64,000 nt of DNA, taken from Bacteroidaceae bacterium. GTDB taxonomy: Bacteria > Bacteroidota > Bacteroidia > Bacteroidales > Bacteroidaceae. Shown in pieces: positions 1 through 64,000 of this stretch. The notes beneath the pieces are model-generated. The model searched no databases, was not told the origin of the DNA, and saw only the letters and a list, made by a program, of their open reading frames with translations. The stretch is taken from NCBI GenBank assembly GCA_017464345.1, contig JAFUAH010000019.1:45898-109897 (forward strand), read 5' to 3'. A program made the position numbers and the translations under genes. Position 1 is the first letter of the stretch. Each line of letters begins with the position of its first letter.

Positions 1-30
1 GACACCGTAGCTGCCGACACTGTTGCCTAA
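1..30 (+). CDS. 3' end of an unidentified gene
   Basis: The first 30 bases read in frame 1 as the C-terminal residues DTVAADTVA followed by a TAA stop. A good rho-independent terminator follows 27 bases later, which supports this being a real gene end. The acidic, Ala/Val/Thr-rich tail resembles the low-complexity C-termini often seen in Bacteroidales proteins. The rest of the gene lies outside the window, so its function cannot be inferred. Confidence 0.45.
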   Translation, partial: DTVAADTVA

Positions 31-56
31 GTATTAGCATACGGACAATAGGTCTT

Positions 57-89
57 AGAGGGATTGCACGATAGTGCAGTTCCTCTTTT
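57..89 (+). terminator. rho-independent terminator after the truncated first gene
   Basis: Bases 57-69 pair with 74-86 (13 pairs including two G-U pairs, 4-base GATA loop), followed by a T run at 86-89. It ends transcription of the plus-strand gene that enters from the left and faces the rplI operon. Confidence 0.6.
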
Positions 90-127
90 CGTTTATTACG
101 GATACATATCATTCTGAACTATACAAT

Positions 128-162
128 AAGAGGAGGCATGTCGCTTTGACATGCCTCCTCTT
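128..162 (-). terminator. terminator of the rpsF-rpsR-rplI operon
   Basis: A perfect 15-bp inverted repeat, 128-142 against 148-162, with a 5-base loop. It lies 20 bases past the rplI stop. The AAGAG/CTCTT ends give U-rich tails in both directions, so it may act on both converging transcripts. Confidence 0.8.
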
Positions 163-181
163 GCTATTGGACTCGTATAGT

Positions 182-715
182 TTACTCGGCAACGGGAGCC
201 TCAGCCTCGGCAGCAGGAGCCTCTTCTACTACGGGAGTCTCCTCTACAGCAGGAGCTTCCTCGACTGCGGGAGCACCCTCGGCAATGACGGTGAAGGGGA
301 TTTCTGCACTGACCTCCTTGTGGAGCTTCACGACAGCCACGTAGTCGCCTACGGTCTTCACATCCTTCACGACAATCTTCTTGCGATCTATGTCGAAGCC
401 CAACTTCTGGAGTTCGTCGGCAATCTGCAAGGAGTTCACGCTGCCATAGATGGAACCCGTGGCACTCACCTTGGTGACAATGGTCAGGGCAACACCGGCC
501 AACTTGTCGGCAACAGCCTGAGCCTCAGCCTTGATCTTAGCCAGTTTCACAGCCTGCTGGCGCAGGTTCTCGGCGAGCACCTTCTTAGCGCTCGGACTAG
601 CGATGACACCCTTGCCCTGGGGGATAAGATAGTTACGTCCGTAACCAGACTTAACATTCACGATATCGTTCTTGTAACCCAAGCCGATAACATCTTCTTT
701 CAGAATAATTTCCAT
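182..715 (-). CDS. rplI: 50S ribosomal protein L9 with an acidic C-terminal extension
   Basis: L9 binds 23S rRNA at the base of the L1 stalk. The N-terminal domain starts MEIILKEDVIGLGYKND and carries the glycine-rich NYLIPQGKG segment typical of L9 (about residues 27-36), followed by the long connecting helix and the C-terminal domain. At 177 residues it is longer than the usual ~148: the last ~30 residues are a low-complexity repeat of Pro-Ala-Val-Glu (PAVEEAPAVEETPVVEEAP and so on). It is the last gene of rpsF-rpsR-rplI, 21 bp after rpsR. The start ATG has a purine-rich AGGAGGTAA just upstream. Confidence 0.95.
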   Translation of the reverse strand: MEIILKEDVIGLGYKNDIVNVKSGYGRNYLIPQGKGVIASPSAKKVLAENLRQQAVKLAKIKAEAQAVADKLAGVALTIVTKVSATGSIYGSVNSLQIADELQKLGFDIDRKKIVVKDVKTVGDYVAVVKLHKEVSAEIPFTVIAEGAPAVEEAPAVEETPVVEEAPAAEAEAPVAE

Positions 716-736
716 ATATCTTACCTCCTACTTTAA

Positions 737-1006
737 TTATTTCATCAAATCGGTTACGAAGGGCAGCAGAGCCAGATGGCGGGCACGCTTAACAGCCTGG
801 GCCACGCGGCGCTGATACTTCAGAGAGGTGCCTGTGATGCGGCGGGGGAGAATTTTGCCCTGCTCGTTCAGGAACTTCTTCAGAAATTCGGGATCCTTAT
901 AATCGATGTACTTGATACCGCTCTTCTTGAAACGGCAATACTTCTTGCGCTGCGTATCGATAGCAGGAGCGTTGAGATAACGGATTTCAGATGATTGCTG
1001 TGCCAT
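737..1006 (-). CDS. rpsR: 30S ribosomal protein S18
   Basis: S18 binds the platform of the 30S subunit as a heterodimer with S6. The 89-residue protein contains the family core [21 protein letters not shown] and the [22 protein letters not shown] segment, followed by HLALLPF. It lies 2 bp after the stop of rpsF, the normal pairing with its binding partner, and upstream of rplI. The length is close to that of other Bacteroidales S18 proteins. Confidence 0.96.
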
Positions 1007-1008
1007 GA

Positions 1009-1356
1009 TTAAGCCTCCTCTTCCTTCTTGTTAAATTTGTTTCTTCTCTTCTCTGCATACTGGGCAGCATACTTCTCGTTCTTGATGGTCAGGAAACGGA
1101 TGACCCTCTCGTCACGACGGAAGTTTACTTCCAGCTTCTTGATGAGCTCGGGCTGAGCCTTGAACTCGAACATTACATAGAAACCCGTAGATTTTTTCTG
1201 GATAGGATAAGCCAACTTCTTCAGGCCCCACAGTTCCTCGTTGATGAGTTCTGCACCGTTGTCGGTGAGCAGGCCTTTGAACTTGTTTACCGTTTCCTTC
1301 ATCTGATCGTCAGACAAAACGGGAGTTAAAATGAAAACGGTTTCGTACTGGTTCAT
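1009..1356 (-). CDS. rpsF: 30S ribosomal protein S6
   Basis: S6 binds 16S rRNA together with S18. The 115-residue protein begins [16 protein letters not shown] and has the typical [23 protein letters not shown] strand region and the [13 protein letters not shown]-terminal core, ending in a charged tail rich in Lys and Glu. It is the first gene of the rpsF-rpsR-rplI operon, with a consensus Bacteroidota -7 box about 50 bases upstream. Confidence 0.96.
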
Positions 1357-1404
1357 AATACGTTTTTAATGAGTTAATAAATAGTATTTTTGCATAAAGC
1401 GGTG

Positions 1405-1412
1405 CAAAGGTA
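1405..1412 (-). promoter_or_regulatory. -7 promoter box of rpsF operon
   Basis: On the minus strand this reads TACCTTTG, matching the Bacteroidota -7 consensus TAnnTTTG. Transcription would start near 1400, giving a leader of about 45 nt before rpsF. Confidence 0.65.
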
Positions 1413-1599
1413 GTGTTTTTTCCCGATATTACCAAGTATTTCGTCTTTTAATATCACAAAAATTATGTACTCAGGCCATATAAGGCATGAATATGGTCTT
1501 CAAACGTTTTTTTTAGCGGAAAAGTTTCGCCGTGTCATTTTTTTTGTGTTATTTTGCATCTGATAAGTGCGAATTAGAAACAATAAAACAGAATATATT

Positions 1600-1764
1600 A
1601 TGACAAAGTATGCAGGAATTGGGCTTATCGTCTTGGGTGCCCTTGTTCTTTTAATTAGTTATTTTGCGGAGTTGGTGGACATGAACCCTGTTCAGTTCAC
1701 AGGTCTTGGACTGATTATCGCCGGTCTCATAGCCCACATTATCATCACCCGCCGCACAAAGTAG
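1600..1764 (+). CDS. small membrane protein with two predicted transmembrane helices
   Basis: A 54-residue protein. The ATG at 1600 (MTKYAGIGLIVLG) is preferred to an upstream non-ATG in-frame start because the first hydrophobic helix begins right after it. Residues about 5-23 and 31-48 are hydrophobic and separated by a short acidic/polar loop (ELVDMNPVQF); the protein ends in the basic TRRTK, suggesting both ends are cytoplasmic. No family is recognised; it resembles the many small conserved membrane proteins of Bacteroidales. It stands alone between divergent rpsF and a terminator. Confidence 0.7.
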   Translation: MTKYAGIGLIVLGALVLLISYFAELVDMNPVQFTGLGLIIAGLIAHIIITRRTK

Positions 1765-1796
1765 GCCGGAAGACAGCCGTATGGCCCTTCACCTTA

Positions 1797-1833
1797 CAAG
1801 GGGGCACTTCATTCATCTTGAAGTGCCCCCTTG
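1797..1833. terminator. bidirectional terminator hairpin
   Basis: A perfect 15-bp inverted repeat (1797-1811 with 1819-1833) around a 7-base loop, between the converging small membrane protein gene and rprY. Its arm contains TGAAGTGCCCCC, which recurs in the larger hairpin at 25750-25804. Confidence 0.75.
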
Positions 1834-1864
1834 TCATTTATCGGCAACGGATTACATCATCTCG

Positions 1865-2575
1865 TCACTCCTCTACTTTCACTCCGCCAGGAGCTATCAG
1901 CTTGTAGCCCTTGCCGTGCACGTTGTTGATTTCGATGTCAGGGTCGGCCTTGAGGTGCTTGCGTAGCTTGGTGATGTAGACATCCATGGAACGGGCATTG
2001 AAGTAGTTGTCATCTATCCAGATAGTCTTCAAGGCCAGTTCGCGCAACAGAACGTCGTTGGCGTGGGCACAGAGCAGGCCCAGGAGTTCGCTCTCCTTGG
2101 TGGTCAGTTTCACTTGTTCGGAACCGATGGTGAGCATCTGGCGCTGGGTGTCGAACAGGAACTTGCCCAGCCGGTAGCAGACCACCGTCGGTGCCACAGT
2201 CCCCTTCACACGGCGCAGAATGGCCTCCATGCGGAACACTAGTTCGTCCATGGAGAATGGTTTGGTCAGATAGTCGTCGGCTCCGATTTTGAAACCTTCG
2301 AAGATATCTTCCTTGAGATTACGCGCTGTGAGGAATATGATGGGCACCGTGGCATTCACCTTACGTATGTCCTGGGCCATGGTGAAGCCATCCTTCTTGG
2401 GCATCATGACATCCAGCACACACATGTCATAGTGCCCTCTCATGAAGGCTTTCATGCCTGCTTCGCCATCCAGATACAGTTCGGCATCGTATCCCTTGGC
2501 CTGCAAATACTCTCTCAACAGCATGCCCAGGCTCTCGTCGTCCTCGCATAGCAGAATGTGTAGTTTCGTATCCAT
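1865..2575 (-). CDS. rprY: OmpR-family response regulator, RprY type
   Basis: A 236-residue DNA-binding response regulator. The receiver domain (about 1-120) has the acidic pair D12-D13, the phosphoacceptor D55 in VLDVMMP, T83 and K105 in LTKPF, so all key residues are present. The C-terminal winged helix (about 135-230) has the OmpR pattern LTTKESELLGLL...RSMDVYITKLRKHL...NVHGKGYKL. It lies 32 bp downstream of the cognate kinase gene. The pairing and sequence style match RprX/RprY of Bacteroides and Porphyromonas; the exact regulon cannot be read from the window. Confidence 0.88.
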   Translation of the reverse strand: MDTKLHILLCEDDESLGMLLREYLQAKGYDAELYLDGEAGMKAFMRGHYDMCVLDVMMPKKDGFTMAQDIRKVNATVPIIFLTARNLKEDIFEGFKIGADDYLTKPFSMDELVFRMEAILRRVKGTVAPTVVCYRLGKFLFDTQRQMLTIGSEQVKLTTKESELLGLLCAHANDVLLRELALKTIWIDDNYFNARSMDVYITKLRKHLKADPDIEINNVHGKGYKLIAPGGVKVEE

Positions 2576-2607
2576 CGTGTTATATTTTGTATGTTATTCT
2601 TGTACGG

Positions 2608-4125
2608 TCAGGTCTTCAGCGTGGGCAGCATTATCGTGAACGTGGTTCCCTGCCCTGGTTCACTTTCTACCTTGATGGTCCCCTTGTGCTGGCGCACCAT
2701 GTTCTTGACGTAGGCCAGGCCGATGCCAAATCCCTTGACGTTATGCTGGTTACCGGTATGCACACGGTAGAATTTCTCGAAGATGCGCTTCAAGTCTTCC
2801 TTCTTGATGCCTATGCCATTGTCGCGGATGCTCATGACGTACTTCTGCCCCATATTGTGTGTGGAGACAGCGAGATGGAGGGGCACGTCGTCGCGCCGAT
2901 ACTTCACGGCGTTGTCCAGCAGGGTGGAGATGACATTCGTGAGGTGCATCTCATCGAAGTATACGTTGGGATTCTCAGCTTCGAGCGATGCATCTATGAT
3001 GCCGCCCAGGCGCTCTACCTTCAGGGCGAAGGACGTCCCGATGATGTTCTCCAACAGTTCGTCGGCATTCAGTTCTACGGGCTTCAGGGCGATGTTGTCA
3101 TGGTCGTATAGCGACATTTGCAGTACCTTCTCCACCTGATAGCGCAGACGCTTGGTCTCGGTGTCTATCACCTTGCCCAGATTGTCGTACATGGCCGGTG
3201 TCTTCTTCACGGTGTCGTCGGCCAGCATCTGTGCGGCCAGTGACAGGCTGGCTATGGGGGTCTTGAACTCATGGGTCATGTTGTTCACAAAATCGTTTTT
3301 CATCTCATTGATTTTGCGCTGACGAGCAAAGAGATAGATGGTGAACATGAAGGTGATGAACAGGACGAAGGTGAAGACCATGGCCGGGACCATCAAACGT
3401 GCCACCCCCAGCACATAGCGGTTACGGCCGGGGAAGTGTACCCTGACGATGCCCATGTTGTTGGCCGGATCGTTACGAAAGAGGGTCTGCGTGTAGGTGT
3501 AGTCCCCTCCCCTTTCCTCATAGTCCGGACAGCGATAGACCTCGCGCCCGTCACTGGTGGAGATGGTGAAGTGGAAGGGCAGGGTCACACCATTCTGCTC
3601 CAGGTTCATGCGCAGACAGGCATCCAGGAACTTCGGATTGATGCGCTGTTCGAAGGAGTTTTCGCTGGCATTATAGAGGATGGAGTAGATGACCTCGTCC
3701 AGTATGCCTTTCTGATAGAGGTAGGCATTGCGCACGGCCATCTGGAACTGCTGCGAGGCCAAGGGGAAGGACTGGCGTTGGTTCATACCCAGCGAAAGGC
3801 GCGGCATCATGCTGATAGTGTCGAAGCGCTGTACCCCCATCAGTGTGGGGTTGCCCAGGACCTTGCCCACGTGTGGGCTATGGTCGTCGCCATCCATCTC
3901 GGCCAGTTCCTCCACGTAGTTGGAGACGATGCCCTCCAGGTAGTTGAAGGTCTCGTTGCGCTCCAAGTCGTGCGAAGCCTGGTCCAGACTGCGCTTCACG
4001 CTTTCATCGAACTGGTCCTTGCGCATCTTCACCATCATGCCCGTGTATTGGCTTTGCAGCAGCAGCAACACAACGAAACTGACGCCAATGCTTATGCTTA
4101 TGACCCAAAGTACCCAACGTTTCAT
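2608..4125 (-). CDS. rprX: membrane sensor histidine kinase, RprX type
   Basis: A 505-residue sensor kinase. There is a transmembrane helix at about 5-24, a periplasmic sensor region up to about 243, and a second helix at 244-266. The HisKA domain has the phosphorylated H285 in NNMTHEFKTPIASL; the ATPase domain has the N box (STLLDNAVKY), G1 (DNGIGI) and G2 (GFGIGLAY). It is transcribed first, ahead of its response regulator. A -7 box ends only 4 bases before the ATG, so the mRNA is probably leaderless. Confidence 0.9.
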   Translation of the reverse strand: MKRWVLWVISISIGVSFVVLLLLQSQYTGMMVKMRKDQFDESVKRSLDQASHDLERNETFNYLEGIVSNYVEELAEMDGDDHSPHVGKVLGNPTLMGVQRFDTISMMPRLSLGMNQRQSFPLASQQFQMAVRNAYLYQKGILDEVIYSILYNASENSFEQRINPKFLDACLRMNLEQNGVTLPFHFTISTSDGREVYRCPDYEERGGDYTYTQTLFRNDPANNMGIVRVHFPGRNRYVLGVARLMVPAMVFTFVLFITFMFTIYLFARQRKINEMKNDFVNNMTHEFKTPIASLSLAAQMLADDTVKKTPAMYDNLGKVIDTETKRLRYQVEKVLQMSLYDHDNIALKPVELNADELLENIIGTSFALKVERLGGIIDASLEAENPNVYFDEMHLTNVISTLLDNAVKYRRDDVPLHLAVSTHNMGQKYVMSIRDNGIGIKKEDLKRIFEKFYRVHTGNQHNVKGFGIGLAYVKNMVRQHKGTIKVESEPGQGTTFTIMLPTLKT

Positions 4126-4129
4126 GGTG

Positions 4130-4137
4130 CAAAGATA
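4130..4137 (-). promoter_or_regulatory. -7 promoter box of rprXY, adjacent to the start codon
   Basis: The minus strand reads TATCTTTG, then CACC, then the ATG of rprX. With a start site 4-6 bases after the box, transcription would begin at or next to the A of the ATG. Confidence 0.6.
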
Positions 4138-4148
4138 CGGAAAAATGT

Positions 4149-4190
4149 TAAAAACGGAGTGAGAAACGTCTGTCTCTCACTCCGTTTTTA
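4149..4190 (-). terminator. terminator after the EF-G paralog gene
   Basis: A 16-bp inverted repeat, 4149-4164 with 4175-4190 (arms TAAAAACGGAGTGAGA and its complement), 21 bases past the stop at 4212. It separates the EF-G paralog from the rprXY promoter. Confidence 0.75.
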
Positions 4191-4211
4191 GCATTATTAA
4201 CATTCGAGGGG

Positions 4212-6365
4212 CTATTCTGCCGACTCAGCCTCGTGTTCCTTGATGAGTTTCAGCTGCACGTCAGCGGGCACGAGTTCATAGCTGGCGAAGCTCATGATGA
4301 AGCTGGCCCGGCCGCCCGTCAGGCTGCTCAGTGCCGTGCTGTAGGACGACATCTCCTTCAGCGGAGCACGTGCGGTCAGTTTCTCATAGCCATTCTCGCT
4401 GGTCATGCCCATAATCATGGCCCGACGTCCCTGCAGGTCGCTCATCACGTCGCCCAGTTTGTCACTCGGCACGAACACCTCCACGTCGTAGATGGGCTCC
4501 AGAATCTTCGGCCCGGCCTCACGGAAAGCCTGTGCGAAGGCCTGACGACCGGCAAGCATGAAGGAGAGTTCGTTGCTGTCCACAGGGTGCATCTTGCCGT
4601 CATAGACGATGACGCGCACGTCACGAGCGTAGCAGCCCGTCAGCGGGCCCTGCTCCATGCGCTGCATGACGCCCTTCAGGATGGCGGGCATGAAGCGTGC
4701 GTCGATGGCACCGCCCACCACAGAGTTGATGAACACGAGCTTGCCACCCCACTCCAGGTCGATGACTTCCTCGCTCTTGGCATTGATGCGGAATTCCTGA
4801 TTGCCGAACTTGTAGACCTCGGGAGCGGGCATACCCTCGTAGTAGGGCTCCACGATGAGGTGCACCTCGCCGAACTGACCTGCGCCGCCAGACTGTTTCT
4901 TGTGGCGATAGTCGGCCCGGGCTGCCTTGGTGATGGTCTCGCGATAGGGTATCTTGGGCTCGTCGAACTGTATCTGTATCTTTTCGTTGTTCTCCATGCG
5001 CCACTTCAGCGTGCGCAGGTGGAATTCACCCTGACCGTGCACCAGTATCTGCTTCAGTTCCTTCGACTGCTCGATCTGCCACGTGGGGTCTTCCTCGCGC
5101 ATCCGCTGCAGGGCATTCATCATCTTCTCGGTCTCACTCTCGTTCACGGCACGGATGGCACGCGAGTACTTCGAGTTGGGATACTTAATGAAGTTGAAGC
5201 GGTTCTCAGCATTCTTGTCGTTCAGCGTGTTACCGGTCTTCACGTCTTTCAGCTTCACGGTACAGCCTATGTCGCCAGCCACCAGTTCCTCCACCTTGAT
5301 GCGGTTCTGGCCGGCACAGCAGAAGAGCTGGGCCATGCGCTCCTTCGAGCCACGGTCGGCATTCGTCAGGTCGTCGCCCTCGTGCACGCGGCCGCTCATC
5401 ACCTTGAAGTACTGCACCTCGCCGATGTGCGGCTCCACGCTGGTCTTGAAGAAGAAGAGGCTGGTGGGGCCGTCGGCCTCGGGTTTCACCTCTGCGCCAC
5501 GGGTGTTGTAGACGGGAGGCATCTCATCGACGAAGGGAACCACGTTGCCCAGGAACTCCATCAGGCGGCGTACGCCCATGTCCTTGCCTGCGCATACGCA
5601 GAAGACAGGGAACATGCCGCGCATGGCCAGTCCCTTGCGGATGCCTTCGCGCATCTCGTCCTCGGTCAGTGTCTCGCTCTCGAAGAACTTCTCCATCAGT
5701 GCCTCGTCGTTCTCGGCAGCAGCCTCCACCAGAGCCTTGTGCAGTTCGGTAGCCTTCTCCATCTGGTCGGCGGGGATGTCCTCGATGGTGGGTGCACCGC
5801 CCTCGGGGCCCCACGAGTACTTCTTCATCAACAGCACATCGATGACGGCATTGAAGTTGGGACCGGTCTCAATGGGATACTGTACGGGCACTACCTTGGA
5901 ACCATAGATGTCGGTCAGTTGCTCCAGTATGCGGTCGTAGTCGCAGTTCTCGTCGTCGAGCTGGTTCACCAGGAAGATGACGGGCTTGCCCAGTTTCTCG
6001 GTATAGCGGAAGTGGTTCTGCGTGCCCACTTCCACGCCGTTGGCGCCCTTCAAGAGCAGCACGGCCGTGTCGGTCACGTTCAGGGCCGTCATGGCTGCGC
6101 CCACAAAGTCATCCGAACCCGGACAGTCGATGATGTTCAGTTTCTTTCCATTCCACTCTACATGGAACACGGTCGAAAAGACCGAGTAGCCGTACTCCTG
6201 CTCCACGGGGAAGTAGTCGCTCACGGTGTTTTGCTGCGTGATGCGGCCACGACGCTTGATGATGCCTGCTTCATAGAGCAGGCTCTCCGTCAGGGTTGTC
6301 TTTCCGGCACCGTCATTGCCTAACAGGGCAATGTTTTTGATCTCATGAGTCTGATAAACTTTCAT
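4212..6365 (-). CDS. fusA2: elongation factor G paralog (EF-G2 type) with altered GTPase motif
   Basis: A 717-residue EF-G family protein with domains in the normal order: G domain (about 1-285), II (to about 380), III, IV (loop KMHPVDSNELSF) and V. The P-loop GNDGAGKTT (residues 16-24) and NQLD are kept, but G3 reads DCPGSDDF (80-87), so S84 replaces the catalytic histidine of the usual DTPGHVDF, and the switch I/G2 region is also non-canonical (QEYGYSVFS instead of QERGITI). From established knowledge, Bacteroides has such a second EF-G, reported to lack GTPase activity and to support translation during carbon starvation. Whether this one behaves the same is inference. It is monocistronic. 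Confidence 0.88.
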   Translation of the reverse strand: MKVYQTHEIKNIALLGNDGAGKTTLTESLLYEAGIIKRRGRITQQNTVSDYFPVEQEYGYSVFSTVFHVEWNGKKLNIIDCPGSDDFVGAAMTALNVTDTAVLLLKGANGVEVGTQNHFRYTEKLGKPVIFLVNQLDDENCDYDRILEQLTDIYGSKVVPVQYPIETGPNFNAVIDVLLMKKYSWGPEGGAPTIEDIPADQMEKATELHKALVEAAAENDEALMEKFFESETLTEDEMREGIRKGLAMRGMFPVFCVCAGKDMGVRRLMEFLGNVVPFVDEMPPVYNTRGAEVKPEADGPTSLFFFKTSVEPHIGEVQYFKVMSGRVHEGDDLTNADRGSKERMAQLFCCAGQNRIKVEELVAGDIGCTVKLKDVKTGNTLNDKNAENRFNFIKYPNSKYSRAIRAVNESETEKMMNALQRMREEDPTWQIEQSKELKQILVHGQGEFHLRTLKWRMENNEKIQIQFDEPKIPYRETITKAARADYRHKKQSGGAGQFGEVHLIVEPYYEGMPAPEVYKFGNQEFRINAKSEEVIDLEWGGKLVFINSVVGGAIDARFMPAILKGVMQRMEQGPLTGCYARDVRVIVYDGKMHPVDSNELSFMLAGRQAFAQAFREAGPKILEPIYDVEVFVPSDKLGDVMSDLQGRRAMIMGMTSENGYEKLTARAPLKEMSSYSTALSSLTGGRASFIMSFASYELVPADVQLKLIKEHEAESAE

Positions 6366-6574
6366 AATATTAGGTTTTAAGATATCTGTATGCCTTCTAT
6401 ATATATTATATAATAGGTATTCTTGGCATTTTTGCCTATTTTAGGCCCATTCGGTTTGCAATTTAGCGAAAACCTTCGATGTGGCCAAATGTTTTTCCGC
6501 TTTTTTACAAAAAATCCGTATATAAGTCCCGTTTCAGTCCCGAGGGCACGCACCGAGGGTTCCCTAGGGCCTTT

Positions 6575-6666
6575 CCTTGTGGGTCAATTGTCCGTCAAGC
6601 GAGACCCGTACGGGTCGGGGCTCAGTCTCGGGCGGGTTTCGCTTGACGGACAATTGACCCACAAGG
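6575..6666. repeat. 92-bp palindromic element (34-bp arms)
   Basis: Bases 6575-6608 pair with 6633-6666 over 34 positions with one G-U pair, around a 24-base centre that itself begins within the palindrome GACCCGTACGGGTC. It fills the 398-bp gap between the divergent EF-G paralog and hemW. I see no gene in this gap. It could be a very stable bidirectional hairpin or a REP-like mobile palindrome. Confidence 0.8.
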
Positions 6667-6751
6667 CCGTCCTCTTCGTGAACGAGGCGAACCTTAGGAG
6701 GGATTTCTTTCGTTTTGCTCCTCGGCTGACCGATTTCTCAATATTTTTCCG

Positions 6752-6759
6752 TACCTTTG
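6752..6759 (+). promoter_or_regulatory. -7 promoter box of hemW, adjacent to the start codon
   Basis: TACCTTTG followed by CCCC and then ATG at 6764. The spacing equals that of rprX and predicts a leaderless mRNA. Confidence 0.55.
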
Positions 6760-6763
6760 CCCC

Positions 6764-7912
6764 ATGACATCACTGGGTCTCTACATCCACATCCCCTTCT
6801 GCCGCAGCCGGTGCATCTACTGCGACTTCTACTCCACCACCCTGCCTGAGACATGGCAGATGCGCTATGTCGAAGCGCTGAGACGCGAGATGGAGATGGT
6901 GCAGAGCAGGGCCATGCGACTGAGCGCCGACGGGCTCAGCACGCTCTACATCGGCGGTGGCACGCCCTCCCTGCTCTCGCCCCATGCCCTTCGGCTGCTG
7001 TTCGAGTTCGTGGAACGGAACTTCACCCTGCAGCCACAGGCCGAGGTGACCATCGAAGCCAATCCCGACGATGTGACGGCTGAATGGGTCTCCAGGCTCC
7101 GGGATACACCAGTAAACCGCATCAGCATGGGTGTGCAGTCGCTGGACGACGACATCCTGCGCACCCTGCGCCGTCGCCACACAGCCGGCCAGGCACGCCA
7201 GGCCGTCGGGCTGCTGCACAGGGCGGGATACACCAACCTGAGTATGGATCTCATCTACGGACTGCCGGGACAGACCCGGGCCCAGTTCGGGGCCGACGTG
7301 CGCGAGGTGCTGTCCATGGGAGTACCCCACCTGTCGGCCTATGCCCTGCAGTTCGAGGAGGGCACCCCCCTGGCCGAGATGAAGCGCCAAGGCACGGTGG
7401 ACGAGGCCGACGAGGAACTGAGCCTCAGCTGCTACCTGCAGCTCCTGGACCTGACCCAAGAGGCCGGTCTGGAGCACTACGAGATTTCCAACTTTGCACG
7501 TCCCGGATTCCACTCACGCCACAACTCGTCGTACTGGACAGGAGCCCCCTACCTGGGTCTGGGAGCCGGCGCCCATAGCTATGACGGGGAGCGCACGCGC
7601 AGTTTCAACTGCGCGGATGTCAGGGCCTACGTCGAAGCCATCAACCAAGGGAGGCTGCCGTCGGAGGCTGAAGTTCTCTCTGAAAAAGAGCGCTACGACG
7701 AGCGCGTCATGCTCTCCCTGCGCACCTCGCAGGGACTCTCGCTGACGGCTATCGGACGGGACTTCGGCCCTGCCATGCGCCGCCATTGTGAATGTATGGC
7801 ACAACCCCACCTCCACGCCGGACGGCTACAAAAAAAGCCGGATGAGACCTTATGTCTCACCCGGCAAGGGTTGTTCGTCAGCGACGACATCATCTCCGAC
7901 CTTATGGCCTGA
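6764..7912 (+). CDS. hemW: radical SAM heme chaperone HemW-like protein
   Basis: A 382-residue radical SAM protein of the HemN/HemW group. The cluster motif is CRSRCIYC with C13, C17 and C20, followed by the YIGGGTPSLL segment, EANPDDV and the GLPGQT motif; the HemN C-terminal domain fills the last ~90 residues. HemW proteins bind heme and are thought to deliver it to respiratory proteins; they were often annotated as oxygen-independent coproporphyrinogen oxidase. The single CxxxCxxC motif near residue 13 and the lack of the longer HemN N-terminus favour HemW. The start at 6764 is needed because the first cluster cysteine is only 13 residues in. Confidence 0.88.
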   Translation: MTSLGLYIHIPFCRSRCIYCDFYSTTLPETWQMRYVEALRREMEMVQSRAMRLSADGLSTLYIGGGTPSLLSPHALRLLFEFVERNFTLQPQAEVTIEANPDDVTAEWVSRLRDTPVNRISMGVQSLDDDILRTLRRRHTAGQARQAVGLLHRAGYTNLSMDLIYGLPGQTRAQFGADVREVLSMGVPHLSAYALQFEEGTPLAEMKRQGTVDEADEELSLSCYLQLLDLTQEAGLEHYEISNFARPGFHSRHNSSYWTGAPYLGLGAGAHSYDGERTRSFNCADVRAYVEAINQGRLPSEAEVLSEKERYDERVMLSLRTSQGLSLTAIGRDFGPAMRRHCECMAQPHLHAGRLQKKPDETLCLTRQGLFVSDDIISDLMA

Positions 7913-7963
7913 CGCCACGCAGTGCACCACCGCCGGCAAAGCCGATACGGGGAAAGATGCTGC

Positions 7964-8680
7964 CTACTCCCGGAGGCGCTGGTAACTGATTTCGTAGAAA
8001 CAGGGATAGACGTTGCTGGTGGCATCGGCCGTACCCTGTCCGTGTGGCACAATCAGTCGCACCAGGGCTATGCCTTCGTCATCCGCTTTCTGCCGTCCCA
8101 GATTGATGTACGACAGAGGCACCACCCAGCCCGAGGGCACCGACTTGGAGTTGTTGTTGGGCACGCCATAGAGCAGATACATGGCTCCGCCGCCATTGAT
8201 TTCGGTGTTAAAACTTGCCGAAATCGTACCATACTGGTTGCTCACGTCCAGGATGCCCGGTGTAGCTATCCAGTAAGGTGTCAGGTCTGTACTCTGCAGG
8301 CTGTCAGCCAGGATGTTATACTCCCAGTAGCGTGTCATGACGCGCGTCTGCTCCCCATGTTTCAGACGTTCACCCGGGCCCTTACGTACGATTTGCATGT
8401 AGATACCCGTATTGGAAAACAGCACGAACTCGTTCTTGCTGACATCCGTCATGGAGTCCTGTGCCTCAAACTGCTCCTGCGAGATGACATTTATTCCGGG
8501 AATGTTCAGCAAGGTGTCATCGTCGTGGCCCAGTAAAAGCAACGGGCTACGCTTCAGGAAGGCACCGACCACCTTCCTCTCCTTCTCCTTTTGTTCGGCG
8601 TACGACTCATCATCGTGGCACGCCGTCAGGCCTATGCTCACGAGCACAGTGCCCAGTATCAGTATCAATATGTGCTTCAT
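7964..8680 (-). CDS. DUF4827-like lipoprotein
   Basis: A 238-residue predicted lipoprotein. The start at 8680 (MKHILILILG) gives a signal peptide with the lipobox GLTAC, cysteine at about 21. The mature part carries segments such as ISQEQFEAQDSMTDVSKNEFVLF, TGIYMQIV and RYWEYNILADSLQSTD, which I associate with the Bacteroidales DUF4827 family; this assignment is from memory. The biochemical role is unknown. It converges on hemW and has its own promoter, 10 bases upstream of the start. Confidence 0.7.
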   Translation of the reverse strand: MKHILILILGTVLVSIGLTACHDDESYAEQKEKERKVVGAFLKRSPLLLLGHDDDTLLNIPGINVISQEQFEAQDSMTDVSKNEFVLFSNTGIYMQIVRKGPGERLKHGEQTRVMTRYWEYNILADSLQSTDLTPYWIATPGILDVSNQYGTISASFNTEINGGGAMYLLYGVPNNNSKSVPSGWVVPLSYINLGRQKADDEGIALVRLIVPHGQGTADATSNVYPCFYEISYQRLRE

Positions 8681-8689
8681 AGCGAGGGC

Positions 8690-8697
8690 AAAGGTAC
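8690..8697 (-). promoter_or_regulatory. -7 promoter box of the DUF4827-like lipoprotein
   Basis: The minus strand reads TACCTTTG, ending 9 bases before the ATG at 8680. It lies just after the nrnA terminator. Confidence 0.55.
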
Positions 8698-8709
8698 GAA
8701 AAAACAAGA

Positions 8710-8747
8710 GCACTGCAAAAGAAAAGTGCGCTTTTCTTTTGCAGTGC
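8710..8747 (-). terminator. terminator after nrnA
   Basis: A perfect 17-bp inverted repeat (8710-8726 with 8731-8747), 4-base loop, followed on the minus strand by a T-rich run. It closes the nhaD-endonuclease-nrnA gene string. Confidence 0.8.
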
Positions 8748-8774
8748 CAGAAAGGATATTTTTTTTACTCCTTT

Positions 8775-9824
8775 TCACTCCTGCCTCAACAGAGGCTCGT
8801 ACTTCTTGACAGCCTGGCGCACCACACGCACGGCTTCGTCCATCGTCATGCGCAGACTGCCACCAGCAGCATTGCGATGGCCTCCTCCGTGGAAGAACTC
8901 TGCACACATCTCGTTGCAGGGGAAATCGTCCACGCTGCGAGTGGAAACACGTATCAGCCCATGCTGCTCAGTGTCCTCTCGCAGGAAGATGCTCAATTTC
9001 ATACCTTCCATCTGCAGAGGCAAGTTCACCACGCCCTCCGTGGCCCCATTCTTCGTCTGAAAGTGTTTACGTTCTTCGTTGGTCATGGTTATCAGGGAGA
9101 CGTGCAGTTCGTTCATCACCTCCATCTTGACGTACAACAGATAGCCCAGCAAGCGGAAACGAGACTCTGTGTAGGTAAAGAAGACATTGCGGTAGATGCG
9201 GTCCTTGTCGATGCCCGTCCGCAAGAGCAGACTGACGGCTTCAAAGATTTCGGGGCGATTGGAGGCATAGGTGAAGGCACCCGTATCGGTCATCATGCCC
9301 GTGTAGAGGGCTGTAGCCTCTTCGACCGTCAGCACTTCGGCCCACCCCATGTCCACCATCAGGCGCAACAGCAGTTCGCAGGTGCTACTCATGTCGGGAC
9401 GAGAGACCGTCAGATGGCAATTGGCAACGGGCTCCAGATGGTGGTCTATCATCAGACGGGGGGCTGGGCAGGCATCCAATTTAGCAGCCAAGGTCTCTCC
9501 CACTCGCCCGACGTCGTTGAAGTCCAGCATCACCAGCAGGTCGGCCGCAGCCAAAGCCTGTTCGGCACGTTTGGGGGTACGGTCGGCCAAAACAATCTCG
9601 GTAGCCGTGGGCAACCAACGCAGGAAATCGGGAAAATTGTTGGGGGCAACCGCCGTGACAGTCTTGCCCTGGCGACGCAGCAATAGCGTCATGGCTGCCA
9701 TGCTGCCGATGGCGTCGCCGTCTGGATTTTGGTGACACACTACCACCACCTGTCGGGCACGCTCCAACAATTGGGTCAGCGTGTCGCGATTAGCTTCGGA
9801 TAAAACTCGTTCCAGCATTGCCAT
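8775..9824 (-). CDS. nrnA: DHH-family phosphoesterase, NrnA type (oligoribonuclease / pAp phosphatase)
   Basis: A 349-residue DHH/DHHA1 protein. The DHH domain shows HQNPDGDAIGSM (metal ligands), LMLDFND and the signature LMIDHHLEP; the C-terminal DHHA1 domain ends with FHGGGHRNAAGGSLR. Such enzymes degrade nano-RNAs and 3'-phosphoadenosine 5'-phosphate. The ATG at 9824 overlaps the stop of the upstream endonuclease gene as TGATG, indicating translational coupling; a GTG one codon earlier and an ATG two codons later are alternatives. Confidence 0.9.
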   Translation of the reverse strand: MAMLERVLSEANRDTLTQLLERARQVVVVCHQNPDGDAIGSMAAMTLLLRRQGKTVTAVAPNNFPDFLRWLPTATEIVLADRTPKRAEQALAAADLLVMLDFNDVGRVGETLAAKLDACPAPRLMIDHHLEPVANCHLTVSRPDMSSTCELLLRLMVDMGWAEVLTVEEATALYTGMMTDTGAFTYASNRPEIFEAVSLLLRTGIDKDRIYRNVFFTYTESRFRLLGYLLYVKMEVMNELHVSLITMTNEERKHFQTKNGATEGVVNLPLQMEGMKLSIFLREDTEQHGLIRVSTRSVDDFPCNEMCAEFFHGGGHRNAAGGSLRMTMDEAVRVVRQAVKKYEPLLRQE

Positions 9825-11530
9825 CACTTTTTCATCAGTACTTTCTTTCCATTCACGATGTAGAGACCTGAGTGCCGGACTTCACTCACGCGACGCCCTG
9901 CCAGGTCGTAGACGATGCGTGATGGCGTCGTCTGCTTCGACAGCATGTCGGATATGCCCGTATCCGTTTCGGTACGCCGATAGAGGGTCACGGGCTCTTG
10001 GCCACTCTTGTAATAGCGGAAGCGCTTCTGTCCGTTGGCGGAATTGAAGCGCAGGACGTTGTCATGCTCGCTGGCCACGACGGCTTCGCCCGTGCCACTC
10101 ACCGAGAGGGTGTTGATGTACGGTGTGTCACCTGTGGCCAATCCGTTGCTACTGCTGGCCGAGCCCATGTACTTTCCGCTCTTTCCTTGGAAAGAATAGC
10201 CGCTGCCAGCAACCGCCACGATGAACTCGGCGGCCTCCGTGGCATCAGTCACAACGATTTCGTCATCCTCGATATCCACTTCTATGGTATTGTAGGTCTT
10301 GTCGAAGGTTTCCAGACTACCATTCAGGGCCAGACTTTCCTTTTCGTAGACAATAAGATATACCCCACTCCAGTCGGCGGGGGCCGAAGTCAATTTCACG
10401 TAAGAGTTACCTCCGATGGGTTTCGGGTCGTCGCCTCCCTTTGTCACCACCACACTATACGAAGCCGTGGTCGGACGGAAAGAAGCAGTGGCTCCGATGA
10501 TGGCAGTGATGGTAGCCGAACCTGCAGTCTTAGCCGTCACCAGTCCGGTTGTAGCATTCACCGTGGCCACTCTGTCGTCGCTGCTTTCATAGGTGACGGT
10601 GCCATCGCTGTTGGTCGTCACGGTCTGGGTGTAGGTGCTGCCCTCCGTTAGTGACACGGTGGGCAGTGCAAAGGTGGCCGTCGGATCCTTCTGGGATGGA
10701 TTCCCATAAGGGTCTTCATAACCCGACGCATTGAAAGCGATGTCCTTGTAACTGCCCCAGATGTATTGTTCCAAACCTGGATAGTCGATGAATGGATTAC
10801 GGTTGCCCTGGATACCGTAAACCACTTCATTGCGCTGTCGCTCGCGTTCGTCCACAGGATCTTCCTTGCTCCATTTCATATATAGTTCATAGGCCCAGGG
10901 CTGCAATTTGGGATAGGTGTTGTTCTGCATGGAGTTGGCCCCCTGCTGCTGCACCAGGGATTTCTCTTCATAGGCAGTCACAATATAGAAATAGATACGG
11001 GCAAAGTCTCCCTTCCATTCATCGGCAGGTTCCCACAATTGCACTGTACCATTGTTGCCAGCCGTACCTTTTCCCACCTTGATGGAACCATTGGTCCAGG
11101 TCTGGCTGGTGACCACACCCATGCCGTAGTTGCTCTTGAGACTATTGGCATCCGACTCACTGGGCATCACGTGCTGCAGATCACTGCCAATGCCCGTTGT
11201 GCCTCCGCCCCACCACGACTGGGGTATACCATGTTCCTTGTTCATCCCCGAGACGGCGCTACCGTTATTGCTGGTGAAATATCGCTTAGTGTAGCTGTAG
11301 CGATCCACCACTTGGTTGTCACTCAAGCGGTCGGTCTGGTAGTAGTAGGTCCACAGCGAACCATAGCTTTTCACGTTAGGGTTGCCAACGATTTTGTACA
11401 GTGCCGTCTTCAGTGTCGCTGCACTCTTGCCATCGGCACTCCGGTAGTAACTGGCTCTTTCGAATGCCGAAAGCGACGCCGCCAGCAACAGGAGCAAGCA
11501 GGTCGCCATGGATTTTAGATACGTATTCAT
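9824..11530 (-). CDS. secreted endonuclease I family protein with Ig-like domain and sorting domain
   Basis: A 568-residue exported protein: signal peptide (1-22), an endonuclease I/NucM-type domain (about 24-265) with the motifs KEHGIPQSWW (H100) and SDLQHVMPSESDANS (H120), a BIG_2-like Ig domain (about 286-363), a ~145-residue module (376-520) shared with two neighbouring secreted proteins, and a C-terminal sorting domain with YDLAGRRV and GLYIVNGKKVLMKK. It probably hydrolyses extracellular or outer-surface DNA/RNA. It follows nhaD by 38 bp and overlaps nrnA; the latter could recycle oligonucleotides, but that link is inference. Confidence 0.88.
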   Translation of the reverse strand: MNTYLKSMATCLLLLLAASLSAFERASYYRSADGKSAATLKTALYKIVGNPNVKSYGSLWTYYYQTDRLSDNQVVDRYSYTKRYFTSNNGSAVSGMNKEHGIPQSWWGGGTTGIGSDLQHVMPSESDANSLKSNYGMGVVTSQTWTNGSIKVGKGTAGNNGTVQLWEPADEWKGDFARIYFYIVTAYEEKSLVQQQGANSMQNNTYPKLQPWAYELYMKWSKEDPVDERERQRNEVVYGIQGNRNPFIDYPGLEQYIWGSYKDIAFNASGYEDPYGNPSQKDPTATFALPTVSLTEGSTYTQTVTTNSDGTVTYESSDDRVATVNATTGLVTAKTAGSATITAIIGATASFRPTTASYSVVVTKGGDDPKPIGGNSYVKLTSAPADWSGVYLIVYEKESLALNGSLETFDKTYNTIEVDIEDDEIVVTDATEAAEFIVAVAGSGYSFQGKSGKYMGSASSSNGLATGDTPYINTLSVSGTGEAVVASEHDNVLRFNSANGQKRFRYYKSGQEPVTLYRRTETDTGISDMLSKQTTPSRIVYDLAGRRVSEVRHSGLYIVNGKKVLMKK

Positions 11531-11568
11531 AAGGTCATGTAATTTTTAGTTTCATCCACAAAAAAGGC

Positions 11569-12897
11569 TCAACGCAGAAACAGGTCGACCCCGAAGTATG
11601 TCACCAAGGCTGCTATCCAACCGAGGAGCACCTTGCCTGAAATATGGCGGAAGTACCACCAGATGCTCGTGTCCTCCCCCTTCAGCAGGGCATAGCCCGC
11701 CGTACTGCCTATGGGCAACAGGCAACCGCCGATGCAGGCCGAAAGTACTACCAGGTGCCAGTACTGGCCGTTCTGAGTGAAAAACTGCTGATAGGGCGAC
11801 GCTGCCATGGCATCGGGGATGACATCATATATGCTGACAGCTGAAAAGACCAGACAAACATTGTCCAGCACTGCCGACAGGATACCCATAAATACGGAGA
11901 ACACGTAGATGTCATGGATGTATGCATCAATCCATCTGCCCACCGAAGCCATAGCTCCAATCTCCACCAGCACGCTCACAGACAGAGCCACGCCGATAAA
12001 GAACATGATGACCTGCAGCACCTCGTACTGCAAGCGACGGTCACTGCCTGGCAGAAGCACAGGCTGTTCTGTGCGGATGGAATGGCGATTGAACAGTTCA
12101 TTGAGCACCCAGATGACACCTAATACGCACAGCGTTCCAAGGAAAGGAGGCAAGAGCGTCAGCCGATGGAACGTGGGCACAAACCACAATCCGCCAATAC
12201 CCAGGACGAGCATGGCCAAACGCTGCCACCGGGGAATGGGCGAATCGTCGCCCCGGTAAGTGATGTGGGGACGATTGAGGTCTATCGTATTCGGCATCTC
12301 ATAGCTGATAAGAAGCACCGGGATGAACGTGCCCACCAGGGCTGGCAAAATCATGGCTCCGGCAAAATCGGTGGGAGTGACGGCCCCTTTGGTCCATATC
12401 ATCAGCGTAGTGACATCACCAATGACCGTAAAACTGCCACCACAACATGCCGCTATGACTATACTGGCACCAACATAGAGGCGCTGACGACGATTAGACA
12501 GCAGACGGCGCATGATGATGAGCATTAGCACCACAGTGGTCAGATTGTCCAGATTAGCACTCAGCACAAAGGTGATGAAGACAATGCCCCACAGAAAACG
12601 GCGCATATTGCGAGTTCGCAAAAAACTGGAAATGAAATCAAAACAACCATTATTATTCAAGACCTCCACAATGGCCATCGTGGAAAGCAGATAGAGGACA
12701 ATGCTACAAAAATAGGCCGTATGCTGCATGAAGACATTTTCTGCAACATAGGCCTTATCCACTCCCATGCACATGTACAATATCCAACCAACTACCCCTG
12801 CAAACATGGCAGTCGTGGCCTTATTGATGTGAATCAGATGTTCGCTGGCTATCAGGATGTAAGCCAACAACATCAGGCTGATTATTACTACGGTCAT
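11569..12897 (-). CDS. nhaD: sodium:proton antiporter, NhaD family
   Basis: A 442-residue polytopic membrane protein of the ion transporter superfamily, rich in hydrophobic helices throughout. The motif SANLDNLTTVVLMLIIMR near residue 114 and the later DNVCLVFSAVS segment fit the two pseudo-symmetric halves of NhaD-type antiporters. It would expel sodium in exchange for protons. It is the first gene of the string nhaD-endonuclease-nrnA and is divergent from the trp operon. An ArsB-like permease is the main alternative but the LDNLTT motif favours NhaD. Confidence 0.85.
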   Translation of the reverse strand: MTVVIISLMLLAYILIASEHLIHINKATTAMFAGVVGWILYMCMGVDKAYVAENVFMQHTAYFCSIVLYLLSTMAIVEVLNNNGCFDFISSFLRTRNMRRFLWGIVFITFVLSANLDNLTTVVLMLIIMRRLLSNRRQRLYVGASIVIAACCGGSFTVIGDVTTLMIWTKGAVTPTDFAGAMILPALVGTFIPVLLISYEMPNTIDLNRPHITYRGDDSPIPRWQRLAMLVLGIGGLWFVPTFHRLTLLPPFLGTLCVLGVIWVLNELFNRHSIRTEQPVLLPGSDRRLQYEVLQVIMFFIGVALSVSVLVEIGAMASVGRWIDAYIHDIYVFSVFMGILSAVLDNVCLVFSAVSIYDVIPDAMAASPYQQFFTQNGQYWHLVVLSACIGGCLLPIGSTAGYALLKGEDTSIWWYFRHISGKVLLGWIAALVTYFGVDLFLR

Positions 12898-12983
12898 AGT
12901 ACTTTATTACGGATATTCGGTACAAAATAACTAAATTATTCTGATTTATCAAAGAAAATATTGGCTTATTCATAGAAAATCGC

Positions 12984-12991
12984 TAATTTTG
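12984..12991 (+). promoter_or_regulatory. -7 promoter box of the trp operon
   Basis: TAATTTTG with a weak upstream TTGG at 12961-12964 (19-bp spacing). The predicted leader before trpB is only about 37 nt, and I see no leader peptide, T-box or attenuator in it. Confidence 0.5.
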
Positions 12992-13034
12992 TCGTCGCAT
13001 TGATAGGTAAAAAGATTCAGTCAATCTGCACGAA

Positions 13035-14240
13035 ATGAAAAACTTCCAACAGGTAGATGACAATGGCTATTATGGCCAGTTTGGCGGAGCATATATCCCC
13101 GAAGTCCTATACAAGACGGTGGAGAATCTGAAACAGCAGTATCTCCCCATCATCCAAAGTGAGAGTTTCCTACAGGAGTTCCACCAGTTGCTGAGCGACT
13201 ACGTGGGGCGTCCCAGTCCTCTGTACCATGCCCGACGCATGAGTGAGAAATATGGGTGCAAACTATATTTGAAGCGCGAAGATCTTAACCACACAGGGGC
13301 ACACAAAATCAATAACGCCATCGGCCAGGTGTTGCTGGCCAAGCGCATGGGCAAGACACGCATCATTGCCGAAACGGGGGCCGGCCAGCACGGCGTGGCC
13401 ACAGCCACCGTGTGTGCTCTGATGAACTTGCCCTGCCGTGTCTATATGGGAGCACTGGACGTTCAGCGACAACACGTGAACGTGGAGCGGATGCGGATGC
13501 TCGGGGCCGAGGTATTCCCCGTGGAGAGCGGCAACAAGACCCTGAAGGATGCCACCAACGAGGCCATACGCGACTGGTGCTGTCACCCGAAGGACACGTT
13601 CTACATCATCGGCAGTACGGTGGGCCCTCACCCCTACCCCGACATGGTGGCCCGGTTGCAAAGTGTCATCTCGGCCGAAATCAAGTGGCAGCTGCTGGAG
13701 AAGGAAGGGCGCAACTGGCCCGACTACTTGATGGCCTGCGTGGGCGGTGGCAGCAATGCCGCCGGAGCCATGTTCCATTACCTAAACGATGAACGCGTGC
13801 GGCTGGTGCTGGCAGAGGCTGGTGGCCTGGGCGTGGACACGCCACAGACGGCGGCCTCCATGCAGATTGGCACCGTAGGTATCCTGCACGGCAGCCGCAT
13901 CAAGGTGATGCAGACCGAGGACGGGCAAATCGTGGAGCCCTACAGCATATCGGCAGGGCTGGACTATCCCGGTGCGGGTCCCATACACTGCAACCTCTAC
14001 GAAACGGGACGGGCCCAAGTAGTTCCCGTAAACGACGACGAAGCCCTGCAGGCCGCCTTTGAACTGACTCGTCTCGAAGGTATCATCCCAGCCTTGGAAA
14101 GCAGCCATGCACTGGCCCTGCTACCCAAGATGCACTTCCGGAAGGACGACATCGTGGTATTGAATCTCAGCGGACGAGGCGACAAAGACCTTGAGACTTA
14201 CCTTTCACACAAAGAGGAAATAGACTATGGCAAAATATAA
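13035..14240 (+). CDS. trpB: tryptophan synthase beta chain
   Basis: A 401-residue PLP enzyme that condenses indole with serine to make tryptophan. The PLP lysine is K91 in [13 protein letters not shown]; the phosphate-binding loop is GGGSNAAG, and the [10 protein letters not shown] and YPGAGP segments are conserved. The protein starts [23 protein letters not shown], as in other TrpB1 proteins. It is the first gene of the operon although it acts last, which is the usual Bacteroidales order; its partner trpA is the last gene. trpE overlaps its end by 14 bp. Confidence 0.97.
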
Positions 14241-15657
14241 CTATCGCACTGCAACCCAAACGTTGCTGGGCGACCTACTGACCCCCGTCAGCGCTTATTT
14301 GAAAGTTCGTGATGCCTATCCCCAGAGCGTGCTCATGGAGAGTTCCGACTACCATGGCGGTGAAAACGCACGCTCATTCATCGCCCTACATCCCATCGGT
14401 TCCGTCAGCATCAGTCACGGCATGGGCCGGGCTGAATATCCAGACGGGAGTGTCACGGAGCATCCCATCACCAAGGAATATAGTTCTGCACAGTTGATTA
14501 ACAATTTCCTGACTCAATTCGAAGTCACAGGAAAGTATAGCAACTTGTGCGGGCTTTTTGGTTATACATCGTTCAATGCCGTGCACTATTTCGAGAACAT
14601 CAGCATTAAGGACGAGACGCAGGAAAAGGATGATGCGCCCGATTTGATGTATATTCTGTATAAGGACGTGGTCATCTTTGACCATTTCAACAATGAATTG
14701 ATTCTAATCGAAATGCTTGCGGAGGGCGAAGAGGACGACCTCGACCAATTGGAGCGCGACCTAAAGGGCCGCCCATATCAAGCGTACGGATTCCGGCCTG
14801 TAGGCGACTGCGCCAGCACCCTCTCTGACGACGAGCACCGCGAGAACATTCGGCGCGGCATTCGCCATTGTCTGCGTGGCGACGTTTTTCAGATTGTACT
14901 CTCACGACGCTTCGTCCAGCACTACGAAGGCGACGACTTCAAGCTCTATCGCGCCCTTCGCTACATCAATCCCAGCCCCTATCTTTTCTATTTCGACTTT
15001 GGCGGGTTCCGCATCTTCGGCAGTTCGCCTGAAACGCATTGCAGAATAGAGAGGAGGGAGCACGACGAAGCTGAAGGCAGAAGGTATACCGCCTACATCG
15101 ACCCCATAGCCGGCACCACCCGCCGAACGGGCGACAGCGAGCAAGACCGCCGCAACGCGGAATATCTGCGCAACAACCCCAAGGAGAATGCCGAACATGT
15201 CATGCTCGTAGACCTGGCCCGTAACGACCTCTCGCGCAACTGCCACGACGTGCACCTCGACTTTTTCAAGGATATGCAGTTCTACAGCCACGTCATCCAT
15301 TTGGTCAGCCGTGTCCGTGGGGAACTGGACCAGGAGGCCGACCCCATACAGACCTTTATCGACACCTTCCCAGCCGGTACGCTTAGCGGTGCGCCCAAGG
15401 TGCGGGCCATGCAACTCATCTCGGCATACGAACCACACAACCGGGGTGCCTACGGCGGCTGCATTGGCTTCATCGGTTTTAGCGGCAACCTGAACCAAGC
15501 CATCACCATACGCACCTTCGTGAGCCGCAACAACGAACTGTGGTTCCAGGCCGGAGGCGGCATCGTGGCCAACAGCGACGTGGAATATGAGTTACAAGAG
15601 GTGAATAACAAACTAGGAGCCTTGCGCAAGGCCATTCTATTAGCAGAAAAACTATGA
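14227..15657 (+). CDS. trpE: anthranilate synthase component I
   Basis: A 476-residue chorismate-using enzyme, first step of tryptophan synthesis. The N-terminal LMESS (36-40) matches the tryptophan feedback site of TrpE. The C-terminal chorismate-binding domain has [40 protein letters not shown] and [14 protein letters not shown]. The start overlaps trpB by 14 bp and its stop overlaps trpG by 4 bp, consistent with coupled synthesis of the two anthranilate synthase subunits. Confidence 0.96.
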
Positions 15658-16226
15658 TAAAGATTGTCATTATAGATAACTACGACTCCTTCACCTACAA
15701 TCTGAGCCATTTGGTGAAACAGTTCGATACCGATGTGACCGTATATCGGAACGACCAGTTCCAGATGCCACAGCTGGAGGTCTTTGACAAGATTATCCTT
15801 TCCCCTGGTCCCGGCATACCGAGCGAAGCTGGCCTACTCATGGATGTCATTAGGGTCTATGCCGAACGCAAGCCCATCCTGGGCGTATGTCTGGGCCACC
15901 AGGCCATAGCCGAAGCCTTTGGCGGCAGACTGACGAACCTAAGTTCCGTATTCCATGGCGTGGAGACACCCGTACACACATGTGTGACCGACGACTATCT
16001 CTTCGAGGACTTGCCGCCTACCTTCAGCGTGGGTCGCTATCACTCGTGGGTGGCCGACAAGGAGGACTTCCCCAGCTGCCTGGAGGTGACTAGCGTGTCG
16101 GACGAAGGTTACATCATGTCACTTCGCCATCGCCAGTATGACATCCGGGGGCTGCAATACCATCCCGAAAGCGTGCTGACCAAGGACGGAAAGCAAATCA
16201 TTGGGAACTGGATAAGGAAGCGCTGA
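15654..16226 (+). CDS. trpG: anthranilate synthase component II (glutamine amidotransferase)
   Basis: A 190-residue class I glutamine amidotransferase that supplies ammonia to TrpE. The nucleophile is C79 in GVCLGHQA; the oxyanion region LSPGPGIP and the His-Glu pair in YHPES near the C-terminus complete the triad. It begins inside the trpE stop (ATGA overlap). It could also serve folate synthesis as PabA, but its place between trpE and trpD makes TrpG the main role. Confidence 0.95.
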   Translation: MIKIVIIDNYDSFTYNLSHLVKQFDTDVTVYRNDQFQMPQLEVFDKIILSPGPGIPSEAGLLMDVIRVYAERKPILGVCLGHQAIAEAFGGRLTNLSSVFHGVETPVHTCVTDDYLFEDLPPTFSVGRYHSWVADKEDFPSCLEVTSVSDEGYIMSLRHRQYDIRGLQYHPESVLTKDGKQIIGNWIRKR

Positions 16227-16259
16227 AAACACTGTACATTCCGATTAAAGACAACGACA

Positions 16260-17255
16260 ATGAAACAATACCTAACTCGACTGATCAACGGCGAGACACT
16301 GTCCCGTGAGGACACGCACGAAATCATGCTGGGCATCACCCGCGAAGCATACAACGACAGCCAGATAGCAGCCCTGCTGATGGCCCTGCAGATGCGCACG
16401 GTGACCGTGGACGAGATGCTGGGCTTCCGCGACGGATTACTGGAGACGGGCAAACACATTGACATGGAAGGAGGGAAGACTTTGGACATCGTGGGAACCG
16501 GAGGCGACGGCAAGAACACCTTCAACATCAGCACCTGCTCGGCATTCGTCATCGCAGGGGCTGGATACAAGGTGACAAAGCACGGCAACGGTGGCAGCAC
16601 CAGCGTCAGCGGAGCCAGCAATGTGCTGGCAGGTCACGGCGTAAAGTTCACCGACAACGAGTCTGCTCTACGTCGCTCGCTGGACGAGGCTAACTTTTGC
16701 TACTTCCATGCCCCCCTCTTTGCCTATGGCATGAAGTTCATGGGGCCCGTGCGGCGGGCGCTGGCCATCCCGACCTGCTTCAACCTGCTGGGACCGCTTG
16801 TCAATCCATGCCAGCCCCAATGCTCGCTCCACGGGACGGCCAACCAGAGCCAGATGCGCCTCTACATCAACCTGCACCAGCGCATTGGTGACGACTTCGG
16901 CGTAGTGAACAGTTACGACGGATACGACGAGATATCACTAACCAGCGGATTCAAGCTGACAACCAATAACTTCGAAAAGGTGTTCACGCCCAAGGACCTT
17001 GGCTTCAACTATGTGGACGCGCAGGACATCTACGGCGGCAAGACGCAAGAAGAGGCGATGCACATCTTCGACCGTGTGCTGGAGAACAAGAGCACTGAAG
17101 CACAGCGCAACGTCATCCTGGCCAATGCAGCCTGCGGCATCAGCATCATAGACCGCAACCTGAGCATTGCCGAGAGTATCGACATCGCTCGCGAATCGCT
17201 GGAAAGCGGACGGGCCATGCAGTGCTTCCGCAAGTTTGTAGAGATAAATTCGTGA
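16260..17255 (+). CDS. trpD: anthranilate phosphoribosyltransferase
   Basis: A 331-residue enzyme that joins anthranilate to PRPP. The PRPP-binding loop GTGGDGKNTFNIST is intact, followed by KHGNGGSTSVSGASNVL and the RRALAIPTCFNLLGPLVNP segment. It is 33 bp after trpG and 37 bp before trpC. Confidence 0.96.
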   Translation: MKQYLTRLINGETLSREDTHEIMLGITREAYNDSQIAALLMALQMRTVTVDEMLGFRDGLLETGKHIDMEGGKTLDIVGTGGDGKNTFNISTCSAFVIAGAGYKVTKHGNGGSTSVSGASNVLAGHGVKFTDNESALRRSLDEANFCYFHAPLFAYGMKFMGPVRRALAIPTCFNLLGPLVNPCQPQCSLHGTANQSQMRLYINLHQRIGDDFGVVNSYDGYDEISLTSGFKLTTNNFEKVFTPKDLGFNYVDAQDIYGGKTQEEAMHIFDRVLENKSTEAQRNVILANAACGISIIDRNLSIAESIDIARESLESGRAMQCFRKFVEINS

Positions 17256-17292
17256 TTTTGCAGGACTTCGAATTACATAAATAGCACGGCTT

Positions 17293-18093
17293 ATGAAGGA
17301 CGTTCTGGAAGAGATTGTCGCCTGGAAGCGCATCGAAGTGGAAGAACAGAAAAAAGCCCTTCCGCCACGGCAGTTACACGCCATGGTGGAGGGGCTTTTG
17401 GCAGAGGGACCTGCGCCCAAGAGCATGAGCGAGAGCCTGACGGCAAGCCCTCACGGCATCATTGCCGAGTTTAAGCGCAAGAGCCCCTCGAAGGGATGGA
17501 TTCACCCCAATGTGGAGCCTGAGCAGGTGGTGCCCCTATATGCCCAGAGCGGAGCCACCGCCCTGAGCATCCTGACCGACGAGCGCTACTTTGGCGGCCG
17601 TCTGGAATACATTTCACGCCTTGCCTCCCCCTCATCCCCTCTCCCCCCCATCCTGCGCAAGGACTTCATCATCGATGAGTATCAGCTGTTCCAAGCCCGC
17701 CAGGCCGGTGCCGATGCCGTACTGCTGATAGCAGCCGACCTCACCCTGCCCGAATGCCGGACACTGGCTCGGACGGCGCACGAACTGGGCCTGGAGGTGC
17801 TGTTGGAGATGCACAGCGAAGCAGAACTGGACTATGCCGAACTGGACGTGGACATGCTGGGTATCAACAACCGCAACCTAGGCACCTTCCACACCGACGT
17901 GGCCAACTCCTTCCGTATGGCCGACCGCCTGCCCGCCGACCGTGTCAGGGTCAGCGAGAGCGGCATCAGCCAACCGCAGACCATCGGCCTGCTGCGCGAG
18001 GCCGGTTTCCGCGGATTCCTCATCGGAGAGACCTTTATGCGCGAAGCTGACCCTGGCAAGGCACTGAAACGATTTATTGAAGGACTGTTATGA
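17293..18093 (+). CDS. trpC: indole-3-glycerol phosphate synthase
   Basis: A 266-residue TIM-barrel enzyme. Conserved segments include IIAEFKRKSPSKGWI near residue 57, ILTDERYFGG, LRKDFIIDEYQ, GADAVLLIAA, EVLLEMH, INNRNLGTF and VSESGIS. It is a single-function enzyme, with trpF encoded separately and overlapping its last 4 bases. Confidence 0.96.
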   Translation: MKDVLEEIVAWKRIEVEEQKKALPPRQLHAMVEGLLAEGPAPKSMSESLTASPHGIIAEFKRKSPSKGWIHPNVEPEQVVPLYAQSGATALSILTDERYFGGRLEYISRLASPSSPLPPILRKDFIIDEYQLFQARQAGADAVLLIAADLTLPECRTLARTAHELGLEVLLEMHSEAELDYAELDVDMLGINNRNLGTFHTDVANSFRMADRLPADRVRVSESGISQPQTIGLLREAGFRGFLIGETFMREADPGKALKRFIEGLL

Positions 18094-18698
18094 TAATCAA
18101 GATCTGTGGGATGCGCGATGCCCAGAACATTCGCGAAGTGGAAGCCCTGCGACCCACGATGATGGGTTTCATCTGCTGGGAGAAGTCACCACGTTACGTG
18201 GCCCAGGCCCCATCCTACCTGCCGTCGTGCATACACGTTGGTGTCTTCGTCAATCCCACACTGGAGTACGTCAGTTTGATGGCCCGCCTCCTGCGACTCG
18301 ACCGCCTGCAACTGCACGGCACCGAGTCGCCCGCCTTCTGCCAGATGGCTGTCCGTGCCACAGGCCTGCCCCTCATCAAGGCCATCCCCGTGCGCACCCG
18401 GGAGGACATCGATGCCTACCTGCCCTACGTGGGCATTGCCGACATGCTGCTCTTCGACACACCCGGCCCACAGGTTGGCGGCAGCGGACAGCACTTCGAC
18501 TGGGACACCCTGCACCACTATGCAGGCCCCGTCCCATTCCTGTTGGCCGGAGGCATAGGGCCCAGCGATGCCAGTCGTGTCCGGCAGTTTCGCCATCCGC
18601 TGTTCCTGGGCATCGACGTAAATAGTCGCTTCGAGACGGCTCCCGCCCAGAAAGACGCCCACCTGCTAAAGACCTTCATAGAGCAACTAAGGGCATAG
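18090..18698 (+). CDS. trpF: phosphoribosylanthranilate isomerase
   Basis: A 202-residue TIM-barrel isomerase. It begins MIIKICGMRDAQNI with the catalytic cysteine region CGMRD, and has VGVFVNPT, LQLHGTE, LLFDTPGPQVGGSGQHFDW and LAGGIGPSDA. The start overlaps trpC by 4 bp. Confidence 0.95.
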   Translation: MIIKICGMRDAQNIREVEALRPTMMGFICWEKSPRYVAQAPSYLPSCIHVGVFVNPTLEYVSLMARLLRLDRLQLHGTESPAFCQMAVRATGLPLIKAIPVRTREDIDAYLPYVGIADMLLFDTPGPQVGGSGQHFDWDTLHHYAGPVPFLLAGGIGPSDASRVRQFRHPLFLGIDVNSRFETAPAQKDAHLLKTFIEQLRA

Positions 18699-18742
18699 CC
18701 CACCATTATTGTTTATTGTTTATTGCTTATTGTTTTTATCCC

Positions 18743-19516
18743 ATGAATCGCATCAACCAATTATTCCAGAATAAACAGGAGAGACTATTGTCCCTTTATT
18801 TCTGCGCAGGGCACCCTAAACCCGACACCACAGCCGGCATCATCCGCACCCTGGAACGCCGGGGCATAGACATGATAGAAGTGGGTATCCCCTTCAGCGA
18901 CCCCATGGCCGACGGGCCCGTCATCCAAGACGCTGCCACCAAGGCGCTGCACAACGGCATGACGCTGCGACGCCTCTTCGGCGAACTGGCCGACATACGT
19001 TGCGACGTAACCATCCCACTCATTCTCATGGGCTACATGAATCCCATCTACCAGATGGGCTACGAGACGTTCTTCCGCCGCTGTGCGGAAGTGGGCATCG
19101 ACGGTGTCATCATGCCCGACCTGCCCTTCAAGGACTATCTGGAGGAGGTGAAGCCCATCGCCGACCGCCACGACGTGCGCGTCATCATGCTCATCACCCC
19201 TGAGACCAGCGACGAGCGCATCCGCTTCATCGACGAGCACACCGACGGTTTCATCTACATGGTCAGCAGCGCAGCCGTCACGGGAGCACAAAAGGAATTC
19301 GATGCTAAAAAGCAGGCCTACTTCAACCACGTGAACCAGATGAACCTGCGCCATCCGCGCATGATAGGCTTCGGCATATCGAACAAACAGACGCTGGAGA
19401 GCGCATGCGCCAATGCTGCCGGATGTATTATTGGCAGCAAATTCGTCACACTGCTGGAACAGACACAGGATGCAGACAAGGCTTGTGACCTGTTGTTCGA
19501 GGCCCTAAAACAATGA
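18743..19516 (+). CDS. trpA: tryptophan synthase alpha chain
   Basis: A 257-residue TIM-barrel enzyme that releases indole from indole-3-glycerol phosphate and channels it to TrpB. The catalytic glutamate is in MIEVGIPFSDPMADGPVIQ, and the conserved aspartate is in GVIMPDLPF; YMVSSAAVTG and GFGISNKQT follow. ATG 18743 (MNRINQLF) is chosen over an upstream TTG because the intervening bases are an AT-rich TTATTGTT repeat. It is the last gene of the operon. Confidence 0.95.
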   Translation: MNRINQLFQNKQERLLSLYFCAGHPKPDTTAGIIRTLERRGIDMIEVGIPFSDPMADGPVIQDAATKALHNGMTLRRLFGELADIRCDVTIPLILMGYMNPIYQMGYETFFRRCAEVGIDGVIMPDLPFKDYLEEVKPIADRHDVRVIMLITPETSDERIRFIDEHTDGFIYMVSSAAVTGAQKEFDAKKQAYFNHVNQMNLRHPRMIGFGISNKQTLESACANAAGCIIGSKFVTLLEQTQDADKACDLLFEALKQ

Positions 19517-19525
19517 TTATTCTTC

Positions 19526-19616
19526 AACCACGAATTACACAAATTACACGAATTTATTGTAATACCTATCAGAATAAGGCCTTCATGGCATAGCGTAATT
19601 CGTGTAATTCGTGGTT
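19526..19616. terminator. inverted repeat between trpA and gldE, likely bidirectional terminator
   Basis: Bases 19526-19547 are complementary to 19595-19616 with one mismatch over 22 positions (AACCACGAATTACAC... against ...GTGTAATTCGTGGTT). The loop is 47 bases. This CACGAATTACACGAATTAC motif is of the dispersed intergenic type seen in Bacteroidales genomes. It lies between two converging genes. Confidence 0.55.
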
Positions 19617-19626
19617 AAAAGACTGC

Positions 19627-20931
19627 TTAGTTTTTCCCTACGATTACCTTTATCTTCACTATGCGACGTTCGTCCATCTCCATCACCTCGAACGTATAGT
19701 GGCGGAAGACAATCTTTTCATGCAGTTTCGGGAACTCGCCCTTGATTTCCAACAACAGACCGGCCAGCGTGTCGGCTTCGCCCTCTGCCTCCTCGAAGAA
19801 GTCGTCATCCACCCCCATCAGGCGGTAGAAGTCGCCCAAGGGGCACTTGGCCTCGAAGATGTACGTATTCTGGTTTAGGCGCACATAGGGCTTCTCCGTA
19901 TCGTCGTACTCATCGTCTATCTCGCCTACGATTTCCTCCAGGATGTCCTCCATAGTGACGATACCGCTCGTACCGCCGAACTCGTCCACCACGATGGCGA
20001 TGTGCACCTTGTTGGTCTGGAAGTCACGCAAAAGGTCGTCTATCATCTTGGTCTCCGGCACGAAGTAGGGCGGCCGTATCAGGCTCTGCCAGCGGAAGTT
20101 GGCCGGCTTGCCCAGATGGGGCAACAGGTCCTTGATGTAGAGCACCCCCTTGATGTTATCCTCAGTCTCGGCATAGACGGGTATGCGACTGTAATTGTTC
20201 TCCACGATGCACTGCAGCACCTGAGGAAAGGGAGTGCGCATCTCCAGATCCACCATGTCCACGCGCGGAGTCATGATTTCGCGGGCCATCTCGCCGCCAA
20301 AACGGATGATGCCTTGCAGCATGCTACTCTCCTCCGCTATCTCGCGCTGGTCTGTCAGCTCCAGAGCTTGTTCCAGTTCGTCCACCGTCAGGGCCTGCGC
20401 CTCGTGGGCCATGATGCGCTGCGTCAGTCCCTTGGAGCGTACGAGCAGCGAACTCAAGGGCCAGAAGAGCCTGTTCAGCAACACCAGTGCGGGAGCCGCC
20501 ACACGGCAGAATGAGAGACGATGCTGGGCTGAATATATCTTGGGCATGACCTCGCCGAAAAGCAACAACAGGAAGGTGAGCAGAACGGTCATGAACAGGA
20601 ACTCCACCCACCAGGCCGCACCAAAGTCGAAGATGCGCAGCAGGGCATAGTTGCCCAAGGTGACGATGGCCACGTTCACCAGATTGTTGGAGATAAGAAT
20701 CGTAGCCAACAAGCGTTCGCTGTCGGCCCGCAGACGGGCAATCTTCGCGTCGGAGCGGTGCCGCTCTTCCTCTATCTCGCTCAGGTCGGTGGGCGACAGG
20801 GAGAAGAAGGCCACCTCCGATGCCGAGACAAAGCCGGAGCATAAAAGCAGGAAGCCGGCCACACACAGGGCAATGACGCAGCCCAGCGTGGGCGGCGTCA
20901 CCATGATTTGTTGAAATGCGCTTAGGTCCAA
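19627..20931 (-). CDS. gldE: GldE-like membrane protein (DUF21 / CBS pair / CorC domain)
   Basis: A 434-residue protein: an N-terminal DUF21 membrane domain with several helices (to about 190), a CBS pair (about 205-330, including IMTPRVDMVDLE and RIPVYAETEDNIKGVLYIKDLL) and a C-terminal CorC_HlyC domain. The arrangement fits both gliding protein GldE and CorC-type ion exporters. The gene directly after ssb is the conserved place of gldE in Bacteroidota. The start is uncertain: a TTG at 20931 giving MDLSAFQ, or an ATG at 20904. No gliding function need follow; non-gliding species keep this gene. Confidence 0.82.
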   Translation of the reverse strand: MDLSAFQQIMVTPPTLGCVIALCVAGFLLLCSGFVSASEVAFFSLSPTDLSEIEEERHRSDAKIARLRADSERLLATILISNNLVNVAIVTLGNYALLRIFDFGAAWWVEFLFMTVLLTFLLLLFGEVMPKIYSAQHRLSFCRVAAPALVLLNRLFWPLSSLLVRSKGLTQRIMAHEAQALTVDELEQALELTDQREIAEESSMLQGIIRFGGEMAREIMTPRVDMVDLEMRTPFPQVLQCIVENNYSRIPVYAETEDNIKGVLYIKDLLPHLGKPANFRWQSLIRPPYFVPETKMIDDLLRDFQTNKVHIAIVVDEFGGTSGIVTMEDILEEIVGEIDDEYDDTEKPYVRLNQNTYIFEAKCPLGDFYRLMGVDDDFFEEAEGEADTLAGLLLEIKGEFPKLHEKIVFRHYTFEVMEMDERRIVKIKVIVGKN

Positions 20932-20974
20932 AGTATCTTGTTAGGGGGTACATAAATTCAAGAAAGAACGGAGG

Positions 20975-21412
20975 TCAGAACGGAATTCCGTCCTCGCCCG
21001 CAGGAGCGGGATTAGGCGTAGCAGCCGTCTGGGTGGCATAAGGGGCAGGAGTTGCCATTCCCTGAGACTGGCCGTTGCGCGGCGGAGACAGCATCTCCAC
21101 CCTGTCGGCCCACACCTCTGTAACGTGCCGCGTTATGCCATTGCGGTCGTCGTAGGAACGAGTGCGCAACTGGCCCTCGATGTATAGCTTATCGCCCTTG
21201 TGGACGTAGCGCTCCACGTATTCGGCCTGCCGACGCCATACGACCACACTATGCCACTCCGTACGTTCGGGCACCTCGGTACCGTTCTGCAGTTTGTAAC
21301 CGCGCTCCGTCGTGGCTATGCGGAGACTGCCTACGGCCACACCCTGGTCCACATACCGTACCTCGGGTTCGTTCCCTACGTTGCCTATCAGCATGACTTT
21401 GTTCAATGACAT
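20975..21412 (-). CDS. ssb: single-stranded DNA-binding protein
   Basis: A 145-residue OB-fold SSB. The start at 21412 gives MSLNKVMLIGNVGNEPEVRYV, the family N-terminus; strands continue through VGSLRIATTERGY, EWHSVVVWRRQAEYVERYVHKGD and YIEGQLRTRSYDD. A Pro/Gln/Ala-rich linker leads to the acidic protein-interaction tip ending EDGIPF. A TAACTTTG promoter box lies at 21448-21455 on the minus strand. It precedes gldE by 43 bp. Confidence 0.94.
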   Translation of the reverse strand: MSLNKVMLIGNVGNEPEVRYVDQGVAVGSLRIATTERGYKLQNGTEVPERTEWHSVVVWRRQAEYVERYVHKGDKLYIEGQLRTRSYDDRNGITRHVTEVWADRVEMLSPPRNGQSQGMATPAPYATQTAATPNPAPAGEDGIPF

Positions 21413-21567
21413 GGTTCTGTCCTCCTTCTCTATTTGATGATTGAGTGCAAAGTTACGACTTTTTCCGCAATCTGTCACTACATAAGCCGACAATTATTCA
21501 CGAAAGGGGCCGCCATCCATCACAGACAGCGGCCCCAAAAGGTGCATTATAAAGTAAAAAACCTTGT

Positions 21568-21753
21568 TCAGTTGCCATCCGAGGCATCGCCCCAGATGTT
21601 CCAGCCGCGATCCTCGTTGCTCAGCAGGTCGTCCACGTCACTGACGCTTTTACCGGGGTCGCTATCCACGTTCAGTTCTCCCGATACGGCCATCATTTGC
21701 TGCACAACCACAGGCTGCACATCGGTGCGGGGCATAATATATGTCTTTTTCAT
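21568..21753 (-). CDS. 61-residue small protein of unknown function
   Basis: A short protein that begins MKKTYIMPRTDVQPVVVQQMM and continues with an acidic, Gly/Ser/Asp-rich tail (ELNVDSDPGKSVSDVDDLL...). This N-terminal pattern, MKKTYI-P followed by a Val/Gln-rich stretch and a variable C-terminus, recurs in small Bacteroidales proteins of no known role. It starts 21 bp after the stop of the 1203-residue secreted protein on the same strand, so it is probably cotranscribed. There is no signal peptide or transmembrane helix. Confidence 0.65.
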   Translation of the reverse strand: MKKTYIMPRTDVQPVVVQQMMAVSGELNVDSDPGKSVSDVDDLLSNEDRGWNIWGDASDGN

Positions 21754-21774
21754 AATCGTTGAGTCCTTTCTCTT

Positions 21775-24700
21775 TTACTTGATAAACGTTTTCTTGCCAT
21801 TCACAATATACAGGCCGCGCGTGGGCTTCTGTATGCGCCGTCCGCTCAGGTCATAGACGATGTTGCCCTCTGGCAGTTGTGCTCCCGCAGCTTCCACTCC
21901 GGTCTCTGTATCGAAACCAAAGCCAATGAACTCACGGACATCACCCACCACGGGCAGGGGCAGATAGACACGACCTGCGCCCAGCGAACCGCCCTGCCAC
22001 AGATAGAAGCCGACTGCTCCGCTCCGCTTGGCCAGTACGTAGACACCGTTGCCCGTGGTCTCGTCGCTGACGGCCAGCAGATTTGTGCTGGCATCGTCGC
22101 AATCCTCATCGTCCACGATGGTCAGCGTGTGGTCTCCCTCTGCGCCCTTCAGCACCACGGGCACACCAGCCTCTACGGCATTCACCTGGGTCAACCGGGC
22201 TGTCTCGCCATCGTTCGAGGTCACGATGTAGGCCTCCACCTCGTCGGGGAACTCCACGTTCTGGGCCGATACCATCGTACGCCAGCCCGTCGTGCCAATG
22301 CTGATGTCGAAGGTGGCGACCTCATTCAATTTATAGAGTTGAATGGCTTGCTGACTGGTATAGCTTGAACTCTTGTAATAACGGAAACGCAACTGGTCTG
22401 CTGCTGAATTAAATCTTAGGTAAGCCCCTCCTGATACAATATTGGCATTCCCGCCCCCATCAAAACTGATAGTATTCTCATACGTGGTCTCCGCATTTTG
22501 TGCCAAGCCATTGGCATCTGAGGTCTGACCGATGTATTTTCCCGACGCGCTCTTCAGTGTTTTGGCTGTAGCATTATATGTAAATACGGCAGCCTTCAGT
22601 GCATCTGTGGCGGAGATTACACCTTCATTGATGGTAACACTGATGGTATTGTTATTTGCATCAAGGGTAGCCAATGCACCATTGAAGGCCACATTCCCCC
22701 CTTCATATACTATTAAGTATTGACCGTCCTTAAGGTCTTCTGTAGAAGTCACTTTCACGAATCCCGTACCCGAGGGCCCCACTGGAGCCACACCGGGCTT
22801 TGAAGTAACGGTCACGGAGATGGTCTTATCCACAGCATTATAAATGTCAGTCGCCGCCACACTGATGGTAATGTCTGCCGTACCGGGCTTGTAACCTTTC
22901 AGCACGCCCTCTACGACTTCAGCCACAGTGGCATCGGTGGAGGTGAACGAAACAGAACCATCCGAAGTGGTTGTATAGAAGTCGTCCCTCTCTGTCGTGG
23001 CATCCAAGTCGTCGATGTCGCTGGCGGTGATGGTTGCAGTCTTCTTGTTCACTGTCAGGGTAAAGGTGGCACTGCCGGCCTTGTACTCGTCAGTCTGGGC
23101 CGATGTGGCGGTGATGACGGCCACGCCGGCCTTGTTCTTGAAGGTGATGACACCCGTTGAGGCATTCACGTCGGCCACTTCTGCATTGTTGGTGCTGAAG
23201 CTCACGCTCAGGTCATTGGGATTGGAGAAGGTCGGTTTCGAAAAGTCTTCATCCAGCGTCAGCGTGGCCGTGGCTGGGCTAAAGGACAGACCTGCTTCGG
23301 CACGCGCCACCGTGATGGTGTAGGAGGCAGAGCCTTTGCGATAATCGTCATTGCCGGCGAAGGATGCGGTTATCGTGGCCGTGCCCTCTTCCTTGATGGT
23401 CACAGCGCCCGTGGCTGCATTTACCGTTGCCACATCCGTGTCATCTGAAGCATATGTCACCATCAAGTCATGAGGATTCGTCAGCGTCGGCGTTGCGAAC
23501 GAAGCATTGGGGTGAGTGTTGTAGGATGCTGTAGCATAGGACAGGCTGGCTGGAGACTTTCCGTCGTTGAGGCGGAATAAATACAAATCATTCTGTCCCG
23601 ACGCATAAGTTGTAAAACGAGGGGTTCCCGCATTATATTTTAGGTAATTATCTCCCATTTTCAACACGGCCACGCCTTCTGTAATGTCAATTGTAGTAAC
23701 CGTTGCGTTGGATTTTTCCGAAGTGTTCGTCACCGACTTTGCAGACGACGAGACAATATAGCCTTCGTCTGTATTCAGTAGCCAGCCATCTTCTACTTCT
23801 TCAAGTGTTACGATTTTCACTGCAGAAGAAGGATCCACCAATTGGTCGCTTTCTATTGAAACTTCCACATTCTTTCGATATGTTCCCGTCTCATGCTGTC
23901 CCCCCATAGCAAAATATTTACTACTAGTGCTGTTATAACTTACAATTATCACTTTATCCCCATCTGCCAGGTCACTGGCATCTGCCAATTTCTCATATAC
24001 GTCAGCCTCAGCGAACGTAGCTGTCAGCGTGGGAGTGGCAGAAGCAAAGGTAAAGGTCTCCGTGGCATTGGATGAAGAGGCCGGAGTGGCACCGACGGCA
24101 GTCCAACCAGTGAACTTGTAACCACTGATGGGCACAGCCGTAACGGCCACAGAACTGCCTACACGAGAGGTGATGGATGTAACCACATCACCACCTACCT
24201 TGAACGTACCCTTATCGTTCGTAGCCACCAACGTCACGTTGGCCACCTGGTAGGGAGTGACCGTGAGGGTGACAGTCTGCGAGGTGATGCCCCCACCACT
24301 GACAGTGATGGTTCCGTCCATGTCATCATCTACGGCTGTGGGAGCAGCTGTCACGGTGATAGTCTGCGCTGTGGTTGCCGTCTGAAGTATGGACGTGGGC
24401 GAAACGGTGTATTTGTCATTATCAACGGCTATGGCCAAATTACCCGTCAGATTAACAGGTGTAACGGTGAATGTCAGGGCCTTGGACTGCCCCACTTCTA
24501 CTTCGCCAAAGGAGAGTTCCGTAGCGGAGAGCGTTGCCGTAGGGGCCGACGGATTGACAATGCTTACCATAAAGTCCTTATTAACGGCAGTGTACTTTGT
24601 GAGATCTGAGGGTGTAGCCGTAACCGTCACCGTATAGTCACCCGTCGTGCTTCCTGTCACGTATTCATTGCCTTCTATGTATAAGGCATCATCGTCACTG

Positions 24701-25386
24701 CTAGCGTAGGAATATGTAACACTTGCCCCCTCTGCCACCGTAGCCGATGCCGAGAAAGTGCCCGTATCATCCACATTCAATGTCGTGGGAGATAAAGTAA
24801 ATGATGATGCATCGACGCAGGGGACAGTTTCTTCTTCCAATTTATAAACCTTGATTGCATGGGGATACGAAGTTCCCGAAAGATTGGAAGAAGCATAAGC
24901 TTTATACACATAAGTTTTAGCTCCTGTATATCCTAAAAAGCGGTTTTCATTATTAACATCTTGGATATTTACAGTTCCATCATTTTGAAAATCAAACTGC
25001 CATGTACCTACTGCAGTTGCAGTATTTGGTTTAGTTCCAAGAGAAACGTCCGTTTTACTAGACTTTGACAATAGATATTGGTTACTCTTTAATGAGACAT
25101 TCTTCATGTAAAAATAAGTTCCACCAGTCTTTGTCGCTGCCTCTAATGTCCACACGTAAGACTCAGTCCCCTTCAACCCCGTTGTACTATATGAAGTCGC
25201 TGTTTGAAGAGTTTTTGAACTTACTGTATTGTTCATTACATGGCCATCTTGCTCAAACACATATAGTCCGCCAGCCTCTACCGATGTAACCTGTGTAAGT
25301 TTATAGGTCGCCCCATAAACATTAATGGCTCCAATGAGCAATAGTAGCCCGAGGAGCCATGATTTGAAAAGTAAAGTTTTACTCAT
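21775..25386 (-). CDS. 1203-residue secreted multidomain protein with Ig-like domains and sorting domain
   Basis: An exported protein: signal peptide (1-25); three copies of a ~145-residue module at about 27-184, 463-607 and 875-1020; Ig-like and abnormal-spindle-like beta domains between (about 190-380); an InlB B-repeat-like stretch (about 384-458, with GYKFTGWTAVG); BIG_2-type Ig repeats (about 612-862, with ASDDTDVATVNAATGAVTI patterns). The C-terminus carries YDLSGRRI and GLYIVNGKKTFIK, a sorting signal of the type IX style. The substrate or partner is unknown; no catalytic domain is visible, so an adhesive or scaffold role is likely. A structured RNA element lies upstream. Confidence 0.85.
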   Translation of the reverse strand: MSKTLLFKSWLLGLLLLIGAINVYGATYKLTQVTSVEAGGLYVFEQDGHVMNNTVSSKTLQTATSYSTTGLKGTESYVWTLEAATKTGGTYFYMKNVSLKSNQYLLSKSSKTDVSLGTKPNTATAVGTWQFDFQNDGTVNIQDVNNENRFLGYTGAKTYVYKAYASSNLSGTSYPHAIKVYKLEEETVPCVDASSFTLSPTTLNVDDTGTFSASATVAEGASVTYSYASSDDDALYIEGNEYVTGSTTGDYTVTVTATPSDLTKYTAVNKDFMVSIVNPSAPTATLSATELSFGEVEVGQSKALTFTVTPVNLTGNLAIAVDNDKYTVSPTSILQTATTAQTITVTAAPTAVDDDMDGTITVSGGGITSQTVTLTVTPYQVANVTLVATNDKGTFKVGGDVVTSITSRVGSSVAVTAVPISGYKFTGWTAVGATPASSSNATETFTFASATPTLTATFAEADVYEKLADASDLADGDKVIIVSYNSTSSKYFAMGGQHETGTYRKNVEVSIESDQLVDPSSAVKIVTLEEVEDGWLLNTDEGYIVSSSAKSVTNTSEKSNATVTTIDITEGVAVLKMGDNYLKYNAGTPRFTTYASGQNDLYLFRLNDGKSPASLSYATASYNTHPNASFATPTLTNPHDLMVTYASDDTDVATVNAATGAVTIKEEGTATITASFAGNDDYRKGSASYTITVARAEAGLSFSPATATLTLDEDFSKPTFSNPNDLSVSFSTNNAEVADVNASTGVITFKNKAGVAVITATSAQTDEYKAGSATFTLTVNKKTATITASDIDDLDATTERDDFYTTTSDGSVSFTSTDATVAEVVEGVLKGYKPGTADITISVAATDIYNAVDKTISVTVTSKPGVAPVGPSGTGFVKVTSTEDLKDGQYLIVYEGGNVAFNGALATLDANNNTISVTINEGVISATDALKAAVFTYNATAKTLKSASGKYIGQTSDANGLAQNAETTYENTISFDGGGNANIVSGGAYLRFNSAADQLRFRYYKSSSYTSQQAIQLYKLNEVATFDISIGTTGWRTMVSAQNVEFPDEVEAYIVTSNDGETARLTQVNAVEAGVPVVLKGAEGDHTLTIVDDEDCDDASTNLLAVSDETTGNGVYVLAKRSGAVGFYLWQGGSLGAGRVYLPLPVVGDVREFIGFGFDTETGVEAAGAQLPEGNIVYDLSGRRIQKPTRGLYIVNGKKTFIK

Positions 25387-25463
25387 AATGTAGTTTGTTT
25401 AAAGTTAGTACCGTTGTTTATTCTAAGGATGGCCATGAACAATCGCATCTCCCATACAAACAG

Positions 25464-25652
25464 AAAAAGCGTATGTCCTCGCCATACGCTTCTCAGGCCT
25501 ACCACAGCCTATATCCCTACGGGAAGACACACACTTTATGCGTCTACTCAACTGGGATATAGGTCCTTGGCGCTCATAGGCTCCCTGATGTGGTAGTTCG
25601 AGAAGCGATTCTGAGCAAATATGAAGTTAAAATTATGCACTTCCGCCGAAAT
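25464..25652 (-). ncRNA. structured RNA element: 6S-like ncRNA or cis-acting leader
   Basis: On the minus strand a -7 box (TATCTTTG, 25659-25666) is followed by a hairpin (GAAGT/ACTTC), then a long imperfect rod: 8 bp (25600-25607 with 25487-25494), 8 bp (CTACCACA with TGTGGTAG), a one-sided 25-nt bulge, and a perfect 10-bp helix CCTATATCCC/GGGATATAGG closing a ~36-nt loop. A terminator hairpin plus T run ends it at 25464. The rod shape and self-contained promoter and terminator resemble 6S RNA (the Bacteroidota 6S-Flavo class); but it is also 78 bases upstream of a gene on the same strand, and the outer helix overlaps the terminator by 3 nt, so a riboswitch-like leader is possible. Confidence 0.6.
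25469..25489 (-). terminator. terminator of the structured RNA
   Basis: A 7-bp hairpin (GCGTATG/CATACGC, 25483-25489 with 25469-25475 on the minus strand) followed by five T. The GCG at its base is shared with the outer helix of the upstream structure. Confidence 0.65.
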
Positions 25653-25658
25653 ACACTG

Positions 25659-25666
25659 CAAAGATA
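25659..25666 (-). promoter_or_regulatory. -7 promoter box of the structured RNA
   Basis: The minus strand reads TATCTTTG. No clear TTTG at the usual -33 spacing is seen, so upstream contacts may differ. Confidence 0.5.
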
Positions 25667-25749
25667 CAAATTTATATTTGATTCCCCACACACATTTGCC
25701 ACTTTTTTCTCATATGCTGTTACATATCCCCACACAAGAGTGGGTATAT

Positions 25750-25804
25750 CCAGTGAAGTGCCCCCCGAAAGCCATTGTCTGACTTTCGGGGGGCACTTCA
25801 CTGG
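25750..25804. terminator. 22-bp bidirectional hairpin
   Basis: A perfect inverted repeat, 25750-25771 with 25783-25804, 11-base loop, 30 bases beyond the stop of the DUF386 gene. The arm includes TGAAGTGCCCCCC, shared with the terminator at 1797-1833. The remainder of the 25387-25834 gap holds the structured RNA and its promoter; I see no gene there. Confidence 0.75.
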
Positions 25805-25834
25805 GTTCGCCTCAAACGAGGGGCTGTATATGCC

Positions 25835-26341
25835 CTATACGGCGTAGGGAATCTTCACCACAATCTTGCGCACAGGCTTCGGTGTACCGTCGATGGCCAT
25901 GCAGGGCATGTGGGCATCGGAGGGATAGAGGATGAGATAGCGCTGGGGACTGACATGGACAGCACTTGCATTGTCGGCCGAAGCGTAGAGAATGAAGTCG
26001 TTCTGTTCGTCGAAATCGCCCTGCGGCATGCGTCCCATTTCCTTCGGAGCCACGTAGACCAGTTCCTCCCCCCGGACAAGGAGCTGCACGTCGATGTAGC
26101 GGCGGTGCAGTTCGTACTGGGACTGGAGTTTGGTCTCGTACTCCTGCACATTGGCAAAAGCCCCCTCCCCTATCTCATTACGTCCCAGGGGCAAGGCGGC
26201 AAGCTCCCGTTCGCGCAGGAAACGTCCTGCAGCCTCCCACGGCTGTGGGTTCAGTTCTATTTGCCTGTCGAGGCACCGGAGGTCATTCTCCGGAGCCAAG
26301 GGCAATGTGCGCCAAAGCGCCTTGATGTCGGCTGTAGTCAT
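25835..26341 (-). CDS. YhcH/YjgK/YiaL (DUF386) family protein
   Basis: A 168-residue cupin-like protein. Family features are the LHRRYIDVQLLVRGEE segment, the DFDEQNDFILY region and the C-terminal YPSDAHMPCMAI...KIVVKIPY, with histidine and glutamate residues that bind metal in the family. Homologs (YhcH, EbgC) are linked to catabolism of sialic acid and other sugars, possibly as anomerases or isomerases. The gene is 7 bp downstream of the 709-residue secreted protein on the same strand, which may be chance. No sialic acid genes are adjacent, though an N-acylglucosamine epimerase lies 33 kb away. Confidence 0.85.
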   Translation of the reverse strand: MTTADIKALWRTLPLAPENDLRCLDRQIELNPQPWEAAGRFLRERELAALPLGRNEIGEGAFANVQEYETKLQSQYELHRRYIDVQLLVRGEELVYVAPKEMGRMPQGDFDEQNDFILYASADNASAVHVSPQRYLILYPSDAHMPCMAIDGTPKPVRKIVVKIPYAV

Positions 26342-26348
26342 AGTTGTC

Positions 26349-28478
26349 TCACTTTACCATCACCACCTTGCGACCGTTCTGAATGTAGAGTCCCCTGATG
26401 GGCTTCGTCACACGCTGGCCGGCCAAGTTGTAGACGGGAGCTTTCGTGTCAGCCTCGCCATTGATGGCATGAATGGCATTCTCGGTCCGCTCGATGGTGT
26501 ACCAGGCGATGTCGGTCTTATGTTCCTCCTCACCACCGCGATAGATGCTCTGCACACCGATGCGGTCGTAGGAGAGGGTGGACGAATTGAGGTAAACATA
26601 GACTTCCGTACCATTCACATAGAAATCCCATTCATCATTCATCGTGTAGGGAATCTCCACCAAGTCCTCCGTCAGGTTCTCGTAGAGACTGGCACTGAAG
26701 CGGTACTCGCTGACGGCACCGGCCTCATCGATATAGAGTTTGTAGAAGAGTTTATCCACGACAAGGGGATTGCCATTGACGTCAGTGATGGGGATATTCA
26801 GCGTTACGGCACCGAAATCATACTCTTCGTCCGAGTCTTCGAATTTCACCACCGAGGGGGCTGCGGGCGTTCCTGCCGTCTCGCTCACGCGGTAGAAGAC
26901 GGCCCCCGTGAGTATTTCGTAGGGATTTTCGGAGATGGCATTGGGATTGGTCAGCATCCAGTTTTCAGCTGTCAGTACAGCTCCATCCTCGGATACGGTT
27001 AGGCGGACATCCTCCACACCGTTCTCTCCATAGCCCAGGAAGTAGAAGTCGAAGTCGCCAAAATAGCTTTCATACGTACCATAATATTGTCCCGAAGGAA
27101 GCACAATTTTGCCGTCGCTGAGGGTACCCTTCAGCCATGCATCAGGCAAGTAGCTGCAGAGGCCCTGGACGTAGACATCCGTGCCGTCGAAGCCCACGCG
27201 GGTCACCCGTGTGACGGGAGTGTAGACCGGTGTCTGCTCGGCATTCTCGTCCTCTCCGTCCTCGAAAGTCAGGTCATAGGCCTCCAGATTATACTGTACG
27301 GTCTCCAGGCCCTCGGGCACTTCCACGACTTCGGGCTGCACCACGGCGCCAGGGGTCAGGGTCAAGCTTTCCCAGTAGTCATACCAGCCCTGCGAAGCGG
27401 TGGCATCGTCGCTTTCTGCAAAGAAGTAGTTCTCGTTCAGACTAATAACACGCGTCTCTGCATCGAAGTCGAGCACCATATAGGGTGTCTCTGCAAAACC
27501 ACCGTTACCGTCGGTCGTGTAGGGGATGAGATAGTTCTCATAGCCATAGTCATCCTCACCCATGTAGGTAGTGGGCACCTGCACCTGATTGTCCTTCAGC
27601 ACACCCTTCACCCATGCTCCGGGCACCCAATAGGACAGGCCCTGGATATAGACATCAGCACCGTCGATGGCCACCTGCACAGTCTGGTTCACGGTCTTGC
27701 TCTCCCAGTTCGACTCGCCAGAGACGTAGCCCAGCATAACCTGGGCATAATCCTCGGTTTGCAGGCCATCGGGGAGCGTCACCAGCTCCAGCACTTCAAT
27801 CTCAGGCTCCGTCCACTCGCCGTTCAGCTTGTAGAGTTGGATAGCCTTCTGATTGGTGTAAGTTCCCGATTTGTAGTAGCGGAAACGGGCCTGCCCGTTG
27901 GAAGCGTTATAGCGCAGGTATGCCCCACCGCTGGAGAGGACTACGACATTACCTTCTCCGTCAATACTGAGTTGGTTGACATAGGGCGTAGATGTGCTGG
28001 AAAGCAGGCCGTTGGCATCGCTGATCTGGCCCATATACAGGCCTCCAGCACCCTGCAGGCTATAGCCGCCGTCCACGGCTGCAATGGTAAATGATGCAGC
28101 ATCCGTGGCTGCCGTGCTGGCAATCTGGCCGTCGGCGATGGTGACACTGATGGTGTTGCCTGTGGCGTCCAGTACGTCGGCTGGACTGCCGTCAAGGGCT
28201 ACGGCTCCATCTTCATAGACAAACAGGTAGTGCCCCTCCCAATTCTCGGGAGTGGTGTTCACCTTCACATAGGTTGCAGCCTCGCCCTCGGCACGGCGCA
28301 TCCGCTTCAGAGGCAGCTGGGCACGGTTCTGTGACTTGGCCGCACGTACTTTCTGCATCTGCATGGGCACGGGCACTGCCTTCTGGTGCATCTCCTTGCC
28401 ATTCTGCGCAAACGCATTCTGCGCAAACGCTACTGCCGCAACGAGTACGGCCACGAATAAGGTGTAGAATTTCTTCAT
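26349..28478 (-). CDS. 709-residue secreted protein with shared module and sorting domain
   Basis: The ATG at 28478 (MKKFYTLFVA) follows the promoter and gives a clean signal peptide (1-24, cleaved near FAQ-N). Residues 69-219 form the module also found in the endonuclease and in the 1203-residue protein (YLFVYEDGAVALDG ... ARFRYYKSG ... AIQLYKL). Two related repeats follow (about 225-400 and 405-570), each opening with LPDGLQTEDY- or VPEGLETVQY-like text and containing VQVAIDGADVYIQGL / VGFDGTDVYVQGL. The end is YNLAGQRV...GLYIQNGRKVVMVK, a sorting domain. The function is unknown; it is probably a surface or secreted protein. Confidence 0.85.
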   Translation of the reverse strand: MKKFYTLFVAVLVAAVAFAQNAFAQNGKEMHQKAVPVPMQMQKVRAAKSQNRAQLPLKRMRRAEGEAATYVKVNTTPENWEGHYLFVYEDGAVALDGSPADVLDATGNTISVTIADGQIASTAATDAASFTIAAVDGGYSLQGAGGLYMGQISDANGLLSSTSTPYVNQLSIDGEGNVVVLSSGGAYLRYNASNGQARFRYYKSGTYTNQKAIQLYKLNGEWTEPEIEVLELVTLPDGLQTEDYAQVMLGYVSGESNWESKTVNQTVQVAIDGADVYIQGLSYWVPGAWVKGVLKDNQVQVPTTYMGEDDYGYENYLIPYTTDGNGGFAETPYMVLDFDAETRVISLNENYFFAESDDATASQGWYDYWESLTLTPGAVVQPEVVEVPEGLETVQYNLEAYDLTFEDGEDENAEQTPVYTPVTRVTRVGFDGTDVYVQGLCSYLPDAWLKGTLSDGKIVLPSGQYYGTYESYFGDFDFYFLGYGENGVEDVRLTVSEDGAVLTAENWMLTNPNAISENPYEILTGAVFYRVSETAGTPAAPSVVKFEDSDEEYDFGAVTLNIPITDVNGNPLVVDKLFYKLYIDEAGAVSEYRFSASLYENLTEDLVEIPYTMNDEWDFYVNGTEVYVYLNSSTLSYDRIGVQSIYRGGEEEHKTDIAWYTIERTENAIHAINGEADTKAPVYNLAGQRVTKPIRGLYIQNGRKVVMVK

Positions 28479-28512
28479 ATTGTTAAAATTTAGAATTAAA
28501 ATATATAAAATT

Positions 28513-28554
28513 CGACGGCAAAGGTACGAAATATTTACGAAACCTTTGCCGTCG
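28513..28554 (-). terminator. terminator of nrdD-nrdG that also carries the next gene's -7 box
   Basis: A perfect 13-bp inverted repeat (28513-28525 with 28542-28554, arms CGACGGCAAAGGT and complement). Read on the minus strand it follows the nrdG stop and is followed by an AT-rich tail; its distal arm contains the -7 box TACCTTTG (28519-28526) of the 709-residue protein gene. Ending one unit and starting the next therefore share the same bases. Confidence 0.7.
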
Positions 28555-28585
28555 GCTATCTTATTTTTCACCCAGCACTACAAAT

Positions 28586-29053
28586 TTATTTCCAGAAGCG
28601 GTATGTGATGTCGGTCAGTGCGTTGGCCATGGGGCTATGCTCCACCCTGAAGAGGCGCTGATTGGTGGTGTGTGAGTTAAGAGGTCCCCGTGCTGCATCG
28701 TAGGCTCCCGTCTTCACATAGTCGAAGTTGGCGAGTTCAATGTCAGCCACCAGTTCATCTCGCCCGCTGTACCAGGCCGTGCGCACGTCGGCGTGGGCCT
28801 TCACCCAGGCTGCCAGCCGGTTCACCTCTGCCGGGTCGTTGTCGCCGCCCATGAAGCAGATACAGGTGATGCCGAAATGCCCCGTCAGCATGGCGGACAG
28901 GGCTTCGGTGGTGAGGGGGTCGCCTACGTCTTCCCACAAGTATCGGCTGTGGCAGCCACGGCACCGGATGGGGCAACCGCTGATGCTGACGGCCAGCGTT
29001 ATCTCGTCGGGAATTTCGGCGAAGACTTCTTTCGTATCGACGTATTTTAACAT
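28586..29053 (-). CDS. nrdG: anaerobic ribonucleotide reductase activating protein
   Basis: A 155-residue radical SAM activase that installs the glycyl radical in NrdD. The cluster motif is CPIRCRGC (C27, C31, C34), followed by CFMGGDNDPAEV, which corresponds to the SAM-binding GGE region of the family. It lies 118 bp downstream of nrdD on the same strand, with a repeat-rich gap between. Confidence 0.94.
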   Translation of the reverse strand: MLKYVDTKEVFAEIPDEITLAVSISGCPIRCRGCHSRYLWEDVGDPLTTEALSAMLTGHFGITCICFMGGDNDPAEVNRLAAWVKAHADVRTAWYSGRDELVADIELANFDYVKTGAYDAARGPLNSHTTNQRLFRVEHSPMANALTDITYRFWK

Positions 29054-29165
29054 GGGGAAGTTATGGAGGAGTTATGAGGGAGTTATGGAGGAGAAGGACA
29101 TTTGTCCCTATAACTCCGCGAACGAAGTGAGCATAACTCCTCTATAACTCCCCCATAACTCCCTA
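29054..29165. repeat. GAGTTATGGAGG repeat cluster between nrdD and nrdG
   Basis: Three direct copies of a GGAGTTATGGAGG-like unit (29054-29093) face three complementary copies (29132-29163, CATAACTCC repeated), so the whole gap can fold into a long hairpin. It lies directly before the nrdG start codon and might affect nrdG translation or mRNA stability. Confidence 0.65.
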
Positions 29166-29171
29166 TCTATC

Positions 29172-31328
29172 CTATAATTGACAACTATACGTACGCTTGG
29201 CTGCCTCTATCTGGCGGTCCTTGCCGAAAGCGGGGATGGGACGCAGATAGCCTATGATGCGGGTGTACTGGGTAATGTTGGTCGAACCGCAGCAGGGGCA
29301 GACCTCCACGGGCTTCTTGATGATGTGGCCGCAGTCCTCGCACTTCGAGTTGGGGACGTTGTAGGTGAAGTAGCTGGTGCCGTTCTGGATGGCAAAGTCG
29401 ATGAGCTTCAGATACTGCTCCTTGGAGAGGTGGTCCTGGAGGTTGCAGTGCAGGGCCGAGCCGCCGTCGGTGAACTGGTAGGTCTGCCGGCCGTGCAGGA
29501 TGAACTTGTCCAGCACACGCGTCTCGTCGTGCGCATCGTAGAAATAGGAGTTGTAGAGGTTCTCGTTGTCGGGCACCCAATAGCCATCCTCCTTATCCCA
29601 ACGGTAGTTCTTGCCGCCAAGGCCCTCGGCGGGCACCACCTCGGAGTTGAAGAGGAAGGGCTTCTTCTTGTCGTTGATACTGTGGCGCTTGTTCTCCTCC
29701 TTGATGGTGCCGAGGATGAGCTGCAGGAACTTGATGTACTCGGGGTTGTTATCGACGGACAGGCCCAGGAAACGTGCAGCCTCGTTGAGACCGTTGATGC
29801 CGATGGTGGAGTATAGTTTCGAGATGTAGATGTAGCCACCGTTGGAGGCTGCGAACATCTTGCGGTCTTCCATCTCGTAGAGCATGGTCTTGTAGGCAAT
29901 GTGATACTTATAGACGCGCTCCAGAATGTTGGTCAGGTAGAGGCGCAGGAAGGCGTAGAAGTCATGGTCGCCCTCGGTGCCCTGCACGGTGCGTTTGGCA
30001 TCCTGCACGATGCGGTTGATGTTCAGCGTGATGACGTTGCACGAGCCGGTCATGACACCCGTCAGTCCCGAGGTGGGATTGAAGGTGTTTTCCGTCAGTT
30101 CGTTCTTCAGTCGGCAACAGGAGGCCAGCGAGTCGGCGCTGTCGGAGATGTAGGTGAAGAAGGAGTGGCCCTCGGCGTACATCTCGGCGGTGAAGTCCTT
30201 GTAGTCCTGGTCAATGATGTCCTTTGTCTCGGGGTCATAGACCATGGCCATAGTCTCGACGGGGAAGGTGAGCACCTGCTTGAGACGCAGTTTGTTGAAC
30301 CACTTCATGAACATGCGCTGGAGCGTATCGACAGCCTTCCACTCGGGCTTGGTGCCGTCGGGGTAGCAGAAGTCGCCGAAGAGGGACTGGAAATAGGTAT
30401 GGTCGTAGTAAGAGACGTTGGTGAAGGGGGATTGATACGAGCGGTTGCCGGCGGGCTGGTTGATGCCCCAGATGAACTGCTTGAAGGCCTTCAGGATGTG
30501 GTCGCGCACGGTGCGCTGCTGGAGGCAGCAGTCGGTGGTGGCCACTTCGTCGAGACGGTCGTACCACTGCGGGCCAAACTCCGAGATGATGTAGTAGTTG
30601 AGCACGACAAAGTACTCACCGAATGCCACGGCGCCCTTGCACTGAGAGGAAAGGAGGAAGGTAAGGTTCGTAATCTGCCCTGAGAAGGACTGCAGGTCGT
30701 TTGGCGGGCCCGGTGTCACACCGTCGATATTGCCCACGCCTTCGGTCATCAGGGGATAGAGGCTGACGGCCATGCAGTACTGCTTCAGGACGGGGGTGGA
30801 GGCCTCGTCGTGGGTGTAGATGATGTGGTGGTTCAGGTCTGCCTCGTACTGCTTGGCCACTTCGGGGAACATCTGGTTCAGCTTGTCCTTCATGCGCTGG
30901 CGCTGGATGACACGGTTGGTGGTCTTATAGACCTCACCTTCGAGGTTGGCCACGTTCTTCATGGTGACGTTGGCATTGGCGTCGGTCTCCGAGGCCGTGG
31001 CGGCGTTGTCGGCCGTCTGGCTGTACTCGTTCATGTAGTCGATGCGCTCCTTGATGAAACGTGCCTCGGCGTGCTGCTGGCGATACAGGATGTACGACTT
31101 GGCCTCGGCGTAGTAGCCGTTGCTCATCAGGGCCATCTCCACCCTGTTCTGGATTTCCTCAACGGTGAAGCCGTCGCGAACGGATATGCTCTCGCTGAGG
31201 TCGGTGGCCACGCTCTTTATCTTGTCCTCGTCGAGCTTGGACACCGACTGGAATGCCCCTATGATGGCACTCTTGATTTTTGCTCTGTTAAACTCCTCCT
31301 TGGAGCCGTCTCTCTTGATTACAATCAT
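29172..31328 (-). CDS. nrdD: anaerobic ribonucleoside-triphosphate reductase
   Basis: A 718-residue class III reductase that makes dNTPs without oxygen. The N-terminal ATP-cone (IVIKRDGSKEEFNRAKI) supports allosteric control. Near the C-terminus are four zinc cysteines (CEDCGHIIKKPVEVCPCCGS) and the glycyl radical site G693 in RIIGY. It is the first gene of nrdD-nrdG and has a consensus promoter about 90 bases upstream. Its presence fits an anaerobic gut or oral lifestyle. Confidence 0.96.
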   Translation of the reverse strand: MIVIKRDGSKEEFNRAKIKSAIIGAFQSVSKLDEDKIKSVATDLSESISVRDGFTVEEIQNRVEMALMSNGYYAEAKSYILYRQQHAEARFIKERIDYMNEYSQTADNAATASETDANANVTMKNVANLEGEVYKTTNRVIQRQRMKDKLNQMFPEVAKQYEADLNHHIIYTHDEASTPVLKQYCMAVSLYPLMTEGVGNIDGVTPGPPNDLQSFSGQITNLTFLLSSQCKGAVAFGEYFVVLNYYIISEFGPQWYDRLDEVATTDCCLQQRTVRDHILKAFKQFIWGINQPAGNRSYQSPFTNVSYYDHTYFQSLFGDFCYPDGTKPEWKAVDTLQRMFMKWFNKLRLKQVLTFPVETMAMVYDPETKDIIDQDYKDFTAEMYAEGHSFFTYISDSADSLASCCRLKNELTENTFNPTSGLTGVMTGSCNVITLNINRIVQDAKRTVQGTEGDHDFYAFLRLYLTNILERVYKYHIAYKTMLYEMEDRKMFAASNGGYIYISKLYSTIGINGLNEAARFLGLSVDNNPEYIKFLQLILGTIKEENKRHSINDKKKPFLFNSEVVPAEGLGGKNYRWDKEDGYWVPDNENLYNSYFYDAHDETRVLDKFILHGRQTYQFTDGGSALHCNLQDHLSKEQYLKLIDFAIQNGTSYFTYNVPNSKCEDCGHIIKKPVEVCPCCGSTNITQYTRIIGYLRPIPAFGKDRQIEAAKRTYSCQL

Positions 31329-31417
31329 GTTAGATTAGGTGTAAAGTGAACCTTGTATGTTATGTGTTGAATGAACCTTTTTACCCTCGCCCGAACGGAT
31401 GTCGGCGAAAACGACTA

Positions 31418-31425
31418 CAAATTTA
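31418..31425 (-). promoter_or_regulatory. promoter of nrdD-nrdG
   Basis: The minus strand reads TAAATTTG, with a -33 TTTG twenty bases upstream, matching both Bacteroidota consensus elements. The leader is about 85 nt. I see no clear NrdR box. Confidence 0.65.
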
Positions 31426-31566
31426 AGAAAGGTCTTTGAATTGACCAAAATAAAACACTAAAATTATCGCCCAAAAACAAAAGTTTTCCAAAACAAAAAG
31501 TCAATCGCCTAATTACAAGAGACTTAAGCGACTGACGTTATACTGAAAGTTTTCCAAAAAGTTTTT

Positions 31567-31767
31567 TCAGCTTGTGGCTTCGTTGTTTTTATCGGACAAC
31601 TTCGGCCGTGGCAAGCGGTGCGCCCGGCGCAGTGCTTCGGTGATAATCCACTGCAGCTGTCCGTTGGTCGAACGGAACTCGTCGGCCGCCCACGCCTCGA
31701 TGGCCGACATGGTGTCTCCGTCGATGCGCAGGATGAAGTTTTTGGTCGTGTTTTCTTTCTTGGCCAT
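31567..31767 (-). CDS. Arc-like ribbon-helix-helix DNA-binding protein
   Basis: A 66-residue protein starting at 31767 (MAKKENTTKNFILRIDGDTM). FILRIDGDTMSAIEAWAADEFRSTNGQLQWIITEALRRA fits the ribbon-helix-helix fold: a short beta strand, then two helices with the conserved turn. It lies 74 bp downstream of an SPFH-domain gene, a pairing common in Bacteroidales. It may repress its own operon through the tandem TGATATCA palindromes at 32834-32852, which is an inference. Confidence 0.8.
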   Translation of the reverse strand: MAKKENTTKNFILRIDGDTMSAIEAWAADEFRSTNGQLQWIITEALRRAHRLPRPKLSDKNNEATS

Positions 31768-31841
31768 AAGGTGGCAAAATTGGGATTGCCGATCTCCCCC
31801 GGTTCGTGTTAATTCGCGCAATTCGCTTGTGGAAACAGGCA

Positions 31842-32804
31842 TCAATGGTTCAGCGTGCCCGTATTCACGACCGGCTGTGCCGAATCGTCGCCGCAGAGCA
31901 CAACGAGCAGGTTCGAGACCATAGCCGCCTTCTTATCGTCGTCCAGTTCCACGATTTCCTCGTTCGACAGTTTGTCCAGGGCCATCTTCACCATTGAGAC
32001 GGCGCCCTCCACAATCTTCTCACGTGCCGTGATGATGGCCGATGCCTGCTGCCGACGCAGCATGACGGCGGCAATCTCCGGTGCGTAGGCCAGATAGTTG
32101 ATGCGGGCTTCCACCACTTCGATGCCTGCCAACGCCAGGCGCTCGTCGAGTTTCTGCTCCAGCAACTGGTTAATCTCGTCCGAACCGGAACGCAAGGTGA
32201 GTTCGCCCGACTTGTTGTCCTCGTCGTCGTAGGCGTACCGACCTGCCACCTGGCGCAGGGCAGCGTCGCTCTGCACGCGGACAAACTTCTCCAGGGCGTT
32301 CATGATGCTCTTCACGTCGGTCCCCACCTGTCCCTGTGCCGTCGTGGCCATCGTCTGCGTATCCACCTCGAAGAGAGCCTTATACGTATCCTTCAGTTTC
32401 CACACCAGCACGAGGCCTATCATCACGGGGTTGCCCACCTTGTCGTTCACCTTGATAGGCTCGGCGTCCAGGTTGCGGGCACGCAACGACAGTTTTTTCG
32501 TCCCGTAGAAGGGATTAATCCAGAAGTAACCAGCCTGGCTAAACGTACCGGCGTACTTGCCGAACCACGTTGCCACACGGGCTTCGTTGGGCTCCAGCAT
32601 CATGAAGCCGCACCACACGAAGATGCTCACCACTACGGCCAGGGCACCCAGAGCCATCACCCAACCGCCATTTGCGTTTTCGTCCAACAGCACGCAGCCC
32701 CAGATGAACAGGGCGATGCCGCCCAGGGTCAGCACGAGGTTTGCAAACAACATGAGGAAGCCATTATAGACACTCCCTGCAAAGTTTCTTTCTTTGTTCT
32801 CCAT
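31842..32804 (-). CDS. SPFH/band 7 domain membrane protein
   Basis: A 320-residue protein: two hydrophobic segments (about 13-36 and 46-69), then an SPFH domain with PNEARVATWFGKYAGTF and GYFWINPFYGTKKLSLRARNLDAEPIKV, and a helical C-terminal part (LDERLALAGIEVVEARINYLAYAPEIAAVMLRRQQA). Such proteins assemble into membrane microdomain scaffolds related to stomatin and flotillin. It is cotranscribed with a small ribbon-helix-helix protein and preceded by a palindromic operator. Confidence 0.85.
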   Translation of the reverse strand: MENKERNFAGSVYNGFLMLFANLVLTLGGIALFIWGCVLLDENANGGWVMALGALAVVVSIFVWCGFMMLEPNEARVATWFGKYAGTFSQAGYFWINPFYGTKKLSLRARNLDAEPIKVNDKVGNPVMIGLVLVWKLKDTYKALFEVDTQTMATTAQGQVGTDVKSIMNALEKFVRVQSDAALRQVAGRYAYDDEDNKSGELTLRSGSDEINQLLEQKLDERLALAGIEVVEARINYLAYAPEIAAVMLRRQQASAIITAREKIVEGAVSMVKMALDKLSNEEIVELDDDKKAAMVSNLLVVLCGDDSAQPVVNTGTLNH

Positions 32805-32833
32805 TGTCTTTTGGTTTCAGTGTTTGTATTATA

Positions 32834-32860
32834 TGATATCATTTTGATATCACAAAAGTA
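32834..32860 (-). promoter_or_regulatory. promoter with tandem palindromic operator of the SPFH operon
   Basis: The minus-strand -7 box TACTTTTG (32853-32860) is followed at once by two copies of the palindrome TGATATCA (32845-32852 and 32834-32841) separated by TTT. The site covers the expected transcription start, where a bound dimer-of-dimers would block RNA polymerase. The spacing of about one helical turn suits ribbon-helix-helix repressors, such as the one encoded in the same operon. Confidence 0.65.
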
Positions 32861-32961
32861 AGCATTATTTTCTTTACGTCCAAATAAAATGCACAATATT
32901 TTTTAATAGCGCAGTGATGATGATTTCCTTGGTCACAATTCGTTTATTGTCCGTTTATGGG

Positions 32962-34122
32962 CTAGGGCATAAAGTGGCGCCAGTTGTGTAATTGCACTTC
33001 TGTCTGACTATTTTCCAAAGAGCCATTGTAGATAACAGTTCGTGTGCCGACCTCGCCTTTAATATAGTCCTGCATCTTGGTGAGCTTGGCTGAAAACTCT
33101 GGATGATAGGTCGTGGCCGACTTTATTTCGTAACCGTCAGCTCGCCGACCAGTGAGCATCACCAAATCAATCTCGTTCTGATTGGAATCTCTATAGAAGA
33201 AAAGATTGCTCTCACGCCCTGCATTGAATCGATGCTTCAGGGCCTCCATTACCACGAAATTTTCAAAAAGGTGCCCGCGCATCTTGTCTCGCGCCAATTG
33301 TTCAGGCGACTCTATATCCAACAAGTAACAAGCTAGACCCGTGTCGCAAAAATAAAGCTTAGGAGACTTCACCAGCCTCTTTCGGGTGTTAGCAAAATAA
33401 GGTGGCAAAAGATAAGCGATATAGGAAGTCTGTAGGATGGAGAGCCAAGCCGTGATTGTCTTGGAATCCACACCCACCTCGCTGGCCAGTTCTGAAGCAT
33501 TGAACAGCGAGCCGATACGGCCTGCGCACAAACGCAGGAAGGTGTTGAATTGCATAAGGTTCCGCACCTGAAGCAAATCCCTGACATCCCGTTCCAAATA
33601 GGTCTTCACATAACTCGGATAAAAGAAGCGTGCGGTATTCTTTTCAGCACAAATGGCAGGATATAGGCCATTGAAGAGAATTTCATCCAACGTCTGCGTG
33701 GATAGTTCTTCGCGCACTTCACTAAATGCCATTGGCAGTAGCTCGAACATTCCTGTACGACCAGCCAATGACTGGGAAACGCTGTGAAGTAATGCAAAAT
33801 TGGAACTCCCAGACAATATAAATCGACGTTCTGAGTCATTGTCAACAATGCCTTGAATGTAAGACAATAGTTCAGGCACACGCTGCACCTCGTCGATAAT
33901 CATTCCGCCAGAAGTCTGGTTCAGGAAACCGCGAGGGTCGTCCATCGCAGCTGCACGGACATCAATGTCTTCAAGCGAAACTTGCTTATATTCAGGAAAG
34001 AGATGGGTCACCAATGTGCTCTTTCCTGACTGGCGCGGTCCAGTAACACATAATACAGGAAAGTACTTAGCGGCTTCAAGGAGCGTCTTTCCCTGCTCCC
34101 TTCTAATAAAGTTCTTATCCAT
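32962..34122 (-). CDS. AAA ATPase with DUF4143 domain
   Basis: A 386-residue protein. The N-terminal AAA_14-type domain has Walker A GPRQSGKST (28-36), Walker B GMIIDEVQ and a sensor segment FILSGSSNF. The C-terminal DUF4143 domain resembles PD-(D/E)XK nucleases and includes FYRDSNQNEIDLVM and YEIKSATTY (acidic, Glu-X-Lys pattern). Members of this large, patchily distributed family have no settled function. A second, distantly related copy lies 730 bp away at 34850-36154 on the other strand. Confidence 0.85.
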   Translation of the reverse strand: MDKNFIRREQGKTLLEAAKYFPVLCVTGPRQSGKSTLVTHLFPEYKQVSLEDIDVRAAAMDDPRGFLNQTSGGMIIDEVQRVPELLSYIQGIVDNDSERRFILSGSSNFALLHSVSQSLAGRTGMFELLPMAFSEVREELSTQTLDEILFNGLYPAICAEKNTARFFYPSYVKTYLERDVRDLLQVRNLMQFNTFLRLCAGRIGSLFNASELASEVGVDSKTITAWLSILQTSYIAYLLPPYFANTRKRLVKSPKLYFCDTGLACYLLDIESPEQLARDKMRGHLFENFVVMEALKHRFNAGRESNLFFYRDSNQNEIDLVMLTGRRADGYEIKSATTYHPEFSAKLTKMQDYIKGEVGTRTVIYNGSLENSQTEVQLHNWRHFMP

Positions 34123-34278
34123 TATTTATGTAAATTCGGAATTTCGATGCAAATTTACATAAAATTTCTCTATCTACAAGATATTAAACGCATTATTTGC
34201 ATGTAGGTGATGTTTTTTTGTTTATTTCGCATTACGTATACTTAACAAACAAAAAAAAGCCCCTCTTGCTCGAGAGAC

Positions 34279-34304
34279 TTTTTGCGGTGCGTACGGGATT
34301 TGAA
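34279..34304 (-). repeat. orphan tRNA-Asp 3'-end fragment (possible attachment site)
   Basis: The 20 bases at 34279-34298 (TTTTTGCGGTGCGTACGGGA) are repeated exactly at 36259-36278 and match the 3' end of the tRNA-Asp genes at 36362 and 36558. The following TTTGAA resembles the CTCGAA of the T loop, after which similarity is lost. It looks like an attachment-site remnant left by integration into tRNA-Asp. Confidence 0.6.
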
Positions 34305-34351
34305 TGCGCCAGATGTATCTCCAGTAGAATTGTGTTGGCTCAATCAACACA

Positions 34352-34705
34352 TTGTTTCACTATTTCATTTTTATCTCTCTTTTCTTTTCGGTGGGAGACG
34401 TTGCAGCACTCTATGGTGTAGAAACAAAGCGTGTCAGTGAGGCTGTGAAAAACAATAATGAAAAGTTTCCTAAAGGATATCTTTTCATGCTGGATGACAG
34501 CGAGAAAGAGGAACTGGTCGAAAATTTCGACCAGTTCGAGAGCATGAAGCATTCGCCCGTCCCTCCCACTGCCTTCACGGAACGCGACTTGTACATGCTG
34601 ACCACAATTCTGAAGTCTGAACGGGCGGTGCAGACTACCATCGCCATCATCGACACCTTCGCACAGGTACGGGAGATAGCAAAGACAATGGAAGCTTTGC
34701 TGTAA
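34352..34705 (+). pseudogene. truncated ORF6N-domain protein
   Basis: From about 34391 the translation reads GDVAALYGVETKRVSEAVKNNNEKFPKGYLFML, the central part of an ORF6N domain, but the first ~20 residues of the domain (the strand before D/R-x-V-A-x-L-Y) are replaced by an unrelated hydrophobic stretch. The C-terminal half runs on to a stop at 34705 (...AIIDTFAQVREIAKTMEALL). ORF6N domains occur in phage and mobile-element proteins. It is probably the 5'-truncated remainder of such a gene, left between tRNA-derived repeats. Confidence 0.6.
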
Positions 34706-34801
34706 GCGTCTGGCAACAGGGAGAGGCAAGCGTCTCTGACGAAAAGTGCAACTTTTTACAAAAAAAGTACGTAGAAGTGTTGCTTCCTGAAGAACTTTGA
34801 T

Positions 34802-34809
34802 TATATTTG
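34802..34809 (+). promoter_or_regulatory. -7 promoter box of the DUF4143 ATPase at 34850
   Basis: TATATTTG, 40 bases before the ATG, matching the Bacteroidota consensus. Confidence 0.5.
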
Positions 34810-34849
34810 CAGACGAAAAACGTTACATTGTACAGAAAATCGTCTGTGT

Positions 34850-36154
34850 ATGATTATCAAAAGAGACAGATATCTGAAACAGGTAATTGACAAGAAAAAG
34901 AACGGTATGATTAAAATCGTAACAGGCATACGCCGTTGCGGTAAGTCATACCTGCTGAATGTGCTTTTCCGACAGCATCTGCTTGATGAAGGGGTACAGG
35001 ATCGTGATATTATCATGCTGGCACTCGATGAAGACATCAACATGCGCTATCGCAATCCGTTGGAGTTGGGTAAGTACATTCGTGAGCAATGTGCCGACCA
35101 GTCGCGTTACTTCTATGTACTGCTCGACGAGATACAGAAAGTTGACAACATCACGAACCCTTATCTGCCAGACAACAAGAATGAGAAGATAGGCTTTGTG
35201 GACGTTCTGCTGGGGTTGAAAAACCTGCCAAATGTGGATTTATATGTCACTGGCAGCAATTCCAAGATGCTTTCGGTGGATATTCTCACAGAGTTCAAAG
35301 ACCGTGGTGAGGAAATCCGAATCAATCCGCTCACCTATGATGAGTTTATGTCTGCCTATCAGGGTGACAGTCGGATGGCATGGACGGAGTTCATGATGTA
35401 CGGAGGCATGCCGTTTGTGTTGAGTAAAACAGGACATGCTGAAAAAGCGTCCTATCTTCAAGGTCTTTTTGAACGTACCTATATTACGGACGTCATAGAA
35501 CGCAATCATCTCAAAGGATCAAAGGATGTGCTGGAAGTACTGCTGAATATTCTTGCTTCCTCTGTCGGCAGCCTGACGAATACTACCAAACTGGAGAAGA
35601 CGTTCAAGTCGGAAAGACAAGTTAATATTTCACACAATACCATTGCTGCATATATTGACTGCTTCGTAGATGCTTTCATCTTGAAGAAAGCTGAGCGCTA
35701 TGACATCAAGGGACGGAAATACATCGGTGCACAGCAAAAGTATTTCTACAGCGACATGGGGCTGCGCAACGCTCGTCTGAATTTCCGCCAGCAGGAGGAG
35801 AATCACATCATGGAGAATATCATCTACAATGAATTGGTTGCCCGTGGGTTCAGTGTGGATGTCGGGGTTATCGAAACGACGGTCGTCAATGCCGAGGGCA
35901 AGCGTCAGCGTTCGCTCTTGGAAGTGGATTTCGTGTGTCAAAGAGGGCATGCCCGGTATTACATACAGTCTGCACTGACGGTTGCAGAAGAGAGCAAACG
36001 ACAACAGGAAATTAATTCTCTCACGAAGATTAACGATTCCTTTGTGAAAATAGTGGTCGTACGCGACTATATCGTTCGATGGCACGATGAAACAGGTATC
36101 CTCTACATAGGTATTGAGGACTTCTTGCTTGATTACATCAACAAGATGGAATAA
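34850..36154 (+). CDS. AAA ATPase with DUF4143 domain, inside the tRNA-flanked segment
   Basis: A 434-residue protein with Walker A GIRRCGKS (26-33) and Walker B YFYVLLDEIQKV, followed by a sensor segment LYVTGSNSKML. The C-terminal DUF4143 domain has ENIIYNELVARGFSVDVG and a LEVDFVCQRG / ARYYIQSAL segment of the nuclease-like fold. The two halves match the domain order of the ATPase at 32962, but the sequences are clearly different subfamilies. It is the only intact gene in the 34.3-36.26 kb segment bounded by tRNA-Asp fragments and is followed by its own terminator. Confidence 0.85.
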   Translation: MIIKRDRYLKQVIDKKKNGMIKIVTGIRRCGKSYLLNVLFRQHLLDEGVQDRDIIMLALDEDINMRYRNPLELGKYIREQCADQSRYFYVLLDEIQKVDNITNPYLPDNKNEKIGFVDVLLGLKNLPNVDLYVTGSNSKMLSVDILTEFKDRGEEIRINPLTYDEFMSAYQGDSRMAWTEFMMYGGMPFVLSKTGHAEKASYLQGLFERTYITDVIERNHLKGSKDVLEVLLNILASSVGSLTNTTKLEKTFKSERQVNISHNTIAAYIDCFVDAFILKKAERYDIKGRKYIGAQQKYFYSDMGLRNARLNFRQQEENHIMENIIYNELVARGFSVDVGVIETTVVNAEGKRQRSLLEVDFVCQRGHARYYIQSALTVAEESKRQQEINSLTKINDSFVKIVVVRDYIVRWHDETGILYIGIEDFLLDYINKME

Positions 36155-36208
36155 TAAATAGGACAAGGCCCTCCTAATTGTCTTTTCCTCTCCTATCCCA
36201 TATAATGC

Positions 36209-36241
36209 AAAATCTCCAACCTTTGTAGGATTGGAGATTTT
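36209..36241 (+). terminator. terminator after the 34850 ATPase gene
   Basis: Inverted repeat AAAATCTCCAA (36209-36219) with TTGGAGATTTT (36231-36241), extended by CCT/AGG in the loop. Confidence 0.75.
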
Positions 36242-36258
36242 CACCTTAGTTTGGTAAT

Positions 36259-36378
36259 TTTTTGCGGTGCGTACGGGACTCGTCATCGGCTTGCCGCTTG
36301 GCTCGTCCAAGAACCCTGCCCCCGGGGGCACGAGGTGAGAGTTACGTATCGCGACGCTTGCGGTGCGTACGGGACTCG
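36259..36378 (-). repeat. duplicated tRNA-Asp 3' end and intervening spacer
   Basis: A 21-bp direct repeat, 36262-36282 and 36358-36378 (TTGCGGTGCGTACGGGACTCG). The second copy is the 3' end of the intact tRNA-Asp gene, the first is an isolated copy 96 bases away. The spacer holds GC-rich short palindromes such as TGCCCCCGGGGGCA. This resembles an attachment site beside the tRNA left by an integrated element. Confidence 0.65.
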
Positions 36379-36435
36379 AACCCGTGACCCCATGCGTGAC
36401 AGGCATGTATTCTAACCAAGCTGAACTAACGCACC
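36362..36435 (-). tRNA. tRNA-Asp (GTC)
   Basis: A 74-nt cloverleaf on the minus strand. Acceptor GGTGCGT/ACGCACC, anticodon loop CTGTCAC with GTC, anticodon stem CATGC/GCATG fully paired, T arm ACGGGTTCGAGTCCCGT. The CCA end is not encoded. It is the last gene of the tRNA cluster. Confidence 0.95.
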
Positions 36436-36465
36436 AAACCTAACCAATAAAAGCAATGAATGAGA

Positions 36466-36537
<72 letters not shown>

Positions 36538-36557
36538 AACAAAGAGAAAAATGAAGC

Positions 36558-36631
36558 GGTGCGTACGGGACTCGAACCCGTGACCCCATGCGTGACAGCC
36601 ATGTATTCTAACCAAGCTGAACTAACGCACC
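36558..36631 (-). tRNA. tRNA-Asp (GTC), second copy with an anticodon-stem mismatch
   Basis: Identical to the copy at 36362-36435 except for one base: position 31 is G instead of C, giving a G31-G39 mismatch next to the anticodon loop (stem CATGG/GCATG). All other stems pair. Confidence 0.9.
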
Positions 36632-36654
36632 GTTCTACATTGTTTCAAAGAAGT

Positions 36655-36736
36655 GGGTGGTGATGGATTCGAACCACCGAAGGCGTAAGCCAGCAGATTT
36701 ACAGTCTGCCCCATTTGGCCACTCTGGTAACCACCC
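36655..36736 (-). tRNA. tRNA-Tyr (GTA)
   Basis: An 82-nt cloverleaf on the minus strand with a long class II variable arm (CTGGCTTACGCCTTCG region), acceptor GGGTGGT/ATCACCACCC side, and anticodon loop CTGTAAA with GTA. Confidence 0.94.
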
Positions 36737-36766
36737 GCGCATCTTCTGCTGCTTTCGTCTGGAAGT

Positions 36767-36839
36767 GACTCCTGCGGGATTCAAACCCACAACCTTCTGA
36801 TCCGTAGTCAGATGCTCTATTCAGTTGAGCTAAGGAGCC
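36767..36839 (-). tRNA. tRNA-Arg (ACG)
   Basis: A 73-nt cloverleaf on the minus strand: acceptor GGCTCCT/AGGAGTC with one G-U pair, D arm AGCTCAACTGAATAGAGC, anticodon loop CTACGGA with ACG, whose A is expected to be edited to inosine. Confidence 0.94.
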
Positions 36840-36870
36840 ATCTTCTTCTTCAGTCTTTCAAATTCCGGGT

Positions 36871-36944
36871 GGGCGCTGAGGGATTCGAACCCCCGACCCT
36901 CTGCTTGTAAGGCAGACGCTCTGAACCAACTGAGCTAAGCGCCC
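36871..36944 (-). tRNA. tRNA-Val (TAC)
   Basis: A 74-nt cloverleaf on the minus strand: acceptor GGGCGCT/AGCGCCC, anticodon loop CTTACAA with TAC, T loop TTCGAAT. It is the first tRNA of the cluster. Confidence 0.95.
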
Positions 36945-36975
36945 TGTCGAAACCTCTGTTTCTCATTTGCGATTG

Positions 36976-36983
36976 CAAAGGTA
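36976..36983 (-). promoter_or_regulatory. promoter of the six-tRNA cluster
   Basis: The minus strand reads TACCTTTG with TTTG 19 bases upstream. Transcription would start about 25-30 bases before tRNA-Val and run through all six tRNAs. Confidence 0.7.
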
Positions 36984-37050
36984 CGACTTTTTTGTCAACT
37001 GACAAAGTTTTTACGTGTTTTTTTCTACTTTTTCTTGCATTTTTTTAGAT

Positions 37051-37404
37051 TTACTTGCTGTCCTTAGCATTTTGGGCCACGGTGGTCACCTCAAAGTTAC
37101 GTCCCACCATCAGTTTGGGTTCTACAGGAGAGACGATGGTGATGCAGAGTTCCGAATAGTCACCTTCGGTGTCAGCGAACTTGGGGTGAATCTTCAGCAC
37201 GCCGTCCTCGACGGACCACTGGATGTTGTTGGCTGTGATGCTATCGGTGCTGCGAACGCCCAGTTCATAGTTGTCACCGTTTACGAAACGTACACGGGCC
37301 GGGACATTCACCTTCACACCTTCAAAGGGTTTTGTTTCTACGTTTTTTGCATATCCGGCAGCTACCATCATGATGGCGCTAACCATAATCATCATCTTTT
37401 TCAT
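37051..37404 (-). CDS. small secreted protein, possibly a GIN-domain (DUF2807) fragment
   Basis: A 117-residue exported protein with a signal peptide (1-19, MKKMMIMVSAIMMVAAGYA). The mature part PFEGVKVNVPARVRFVNGDNYELGVRSTD... with GVLKIHPKF has the look of the opening strands of DUF2807/GIN adhesin-head domains, but is shorter than the usual domain. The function is unknown. A -7 box TACCTTTG lies at 37489-37496 on the minus strand, giving a leader of about 80 nt. Confidence 0.65.
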   Translation of the reverse strand: MKKMMIMVSAIMMVAAGYAKNVETKPFEGVKVNVPARVRFVNGDNYELGVRSTDSITANNIQWSVEDGVLKIHPKFADTEGDYSELCITIVSPVEPKLMVGRNFEVTTVAQNAKDSK

Positions 37405-37560
37405 AATTCCAATCTTTTTACCTTAATAACTGTGTTTTTGGTTTCTCAACTGCCCCCCTCAGGAGGGCTTCTTTATCAGATGACGATGCAAAGGTAGTGC
37501 CTTTTTTCGACACAGACCAAACAAAAATGTGTTTTTCAACATAAAATCGCCCCTTTATTG

Positions 37561-37710
37561 ACATTCGTCAAGCCCGGGGTGACAATGTGGCACGCGACGG
37601 GCGTTTTTTTGACAAAATGGCACGCGCGTGCGCACGTTTATATAATATGGTATGCGCGTACGAGCGCACATCACGCGCGAGCGCACGCGTGTATATAATA
37701 GGTTAAGGGT
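37561..37710. repeat. CG-rich repetitive spacer with alternating purine-pyrimidine runs
   Basis: This part of the 409-bp gap before pfkA contains degenerate repeats: TGACAATGTGGCACGCGAC / TGACAAAATGGCACGCGCG, and TATATAATATGG / TATATAATAGG, alternating with GCGCGTGCGCACG and similar runs. No gene is visible. Such alternation can favour unusual DNA structures. Confidence 0.6.
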
Positions 37711-37721
37711 TCGTCCCGTAC

Positions 37722-37783
37722 AGGATTCGCCTCCGTCCCGTACGGGTCTGAGGCGAGACCTGCACGAGACGGAGGCGAATCCT
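37722..37783. repeat. inverted repeat downstream of pfkA
   Basis: A perfect 16-bp inverted repeat (37722-37737 with 37768-37783, arm AGGATTCGCCTCCGTC), extendable by four more bases with one mismatch. Its 30-base loop contains CCCGTACGGGTC, also present in the centre of the palindrome at 6575-6666. It could terminate pfkA. Confidence 0.7.
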
Positions 37784-37813
37784 ATACAGAACAAAACGAA
37801 AGCCGGGAACGGC

Positions 37814-38791
37814 CTACGTGGAAAGGATGTTCATGGCGTCAATAAGGTCCTGCTTGATGGCCTTGTCGCTCTTGACGGCACTGGAGAAGGGGACATAGAC
37901 GATTTCGTCGTTGCGGATGCCTACCATCACGTTGCGCTGCCCATCGATGAGCGCCTGCACGGCCCCCACGCCCAGCCGGCTGGCCAGAATGCGGTCGCCG
38001 GCCGAGGGACTGCCGCCGCGCTGCAGGTGGCCCAGGATGGAGACACGCACGTCGAACTCCGGGTATTCCTTTTTCACCCGCTCGGCATAGTACATGGCAC
38101 CGCACTTCGGGCTCTCGCTGACGATGACGATGCTGCTGGACTTCGACTTTCGGATGCCACGACCGATGAACTGCTCCAGCTGGTCGGCCCCGGTGGAGTC
38201 CTCGGGAATGATGGCGGCCTCGGCCCCAGCAGCGATGGCACTGTTCTGGGCCAGGAAACCGGCATCGCGCCCCATTACCTCCACGAAGAAGATGCGCTCA
38301 TGACTGGTGGCCGTGTCGCGAATCTTGTCCACACACTCCATGATAGTGTTCAGGGTCGTGTCGTAGCCGATGGTCAGGTCGGTACCATTCAGGTCGTTGT
38401 CGATGGTGCCGGGCAGTCCGATACAGGGTACGTCGTACTCCTGTGCGAACAGCCGGGCCCCAGTGAGCGACCCGTTGCCACCGATGACCACCAGGGCATC
38501 GATTTCGCGCTTGCACATCACCTCGTAGGCCTTCTTGCGCCCCTCGGGTGTCATGAACTCCTTACTGCGGGCCGTGCGCAGGATGGTCCCCCCACGACCG
38601 ATGATGCCCGAGACATCCTCTGTCCGGAACTCCCGGATTTCGTCGTTTATCAGCCCTTCGTAGCCACGGTAGATGGCCATCACGCGAAACCCGTTGGCGA
38701 TGGCCGCACGTGTGACGGCCCGGATGGCGGCATTCATGCCAGGCGAGTCTCCGCCCGACGTCAGTATGCCAATAGTCTTGATTCTGCTCAT
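37814..38791 (-). CDS. pfkA: ATP-dependent 6-phosphofructokinase
   Basis: A 325-residue glycolytic enzyme converting fructose 6-phosphate to the 1,6-bisphosphate. Motifs: the ATP-binding [26 protein letters not shown], the catalytic [11 protein letters not shown] (proton-acceptor Asp), [12 protein letters not shown] and [14 protein letters not shown]. The length matches bacterial PfkA. A -7 box TACTTTTG lies at 38831-38838 on the minus strand. It is monocistronic. Confidence 0.96.
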
Positions 38792-38973
38792 ACGTCTGAA
38801 TGTTTTTTTAAGTCATTTCACTTCTTCTCACAAAAGTACAAAAATTATCCCGAAACCCTACCCGTTTTCCACTTTTATTTTACAACTTTGTGGCATGAGA
38901 GAGGCTTTGGAACACCTTTCAGGAAGAATCTGGCATAATGAATGACAACGAAGTTCGGAAATCTACAAATAAA

Positions 38974-39005
38974 TTTGGTGTATTCCACACATTTTTGTAT
39001 CTTTG
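38974..39005 (+). promoter_or_regulatory. promoter of rpsA
   Basis: TTTG at 38974-38977, a 20-base spacer, then TATCTTTG at 38998-39005: a full consensus Bacteroidota promoter. The leader to rpsA is about 60 nt. Confidence 0.75.
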
Positions 39006-39068
39006 CGCCCGAGTTTGTATCAACATAATGTCTAACTCTATTTAATTAAACCAAAAACTATTTAACAC

Positions 39069-40856
39069 ATGGCAGATTACAAAAATGTCGCACCCCTGGA
39101 AGGTTTCGATTGGGAAGCCTATGCCAATGGTTCTGCAAACACCGAGGTGAGCCACGAGGCTCAGGAGGCAGCCTACGAAGGCAGCCTGAACAAGATTGAC
39201 GACCACAAGGTCGTGGACGGTACCGTCATCAGCATCAACAAGCGCGAAGTGGTCGTAAACATCGGCTCCAAGAGCGACGGCATCATCCCCGCAAGCGAAT
39301 TCCGCTACAACCCCGACCTGAAGGTTGGCGACACCGTAGAGGTGTACATTGAAAACCAGGAGGACAAGAAGGGCCAGCTGGTGCTCTCTCACAAGAAGGC
39401 TCGCGCCAGCCGTTCGTGGGACCGCGTCAACGAGGCTATGGAGAAGGAAGAAATCATCAAGGGCTACATCAAGTGCCGCACGAAGGGTGGCATGATTGTC
39501 GATGTATTCGGCATTGAGGCCTTCCTGCCCGGCTCACAGATTGACGTCAAGCCCATCCGCGACTACGACATATTCGTTGGCAAGACTATGGAGTTCAAGG
39601 TTGTGAAAATCAACCAGGAATACAAGAACGTCGTTGTCAGCCACAAGGCACTCATCGAGGCCGAGCTGGAGGCTCAGAAGCAGGAAATCATGAGCCATCT
39701 GGAGAAGGGCCAGGTGCTCGAGGGTACCGTCAAGAACATCACCAGCTACGGCGTGTTCATCGACCTGGGCGGCGTAGACGGCCTCATCCATATCACCGAC
39801 CTCAGCTGGGGCCGCGTCAGCGATCCCCGCGAAATCGTGGAACTCGACTCTAAGATCAACGTCGTCATACTCGACTTCGACAACGAAAAGAAGCGCATCG
39901 CACTGGGCCTGAAGCAACTGACTCCGCACCCCTGGGACGCTCTGGACGGCGAGCTCAAGGTGGGCGACCACGTGAAGGGCAAGGTTGTCGTCATGGCCGA
40001 CTACGGCGCATTCGTAGAGATTGCTCCCGGCGTGGAGGGCCTCATCCATGTCAGCGAGATGTCGTGGAGCCAGCACCTGCGTTCGGCACAGGACTTCATG
40101 AAGGTAGGCGACGAGGTAGAAGCCGTCATCCTCACCCTCAACCGCGAGGAGCGCAAGATGTCCCTGGGCATCAAGCAGCTGAAGGAAGACCCCTGGCTCA
40201 ACATCGAGGAGAAGTATCCCGTGGGTTCGAAGCACACCGCCAAGGTACGCAACTTCACCAACTTTGGTATCTTCGTCGAGCTGGAAGAGGGCGTAGACGG
40301 CCTCATCCACATCAGCGACCTCAGCTGGACCAAGAAAATCAAGCACCCCAGCGAATTCACTAAGATTGGCGATCCCCTGGAAGTGTGCGTACTGGAGATT
40401 GACAAGGCCAACCGTCGCCTCAGCCTCGGCCACAAGCAGCTGGAAGAAAATCCCTGGGACGTATTTGAGACCATCTTCACCATGGACAGCGTACACGAAG
40501 GCACCATCATAGAGATGCTTGACAAGGGCGCCGTCATCCAGTTGGAGTATGGCGTAGAAGGCTTCGCCACACCCAAGCACCTCGTGAAGGAGGACGGCAG
40601 CCAAGCTCAGCTGAACGAAAAGCTGCAGTTCAAGGTTATCGAGTTCAACAAGGAGAACAAGCGCATCATCCTCAGCCACAGCCGCATATACGAAGACGTA
40701 CAGCGTGCCGCTGCTCGCGAGGAGAAGAAGGCCAAGGCACCCCGCGCTGCCAAGAAGCCCGAGACACCCGCCATCCAGAACCAGGCTGCCAGCACCACCC
40801 TGGGCGACATTGACGCCCTGGCCGAACTGAAAGCTAAGATGGAGAGCGAAAAGTAA
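39069..40856 (+). CDS. rpsA: 30S ribosomal protein S1
   Basis: A 595-residue RNA-binding protein that helps unfold and place mRNA on the ribosome. Six S1 motifs can be seen, opening near residues 44, 128, 216, 301, 388 and 475; the third to fifth carry the canonical GLIHITDLSW-type ends, while the sixth (GFATPKHL) is divergent. The C-terminus is a Lys/Ala-rich tail (EEKKAKAPRAAKKPETP). The length is typical of Bacteroidales S1. A strong promoter and a terminator bracket the gene. Confidence 0.96.
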   Translation: MADYKNVAPLEGFDWEAYANGSANTEVSHEAQEAAYEGSLNKIDDHKVVDGTVISINKREVVVNIGSKSDGIIPASEFRYNPDLKVGDTVEVYIENQEDKKGQLVLSHKKARASRSWDRVNEAMEKEEIIKGYIKCRTKGGMIVDVFGIEAFLPGSQIDVKPIRDYDIFVGKTMEFKVVKINQEYKNVVVSHKALIEAELEAQKQEIMSHLEKGQVLEGTVKNITSYGVFIDLGGVDGLIHITDLSWGRVSDPREIVELDSKINVVILDFDNEKKRIALGLKQLTPHPWDALDGELKVGDHVKGKVVVMADYGAFVEIAPGVEGLIHVSEMSWSQHLRSAQDFMKVGDEVEAVILTLNREERKMSLGIKQLKEDPWLNIEEKYPVGSKHTAKVRNFTNFGIFVELEEGVDGLIHISDLSWTKKIKHPSEFTKIGDPLEVCVLEIDKANRRLSLGHKQLEENPWDVFETIFTMDSVHEGTIIEMLDKGAVIQLEYGVEGFATPKHLVKEDGSQAQLNEKLQFKVIEFNKENKRIILSHSRIYEDVQRAAAREEKKAKAPRAAKKPETPAIQNQAASTTLGDIDALAELKAKMESEK

Positions 40857-40968
40857 CTATCGGAGTTGAAAGTTCTTGCTTCGCGATGCTACGCAAGCGG
40901 CAAAGCCAAGCGGAAAATTGAAAATTAAAAGTTTTTCAAAATAGGTTCAACTTACAATAAACAAGCAG

Positions 40969-41000
40969 AAAAGGAGCACACACATTTGCGTGCTCCTTTT
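40969..41000 (+). terminator. terminator of rpsA
   Basis: AAAAGGAGCAC (40969-40979) pairs with GTGCTCCTTTT (40990-41000), ten-base loop, with the T run inside the arm. Confidence 0.8.
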
Positions 41001-41010
41001 CTTAAACTTC

Positions 41011-41086
41011 CAACTTTCAACTTCCAACTTTCAATTTTCAACTTTCAATTTTCAATTCTCAACTTTCAATTTTCAACTTTCAATTT
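41011..41086 (+). repeat. low-complexity CAACTTTCAATTTTC tract
   Basis: About five imperfect copies of a CAACTTTCAATTTT unit lie between rpsA and rnz. Similar T/C-rich tracts occur at 57232-57275 and, in the A/G orientation, at 50215-50247. Confidence 0.7.
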
Positions 41087-41091
41087 AAGCC

Positions 41092-42006
41092 GTGGAGCCA
41101 TTTGAATTATACATCCTCGGTTGCGGAAGCGCCAACCCGACGAAGACGCACAAGCCCGCCTGCCAGGTGCTCAGCACCCGGGGCAAGAACTTCATGATAG
41201 ACTGCGGCGAGGGTACACAGATGCGCCTGGCCCGACTCGGACTTAGCATGAAGCGCATTGGCCACATCTTCATCTCCCACACCCACGGCGACCACTGTAT
41301 GGGACTGCCCGGCCTCATCTGCACCATGAGCCTGCTTGGGCGCACCTCGCAGCTCCACATCCATGCACCGCAACAGCTGGAGCCCTTCCTCCAAACGGCC
41401 ATGCAGACCTTCTGCCCCGACCTCGACTTCCAGGTACTCTTCCACCCCGTCGATACCCGGCTCCACCAACTCATCCACGAGGACAACAGCATCGAAGTCT
41501 GGAGCCTGCCACTGCGCCACCGCGTGCCCTGCTGCGGCTACCTGTTCCGCGAAAAGCCCGGACTGCCCCACATCCGGCGCGACATGATAGACATGTACGA
41601 GATTCCCGTCAGCCAAATCAACAACATCAAGGCCGGCATGGACTGGATCCAGCCCGACGGAACCGTGGTACCCAACGACCGCCTTGTCACACCGCCCTCC
41701 CCCAGCCGTTCGTTCGCTTATTGCAGCGACACTACCTACCTCCCCCCGTTGGCAGAACTCGTCCGTGGTGTCGATTTACTCTTCCACGAAAGCACCTACC
41801 CTCAGGACAACGTACTCCGCGCCCGCCAGACCTTCCACAGCACATCTGCCGAGGCTGCACAAATTGCCCGCATGGCCCAAGTACGCCGACTGTGCATCGG
41901 CCACTACTCCGCACGCATCAAGGACGAGGCGGCCCTCCTGCGCGAGGCACAGGCCATCTTCCCCAACACCATCCTGGCCAACGAAGGACTGAAAATTGAC
42001 ATCTAA
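41092..42006 (+). CDS. rnz: ribonuclease Z
   Basis: A 304-residue metallo-beta-lactamase fold endonuclease that matures tRNA 3' ends. The zinc motif SHTHGDH gives H63, H65, D67 and H68; further conserved parts are LGCGSANPT at the N-terminus, CGYLFREK, YCSDTTY and a late LCIGHYSARI. The best start is a GTG at 41092, since the conserved N-terminal strand begins at once and no ATG is nearby. It may belong with tRNAs lacking an encoded CCA, as in this window. Confidence 0.92.
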   Translation: MEPFELYILGCGSANPTKTHKPACQVLSTRGKNFMIDCGEGTQMRLARLGLSMKRIGHIFISHTHGDHCMGLPGLICTMSLLGRTSQLHIHAPQQLEPFLQTAMQTFCPDLDFQVLFHPVDTRLHQLIHEDNSIEVWSLPLRHRVPCCGYLFREKPGLPHIRRDMIDMYEIPVSQINNIKAGMDWIQPDGTVVPNDRLVTPPSPSRSFAYCSDTTYLPPLAELVRGVDLLFHESTYPQDNVLRARQTFHSTSAEAAQIARMAQVRRLCIGHYSARIKDEAALLREAQAIFPNTILANEGLKIDI

Positions 42007-42101
42007 CCTTGTAAGAGCAAGGCTATATCGAATATATTTTCATAAAGATTCCCGAAGAGGAGCGACTGACGTAGGAAAACGTAATGATATTTGGCCAGCA
42101 A

Positions 42102-42413
42102 TCAATTCACTTGTTCGGCTTGGGCGTTCGGCTCACGGCGAGCATCCCAGAAATCAACGATTTTTATCTGATTATCAAAGATACGATAAACCAGTTTGTT
42201 TAGACGCCCCACAACGACACTACGATACATCATTGGCCGGTTTGCAAGCAATGGCTCAATAGGGCCAAGGTGAGGATGCTTTTCCAGTAATTTTGCCATA
42301 TGTTGTACCCTATAGAGGAATCTATCACAAGCATCCCAACCATACTCCTCAAGGACAAAATCCGCAATTTCGTCCAAGGCCTGCTCTGCTTGCTTTGTCC
42401 ATTTGACAATCAT
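42102..42413 (-). CDS. RelE/ParE family toxin
   Basis: A 103-residue protein with the ParE/RelE pattern: IVKWTKQAEQALDEIADFVLEEYG, then HMAKLLEKHPHLGPIEPLL and the C-terminal strands RSVVVGRLNKLVYRIFDNQIKIVDFWDARREP. It overlaps the upstream antitoxin gene by 4 bp, the normal arrangement. Whether it is a gyrase inhibitor (ParE) or an mRNA interferase (RelE) cannot be told from the sequence. Confidence 0.85.
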   Translation of the reverse strand: MIVKWTKQAEQALDEIADFVLEEYGWDACDRFLYRVQHMAKLLEKHPHLGPIEPLLANRPMMYRSVVVGRLNKLVYRIFDNQIKIVDFWDARREPNAQAEQVN

Positions 42414-42688
42414 ACTGCCACGGCCCTTTTATTTGGACCGGCAACATCTTTTCCGTATTTCCCATTGAGTCTGTGAAACACTTCATCCGTTGCACTGCAC
42501 TCCCCCATAGCGATTTGTCGCTCGGACTCATCTATGCGGGCATCTATTTCCGCCATGGTATAGGGTTCCAACTGCCTTTTAGGCCTGGAAGTAACAGATG
42601 TAAGTTCCGTGGTCAGCCATATCAGCTCTTCTTCCGAAAGAGAGTTCGTGATGTATTCAAACAAACTATTTAGTGCAACCGTACTCAT
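42410..42688 (-). CDS. antitoxin partner of the RelE/ParE toxin
   Basis: A 92-residue protein directly upstream of and overlapping the toxin gene. The segment YTMAEIDARIDESERQIAMGECSATDEVF resembles the toxin-binding helix of many Bacteroidales addiction-module antitoxins. I see no clear DNA-binding motif in the N-terminal half. A -7 box TACTTTTG (42709-42716, minus strand) drives the pair. Confidence 0.8.
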   Translation of the reverse strand: MSTVALNSLFEYITNSLSEEELIWLTTELTSVTSRPKRQLEPYTMAEIDARIDESERQIAMGECSATDEVFHRLNGKYGKDVAGPNKRAVAV

Positions 42689-42769
42689 AAGTATTTACTC
42701 TATCTGCCTACAAAAGTACAATATTTCTTGTAATAACATGGCATTCTTTTCATTCTTTTTTCCAATTTC

Positions 42770-42801
42770 TTTGCTTCATAAGAAAAAATTTCTTAACTTT
42801 G
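42770..42801 (+). promoter_or_regulatory. promoter of the long leader and AT-rich operon
   Basis: TTTG (42770-42773), a 20-base spacer and TAACTTTG (42794-42801) match the full Bacteroidota consensus. Transcription would start near 42806, about 410 nt before the first ATG. Confidence 0.7.
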
Positions 42802-42805
42802 CCTT

Positions 42806-43214
42806 GTCACATCCTCCGTTTGACACTTAGCGAAGTGCGAATCTGTATATTCCCTCAGGATTTTGTGCAGAAGCGGATGGGTGGGCGCATATATGACGAA
42901 AGCGTTCTTCTGACGCTTTGTTCTTTGGCTATCTGGAAGTCTCGCAAACTCCAATATCCGTCAAAAAACAAAGTAACAGTGGGCGTTCATGGGTATGTTA
43001 TATATAATATAGGTGTATTGTATATCAGCATACAGCGTGGGCTTCTGCATTGTTACTTGTCTCAGACGGATAAGGCAATGCGAGACGCCTCAGATAGCGG
43101 GACAAGTAACAGAGACAAGACTCCCATGCTTTTTGTTTCTATATGTCTCAACTTACAGTAAACATATTTAGCCGGATCTGGGGCGTCTGTCGGTATCTAA
43201 GCCTTCAAAAGGAT
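42806..43214 (+). promoter_or_regulatory. 409-nt structured leader RNA of the three-gene operon
   Basis: No convincing gene is present here. The leader can form several helices: CACTTAGCGAAGTG near 42824; AAAGCGT/ACGCTTT around 42900-42922; a long-range GTTACTTGTC (43050-43059) with GACAAGTAAC (43102-43111); and CATGGG near 42990 with CCCATG near 43124. The last ~50 nt before the ATG contain GGATCTGGGGCGTCTGTCGG. An open frame across it lacks any recognisable protein features. It is a candidate cis-regulatory RNA. Confidence 0.5.
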
Positions 43215-43871
43215 ATGAAAAAACTATTTCTATTCATTGCTTTGACCATGATGTATGGCATTGCAGCAGATGCCCAGCAGTATAAAATTGGCGATTATTA
43301 CGAGACATCTGGAATTAAAGGTATTGTAATACAAGTAAATGAAACTGGAGAACATGGGTTAATAATGTCACTTGATAGATTTGACGGAAAATGGACTACA
43401 GACAAGAATTCCAAATTTGAGACTAACGCTTTCTTCGAGGATGATGGACAAAAGAACATGGATGCGATAGGAAAGTACCTTGCCGAGACAGGAGGCTCAT
43501 GGGAATCTTTCCCATATTTCAGTTGGTGCAGGAATAAGGGTGAAGGTTGGTATCCTCCTGCTTTGGACGAAGTAAAAACAATGATTACTGCCATTAACGG
43601 AAGCCTTACAAGTTATGTGAGTGCAAACTATTTTCACTTCGAAAATATCATTGTAAGTAATGGGGGAGAAAGTCTGTTTGGAAAGGTTGAATCTGGTTTC
43701 GGAGATAAAATGCCTCGCCATTTTTACACCTCTACAGAAGGGAGTAAGGGAAAGATGTATATAGCCGGAGTTTTACAAACTTCGCCGTTTGCTGCACCCA
43801 AGGTGTTGATACAAGAGACAAAGAAGTCGTGGAGCAGATATATGGGGGCACGTGCGGTACATAAGTTCTAG
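43215..43871 (+). CDS. secreted DUF1566-like protein, paralog 1
   Basis: A 218-residue exported protein (signal peptide 1-19, ending ADA-QQ). GIKGIVIQVNETGEHGLIMSLDRF, then YFSWCRNKGEGWYPPALDEVKTM and a C-terminal YTSTEGSKGKMY...GARAVHKF follow the pattern of DUF1566/Fib_succ_major-like domains (W-x-P-x-x-E-E and a terminal R-x-V/F). The protein encoded next is the same length and related in sequence. The operon is AT-rich compared with its flanks, suggesting transfer. The function is unknown. Confidence 0.75.
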   Translation: MKKLFLFIALTMMYGIAADAQQYKIGDYYETSGIKGIVIQVNETGEHGLIMSLDRFDGKWTTDKNSKFETNAFFEDDGQKNMDAIGKYLAETGGSWESFPYFSWCRNKGEGWYPPALDEVKTMITAINGSLTSYVSANYFHFENIIVSNGGESLFGKVESGFGDKMPRHFYTSTEGSKGKMYIAGVLQTSPFAAPKVLIQETKKSWSRYMGARAVHKF

Positions 43872-43872
43872 T

Positions 43873-44529
43873 ATGAGATATTCCCTCTTTTATTTACTCT
43901 GCATGTGCTGCCTATGGGCACATGCAGAGGACTTTTTGGTTAAAGCCGGAGATATTATTGAGATTAACGGGGTTAAGGCTATCGTTTTCCAGACAAACGA
44001 CGAAGGGAATCATGGAAAAGCCATGTCGGTAAAGGCATTTAGAGGCATTGATAGTCCGTGGTGTAAAAGCAGTAAATACGCAAAAGATTTGTATGGGACA
44101 TCAAACACCGAGGATGGCAGACAAAATACGGATGCAGTTCTGGAATATGCACGCAGCCGTGGCCTTTTGCCCTGCTTCCCAGTTTTTGAATGGTGTAGCA
44201 AATTAGGCAACGAGTGGTACATACCCTCTTTAAAGGAACTAGAAGGGTTCATAAACTTTTGGTTGGGAAATGAAGAAGTCCTGAATTGGGATGAAGACGA
44301 GGAGATAGAAATGGACAACAACAAACCATTTTTCAAGATTATAAACGAAAAAATGCTGGAGGCGGGCGGGATACCCTTTATCAATGGTGTATATACCTCT
44401 ACCGTCAATGAAGAAGGCAAAGTATATGTGTTTTATTATAACAGAATAAAAAACACATGGGCCCTAAAGCAAAAGTCGCGGAACGGTTTAGGCCGGGAGT
44501 GCGTAGGACGTGCTTTCATTAAGTTTTAA
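43873..44529 (+). CDS. secreted DUF1566-like protein, paralog 2
   Basis: A 218-residue exported protein starting one base after the previous stop (TAGtATG), with signal peptide 1-18 (…LWAHA-ED). It mirrors paralog 1: INGVKAIVFQTNDEGNHGKAMSVKAF, FEWCSKLGNEWYIPSLKELEGF and YTSTVNEEGKVYVF...GRECVGRAFIKF. It adds an acidic insert (NWDEDEEIEMDNN) near residue 140. The tight spacing shows coexpression. Confidence 0.75.
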   Translation: MRYSLFYLLCMCCLWAHAEDFLVKAGDIIEINGVKAIVFQTNDEGNHGKAMSVKAFRGIDSPWCKSSKYAKDLYGTSNTEDGRQNTDAVLEYARSRGLLPCFPVFEWCSKLGNEWYIPSLKELEGFINFWLGNEEVLNWDEDEEIEMDNNKPFFKIINEKMLEAGGIPFINGVYTSTVNEEGKVYVFYYNRIKNTWALKQKSRNGLGRECVGRAFIKF

Positions 44530-44533
44530 TACA

Positions 44534-45766
44534 ATGAAGACAAAGATTTGTATTTTATTCCTTATGGGTGTATTTACCCCCCTTACCAAACAGACCTATG
44601 CACAGGCTACTGAAATGAATCGTTATCATCGAAGTTCACTTTATTCTATCCTTTTACGACATCCCGAACAGAAATTTTCAAACGAAATAGTTACTGCATT
44701 TAATTCGATTCCCATTCCTGAAAAATACAATGAACATAACTTAAAAAACAGGGTTATGACAGCCCCCACACTCCAAAAGATGTCGAAAGAAGAATTAGAG
44801 GGGGCATACAAGGATGCCATTCATGCAATGCTGCAACGCAATAAAATAGGCGGAAGACTTGTAGAGAAGTGGTTCAACCGCAATAAAACGACCGGGGCAT
44901 TTAATATGGAACTCGTTACGGAGCGTGGACAATATAATGCGAGCATCATGGATATAAATACAGCCTTAGCTTCAACAAGGGGGCTTGCACTTATTCAAGA
45001 CGCTGGCGAAGAACTCATATCACATACTTATGTATTAGTAAACGACATTCGATATGCCGATGCCAGTGTACGCCGGAATCTACTAGGCTTTGCATCTTTG
45101 TTGACGATGGCAGTCCCTTTTGTTGGGCCAGCCTCTGTTTTTTTTGGCGTAAGAGCTACTGAACAGGTCGTCGGTTTCAAGGTTTTTGTAACATCCTACC
45201 TCTTCCGATTGGATTGGAACGATGAAGTCGCATCAAACTTCTACAATAGTATGTGGCAAGACGAAAATCATCCAGATGCTGAGAAAAAGGGATTGTTCAA
45301 TCAACAAATGGGGAACTTCAAACTCAAATATATAGGATGCGCAACGATTTACAGCGGTGACCATAGTCTGGCTGGCGTATGGAATGAATCAGACATGTTT
45401 CTAAAGGTATGCACCCGTTCTATAGACAAGGCCATTTTGGAACTCCAAAAGAGTTTTGATGAATTTAAAGTCTACACGCCACTTATTAGTACCGAACCCC
45501 TTAGTGCGCACATTGGGTTAAAGGAAGGTGTGAATAAAAATTCCCTATATGAGGTATTAGAAATCTCTGTAGATGAAGGAGGACGTACCATATATGAAAA
45601 GGTCGGAGAAATCAAACCTCAAGCAGGGCATATTTGGGACAACCGTTTCATGGCCAGCGAGGAAGGTATTAATGAAGCCCTGTACGGGTTCACAACTTTT
45701 GAAAAGATTAGCGGAAAAGACTTCTATCCAGGAATGTTAATACGCGAAATTAGTGTAGACAAATAA
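44534..45766 (+). CDS. 410-residue secreted protein of unknown function
   Basis: It starts 4 bp after the previous stop (MKTKICILFLMGVF), with a signal peptide of about 25 residues. The mature protein is mixed alpha/beta, with a hydrophobic Gly/Ala-rich stretch LLGFASLLTMAVPFVGPASVFFGV (about 197-220) that could enter a membrane, and a C-terminal beta-rich part with VLEISVDEGGRTIYEKVGEI. I do not recognise a family. Its genetic coupling to two DUF1566-like paralogs suggests a joint surface function. Confidence 0.7.
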   Translation: MKTKICILFLMGVFTPLTKQTYAQATEMNRYHRSSLYSILLRHPEQKFSNEIVTAFNSIPIPEKYNEHNLKNRVMTAPTLQKMSKEELEGAYKDAIHAMLQRNKIGGRLVEKWFNRNKTTGAFNMELVTERGQYNASIMDINTALASTRGLALIQDAGEELISHTYVLVNDIRYADASVRRNLLGFASLLTMAVPFVGPASVFFGVRATEQVVGFKVFVTSYLFRLDWNDEVASNFYNSMWQDENHPDAEKKGLFNQQMGNFKLKYIGCATIYSGDHSLAGVWNESDMFLKVCTRSIDKAILELQKSFDEFKVYTPLISTEPLSAHIGLKEGVNKNSLYEVLEISVDEGGRTIYEKVGEIKPQAGHIWDNRFMASEEGINEALYGFTTFEKISGKDFYPGMLIREISVDK

Positions 45767-45887
45767 TTCGTAATTGGTGGTTCCATATAGATTAACACTT
45801 ATGCTTATGTGTCACCCAGCCAAAAGGGCCAGCAACGTTGGAAACGAGGAATAATTGTGCAGGATGGCACAAAAAGTTGTAAAATAT

Positions 45888-45918
45888 TTTGCCGCATCGG
45901 AAAAAAGGCGTATATTTG
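45888..45918 (+). promoter_or_regulatory. promoter of the 45931 gene
   Basis: TTTG (45888-45891), 19-base spacer, TATATTTG (45911-45918), a full consensus 12 bases before the ATG. Confidence 0.65.
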
Positions 45919-45930
45919 TTGCCGTAAACG

Positions 45931-46257
45931 ATGCAAAACACACAGAAAGTGATGATTAAGAGACTGCAAATACTCGTTTTGAGCCTGCTGATAGCAGGTG
46001 CTCCCGTCAGCCTGATGGCCCAGGTGGAGCGTGACGAGATAGAGACAGAATTGTCCGCCGTCAGCCTTTCTGCCAACGGAGCCAAGGTGCACGTCAGCGG
46101 AGCTGAGGGCCAGACTTTGGAGGTCTATAACCTGACAGGCGTAAAAGTGACCACCATCCGCATCGACAGCAACGACAAGGCGCTCACGCTAAACTTGCAG
46201 CGCGGTTGCTATATATTGAAGGTAGGCAAGGTAGTTCGCAAGATTTCCATTCGTTAA
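45931..46257 (+). CDS. short exported protein consisting mainly of a sorting-domain-like region
   Basis: A 108-residue protein (or 101 from the ATG at 45952). After a signal peptide (MIKRLQILVLSLLIAGAPVSLMAQ) comes a single domain with VSLSANGAKVHVSGAEGQTLEVYNLTGVKVTT and GCYILKVGKVVRKISIR. This is the layout of the C-terminal sorting domain of type IX cargo, yet there is no cargo in front of it. It is 13 bp upstream of the L,D-transpeptidase gene on the same strand and may be cotranscribed. Confidence 0.75.
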   Translation: MQNTQKVMIKRLQILVLSLLIAGAPVSLMAQVERDEIETELSAVSLSANGAKVHVSGAEGQTLEVYNLTGVKVTTIRIDSNDKALTLNLQRGCYILKVGKVVRKISIR

Positions 46258-46270
46258 ATATCAGGATGGT

Positions 46271-47818
46271 ATGAGGCATTGTCTCTCATATTCCCTTTTA
46301 TACTTCGTCATAGTAGTGCTCTGCATGTCCTGTGGCGATGATTCTTTTCAGCGCATACATAGTCTGGAGGACGTACAAGAGTGGGTTCGCCCCGAACTCT
46401 CTCTGGAGGAGGAGTCCATGCGCCAAACTATTCGGCACGAAGCTGCGACGCAGCCCATCCACATGTACGCTGACCGCTATGCACGCACTTATTATCAGGC
46501 AGCGACTCCCTTGGTGTGGATTACGCGCATGGGCATCAACCCAGAGGCTGACACGTTGCTGACTTGGGTCGGGCAGGCTGAAACGTTGGGTATGGACGGC
46601 AGTGTATTCCACGCAGACACCATTCGCACACTGCTCATGCAGATACGACAGCAAGACTTCTCCGCCACAAACATCAACAGACTGACAGGCCGACTGGAGT
46701 TCCTGCTCACACGTGCCTTGCTACGCTATGCCTGCGGACAGCGCTATGGATTTGTCCTGCCAAGGCCCCTCCTTAACCATCTGTTACTCGACGAACCGCC
46801 ACGCGAAGGGAAACCTACCGTTTTTCGCCGCATTTACGACCTCCATTCCGACGAACCAACCGATAGTTTTGTCCACCATGCTATCGAAGAAGTACGCCAT
46901 CACAGATTAAGCAGTTTCCTGCAAGAGATACAGCCCACTGATACGCTCTACCGCTTGATGCAGGCTGAATACCTGCGGGCGCAGACTGCCGGCGACACGG
47001 CACGCGCCAGACTAGCACGTATCAATCTGGAACGGGCCCGATGGCGATACCCCCATCCGACAGGCGGGAAATACGTCTTTGTGAATCTTGCCGAACAGGC
47101 CTTAATGGCTGTGGATACCGAGCGTGACACAATGCTCACCATGCGCATCTGCTGTGGCAACGCCAGTCACAAGACGCCCTTGTTGCACAGCGAAATACGC
47201 TGGGGTGAACTAAACCCCTATTGGGTGATACCACAAAGCATCGTCAGCAAGGAAATCATGCCACGTCACGTGGGCGACAGTGCCTACTATGCCCGCAACA
47301 ACTACCATGCCGTGGACAAGATGACCCGGGAAATAATAGATCCATCGCAACTCTCTGCGGCCCAGCTACGCAGCGGACAATACACCCTGCGCCAAGAAAA
47401 GGGAGCCGGCAATTCACTGGGACGTATTATCTTCCGCTTCCCCAACAGTTTTTCCGTCTACCTCCACGACACCAACAATCGTAGTGCATTTCAGTATGCC
47501 AACCGTGCCATCAGTCACGGCTGCGTGCGTGTGGAACGCCCACTCGACCTGGCTCTGTTCCTACTCGAAAGCCCCACGGATTTTTTCGTAGACCGCATCC
47601 GCATGGCCATTGATTTGCCACCATTATCCCCTACCGGCATTCGCTATCAGGCAACTCACCCCGACGCCAAGCCACTGAGCCGTTTCGATTTTCCGACACC
47701 CATCCCCGTATGGCTCGACTATTGGACCCTCTACCCCACCCCTGAGGGCACACTCGCCAGCCATAGCGACAAGTACGGTTACGACCAGGCCATCGAAAAA
47801 GTTTTGAATACATATTAA
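46271..47818 (+). CDS. L,D-transpeptidase lipoprotein (YcbB/LdtD type)
   Basis: A 515-residue protein with a lipoprotein signal peptide (lipobox near LCMSC). A scaffold-like N-terminal half contains a peptidoglycan-binding-like helical region, and the YkuD catalytic domain has HDTNNRSAFQYANRAISHGCVRVERP with C418 as nucleophile. Such enzymes make 3-3 cross-links in peptidoglycan or attach proteins to it. It is followed after 32 bp by an ECF sigma factor gene. Confidence 0.88.
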   Translation: MRHCLSYSLLYFVIVVLCMSCGDDSFQRIHSLEDVQEWVRPELSLEEESMRQTIRHEAATQPIHMYADRYARTYYQAATPLVWITRMGINPEADTLLTWVGQAETLGMDGSVFHADTIRTLLMQIRQQDFSATNINRLTGRLEFLLTRALLRYACGQRYGFVLPRPLLNHLLLDEPPREGKPTVFRRIYDLHSDEPTDSFVHHAIEEVRHHRLSSFLQEIQPTDTLYRLMQAEYLRAQTAGDTARARLARINLERARWRYPHPTGGKYVFVNLAEQALMAVDTERDTMLTMRICCGNASHKTPLLHSEIRWGELNPYWVIPQSIVSKEIMPRHVGDSAYYARNNYHAVDKMTREIIDPSQLSAAQLRSGQYTLRQEKGAGNSLGRIIFRFPNSFSVYLHDTNNRSAFQYANRAISHGCVRVERPLDLALFLLESPTDFFVDRIRMAIDLPPLSPTGIRYQATHPDAKPLSRFDFPTPIPVWLDYWTLYPTPEGTLASHSDKYGYDQAIEKVLNTY

Positions 47819-47850
47819 ACCTTTTCGTATTTTGTCTGTCATAACAAAAA

Positions 47851-48399
47851 ATGAAGGTAATCGACGAGCAACACATCACCGAATTACTGAAGGACGAAGC
47901 TACGCGCTCACAGGCCTTTTCTGCCCTTGTACAAGCCTACGAGGAAACGCTGTATTGGCAAATACGCCGCATGGTTCTCAACCACGATGATGCCGACGAT
48001 ATTCTGCAAAACACATTCCTCAAAGCCTGGACTGGCATCGCCACTTTCCGAGGCGATAGCAAACTCAGCACTTGGCTCTACCGCATTGCCTCCAATGAGA
48101 CACTCAACTTCATTGAACGAAAGCGACACACCCACCTCAGCCTAGACAACGAGGAATCAAGCGTCATCAATACATTGCAGAGCGATCCCTACTTTGACGG
48201 CGACGAGACACAGTTGCAATTGCAAGAGGCTATCAGCCAATTGCCAGCTAAGCAAAAGCAAGTGTTCCTGATGAAATACTACGACGAGATGAAATATGAG
48301 GAGATGAGTAAAATACTGGGCACTAGCACCGGGGCGCTGAAAGCCTCCTACCACCACGCCGTAAAAAAAATATGTGACTTTTTTGAGCACCTGAATTAA
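47851..48399 (+). CDS. ECF-type RNA polymerase sigma factor
   Basis: A 182-residue sigma-70 family factor. Region 2 (about 25-95) contains MVLNHDDADDILQNTFLKAW and FRGDSKLSTWLYRIASNETLNFI; region 4 (about 120-175) has LPAKQKQVFLMKYYDEMKYEEMSKILGTSTGALKASYHHAVKKI. It is followed by a small single-helix membrane protein, a likely anti-sigma factor, and a CpxP-like protein, which suggests control of an envelope stress response. Confidence 0.92.
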   Translation: MKVIDEQHITELLKDEATRSQAFSALVQAYEETLYWQIRRMVLNHDDADDILQNTFLKAWTGIATFRGDSKLSTWLYRIASNETLNFIERKRHTHLSLDNEESSVINTLQSDPYFDGDETQLQLQEAISQLPAKQKQVFLMKYYDEMKYEEMSKILGTSTGALKASYHHAVKKICDFFEHLN

Positions 48400-48446
48400 A
48401 CCATCCCCCCGACACTATATCTAACAAGACAAAGAGCATAGAAGAG

Positions 48447-48791
48447 ATGACAACAAAAGAAGAAAGATTCCTGCATGAGCTTGAAGGACAGACCAATCCC
48501 TTCCGCGTTCCCGAAAATTATTTCGAGAGCTTCGAGGCACGACTGGCCGAACGAATGCCCCAGACAGAGCCTAAGCGGATAGTCCGCTTTATGCCACACC
48601 TGTTGCGTTACGCTGCAGCTATGCTTGTAATGGTTGGAGTCAGTTCTGCATTATATTGGTATCACTATGAACCAAAGGACATCGGGCTTGCAGAGGAAAC
48701 GTCGCAGGAGGAATACTACAATGAAGAACTGGACTACATCATGGTCGATAATATGGAAATTGCAGAATATTTAACCGAAGCTGATTATTAA
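48447..48791 (+). CDS. single-pass membrane protein, candidate anti-sigma factor
   Basis: A 114-residue protein. The cytoplasmic N-terminus TTKEERFLHELEGQTNPFRVPENYFESFEARLAERMP precedes a single helix (about 51-68, LLRYAAAMLVMVGVSSALYW) and an acidic external tail. Short proteins of this form directly downstream of ECF factors in Bacteroidota carry the NPFxVPxxYF motif and are probably anti-sigma factors; that role is inferred from position. Confidence 0.75.
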   Translation: MTTKEERFLHELEGQTNPFRVPENYFESFEARLAERMPQTEPKRIVRFMPHLLRYAAAMLVMVGVSSALYWYHYEPKDIGLAEETSQEEYYNEELDYIMVDNMEIAEYLTEADY

Positions 48792-48796
48792 GAGGT

Positions 48797-49276
48797 ATGA
48801 AAAAAGCATTGACATTCATCATCGCCACACTGTTGTGGGCCATGCCCACTATGGCGCAGGAGAACAAGCGTCCGCGCTTCAACCTAGAGGAGTTTAAATC
48901 TCAATTGGAAGCCTACATCACACAAAAAGCCGAACTGACACAAACAGAAGCCGAAAAAGCCTTCCCCCTGTTCATGGAAATGAAGGCCAAGCAGTTCGAA
49001 CTGATGAAGAAGATTCAGAAACTACGGCATCGAGAAAAGGAGCAGTTGGAAAGCGAAAGCGATTATCAGGATGCCCTAACCAAAATAGGTGAACTGAACA
49101 TCGAAAATGCTAAAATCGAGGCCAATTACTACAAGAAGATAAGCAAAGCCATTTCTGCCAAAAAGGCGTACCGCATTAAGAAAGCCGACGATGCATTCCA
49201 CCGTGAAGCACTACAGCGCTTCAACAATGGCCCTAAGGATTACGAAAAGGACAAACACCCCAAAAGAAAGCTATAG
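48797..49276 (+). CDS. CpxP/Spy-like periplasmic protein
   Basis: A 159-residue exported protein (signal peptide 1-20, ending MAQ). The mature part is almost wholly helical and charged: FNLEEFKSQLEAYITQKAELTQTEAEKAFPLFMEMKAKQFELMKKIQ, with a probable coiled coil, then LNIENAKIEANYYKKISKAI. It resembles the LTxxE-containing heavy-metal sensor/CpxP-like proteins of Bacteroidota. It is 5 bp after the membrane protein gene and ends the operon. Confidence 0.75.
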   Translation: MKKALTFIIATLLWAMPTMAQENKRPRFNLEEFKSQLEAYITQKAELTQTEAEKAFPLFMEMKAKQFELMKKIQKLRHREKEQLESESDYQDALTKIGELNIENAKIEANYYKKISKAISAKKAYRIKKADDAFHREALQRFNNGPKDYEKDKHPKRKL

Positions 49277-49284
49277 CTTAGGCA

Positions 49285-49380
49285 CAAAAAAAGGAACCTC
49301 CCCGCCCACCAAAGTTAAATTATATATGTTGCTTTGTTGTATTTCCTGACTTTGGTGTGGTTACGGGAGGTTCCCTTTTT
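49285..49380. terminator. nested long hairpin between converging genes
   Basis: The outer helix GGAACCTCCC (49293-49302) with GGGAGGTTCC (49365-49374) encloses an inner helix CACCAAAGT (49307-49315) with ACTTTGGTG (49349-49357) and a 33-nt loop. A runs before and T runs after make it a bidirectional terminator for the sigma operon and mazG. Confidence 0.75.
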
Positions 49381-49402
49381 ATATATTCATAGGCGGAGGG
49401 AT

Positions 49403-50185
49403 TCACGCCTTGCACTTCGCCTCATCCCATAGAGCATCCATTTCTGCCAGAGTCATTTCCTTCAGGCTTCGTCCCTGTTCCTTGGCTTTAGCTTCCACAT
49501 AGTTGAAACGGTGGATGAATTTCTGGTTAGTCTTTTCTAGTGCATTGTCGGGATTGATGTGATAGAGGCGTGCCATGTTTATCAGGCTGAACAAGTAATC
49601 ACCAAATTCCTCTTCACTATGCTGTTTGTCGCCCTTCTCTATCTCGACACGCAATTCATTCAGCTCCTCTTGCACCTTGTCCCAGACATCTTCCCGTTTT
49701 TCCCAGTCGAAGCCCACATTGCAGGCCTTCTCCTGTATGCGCTCGGCTTTGATAACCGAAGGCAGCGCTGCTGGCACACCAGATAATACAGTTTTGTTAC
49801 CCCCTTTCTCTTTCTGTTTTATCAATTCCCACGATTTCAGTACATCGCCTGCCGTCTCAGCCACAGCATCACCATAGACATGAGGGTGACGAAAGATGAG
49901 TTTATCACACAGCTTGTGGCAGACATCTGCAATGTCGAACTGCTGCTTTTCATCACCAATCTTGGCATAGAACACCACATGCAACAACACGTCGCCCAGT
50001 TCCTTACAGATGTTCTGTACGTCATCCTTTATCAAGGCATCGCACAGTTCATAGGTTTCCTCTATCGTGTTCGGTCGCAGGCTCTCATTGGTCTGTTTCC
50101 TGTCCCACGGGCACTTCTCTCTCAAGTCGTCCATCACATCGAGCACCCGCCCGAATGCGGCCATCTTTTCTTCTCTTGTATGCAT
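49403..50185 (-). CDS. mazG: nucleoside triphosphate pyrophosphohydrolase MazG
   Basis: A 260-residue house-cleaning enzyme with two MazG domains. The first has LREKCPWDRKQTNESLRPNTIEETYELCDAL and the metal site ELGDVLLHVVFYA; the second has QEELNELRVEIE and EEEFGDYLFSLINMARL. It hydrolyses NTPs and dNTPs to monophosphates. A TATCTTTG box ends 8 bases before the ATG, so the leader is very short. It is divergent from valS. Confidence 0.93.
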   Translation of the reverse strand: MHTREEKMAAFGRVLDVMDDLREKCPWDRKQTNESLRPNTIEETYELCDALIKDDVQNICKELGDVLLHVVFYAKIGDEKQQFDIADVCHKLCDKLIFRHPHVYGDAVAETAGDVLKSWELIKQKEKGGNKTVLSGVPAALPSVIKAERIQEKACNVGFDWEKREDVWDKVQEELNELRVEIEKGDKQHSEEEFGDYLFSLINMARLYHINPDNALEKTNQKFIHRFNYVEAKAKEQGRSLKEMTLAEMDALWDEAKCKA

Positions 50186-50193
50186 AACAAGTA

Positions 50194-50201
50194 CAAAGAT
50201 A
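50194..50201 (-). promoter_or_regulatory. -7 promoter box of mazG
   Basis: The minus strand reads TATCTTTG, ending 8 bases before the ATG at 50185. A second, plus-strand TATCTTTG about 30 bases before the valS ATG drives the divergent gene. Confidence 0.55.
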
Positions 50202-50294
50202 CAACATCTTTGTCGAAAAGTGAAAAGTGGAAAGTGAAAAGTGAAAAATTATTTGTATCTTTGTACGCAATTTATAGAGACAATACATTATAAC

Positions 50295-53018
50295 ATGGAA
50301 TTAGCAACCAAATACAGTCCCACCGAAGTGGAGAGTAAGTGGTACCAGTACTGGCTGGATCACAAATTATTTAGCAGTAAGCCTGACAATCGCGAACCTT
50401 ATACTATCGTTATCCCCCCTCCCAACGTGACGGGTGTACTACACATGGGCCACATGCTCAACAACACCATTCAGGACATTTTGGTGCGCAAGGCACGCCT
50501 GGACGGCAAGAATGCTTGCTGGGTACCTGGTACGGACCATGCTTCCATTGCCACAGAAGCGAAGGTGGTAAACCGGTTGGCCGAGCAGGGCATCAAGAAG
50601 CGCGACTTGACACGTGAAGAATTTCTGAAGTACGCATGGGCATGGACTGAGGAACACGGAGGAATCATCCTGAAGCAACTGCGCCGGCTCGGTGCATCTT
50701 GCGACTGGGACCGCACGGCTTTCACAATGGACGATGCGCGTAGCGAGAGTGTATTGAAAGTGTTTGTAGACTTGTACAATAAGGGACTTATCTACCGAGG
50801 CCTGCGTATGGTAAACTGGGATCCCAAAGCACAGACCGTACTCTCGACAGAGGAAGTTATCTATCGCGACGAGAAGAGCCATCTCTTCCATCTTAAATAC
50901 TATGTAGCCGACACTGACACCAATCCCGTAAAACCTACAGGCGAAGAAGGTGAAGTGCTGCATCAGGACACACAAGGACGTTACTACGCAGTAGTAGCCA
51001 CCACCCGCCCCGAGACCATCATGGGCGATACAGCCATGTGTATCAACCCGAAAGACCCCAAGAATCAGTGGCTGCGTGGGCACAAAGTCATCGTGCCGCT
51101 GGTGGGCCGTGTGATTCCCGTCATCGAAGATCGCTATGTAGACATTGAGTTCGGTACAGGCTGTCTGAAAGTGACACCAGCCCACGATGTAAACGACTAT
51201 GCGCTCGGCAAGACACACAACCTGGAGACCATTGACATTTTCAACCCCGACGGTTCCATTTCAGAAGAGAGTCCCCTATACGTAGGTATGGATCGCATGG
51301 ATGTGCGCCGCCAGATTGTCATTGACCTGAAGAAGGCTGGACTAGTGGAGAAGATTGAGGACTACGAAAACAAGGTTGGTTACTCGGAACGCAATCAGGA
51401 CACGGCCGTAGAGCCACGTCTGTGTAAGCAATGGTTCCTCAACATGAAGCATTTTGCTGAAATCGCACTACCGCCCGTACTGGAGGGAAAGATAAAGTTC
51501 TACCCCACCAAATACGTTACTACATACCGCAATTGGTTGGAGAACATCCAGGACTGGTGTATCTCCCGCCAGCTTTGGTGGGGGCACCGCATCCCGGCCT
51601 GGTTCCTGCCGACGGCTGAGGATGAAGAAGAGAAGTACGTTGTAGCGCTCACTCCCGAAGAAGCATTGGAGAAGGCCCGACAGATAAATGGCTACGAAGG
51701 TATCACACTCAACGAGTTGCAACGCGATGAAGATGCCCTCGATACTTGGTTCTCTTCGTGGCTATGGCCCATTTCTCTATTCAACGGTATCAATAATCCG
51801 GACAATGAAGAGATTCGGTACTACTATCCCACCAGCGTACTGGTGACGGGGCCGGATATCATCTTCTTCTGGGTGGCACGCATGATTATGGCAGGCGAGG
51901 AATACCTGCAGGATGTGCCCTTCCGGAATGTATATTTCACTGGTATCGTACGTGACGAATTAGGTCGAAAAATGTCTAAGAGTCTGGGCAACAGCCCTGA
52001 TCCCATCGCCCTAATTGAGGAATACGGAGCCGACGGCGTACGCATGGGCATGCTCCTGGCTGCTCCCGCCGGCAATGACATTCTGTTCTCGGAAAGCCTT
52101 TGTAAACAGGGACGTAACTTCTGCAACAAAATATGGAATTCCTTCCGACTAATTAAAGGCTGGGAGGCTAGCGACACCCTAGAGCAGCCCCAAGAGAACA
52201 AAGAGGCTATTGCATGGATGGAAGCAATTATCCGTACTACGGCTGAGGAAATCAATACTCTGTATGAAAAGTATCGTCTGAACGAGGCTCTGATGGCCAT
52301 GTTCAAACTATTTACAGACGAATTTTCTGGGTGGTATTTGGAAATGATTAAGCCCGCTTATCAGGCACCTATTGATAGTGCAACGCTGAAAGCTACCCTT
52401 GAAATCTTCGAGCAGCTCATGAAGATAGTACATCCCTTCATGCCCTTCATTACAGAAGAACTGTATCAGAACATCCGGGTACGCAAGGACGGTGAGAGCA
52501 TCATGATGGACACACTACGGGTGGCTGCACCCAGCAAAGTCGATGCCAAACTTATCGCTAATTTTGAACAGGCCAAACAGATTATCTCCGGTATCCGAGC
52601 CATCCGTCAGAGCAAAAACATCTCACCTCGTGAAGCTCTCACACTGGAGGTCGTGGAAAGTGAAGAAGCAAACACACAGAATGGAGACATCAATACCCTT
52701 GTCAAGAAGTTAGCCGGCCTCTCTGAGATTGTCACAGTAGAGAAAAAAGGTGATGGTTCTCAAAGTTTCCTCGTAGGTACGCAGGAATATGCCGTTCCCC
52801 TAGGCGACCTCATCGACACTGAGGCAGAAACCCAGAAAGCTGAAGCCGAAATCAAACGTCTGCAAAACTTCATGGCCGGCATTGAGAAAAAGCTACAAAA
52901 CGAACGCTTTGTGCAGAACGCACCGGCACAGGTGGTAGAACTAGAGCGCAAGAAACTCAGCGATGCTCAAAGCAAAATTACTGCTCTGCAAGAAATTCTG
53001 AAGAAGAAGGTGGAATAA
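50295..53018 (+). CDS. valS: valyl-tRNA synthetase
   Basis: A 907-residue class I synthetase. The HIGH motif is in [16 protein letters not shown] and the KMSKS motif in [12 protein letters not shown]; the editing domain lies between ([17 protein letters not shown]). The anticodon-binding domain and a C-terminal coiled coil ([23 protein letters not shown]) complete the usual layout. The ATG at 50295 ([20 protein letters not shown]) is chosen over an upstream in-frame start that would lie within the promoter. Confidence 0.97.
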
Positions 53019-53040
53019 AACGTTTTATTGACAATTTAAA

Positions 53041-53084
53041 AAGGAAGTCCCCAATGTCGCAATTGCAATATTGGGGACTTCCTT
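53041..53084. terminator. bidirectional terminator between valS and the helicase gene
   Basis: A 15-bp inverted repeat, AAGGAAGTCCCCAAT (53041-53055) with its complement at 53070-53084. The loop contains the palindrome GCAATTGC. Confidence 0.8.
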
Positions 53085-53122
53085 CTGGTACAGATTTCGT
53101 AAAAACAGAGAAATGATTAAAC

Positions 53123-54988
53123 CTACCACTGATCCAGCAGATTGTCGATATAGGTAAGCAACCGGCGGTAAAAGGGATGGCGAGCAAGAGTGACGCGATG
53201 GCCAATGAGCAGCAGTTTCATACGGGCACGGGTGATGGCCACGTTCATACGGCGCAAGTCGCGCAGGAAGCCCACCTCGCCGTCCTGGTTGCTGCGTACC
53301 ATGGAGATGACGATGATATCGCGCTCCTGCCCTTGGAATCCGTCGATGGTATTAATGGTGATGAAGCTGCGGAAAGGTTTCCAGTAACTGTCGCGCCGGA
53401 GCATGCGCCGCAGGAGGCTCACCTGTCCGCGATAGGGCGAGATGATGCCCACGTCCAGCCGTTCGTAGAGGATGCGGTCGCGCCCAATCTTTTCAAAGTA
53501 TTCTTTTAGTGTCTTCAACGTCAGTTCCGCCTCGGCGGGGTTCTGCCGGCTCTGTCCGTCGTCGGCCATCTGCTCGGCGTACTCCGTCTCGTCTGGAGTG
53601 TCTATCCAGTCTATGGCCGTATCCCAGTCCAGTATGCTCCGGTACTTGACCTCGGGGGCGCTCTGGAGGTGTCCGCCGTAGAACTCCTGATTGGGGAACT
53701 GCATGATGCCGTCCGACATGCGGTACTGCACGGTGAGCAGCGACACGCAGTGGGGCTTCTGCTCCACGATGGTCTGCATCAGCGTCTTGTCCAGTCCCCC
53801 TTGCAGGGCCGCTGGGCACTTGATGGTGGGCGGCAGTTGGCGATGGTCGCCGGCCAGCACCACACGGTCTGCCTTCTGTATGGCAATCCAACAGGCGGCC
53901 TCCAGCGCCTGTGCCGCCTCGTCAATGAACAGCGTACCGAACCGCCGTCCCAGGAGCAGACGGTTGGCACTGCCCGTCAGGGTGCAGGCGATGACGCGCG
54001 CCTCGGCAAAGAGGTCTTCGTGGATGAGATACTCGAGTTCGGTGCAGCGGTCGCGCAGCCGGGCTATCTTCTGGTGGAAACTGTCGCTGCTGCCCTTGCG
54101 GTTGTCGTAGAGGTGGCGAATCTCGCGTCGCAGTGTCCACAGATCGGTGTATCGGGGATGGCTCTCGAAGCGCCGTTCGTAGGTGAAGCCCAACATGCGG
54201 TCGGTGACGCGTGATGGGTTGCCGATGCGCAGGACGGGGACGCCACGGTCTGCCAATTTCTCGCTTATCCAATCGACGGCCATGTTACTCTGTGCGCACA
54301 CCAGCACCTGGTTCTCGCGCCGCAGCGTTTCGTAGATGGCCTCGACCAGCGTCGTGGTCTTGCCCGTTCCGGGAGGTCCGTGCACCACGGCCACGTCCTT
54401 GGCCCACAGCACCTCGTTCACGGCCTGCTCCTGGCTGGGATTCAGCCACGGGAAGCGCACGGGGGCGAAGGTGAACTTGCTGGTTGGCGCCGAGGTGTGG
54501 AAGATGTCGCGCAACTCGGCCAGTCGTCCGCTCTTGGTCTCGATGACCTGATCCAGTGCGGCAAACATTTGTCGGTAGGTGTACTCGTCGAGGTAGAGTT
54601 GCACGCCCAGCCGCTCGGCATTCTGTATCTTGCTCAGTGCGTCCTCGCTGGGCATCGCCACCACCATGCGGTTGTCCTCGACATAACTCACCTGCGCCAC
54701 GAAGCGCATGTAGTGCAGCAGCTCCGCGCCGTCCTGCTCGAAAAAGCAGACCGGCTTGCCTGGCTCAAACTGATGTTCAATGTCCGAGGGTGCGGTGTTC
54801 ACGACTTCCACCACCAACTGGTCCAGCGAGTTGCGGTAACTGCGCCCCACGCTCAGCGGGAACCAGCACAGGCCGCGGCGCACCTTGCGCCCTACGCCCA
54901 TGGCCTCCGTCTGTCGCTGAAACTCCGCCCGCTCGTACTCGTACTCCAGCCGCAGCAATTCGCGCTGCCTCACCAGTTCCTGTATCAT
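53123..54988 (-). CDS. superfamily 1 helicase, UPF1/IGHMBP2-like
   Basis: A 621-residue helicase. Start at 54988 (MIQELVRQRELLRLEYEYER), downstream of its promoter. Walker A is VHGPPGTGKTTTL, motif Ia CAQSNMAVDWI, Walker B LFIDEAAQALE, motif III AGDHRQLPPTI, IV VQYRMSDGIMQFPN, V TIDGFQGQERDIIVIS and VI RRMNVAITRAR. The N-terminal coiled and beta-barrel region fits the IGHMBP2/UPF1 branch, which unwinds RNA or DNA. It is monocistronic and divergent from the DUF2147 gene. Confidence 0.9.
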   Translation of the reverse strand: MIQELVRQRELLRLEYEYERAEFQRQTEAMGVGRKVRRGLCWFPLSVGRSYRNSLDQLVVEVVNTAPSDIEHQFEPGKPVCFFEQDGAELLHYMRFVAQVSYVEDNRMVVAMPSEDALSKIQNAERLGVQLYLDEYTYRQMFAALDQVIETKSGRLAELRDIFHTSAPTSKFTFAPVRFPWLNPSQEQAVNEVLWAKDVAVVHGPPGTGKTTTLVEAIYETLRRENQVLVCAQSNMAVDWISEKLADRGVPVLRIGNPSRVTDRMLGFTYERRFESHPRYTDLWTLRREIRHLYDNRKGSSDSFHQKIARLRDRCTELEYLIHEDLFAEARVIACTLTGSANRLLLGRRFGTLFIDEAAQALEAACWIAIQKADRVVLAGDHRQLPPTIKCPAALQGGLDKTLMQTIVEQKPHCVSLLTVQYRMSDGIMQFPNQEFYGGHLQSAPEVKYRSILDWDTAIDWIDTPDETEYAEQMADDGQSRQNPAEAELTLKTLKEYFEKIGRDRILYERLDVGIISPYRGQVSLLRRMLRRDSYWKPFRSFITINTIDGFQGQERDIIVISMVRSNQDGEVGFLRDLRRMNVAITRARMKLLLIGHRVTLARHPFYRRLLTYIDNLLDQW

Positions 54989-55008
54989 ATTCTCGAGTTT
55001 TTCGCTTG

Positions 55009-55016
55009 CAAAGATA
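55009..55016 (-). promoter_or_regulatory. -7 promoter box of the SF1 helicase gene
   Basis: The minus strand reads TATCTTTG, 20 bases before the ATG at 54988. The divergent plus-strand box TATCTTTG of the DUF2147 gene is at 55090-55097. Confidence 0.6.
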
Positions 55017-55130
55017 CAAAAACCTGTTCGGAAAGCAACCATTTCTGCCCTTTATTGGCTGTGTGCTTGCACATTTCTCGCGTTTACCGTATCTTTGCAG
55101 GCGAATTTCGAAGACTTTAAAAGAATACAA

Positions 55131-55574
55131 ATGATTAAAAAGTTTTTTGTGATGCTGGTATGCGGTCTGATGGCTGCCGCCGGCGTGTCGGCACAGGTGA
55201 AGGCCGACGACATCCTGGGCACGTACCGTGTGGTGCAGGGTAAAGACAACTCGAAGGTTACGTTCCGCAAGAGTGGGAACGGATACAGCTGCCAGGTAGT
55301 GTGGCTGGAAAACATGAAGGAGAAGGACGGTACGCTCCGCACCGACAAGAAGAACCCAGACAAAGCGAAGCGTTCGACACCATCGGACAAGATTGTGCTC
55401 ATCGAGAAGGTGACTTTTGACGAAGCCAAGCAAGAGTGGGGCAACGGCCAAATCTACGATCCTACGCGTGGCAAGTTCTTCAAGGTGCGCATATCATTCA
55501 AAGATGCCAAGACGCTGAAGGTGCGTGGCTCGTGGGGGCCTATCAGCGAGACCGTCGAGTGGACGAAACTATGA
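55131..55574 (+). CDS. DUF2147 family secreted protein
   Basis: A 147-residue exported protein (signal peptide 1-22, ending VSA-QV). The mature part begins DILGTYRVVQGKDNSKVTF and ends DAKTLKVRGSWGPISETVEWTKL, the usual start (D-x-x-x-G-x-W/Y) and end of DUF2147 proteins, with the conserved YDPTRGK segment. The fold is a small beta-barrel; the function is unknown. It has its own promoter and stands alone. Confidence 0.85.
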   Translation: MIKKFFVMLVCGLMAAAGVSAQVKADDILGTYRVVQGKDNSKVTFRKSGNGYSCQVVWLENMKEKDGTLRTDKKNPDKAKRSTPSDKIVLIEKVTFDEAKQEWGNGQIYDPTRGKFFKVRISFKDAKTLKVRGSWGPISETVEWTKL

Positions 55575-55614
55575 TGGACTACCGTCAAAGTATTGACAGA
55601 TTTTTGACGGTACT

Positions 55615-56259
55615 TTATTTGCTGGGTGATGTGGCGATGCTCATCACCCAGCGTTCTGTTTCGCGGGTTTCCAAATGGTAGGGACAGTCGACGAGCACCT
55701 CTTTCATCGTATCGCGTATACCCGTGCCCAGGAGTTTCAGCACGGCCTCCTTCCGTGTCCACAGGCGCAGGAAGGGGTGGCCCCCCTCCGGCTCCTCCTT
55801 TTGGGGGAGTGTGTTGCCTCCCCATCCCTCTAGCTTTCCCTCCGAGGGAAGAGGACGGTTGATGAGGTTGATTTCGTCGTCGTTCATGGCGTAGCGGATG
55901 AGGCTGTCGGAGACCTTGCGGCCCGTCGCCTCGATGTCGATGCCGCAGGGCCGGCTGTCAATGATGCAGGCCACGGCCTCGCGGCAATGGCTCAGCGAGA
56001 AGTGGGGCGCAGCCTCATTCTGAGATTTGATGTACGGCTTACCGTGCTTGCCGTAGACGAACGTGGGCTGTTCCGTGATGCCATACGCCTCGCGCACCCC
56101 CTGGCACAGCAGGCGGTAGGCCATGAGCGACTGGCGCCGTCCCGCATCGTGCCGGATGGCCAGCACGCGCTCCCTGCGCCATTCGGGCAGTTCGTCCATC
56201 CAGCGGGCAATCTCCTCGGGGGCGTATTCCTGTATTCTGTCGTCAATGAGAACTTTCAT
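55615..56259 (-). CDS. 4'-phosphopantetheinyl transferase superfamily protein
   Basis: A 214-residue Sfp/AcpT-type enzyme that transfers the phosphopantetheine arm of CoA to carrier proteins. The substrate-binding KPYIKSQNEAAPHFSLSHCREAVAC, the magnesium site CGIDIEATGRKV and the catalytic LRLWTRKEAVLKL (W-x-x-K-E-A) are present. There is a low-complexity Gly/Pro/Glu-rich insert before the last motif (about residues 140-160). The -7 box TACTTTTG (56265-56272) ends 5 bases before the ATG, so the mRNA is probably leaderless. Confidence 0.88.
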   Translation of the reverse strand: MKVLIDDRIQEYAPEEIARWMDELPEWRRERVLAIRHDAGRRQSLMAYRLLCQGVREAYGITEQPTFVYGKHGKPYIKSQNEAAPHFSLSHCREAVACIIDSRPCGIDIEATGRKVSDSLIRYAMNDDEINLINRPLPSEGKLEGWGGNTLPQKEEPEGGHPFLRLWTRKEAVLKLLGTGIRDTMKEVLVDCPYHLETRETERWVMSIATSPSK

Positions 56260-56264
56260 TGCTA

Positions 56265-56272
56265 CAAAAGTA
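56265..56272 (-). promoter_or_regulatory. -7 promoter box of the phosphopantetheinyl transferase gene
   Basis: The minus strand reads TACTTTTG, 5 bases before the ATG at 56259. A divergent TACTTTTG lies at 56316-56323 for the next gene. Confidence 0.5.
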
Positions 56273-56343
56273 CAAATAATTCTTAGTTTTTAATTCTTAA
56301 TTCTTAATTTATTTGTACTTTTGTGCCCGTAATCCCAATATTT

Positions 56344-57231
56344 ATGGAAATAGGGACAGAAGAAGTGGAACGCTTGCGCTTGGCCGTGGAACGGAAGGCG
56401 GAGCGGAGGATGGAGACGCATGGCGACTACGAATACCTCTCGAGGTTTATCTTCGAGGAGTTGCACCAGCAAATCAGTTCCACTACGCTGAAGCGCCTGT
56501 GGGGCAAGTTGGACGAGCCCGTGGTGCCACGCCGTTCTACGCTCGACATTCTTTCGCAACTCGTGGGCGCGAAGAATTGGGACGACTTCTGCCAGTCGCG
56601 ACCCAAGCGACTGGGGGATGAGGCCGTCGCCGAAACCGCTGGGGAGGATAGAAAGACCCGTCTGCTGTGGCGTGCTGTGCTTTGCGGGCTTGCCGTGGTG
56701 GTGGCGGGTGTCCTGTTCTGGATGCTCTACCAGCGAGGCCATGTCTCTCCCGACGAGAGCGAACGCTACATCCTGCGTCGGGGACAGACGTTCGACACGT
56801 ATGCCGACTATTTGCGTCTATTCGGTGTTTCGGCCGATGAGGAATCCTGGTATCGCCCTGTGCCTCACCATCCCAATATGCGTCTGTGGGGGCCACAGTT
56901 CCGCCATCCCGAATGGCACAACGACGGCAATCCCGACAGCTTGATGCCCATTATCACGGAGTACTGGGAACCTGCCGACTCTCTACGTACGGATGAAACG
57001 ACGGAGGTCGTGCAACGTATGAATAGGAACGGTTACTACATATCCCGACGGATTAATGAGGTGCGTCTGACCTTCATGTCGCATCTGCCAAGCGACACGG
57101 CCCACTTCGTCTTCCTCGGTGTCTATCGGTTGTCGCTTTCCCGTTCCGACACGACACGCATCGTCTGGGAACGTGTGGCCGACGAGGTGGACTTGCGCAA
57201 CCTGGATTATTTGGAAGGCTTCCGCAATTGA
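56344..57231 (+). CDS. single-pass membrane protein with N-terminal helical domain
   Basis: A 295-residue protein of unknown function. The N-terminal ~85 residues are helical (EEVERLRLAVERKAERRMETHGDYEYLSRFIFEELHQQISSTTLKRLWGKL), ending in a segment with NWDDFCQSR; this cytoplasmic domain looks like a protein- or DNA-binding module found in many Bacteroidales proteins. A transmembrane helix follows (about 107-128, LCGLAVVVAGVLFWML). The outer part is beta-rich with no recognised family. ATG 56344 is chosen because an upstream GTG lies inside the promoter. Confidence 0.7.
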   Translation: MEIGTEEVERLRLAVERKAERRMETHGDYEYLSRFIFEELHQQISSTTLKRLWGKLDEPVVPRRSTLDILSQLVGAKNWDDFCQSRPKRLGDEAVAETAGEDRKTRLLWRAVLCGLAVVVAGVLFWMLYQRGHVSPDESERYILRRGQTFDTYADYLRLFGVSADEESWYRPVPHHPNMRLWGPQFRHPEWHNDGNPDSLMPIITEYWEPADSLRTDETTEVVQRMNRNGYYISRRINEVRLTFMSHLPSDTAHFVFLGVYRLSLSRSDTTRIVWERVADEVDLRNLDYLEGFRN

Positions 57232-57363
57232 ACAATCTTCAATCCTTCAATCTTCAATTTTCAATATTCTAAAATTCTCCATTCCATCAGCAAAAACGGG
57301 AATGGACAATAAATGGACAACATAAGGGTAAGCGTGGACAACGCTTGTCTTTTTCTCTTTTCG

Positions 57364-57371
57364 TACCTTTG
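57364..57371 (+). promoter_or_regulatory. -7 promoter box of the 57411 gene
   Basis: TACCTTTG, 40 bases before the ATG. The preceding ~100 bases hold T/C-rich low-complexity sequence and a repeated ATGGACAA motif. Confidence 0.5.
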
Positions 57372-57410
57372 TGTCCAATGAATATTGTCTAACAACTAAA
57401 AAGTAGAAAC

Positions 57411-58955
57411 ATGATGAGAAAGAAACTGCTGCCATGCATCGTGGCACTATGGTGCTTCAGCCTCACGGCACAGGCACAGGTGGGGACTTATCCCGAGAAC
57501 GAAGGCTTTACAAAAACGAGGTCGAATGTCATCGAGGGATACAAGTGTGACCATTATGAAAAAGGTGATGTGGAAATACGCATCTTCCGTAAGGACAACG
57601 GCGACTATCTGGCCTTCGAGGAAGACCCGGACGGCCTGGCGAAACGTCCTATAGCACGTGCGCCTATTGGTGAGGCTCGTGTGACACTGGCAAACGGTGT
57701 CGTGGTGAGAGTCGTGAAGAAGACGGACGGTGAGATAGCGTCGCAGAAGAAATGGGCGGATGACAAGTTGGAGGAAATAAAAAATACAATAAAAGAAGCG
57801 GGAAGGCGTCATCACGAGGAAAGTAATGTGGAGTACGCCATGGAACATCTCAGCCCGTATGCCTGGCGCATAGAGTTCCCCAATGGGAACGTGCTGTTGC
57901 GTGACGCAGAGCGTGCCGGTGAAAAACTGAATCTCTTCAACGAGTTCTTTAAGGACCGCGACGAGAAATATCTTTGGCCTCACACGGGTTATGGTGTGTT
58001 CTACGGGAGCGTGTACACCCAAGATGCCGACCCGCTCATGGGACTCTGCTTGGCAGGGAAGCCCGATGTGAAATATCCGTATGTTGCAGAACACCAAGGC
58101 TACAGGGTGGGCAATAAGATAATGTCGCTGAACACGAGCGGCGAGGTCAAGGCCTACATGCAGGTGATGGCGGACGGCAAGGCATTCTATATCAACGACA
58201 GCGACAGCATCGTCTCCATAGAGGAGGGTGAAGTACCCGGCTCCTTCTTCAGTTATCTTTGGAACATCACGTATGCCAATGGTGATAAGATGACTTATGC
58301 ACACTGTGGCACCGGAACAGACATGCTGAAGGGTACTATCCACCGCAATGGCGGGGTTCTGAAACTGGATCAGGGGAAAGGCCGCCTCACGCTGCCCGAC
58401 GGGCGGTTCTATGTAGGCACCTTCAAGGAGTCCGACACGAACAACTTCGTAAGGAGCCTCCTCTGTAGCAACGAACTGCACCCCTTGGAAGGTGTGTATG
58501 AATACTCCGACGGGCGGCAGGAGAAGGTGACTGGGGGGCTTACCGAGGCTGAACGCCAGAAGCAGGCCGCACAGGCTCAGGCCGCACAGGAGGCAGATTT
58601 GAAGACCGCCAAGGCAAAACTGAATTCGTACCTCACATCCTTCCGCCAGAAGTACGGAGCGGCCAACGTGGATGCGCTGGTGAACGACGGCGTGGTAAAG
58701 GTCGGGGCAACCATCGCTATGGTGCAGGCCTTTGTGCAGGACACGAATATCGATGGATTGTGGGTGAAGACCACTACCTATAAGCCCCTGCGTCGCGTCC
58801 GCTTCACAAGTCTGACGTCGCGCCAACCCTATCTGAGCGAAGTGCATAACCTGGGGTCAGGGCTGACGGTTTACACCCTGAATGATGTCTTACAAGGGAC
58901 AACGGTGATTTATGTCCGTGCCGGAAAGGTCGTGCGGACAGCCATTAAAAGGTGA
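57411..58955 (+). CDS. secreted protein with a MORN-like repeat and a KTTTYKPL-type C-terminus
   Basis: A 514-residue exported protein (signal peptide 1-22, ending AQA-QV). Several segments have the look of MORN or toxin_15-like beta repeats, for example EFPNGNVLLRDAER, GRLTLPDGRFYVGTFK and YEYSDGRQEKVTGG. An alanine/glutamine-rich helical linker (TEAERQKQAAQAQAAQEADLK) precedes the last ~115 residues. The function is unknown; it is likely periplasmic or surface-exposed. It is followed by a strong terminator. Confidence 0.7.
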   Translation: MMRKKLLPCIVALWCFSLTAQAQVGTYPENEGFTKTRSNVIEGYKCDHYEKGDVEIRIFRKDNGDYLAFEEDPDGLAKRPIARAPIGEARVTLANGVVVRVVKKTDGEIASQKKWADDKLEEIKNTIKEAGRRHHEESNVEYAMEHLSPYAWRIEFPNGNVLLRDAERAGEKLNLFNEFFKDRDEKYLWPHTGYGVFYGSVYTQDADPLMGLCLAGKPDVKYPYVAEHQGYRVGNKIMSLNTSGEVKAYMQVMADGKAFYINDSDSIVSIEEGEVPGSFFSYLWNITYANGDKMTYAHCGTGTDMLKGTIHRNGGVLKLDQGKGRLTLPDGRFYVGTFKESDTNNFVRSLLCSNELHPLEGVYEYSDGRQEKVTGGLTEAERQKQAAQAQAAQEADLKTAKAKLNSYLTSFRQKYGAANVDALVNDGVVKVGATIAMVQAFVQDTNIDGLWVKTTTYKPLRRVRFTSLTSRQPYLSEVHNLGSGLTVYTLNDVLQGTTVIYVRAGKVVRTAIKR

Positions 58956-58975
58956 TTCTTACTTGAGGACAGGTT

Positions 58976-59036
58976 GCGAAGAGCAAAAGGAAAACGACTC
59001 TTTCTTTTGCTCTTCGCTCGTTTTTTCGTATCTTTG
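58976..59036 (+). terminator. terminator fused to the promoter of the epimerase gene
   Basis: A 14-bp hairpin, GCGAAGAGCAAAAG (58976-58989) with its complement at 59004-59017, ends the upstream gene. Its distal arm contains TTTG (59006-59009), which lies 19 bases before the -7 box TATCTTTG (59029-59036), so it doubles as the -33 element of the next promoter. Confidence 0.7.
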
Positions 59037-59070
59037 CCCCTATAATCATTAATATATAAAGATTAAGGCT

Positions 59071-60276
59071 ATGGAAATCGACTTCCGTGCGCTGGCGGCG
59101 CAGTACAAGAGTGAGTTATTAGAACGGGTGATGCCCTTCTGGATGGAACGGAGCATCGACCATGAGTTTGGCGGTTACTTCACCTGCATCGAACGCGACG
59201 GTGAGGTCTATGATACCGACAAGTTCATCTGGCTTCAGGGCCGTGAGGTGTGGATGCTTTCCACCCTCTATAATAAGGTGCCGCGCGAAGCGGTGGGCGA
59301 GGAGACACGCCAGCAGTGGCTTCAGGCTGCCATCCAGGGTGCCGAGTTCCTGAAGAAGTATGGCCATGATGGGCAACTCAACTGGTACTTCTCGCTCGAC
59401 CGCGAGGGGCATCCGCTGGTTGAGCCTTACAACATCTTCTCCTACACGTTTGCCGTCATCGCCTTCGGCCAGCTTTATAAGGCCACGGGCAATGCCGAGT
59501 ATGCCGACATCGCCAAGCGCACGTTCGACATCGTCCTGCAGAAGCGCCATAACCCCAAAGGCCGTTGGAGCAAGGCTGCTACGGGAGCCCGTGCACTGAA
59601 GGACTTTGCCCTGCCCATGATACTTTGCAACGTGGCCCTGGAGATTGAGGACCTGCTCCCTGCCGATTTCCTCAAGGAGACCATCGACATCTGCCTGCAT
59701 GAGGTGCTCGACGTCTTCTATCGCCCCGAACTGGACATGATTGTGGAGAACGTCTCCGTCGATGGCGAACTCGTCGATTGTCACGAAGGTCGTGTGCAGA
59801 ATCCCGGTCATGCCATCGAGGCCATGTGGTTCATCATGGACCTGGGTCGTCGCCTGGGCCGTCGCGACCTCATCGACAAGGCTGTCCACATTGCCCTTCG
59901 CGAGGTGGAGTACGGTTGGGACAAGCAGTACGGTGGCATCTTCTATTTCATGGACCGTCTGGGCCGCCCCCTGCAGCAGCTTGAGTGGGACCAGAAACTC
60001 TGGTGGGTACACATCGAGACCCTCATTACCATGATCAAGGGCTACGAGCTGACGGGCAACGAGCAGTGCCTCGAGTGGTTCAAGCGTGTCCACGACTACA
60101 CTTGGAGCCACTTCATGGACCCTGAATACCCTGAATGGTTCGGCTACCTCAACCGTCGCGGCGAAGTCCTGCTCACCCTGAAGGGCGGCAAGTGGAAGGG
60201 CTGCTTCCACGTTCCCCGCGGGCTCTTCCAGGTGTGGCAGACCTTGGAGCGGATTGCCGCCAAGGAACAGAAGTAA
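59071..60276 (+). CDS. N-acylglucosamine 2-epimerase
   Basis: A 401-residue (alpha/alpha)6-barrel protein. Motifs of the AGE family are GGYFTCIERDG, FIWLQGREVWMLS, VEPYNIFSYTFAVIAFGQL, NPGHAIEAMWF (catalytic His), HIETLITMI and GGKWKGCFHVPRGLFQVWQTL. It interconverts N-acetylglucosamine and N-acetylmannosamine, or a related sugar; cellobiose 2-epimerase is the main alternative but the C-terminal KGCFHVPR points to AGE. No sialic acid cluster is adjacent. It converges with an AraC gene, 4 bp between stops. Confidence 0.85.
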   Translation: MEIDFRALAAQYKSELLERVMPFWMERSIDHEFGGYFTCIERDGEVYDTDKFIWLQGREVWMLSTLYNKVPREAVGEETRQQWLQAAIQGAEFLKKYGHDGQLNWYFSLDREGHPLVEPYNIFSYTFAVIAFGQLYKATGNAEYADIAKRTFDIVLQKRHNPKGRWSKAATGARALKDFALPMILCNVALEIEDLLPADFLKETIDICLHEVLDVFYRPELDMIVENVSVDGELVDCHEGRVQNPGHAIEAMWFIMDLGRRLGRRDLIDKAVHIALREVEYGWDKQYGGIFYFMDRLGRPLQQLEWDQKLWWVHIETLITMIKGYELTGNEQCLEWFKRVHDYTWSHFMDPEYPEWFGYLNRRGEVLLTLKGGKWKGCFHVPRGLFQVWQTLERIAAKEQK

Positions 60277-60280
60277 AACC

Positions 60281-61156
60281 TTATTTCCTCCGATAACTGC
60301 TGGGCGAACGGCCCTGCATACGGGTAAAGAACTTGTCGAACGACGCACTGCTGGCGAAGCAGAGTCGTTCGGCAATCTGTGCTATGGTGAGGCTTGATGA
60401 GGTGAGGAGCCACGTGGCCTCGATGGCCAGCATCTGGTTGATGTACTCCACGACGGTGCGCCCGGTCACCTGGCGGACGATGCGCGAGAGGTAGGTGGTG
60501 GTGATGCTGAGGCGGTCGGCATAGAAGGCGATGTCGTGGTGCTGGGTGTAGTTTTGGCGCAGGAGGGCGTAGAAGGAGATGAAGAGGTCCTCCGTGCGAC
60601 GCGAGATGTGGTTGGGATGGAGCGAGTGTTCCTGGATATCGACAAAGTCGAGGATGAAGACGGAGTAGAGATTCTCCAGCACCTCGTCGGTGAAGGGGGT
60701 GGGGCGCATGATGTGGCGACGGATGGCGGTGATGTCGTCGTCCAGCAGTCGGGCATCGTCGGGCGAGAGCGTGAGTTTCGGTTCGCCGTACTGCACGAGC
60801 GGATAGTAGGAGGCACGGATAAGATTGCGGAAGGCCGAGGTCTCGTACGTCATGCCTTCATCGACGAGCAGGACGATGGCTTCATAGATGGGACTGACGG
60901 AGAGAATGTGCACGGGAAAGCCGGGCAGATAGATGAACATCTCACCCTGGTGGATGGTGATTTCCCGTCCGCCGGCCTCCATCGTCAGGTGGCCGCGCCG
61001 CACGAGCGTGAAGGTGTAGCACGCCAGCGTGTCGCGCAACTGGTTGGTCAGCATCGTGCGCTCGGGGTTGCTTATGGCACAGGCTATCCTGCCCTTCCAT
61101 AGTTCGTGCTGGAAGTCGGGACCTATGGTTTTGTATGCTTCACTCAGATTATACAT
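60281..61156 (-). CDS. AraC-family transcriptional regulator
   Basis: A 291-residue regulator. The N-terminal ~150 residues form a cupin-like sensing domain (GHLTMEAGGREITIHQGEMFIYLPGFPVHIL). The C-terminal ~100 residues hold two helix-turn-helix motifs: YADRLSITTTYLSRIVRQVTGRTVVEYINQ and TIAQIAERLCFASSASFDKFFTRMQGRSPSSYRR. ATG 61156 (MYNLSEAYK) is chosen because its -7 box, TATCTTTG at 61164-61171, lies upstream of it and excludes an earlier in-frame ATG. The target is unknown; the convergent epimerase gene is a possible one. Confidence 0.88.
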   Translation of the reverse strand: MYNLSEAYKTIGPDFQHELWKGRIACAISNPERTMLTNQLRDTLACYTFTLVRRGHLTMEAGGREITIHQGEMFIYLPGFPVHILSVSPIYEAIVLLVDEGMTYETSAFRNLIRASYYPLVQYGEPKLTLSPDDARLLDDDITAIRRHIMRPTPFTDEVLENLYSVFILDFVDIQEHSLHPNHISRRTEDLFISFYALLRQNYTQHHDIAFYADRLSITTTYLSRIVRQVTGRTVVEYINQMLAIEATWLLTSSSLTIAQIAERLCFASSASFDKFFTRMQGRSPSSYRRK

Positions 61157-61163
61157 GACGGAG

Positions 61164-61192
61164 CAAAGATACACATTTGTTTCGTTTCGGAC
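61164..61192 (-). promoter_or_regulatory. promoter of the AraC-family gene, next to its start codon
   Basis: The minus strand has TTTG about 20 bases before TATCTTTG (61164-61171). The ATG follows after 7 bases, so the mRNA would have almost no leader. Confidence 0.6.
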
Positions 61193-61237
61193 AAATTTTT
61201 GTTTCCCTTATATATTGTACGTTTACTATTTTCTTCC

Positions 61238-61245
61238 TAACTTTG
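61238..61245 (+). promoter_or_regulatory. -7 promoter box of the metal/redox operon
   Basis: TAACTTTG, about 50 bases before the first ATG at 61295. Confidence 0.55.
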
Positions 61246-61294
61246 CAGCATCAAACTTATAAATACATTAACTCACACACTAAAATCTACAGTT

Positions 61295-61765
61295 ATGACT
61301 AAAGAAGAAGCATTGAAGCAGTTTGCCGCACTTGGCGCTGCTTGGTTCGGAAACAGTAAGCAACACTTCGCATTCTCGGCCTACTGCCGTCTGCAGGGCT
61401 GGAACAAACTGGCCGACAAGTGGAAGGAAGAGGCCGAAGAAGAGTGGGAAGAGGCAGAAGAAGTGCTGCAGCGCCTGGTAGAACTCGGCTGCAAGCCCGC
61501 TGACCTGCAGGAGGCCATGAAGACCCAGGAGTTCCCCTTCTACGACGACCCGAAGCAGCAGTTGGAGAGCGACTACTCGCCCGAAGCCCAGGAGGCTGTC
61601 AAGATGATGAGCGAGATGGCCGCTGCCTTCTCCGACGACTACCCCACGCAGAAACTGATTTACAAGTGGATTGACGGCGAGCAAGAGCACATAGCCTGGA
61701 TGGCTCAATACCTCAACTATATCGACAAACTGGGTTACGAGAATTTCCTCACCGCAATGATGTAA
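61295..61765 (+). CDS. ferritin-like four-helix protein
   Basis: A 156-residue helical protein: HFAFSAYCRLQGWNKLADKWKEEAEEEWEEAEEVLQRLVELGCKP in the first half and the E-x-x-H pair in WIDGEQEHIAWMAQYLNYIDKLGYENFL in the second. The length, acidic helices and E-x-x-H pattern fit the ferritin-like (bacterioferritin/Dps-related) superfamily, though the metal ligands are incomplete by eye. It probably stores or detoxifies iron. It is the first gene of a five-gene plus-strand string. Confidence 0.75.
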   Translation: MTKEEALKQFAALGAAWFGNSKQHFAFSAYCRLQGWNKLADKWKEEAEEEWEEAEEVLQRLVELGCKPADLQEAMKTQEFPFYDDPKQQLESDYSPEAQEAVKMMSEMAAAFSDDYPTQKLIYKWIDGEQEHIAWMAQYLNYIDKLGYENFLTAMM

Positions 61766-61769
61766 TACT

Positions 61770-62168
61770 ATGGCAGACGCAAAGAAAGTTTACGATTTCC
61801 TGGAGAACGCCAAGACGTTCTACCTGGCCACCGTCGAGGGCGACCAGCCCCGCGTGCGCCCCTACGGTGCCATGCTCTTCTTCGAGGAGAAGATTTACAT
61901 CATGGCTTTCGGCAAGACCAATGCCACACGCCAGATTGCCCAGAACCCGAAGGCCGAGATTTGTGCTTTCAAGGGTAAGACCCTGCGCATCGAGTGCCGC
62001 CTGGTGGAGGACAACCGTCCCGAGGTAGGCAAGGCCCTGGTTGACAAGATGCCCGTGCTGAAGCCCGCCTTGGGCGAGAACGGCGAGAACGGCGTGATGT
62101 ACTATCTGGCCGACGCCACCGCCACCTTCTTCCAGATGATGGAGTCCGTGGAGACGGTGAAGTTCTAA
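61770..62168 (+). CDS. pyridoxamine 5'-phosphate oxidase family flavoprotein
   Basis: A 132-residue split-barrel protein. The N-terminal FLENAKTFYLATVEGDQPRVRPYGAMLFFEEKIYIMAFGKTNATRQIAQNPKAEIC matches the FMN-binding family of small PNPOx-like oxidoreductases. It starts 4 bp after the ferritin-like gene. The substrate is unknown; a flavin-dependent reductase in oxidative-stress defence is plausible. Confidence 0.85.
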   Translation: MADAKKVYDFLENAKTFYLATVEGDQPRVRPYGAMLFFEEKIYIMAFGKTNATRQIAQNPKAEICAFKGKTLRIECRLVEDNRPEVGKALVDKMPVLKPALGENGENGVMYYLADATATFFQMMESVETVKF

Positions 62169-62197
62169 ACAGTTCAAAGTTCAAAATTGACAATGTT

Positions 62198-62371
62198 ATG
62201 AAAGAACAAGTATTACAAGCCATGCGCGAGGCAGGCAAGCCCGTCTCCGCCGGTGACGTGACCAAGGCACTCGGAGCCGACCGCAAGGAGGTGGATAAGG
62301 CCTTCGCTGAACTGAAGAAGGAGGGCGCCATCGTGTCGCCCGTCCGCTGCAAGTGGGCACCTGCTGAGTAA
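62198..62371 (+). CDS. 57-residue winged-helix-like regulator
   Basis: MKEQVLQAMREAGKPVSAGD followed by VTKALGADRKEVDKAFAEL and KKEGAIVSPVRCKWAPAE, ending with TAA at 62369-62371. This reads as a helix-turn-helix with a short beta wing, like a stand-alone MarR/ScpB-type DNA-binding domain. It lies between the flavoprotein and transporter genes (5 bp before the latter) and may regulate the operon. Confidence 0.8.
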   Translation: MKEQVLQAMREAGKPVSAGDVTKALGADRKEVDKAFAELKKEGAIVSPVRCKWAPAE

Positions 62372-62376
62372 CGCGG

Positions 62377-63153
62377 ATGGCACTCCTTATCGGCCTTCTC
62401 ATACCCCTCTTGGGCACCATGCTCGGGGCGGCATTCGTCTTCTTCATGCAGGACGAAATGTCGCCTCGTCTGCAAAAGACGCTCCTGGGCTTTGCCTCGG
62501 GCGTCATGGTGGCCGCCTCCGTGTGGTCGCTCCTGATTCCTGCTATTGACATGGGGGCCGACAGCGGGCGCTGGGCCGTCCTCCCCGCCTGCGTGGGCTT
62601 CCTGCTGGGCATCGGCTTCCTGCTGCTCATCGACGAACTGACGCCCCACCTCCACATCGGCACCGAAACCCCCGAAGGCCCCCGCAGCCGCCTCTCGCGG
62701 ACGGCCATGCTCGCCCTGGCCGTCACCATCCACAACCTGCCCGAGGGCATGGCCGTCGGCGTGGTCTTTGCCGGAGCCGAGCAGGGCATGGCAGGCATCT
62801 CGCTCGCGTCCGCCGTGGCCGTCTCGCTGGGCATCGCCATACAGAACGTGCCCGAGGGAGCCATCATCTCCATGCCCATGCGAGCGGCCGGAAACTCCCG
62901 GTGGCGCTCGTTCCTGATTGGTAGCCTCAGCGGAGCCGTGGAGCCCGTCGGCGGCCTGGCCGTCGTCGTGCTGGCATCGCTGATGGTGCCCGCCCTTCCC
63001 TATCTGCTGGCCTTCGCCGCCGGAGCCATGTTCTACGTCGTCGTGGAGGAACTCATCCCCGAAGCCTCGGAGGGCAAGCACTCCAACCTCAGCACCATCG
63101 GCTTTGCCCTTGGCTTCGTACTGATGATGGTGCTCGACGTGGTCATGGGGTAG
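62377..63153 (+). CDS. ZIP family metal transporter
   Basis: A 258-residue membrane protein with about eight helices. The metal-binding helices carry HNLPEGMAVGVVFAGAEQG and QNVPEGAIISMPMRAAG, the ZIP signature (HNxPEG), and a later VVVEELIPEA. It would import Zn2+, Fe2+ or Mn2+. The His/acid-rich loop TPHLHIGTETPEG lies between helices. Its presence beside a ferritin-like protein suggests metal homeostasis. Confidence 0.88.
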   Translation: MALLIGLLIPLLGTMLGAAFVFFMQDEMSPRLQKTLLGFASGVMVAASVWSLLIPAIDMGADSGRWAVLPACVGFLLGIGFLLLIDELTPHLHIGTETPEGPRSRLSRTAMLALAVTIHNLPEGMAVGVVFAGAEQGMAGISLASAVAVSLGIAIQNVPEGAIISMPMRAAGNSRWRSFLIGSLSGAVEPVGGLAVVVLASLMVPALPYLLAFAAGAMFYVVVEELIPEASEGKHSNLSTIGFALGFVLMMVLDVVMG

Positions 63154-63195
63154 ATTAAAAGTTGAAAAGATTAAAAGAATAAAAAGTTAAAGATT

Positions 63196-63738
63196 ATGGC
63201 AAAGATTTATGACTTCAAGGCTCTGTCGAGCCGAGGAAAAGAGATTGACTTCAAGGCGTTCGAGGGCAAGGTGCTGCTCATCGTCAACACGGCCAGCAAG
63301 TGCGGCTTCACCCCCCAGTTCGCAGGGCTGGAAGCACTGAACAAGAAGTATCAGGACAAAGGGCTGGTTGTCATCGGCTTCCCCTGCAACCAGTTCAAGG
63401 AGCAAGACCCCGAGGGCGACGCGAAAATCGAAGAGTTCTGCCAACTGAACTACGGCGTCACCTTCCAAATCATGAAGAAGACCGACGTCAACGGCCCCCA
63501 AGCCGAACCCATCTTCGAGTACCTGAAGGCCCAGGCCCCCACCGAGGAGTACCACGGCCTGAAGGCCAAGGCCACCCACGCCCTGCTCAAGAAACTCAGC
63601 ACCAGCGTCGAGAAGGACAGCGACATCCTCTGGAACTTCACCAAGTTCCTCATCTCCAGGGACGGCGAGACCGTCAAGCGCTATGCGCCCACGACCGACC
63701 CGAAGGACTTCGAGGCCGACATCGAGGCCATGCTCTAA
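63196..63738 (+). CDS. glutathione peroxidase family protein
   Basis: A 180-residue thioredoxin-fold peroxidase. The peroxidatic cysteine is C36 in NTASKCGFTPQF, followed by LVVIGFPCNQFKEQDPEG (with the resolving-type cysteine) and WNFTKFLISRDGETVKRYAPTTDP with the conserved Trp and Asn. Such bacterial enzymes usually take electrons from thioredoxin. It is 42 bp after the transporter gene and ends the string. Confidence 0.92.
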   Translation: MAKIYDFKALSSRGKEIDFKAFEGKVLLIVNTASKCGFTPQFAGLEALNKKYQDKGLVVIGFPCNQFKEQDPEGDAKIEEFCQLNYGVTFQIMKKTDVNGPQAEPIFEYLKAQAPTEEYHGLKAKATHALLKKLSTSVEKDSDILWNFTKFLISRDGETVKRYAPTTDPKDFEADIEAML

Positions 63739-63804
63739 AAGTGAATCTATCTTTTTAACCTCAATCGGTCATTAAAAGCTTCTACTGACCGTTTAGGGTT
63801 AGAT

Positions 63805-63843
63805 AAAAATCGAGGGTACGCTTATGACGTACCCTCGATTTTT
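63805..63843 (+). terminator. terminator of the metal/redox operon
   Basis: A 16-bp inverted repeat, AAAAATCGAGGGTACG (63805-63820) with its complement at 63828-63843, 7-base loop, T run in the arm. Confidence 0.8.
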
Positions 63844-63860
63844 ATTTTTCAGTATTCAAA

Positions 63861-64000
63861 TTTAGTGGTGTCCGCTAAAACTTTTTGAACCCTATATAAA
63901 TTTAGGTCGAGTCCCTCGCTTGGAACTCGACCTTTTTTGTTACCTTTGTTTTTACCACAAAACATCAATAACATGAACAAAGGTACACATTTTATCGGAC
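63861..64000 (+). mobile_element. left end of an insertion sequence (IS4/DUF4372-like)
   Basis: The sequence changes at about 63861 to TTTAGTGGTGTCCGCTAAAAC, which resembles the terminal repeat (GTGTCCGnTAAAA) of Bacteroidales IS4-type elements. A hairpin GGTCGAGT/ACTCGACC plus T6 (63905-63938) would block incoming transcription, then TACCTTTG (63941-63948) and the ATG of the transposase follow. The right end is outside the window, so the exact boundary and target duplication are not known. Confidence 0.7.
63973..64000 (+). CDS. transposase, first 9 residues
   Basis: The ATG at 63973 opens MNKGTHFIG, which resembles the N-terminus of IS4-family DUF4372 transposases of Bacteroidales. The gene continues beyond the window; the family call rests on this short start and the surrounding IS end. 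Confidence 0.55.

Follow-up and report, generated by a model that had tools for sequence, protein, structure and literature searches.

A probable transcription-attenuating leader RNA of Bacteroidales, found mostly ahead of genes for exported proteins

The structured RNA encoded on the minus strand of the window (the whole stretch of 64,000 nucleotides that was analysed, from a contig of a Bacteroidaceae bacterium) is probably a transcription-attenuating, riboswitch-like 5′ leader, acting in cis and controlling whether transcription reaches the gene of an exported protein; we put the probability of this at about 0.7. The 203-nt stretch at 25464-25666 folds 4.3 SD below its dinucleotide shuffles, none of 200 shuffles being as good, and its parts are listed in Table 1. 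A sequence-only reading of the locus had hesitated between a 6S-type RNA and a terminator-controlled leader of the large secreted protein gene downstream, and it did not reveal that the RNA is a member of a large family associated with exported proteins.

Table 1. Parts of the leader RNA and the gene that follows it, in window positions.
Feature	Position	Strand	Observation
-7 promoter box, TAnnTTTG type (TATCTTTG)	25659-25666	-	same box upstream in most relatives
5′ hairpin P0	25635-25657	-	in the window fold; in relatives by eye only, sequence variable
PK1 5′ strand GCTC (crossing helix), partner GAGC 25572-25575 inside the bulge	25613-25616	-	paired in 75-76/76, nearly invariant
P1 5′ strand, partner 25487-25494 (8 bp)	25600-25607	-	double changes in 8/8 pairs, 99.5% of cells paired
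P2 5′ strand CTACCAC, partner 25499-25505 (7 bp modelled)	25590-25596	-	double changes in 7/7 pairs, 99.6% paired
P3 5′ strand, partner 25508-25517 (10 bp)	25554-25563	-	double changes in 8/8 modelled pairs, 98.0% paired
Apical stem region P4/P3b (putative antiterminator)	25518-25544	-	pairing conserved in the family; window energy fold in another register
Apical 3′ strand, doubling as 5′ strand of the terminator-like helix	25518-25536	-	both pairings conserved in the family
Hairpin P2c, AGGC(8 nt)GCCT, P2 3′ strand in its loop	25495-25510	-	C-G to U-A in 20/76; hairpin predicted in 36/36 distant copies
Terminator-like helix 3′ strand, partner 25518-25536	25467-25486	-	conserved tail pairing
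T-run CTTTTT behind the terminator-like helix	25464-25469	-	at least 5 T in the 8 columns after CGC in 72/76
Stretch matching covariance model R1	25460-25622	-	115 bits
Local hairpin and T-run, 12 pairs	25464-25494	-	-13.1 kcal/mol
Downstream gene, 1203 aa, signal-peptide-like N-terminus	21775-25386	-	Flg_new_2 and Big_2 above cut-offs; spacer 78 nt

Three helices of a rod had been predicted from the letters of this one locus, and all three covary strongly among 76 aligned copies of the RNA, P2 being modelled with 7 bp where 8 had been counted. Taking the rod as a whole, double changes occur in 31 of 36 pairs and 98.5% of 2731 cells are paired, as compared with 30-45% in slid control structures. 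The covariation score reaches 0.710 against 0.223 in shuffled alignments and the double-change cells number 714 against 197, values equalled by 0 of 500 shuffles, although this support is overstated because the alignment was fitted to the rod fold and the shuffles ignore relatedness; the excess of further pair types is less clear (84 versus 77.4, 6/500). P2 occurs, among other forms, as CTACCAC/GTGGTAG, CTGCGAC/GTCGCAG and TTGGAAC/GTTCCAA. The one-sided bulge described in the rod is real, but it is not simply unpaired: it holds one strand of an additional crossing helix, PK1, formed with the 5′ end and nearly invariant among the near relatives. In 36 distant copies this helix scores -5.3 with its own partners and -3.75 with swapped ones (sd 0.27). 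Energy folding of the aligned core returns the apical stem in 74 of the 76 copies and the terminator in none of them (60% rule). The window is one of the two copies whose energy fold is without the modelled apical stem; the modelled apical, P1 and terminator pairs are all missing from it, since its apical stem adopts a different register and it has a strong local hairpin. For the window, the rod and terminator folds lie close together in energy (-70.5 and -65.6 kcal/mol), the unconstrained fold reaching -71.8 kcal/mol.

The tail ahead of the T-run (TATGG..GTCTGCGC) is likewise complementary to the apical stem's 3′ strand (AAGCGYRGAC..CCATA), and through this common strand the rod and the terminator-like fold exclude each other. 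The pairs of the latter were absent from the model that made the alignment. With P2c included, 94.2% of 1423 cells are paired in the 76 copies, compared with 17-55% in slid control structures; there are 62 double-change cells against 15 in shuffles and the score is 0.231 against 0.162 (0/500), the two outermost pairs being kept in only 74.6%. Folded alone, the 3′ half forms the terminator in 74 of 76 copies and P2c in 72. P2c and P2 may be mutually exclusive or may meet in a kissing loop. Tails pair better with their own partners than with swapped ones, both in the 76 copies (-23.5 versus -21.3, sd 0.25) and in 36 distant copies from 37 loci (-21.1 versus -14.4, sd 0.6), where the gain of about 6.8 kcal/mol corresponds to some 11 SD of the swapped means. 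The long-range helix of the window consists of 20 pairs with one bulged base, at -27.0 kcal/mol.

A local hairpin in front of the T-run had been taken as the terminator. In the window it is indeed strong, and a hairpin search there found one against a shuffle mean of 0.5; in the relatives, however, it is mostly weak, and the long-range pairing of the tail is both stronger and conserved. Since the tail also pairs locally, termination might use this hairpin, which would compete only with P1 and not with the apical stem, leaving the long-range pairing as a tertiary contact or a by-product. At least 5 of the 7 tail bases can indeed pair with the P1 3′ strand in 53 of the 76 copies, but only 17 of these do so at -8 kcal/mol or better, whereas the long-range pairing covaries and engages an apical strand that is already paired in the rod. 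We therefore regard a purely local terminator as improbable. Judged from the aligned copies, the long-range helix is the strongest conserved terminator-like helix, covarying and stronger than the local hairpin.

The RNA also has a constant position. A TAnnTTTG box occurs within 90 nt upstream in 66 of the 76 copies (shuffles: mean 4.3, maximum 10), and 64 of 71 boxes lie 31-46 nt ahead of the aligned core; the -7 box that had been called in the window is of this type. On the other side, 74 of 76 copies have a same-strand ORF of 60 aa or more that begins no further than 250 nt downstream, the median distance being 65.5 nt. Copies without an adjoining ORF of 60 aa amount to 2/76 in this near set and to 6/35, 0/20 and 6/60 in three distant sets. 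A -7 box in the spacer is found in 4 of 74 copies, shuffles giving 1.5. Given the few spacer boxes and this placement, expression of the gene most probably relies on transcription reading through the leader RNA, as far as sequence can tell. What characterizes an attenuator leader at this level, namely a site 5′ of a same-strand gene (74/76) and downstream of a promoter (66/76), together with two exclusive conserved folds and a T-run at the end of one of them, is found here. The evidence thus points away from the "self-contained" RNA initially described and towards a 5′ leader whose transcript continues into the gene, as the second of the two original readings had it.

One could still imagine an independent, trans-acting small RNA of about 190 nt, the adjoining gene being reached by occasional read-through or served by its own promoter. 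Its own promoter box, the good T-run, the many copies per genome and the copies without an adjoining ORF would all suit such an RNA. We nevertheless consider it unlikely, as almost all copies sit shortly ahead of a same-strand gene whose product mostly looks exported, and as the spacer seldom offers a -7 box, even allowing for the shuffle background. Moreover, a further helix beyond the T-run, P5, is supported on average (own partners -10.5, swapped -8.2, sd 0.29, in 67 copies); it was left out of the core model because it is weak in the window.

Further observations concern the surroundings of the RNA. Just ahead of the start codon, the spacer of many of the 76 copies contains a helix of the type GTTAGT/ACTAAC with compensating changes, which may provide a further step of control. 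A near-perfect long inverted repeat (CAGTGAAGTGCCCCCCGAAAG...) occupies window positions 25747-25807, between the upstream gene and the leader RNA, and is perhaps a bidirectional terminator.

The RNA is widely distributed. BLASTN over 139 genomes of the genus gave 19 matches in 17 genomes, the own genome counted, and 16 of the matched loci contain the same RNA; the exceptions are L005, L011 and L017, although a covariance model later located a member elsewhere in L011. This model, R1, built from the 16 loci, found members in 82 of the 139 genus genomes and in 106 of 301 genomes of the family, representing 15 of 30 genera. At the level of the order, a wider model, R2, built from 96 sequences, detected members in 74 of 344 genomes, from 55 of 195 genera, and it did so in 9 of 247 genomes of a phylum sample. 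Two of these nine are the own genome and another genome of its family; the other seven, outside the order and labelled 'same class', gave weak matches (E 4e-8 to 2e-4). Over 334,458 bases from 76 sources chosen for containing hits, R1 made 76 matches at E ≤0.01, one per source, and therefore no surplus hits. Among named records, the tightest core pattern was present in 31 stretches titled Prevotella, Prevotellaceae, Bacteroidaceae or Bacteroidales, many of them from ruminants. The window RNA had no match in a plasmid collection and the exact core pattern none in viral contigs. A group II intron match (RF01999) was seen near one distant copy, at L175:1967-2096.

In G411, a copy is located at 4341745-4341895. 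The own genome harbours eight copies and a weak ninth (E 9.5e-6). One of them, L078 (G000:C7:42058-42215, minus strand), lies about 3.7 kb beyond the window start, ahead of an exported-protein gene. Within the window the covariance model has a single match, even though the neighbouring protein at 26349-28571 (minus strand) resembles the 1203-aa protein: by eye, the two have a domain and a type of C-terminal tail (YNLAGQR..GLYIQNGRK) in common. Elsewhere in the window, six tRNA genes are clustered at 36361-36944 (minus strand).

Such multiplication might recall an element acting at the DNA level, for example a mobile repeat or a recombination site, and there are near-identical copies ahead of unrelated genes: the leaders L028 and L031 are 98% identical, yet the proteins encoded downstream are without similarity (best BLASTP E 0.25). 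Against this stand the pairing kept through all the double-change cells of the rod and an orientation to promoter and gene that is fixed in most copies. In addition, seven copies compared within the own genome are only 53-79% identical, and of 30 copies taken from genomes in which several were fetched, 26 are most closely related to a copy in another genome. We consider an origin of the signal in DNA rather than RNA to be very improbable. The leader looks instead as if it were re-used as a control module ahead of unrelated genes.

The genes behind the RNA mostly encode exported products. The large secreted protein reported in the window is indeed there, and a signal-peptide-like start was called in 72 of the 76 downstream genes, compared with 15 of 47 genes of the window and 62 of 160 genes of 31 other loci, using a simple home-made rule that errs both ways and controls that both include genes behind the RNA. 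The remaining copies are L053, L076 (at a contig end), and L048 and L059 (no such ORF). Of 20 near-member products scanned, 11 are without a Pfam family at E 0.001; the others include BspA-type LRR proteins (two), DUF4468, DUF5013 and Sel1/TPR and, below cut-offs, outer-membrane barrels (two) and TonB_C. The bias becomes weaker with distance, exported products making up 20/35, 12/20 and 41/60 in the three distant sets, of which the first two overlap at three places (L165/L199, L170/L192 and L181/L205) and the third follows the list order of the order-level hits, minus copies at contig ends or already fetched. A distant product cut by the locus end (L183) carries a SusC/RagA signature.

Among the products that are not exported, ZorA was matched at E 1e-163 and a type IIG restriction enzyme at 7e-74; the others include a ResIII helicase, methyltransferases of EcoRI-, type I- and MmeI-like kinds (the MmeI-like one matching weakly, Pfam 1e-8), a RibD_C/DHFR-like enzyme and, below cut-off, a weak match to sigma-70 region 4. 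PADLOC, run on 20 selected and mostly non-exported products, gave five strong assignments, namely ZorA, the type IIG enzyme, a restriction-type helicase and two DNA methyltransferases; we claim no enrichment. The defence-type genes (Zorya ZorA, restriction-modification) start 52-93 nt behind the distant copies L192 (G495), L202 and L203 (G687), L214 (G680), L267 (G740) and L174 (G753). There is no evident common pathway among the downstream genes.

UpxY/NusG-type factors act on the capsule leaders of Bacteroides, and the switch considered here could likewise be thrown by an RNA-binding protein or an antitermination factor instead of a small molecule. A switch of this sort would be one form of the attenuation reading and no alternative to it. 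That unrelated genes follow a single leader suggests a global factor, as does the pair of 98%-identical leaders before dissimilar proteins, but the crossing helices and the many invariant bases would equally suit a ligand pocket, and we entertain a protein switch only as a tentative option, with the odds somewhat against it.

No match to the RNA at gathering score was obtained with the 4227 families of Rfam 15, either in the window or in 15 relatives. At E 0.05, 20 distant loci gave two Rfam matches, neither overlapping the RNA, and in the 451 bases surrounding the RNA six low-scoring matches appeared at E ≤10, none of which reached its gathering score. Under the same searches of window RNA, relatives and distant loci, the RNA fell into no riboswitch class of Rfam 15. 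ARAGORN detected no tRNA or tmRNA in eight loci. As regards the literature, no description of the RNA was found in the accessible parts of PMC8040213, PMC7160235, PMC2864571, PMC9723704, PMC6429828 and PMC7366714, although it could be among the 3161 candidates of PMC8040213, and a search for terms in PMC11109978 had no hit. The RNA is thus apparently uncatalogued.

6S RNA (RF00013) and 6S-Flavo (RF01685) form a long rod with an asymmetric bulge, as does the leader RNA. The rod shape, the central bulge and the promoter box of its own would favour a 6S RNA of Bacteroidota, an identification that we nevertheless regard as scarcely credible: the 6S covariance models find no match to the RNA, whether in the window or in 35 member loci, and the leader differs from 6S RNA in its eight to nine copies in one genome, its leader position and its second fold. 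Bacteroidales-1 (RF01693) is similar to the leader RNA in length, occurs in Bacteroidales and has a promoter and a terminator at its ends. This candidate was set aside as well; its model matches the RNA neither in the window nor in any of the 35 member loci, and its matches in G411 and G357 lie at places other than the RNA, which further argues against a 6S role for the latter. Neither RF00013 nor RF01693 has a match in the own genome, but this genome is 61% complete and their absence from it is weak evidence. Flavo-1 (RF01705) is a Bacteroidota motif of unknown function that is described, in PMC9723704, from transcribed regions of Flavobacterium, indistinctly in sense or antisense. The leader RNA differs in its mostly fixed orientation to the gene, and neither the window nor the 35 member loci gave a Flavo-1 match.

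Attenuating riboswitches, as a kind, come closest: like them, the RNA is a structured 5′ leader with crossing helices and with exclusive terminator-like and antiterminator folds. It differs in having no relevant Rfam match, in standing ahead of mostly exported proteins of many kinds and in that its terminator-like helix encloses a long structured loop. The leader RNA would act like a riboswitch or a factor-controlled attenuator and is outside every family tested.

If the attenuation reading is correct, transcription would start just after the -7 box and the nascent RNA would fold into the long rod of P1, P2, P3 and the apical stem, locked by the pseudoknot between 5′ end and bulge. Alternatively, the apical 3′ strand and the tail would form the long helix directly ahead of the T-run, with P2c in its loop. 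This helix would then act as a terminator, stopping transcription and releasing an RNA of about 190 nt, whereas the rod would permit read-through and presumably represents the 'on' state of the gene. A ligand or factor would set the balance between the two folds.

Bacteroidota rank among the major bacteria of the rumen and of the human colon, and to our knowledge the choice of the secreted and surface proteins that they express is largely open. It is tempting to suggest, although we would give it somewhat less than even odds, that the leader represents a new riboswitch-like class, which would extend through the order and into further orders of the same class of Bacteroidota, with as many as eight or nine copies in a genome. 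Such a class might sense a common signal, be it a second messenger or an envelope or phage cue, and release genes for exported surface proteins and, in some lineages, for phage defence (ZorA, type IIG restriction enzyme, DNA methyltransferases). If so, a common attenuating leader across the order, with hints in other orders, would reveal a hidden regulon defined by an RNA and not by a transcription factor, and the association of one RNA with many genes would offer a direct handle for finding the signal to which the leader responds.
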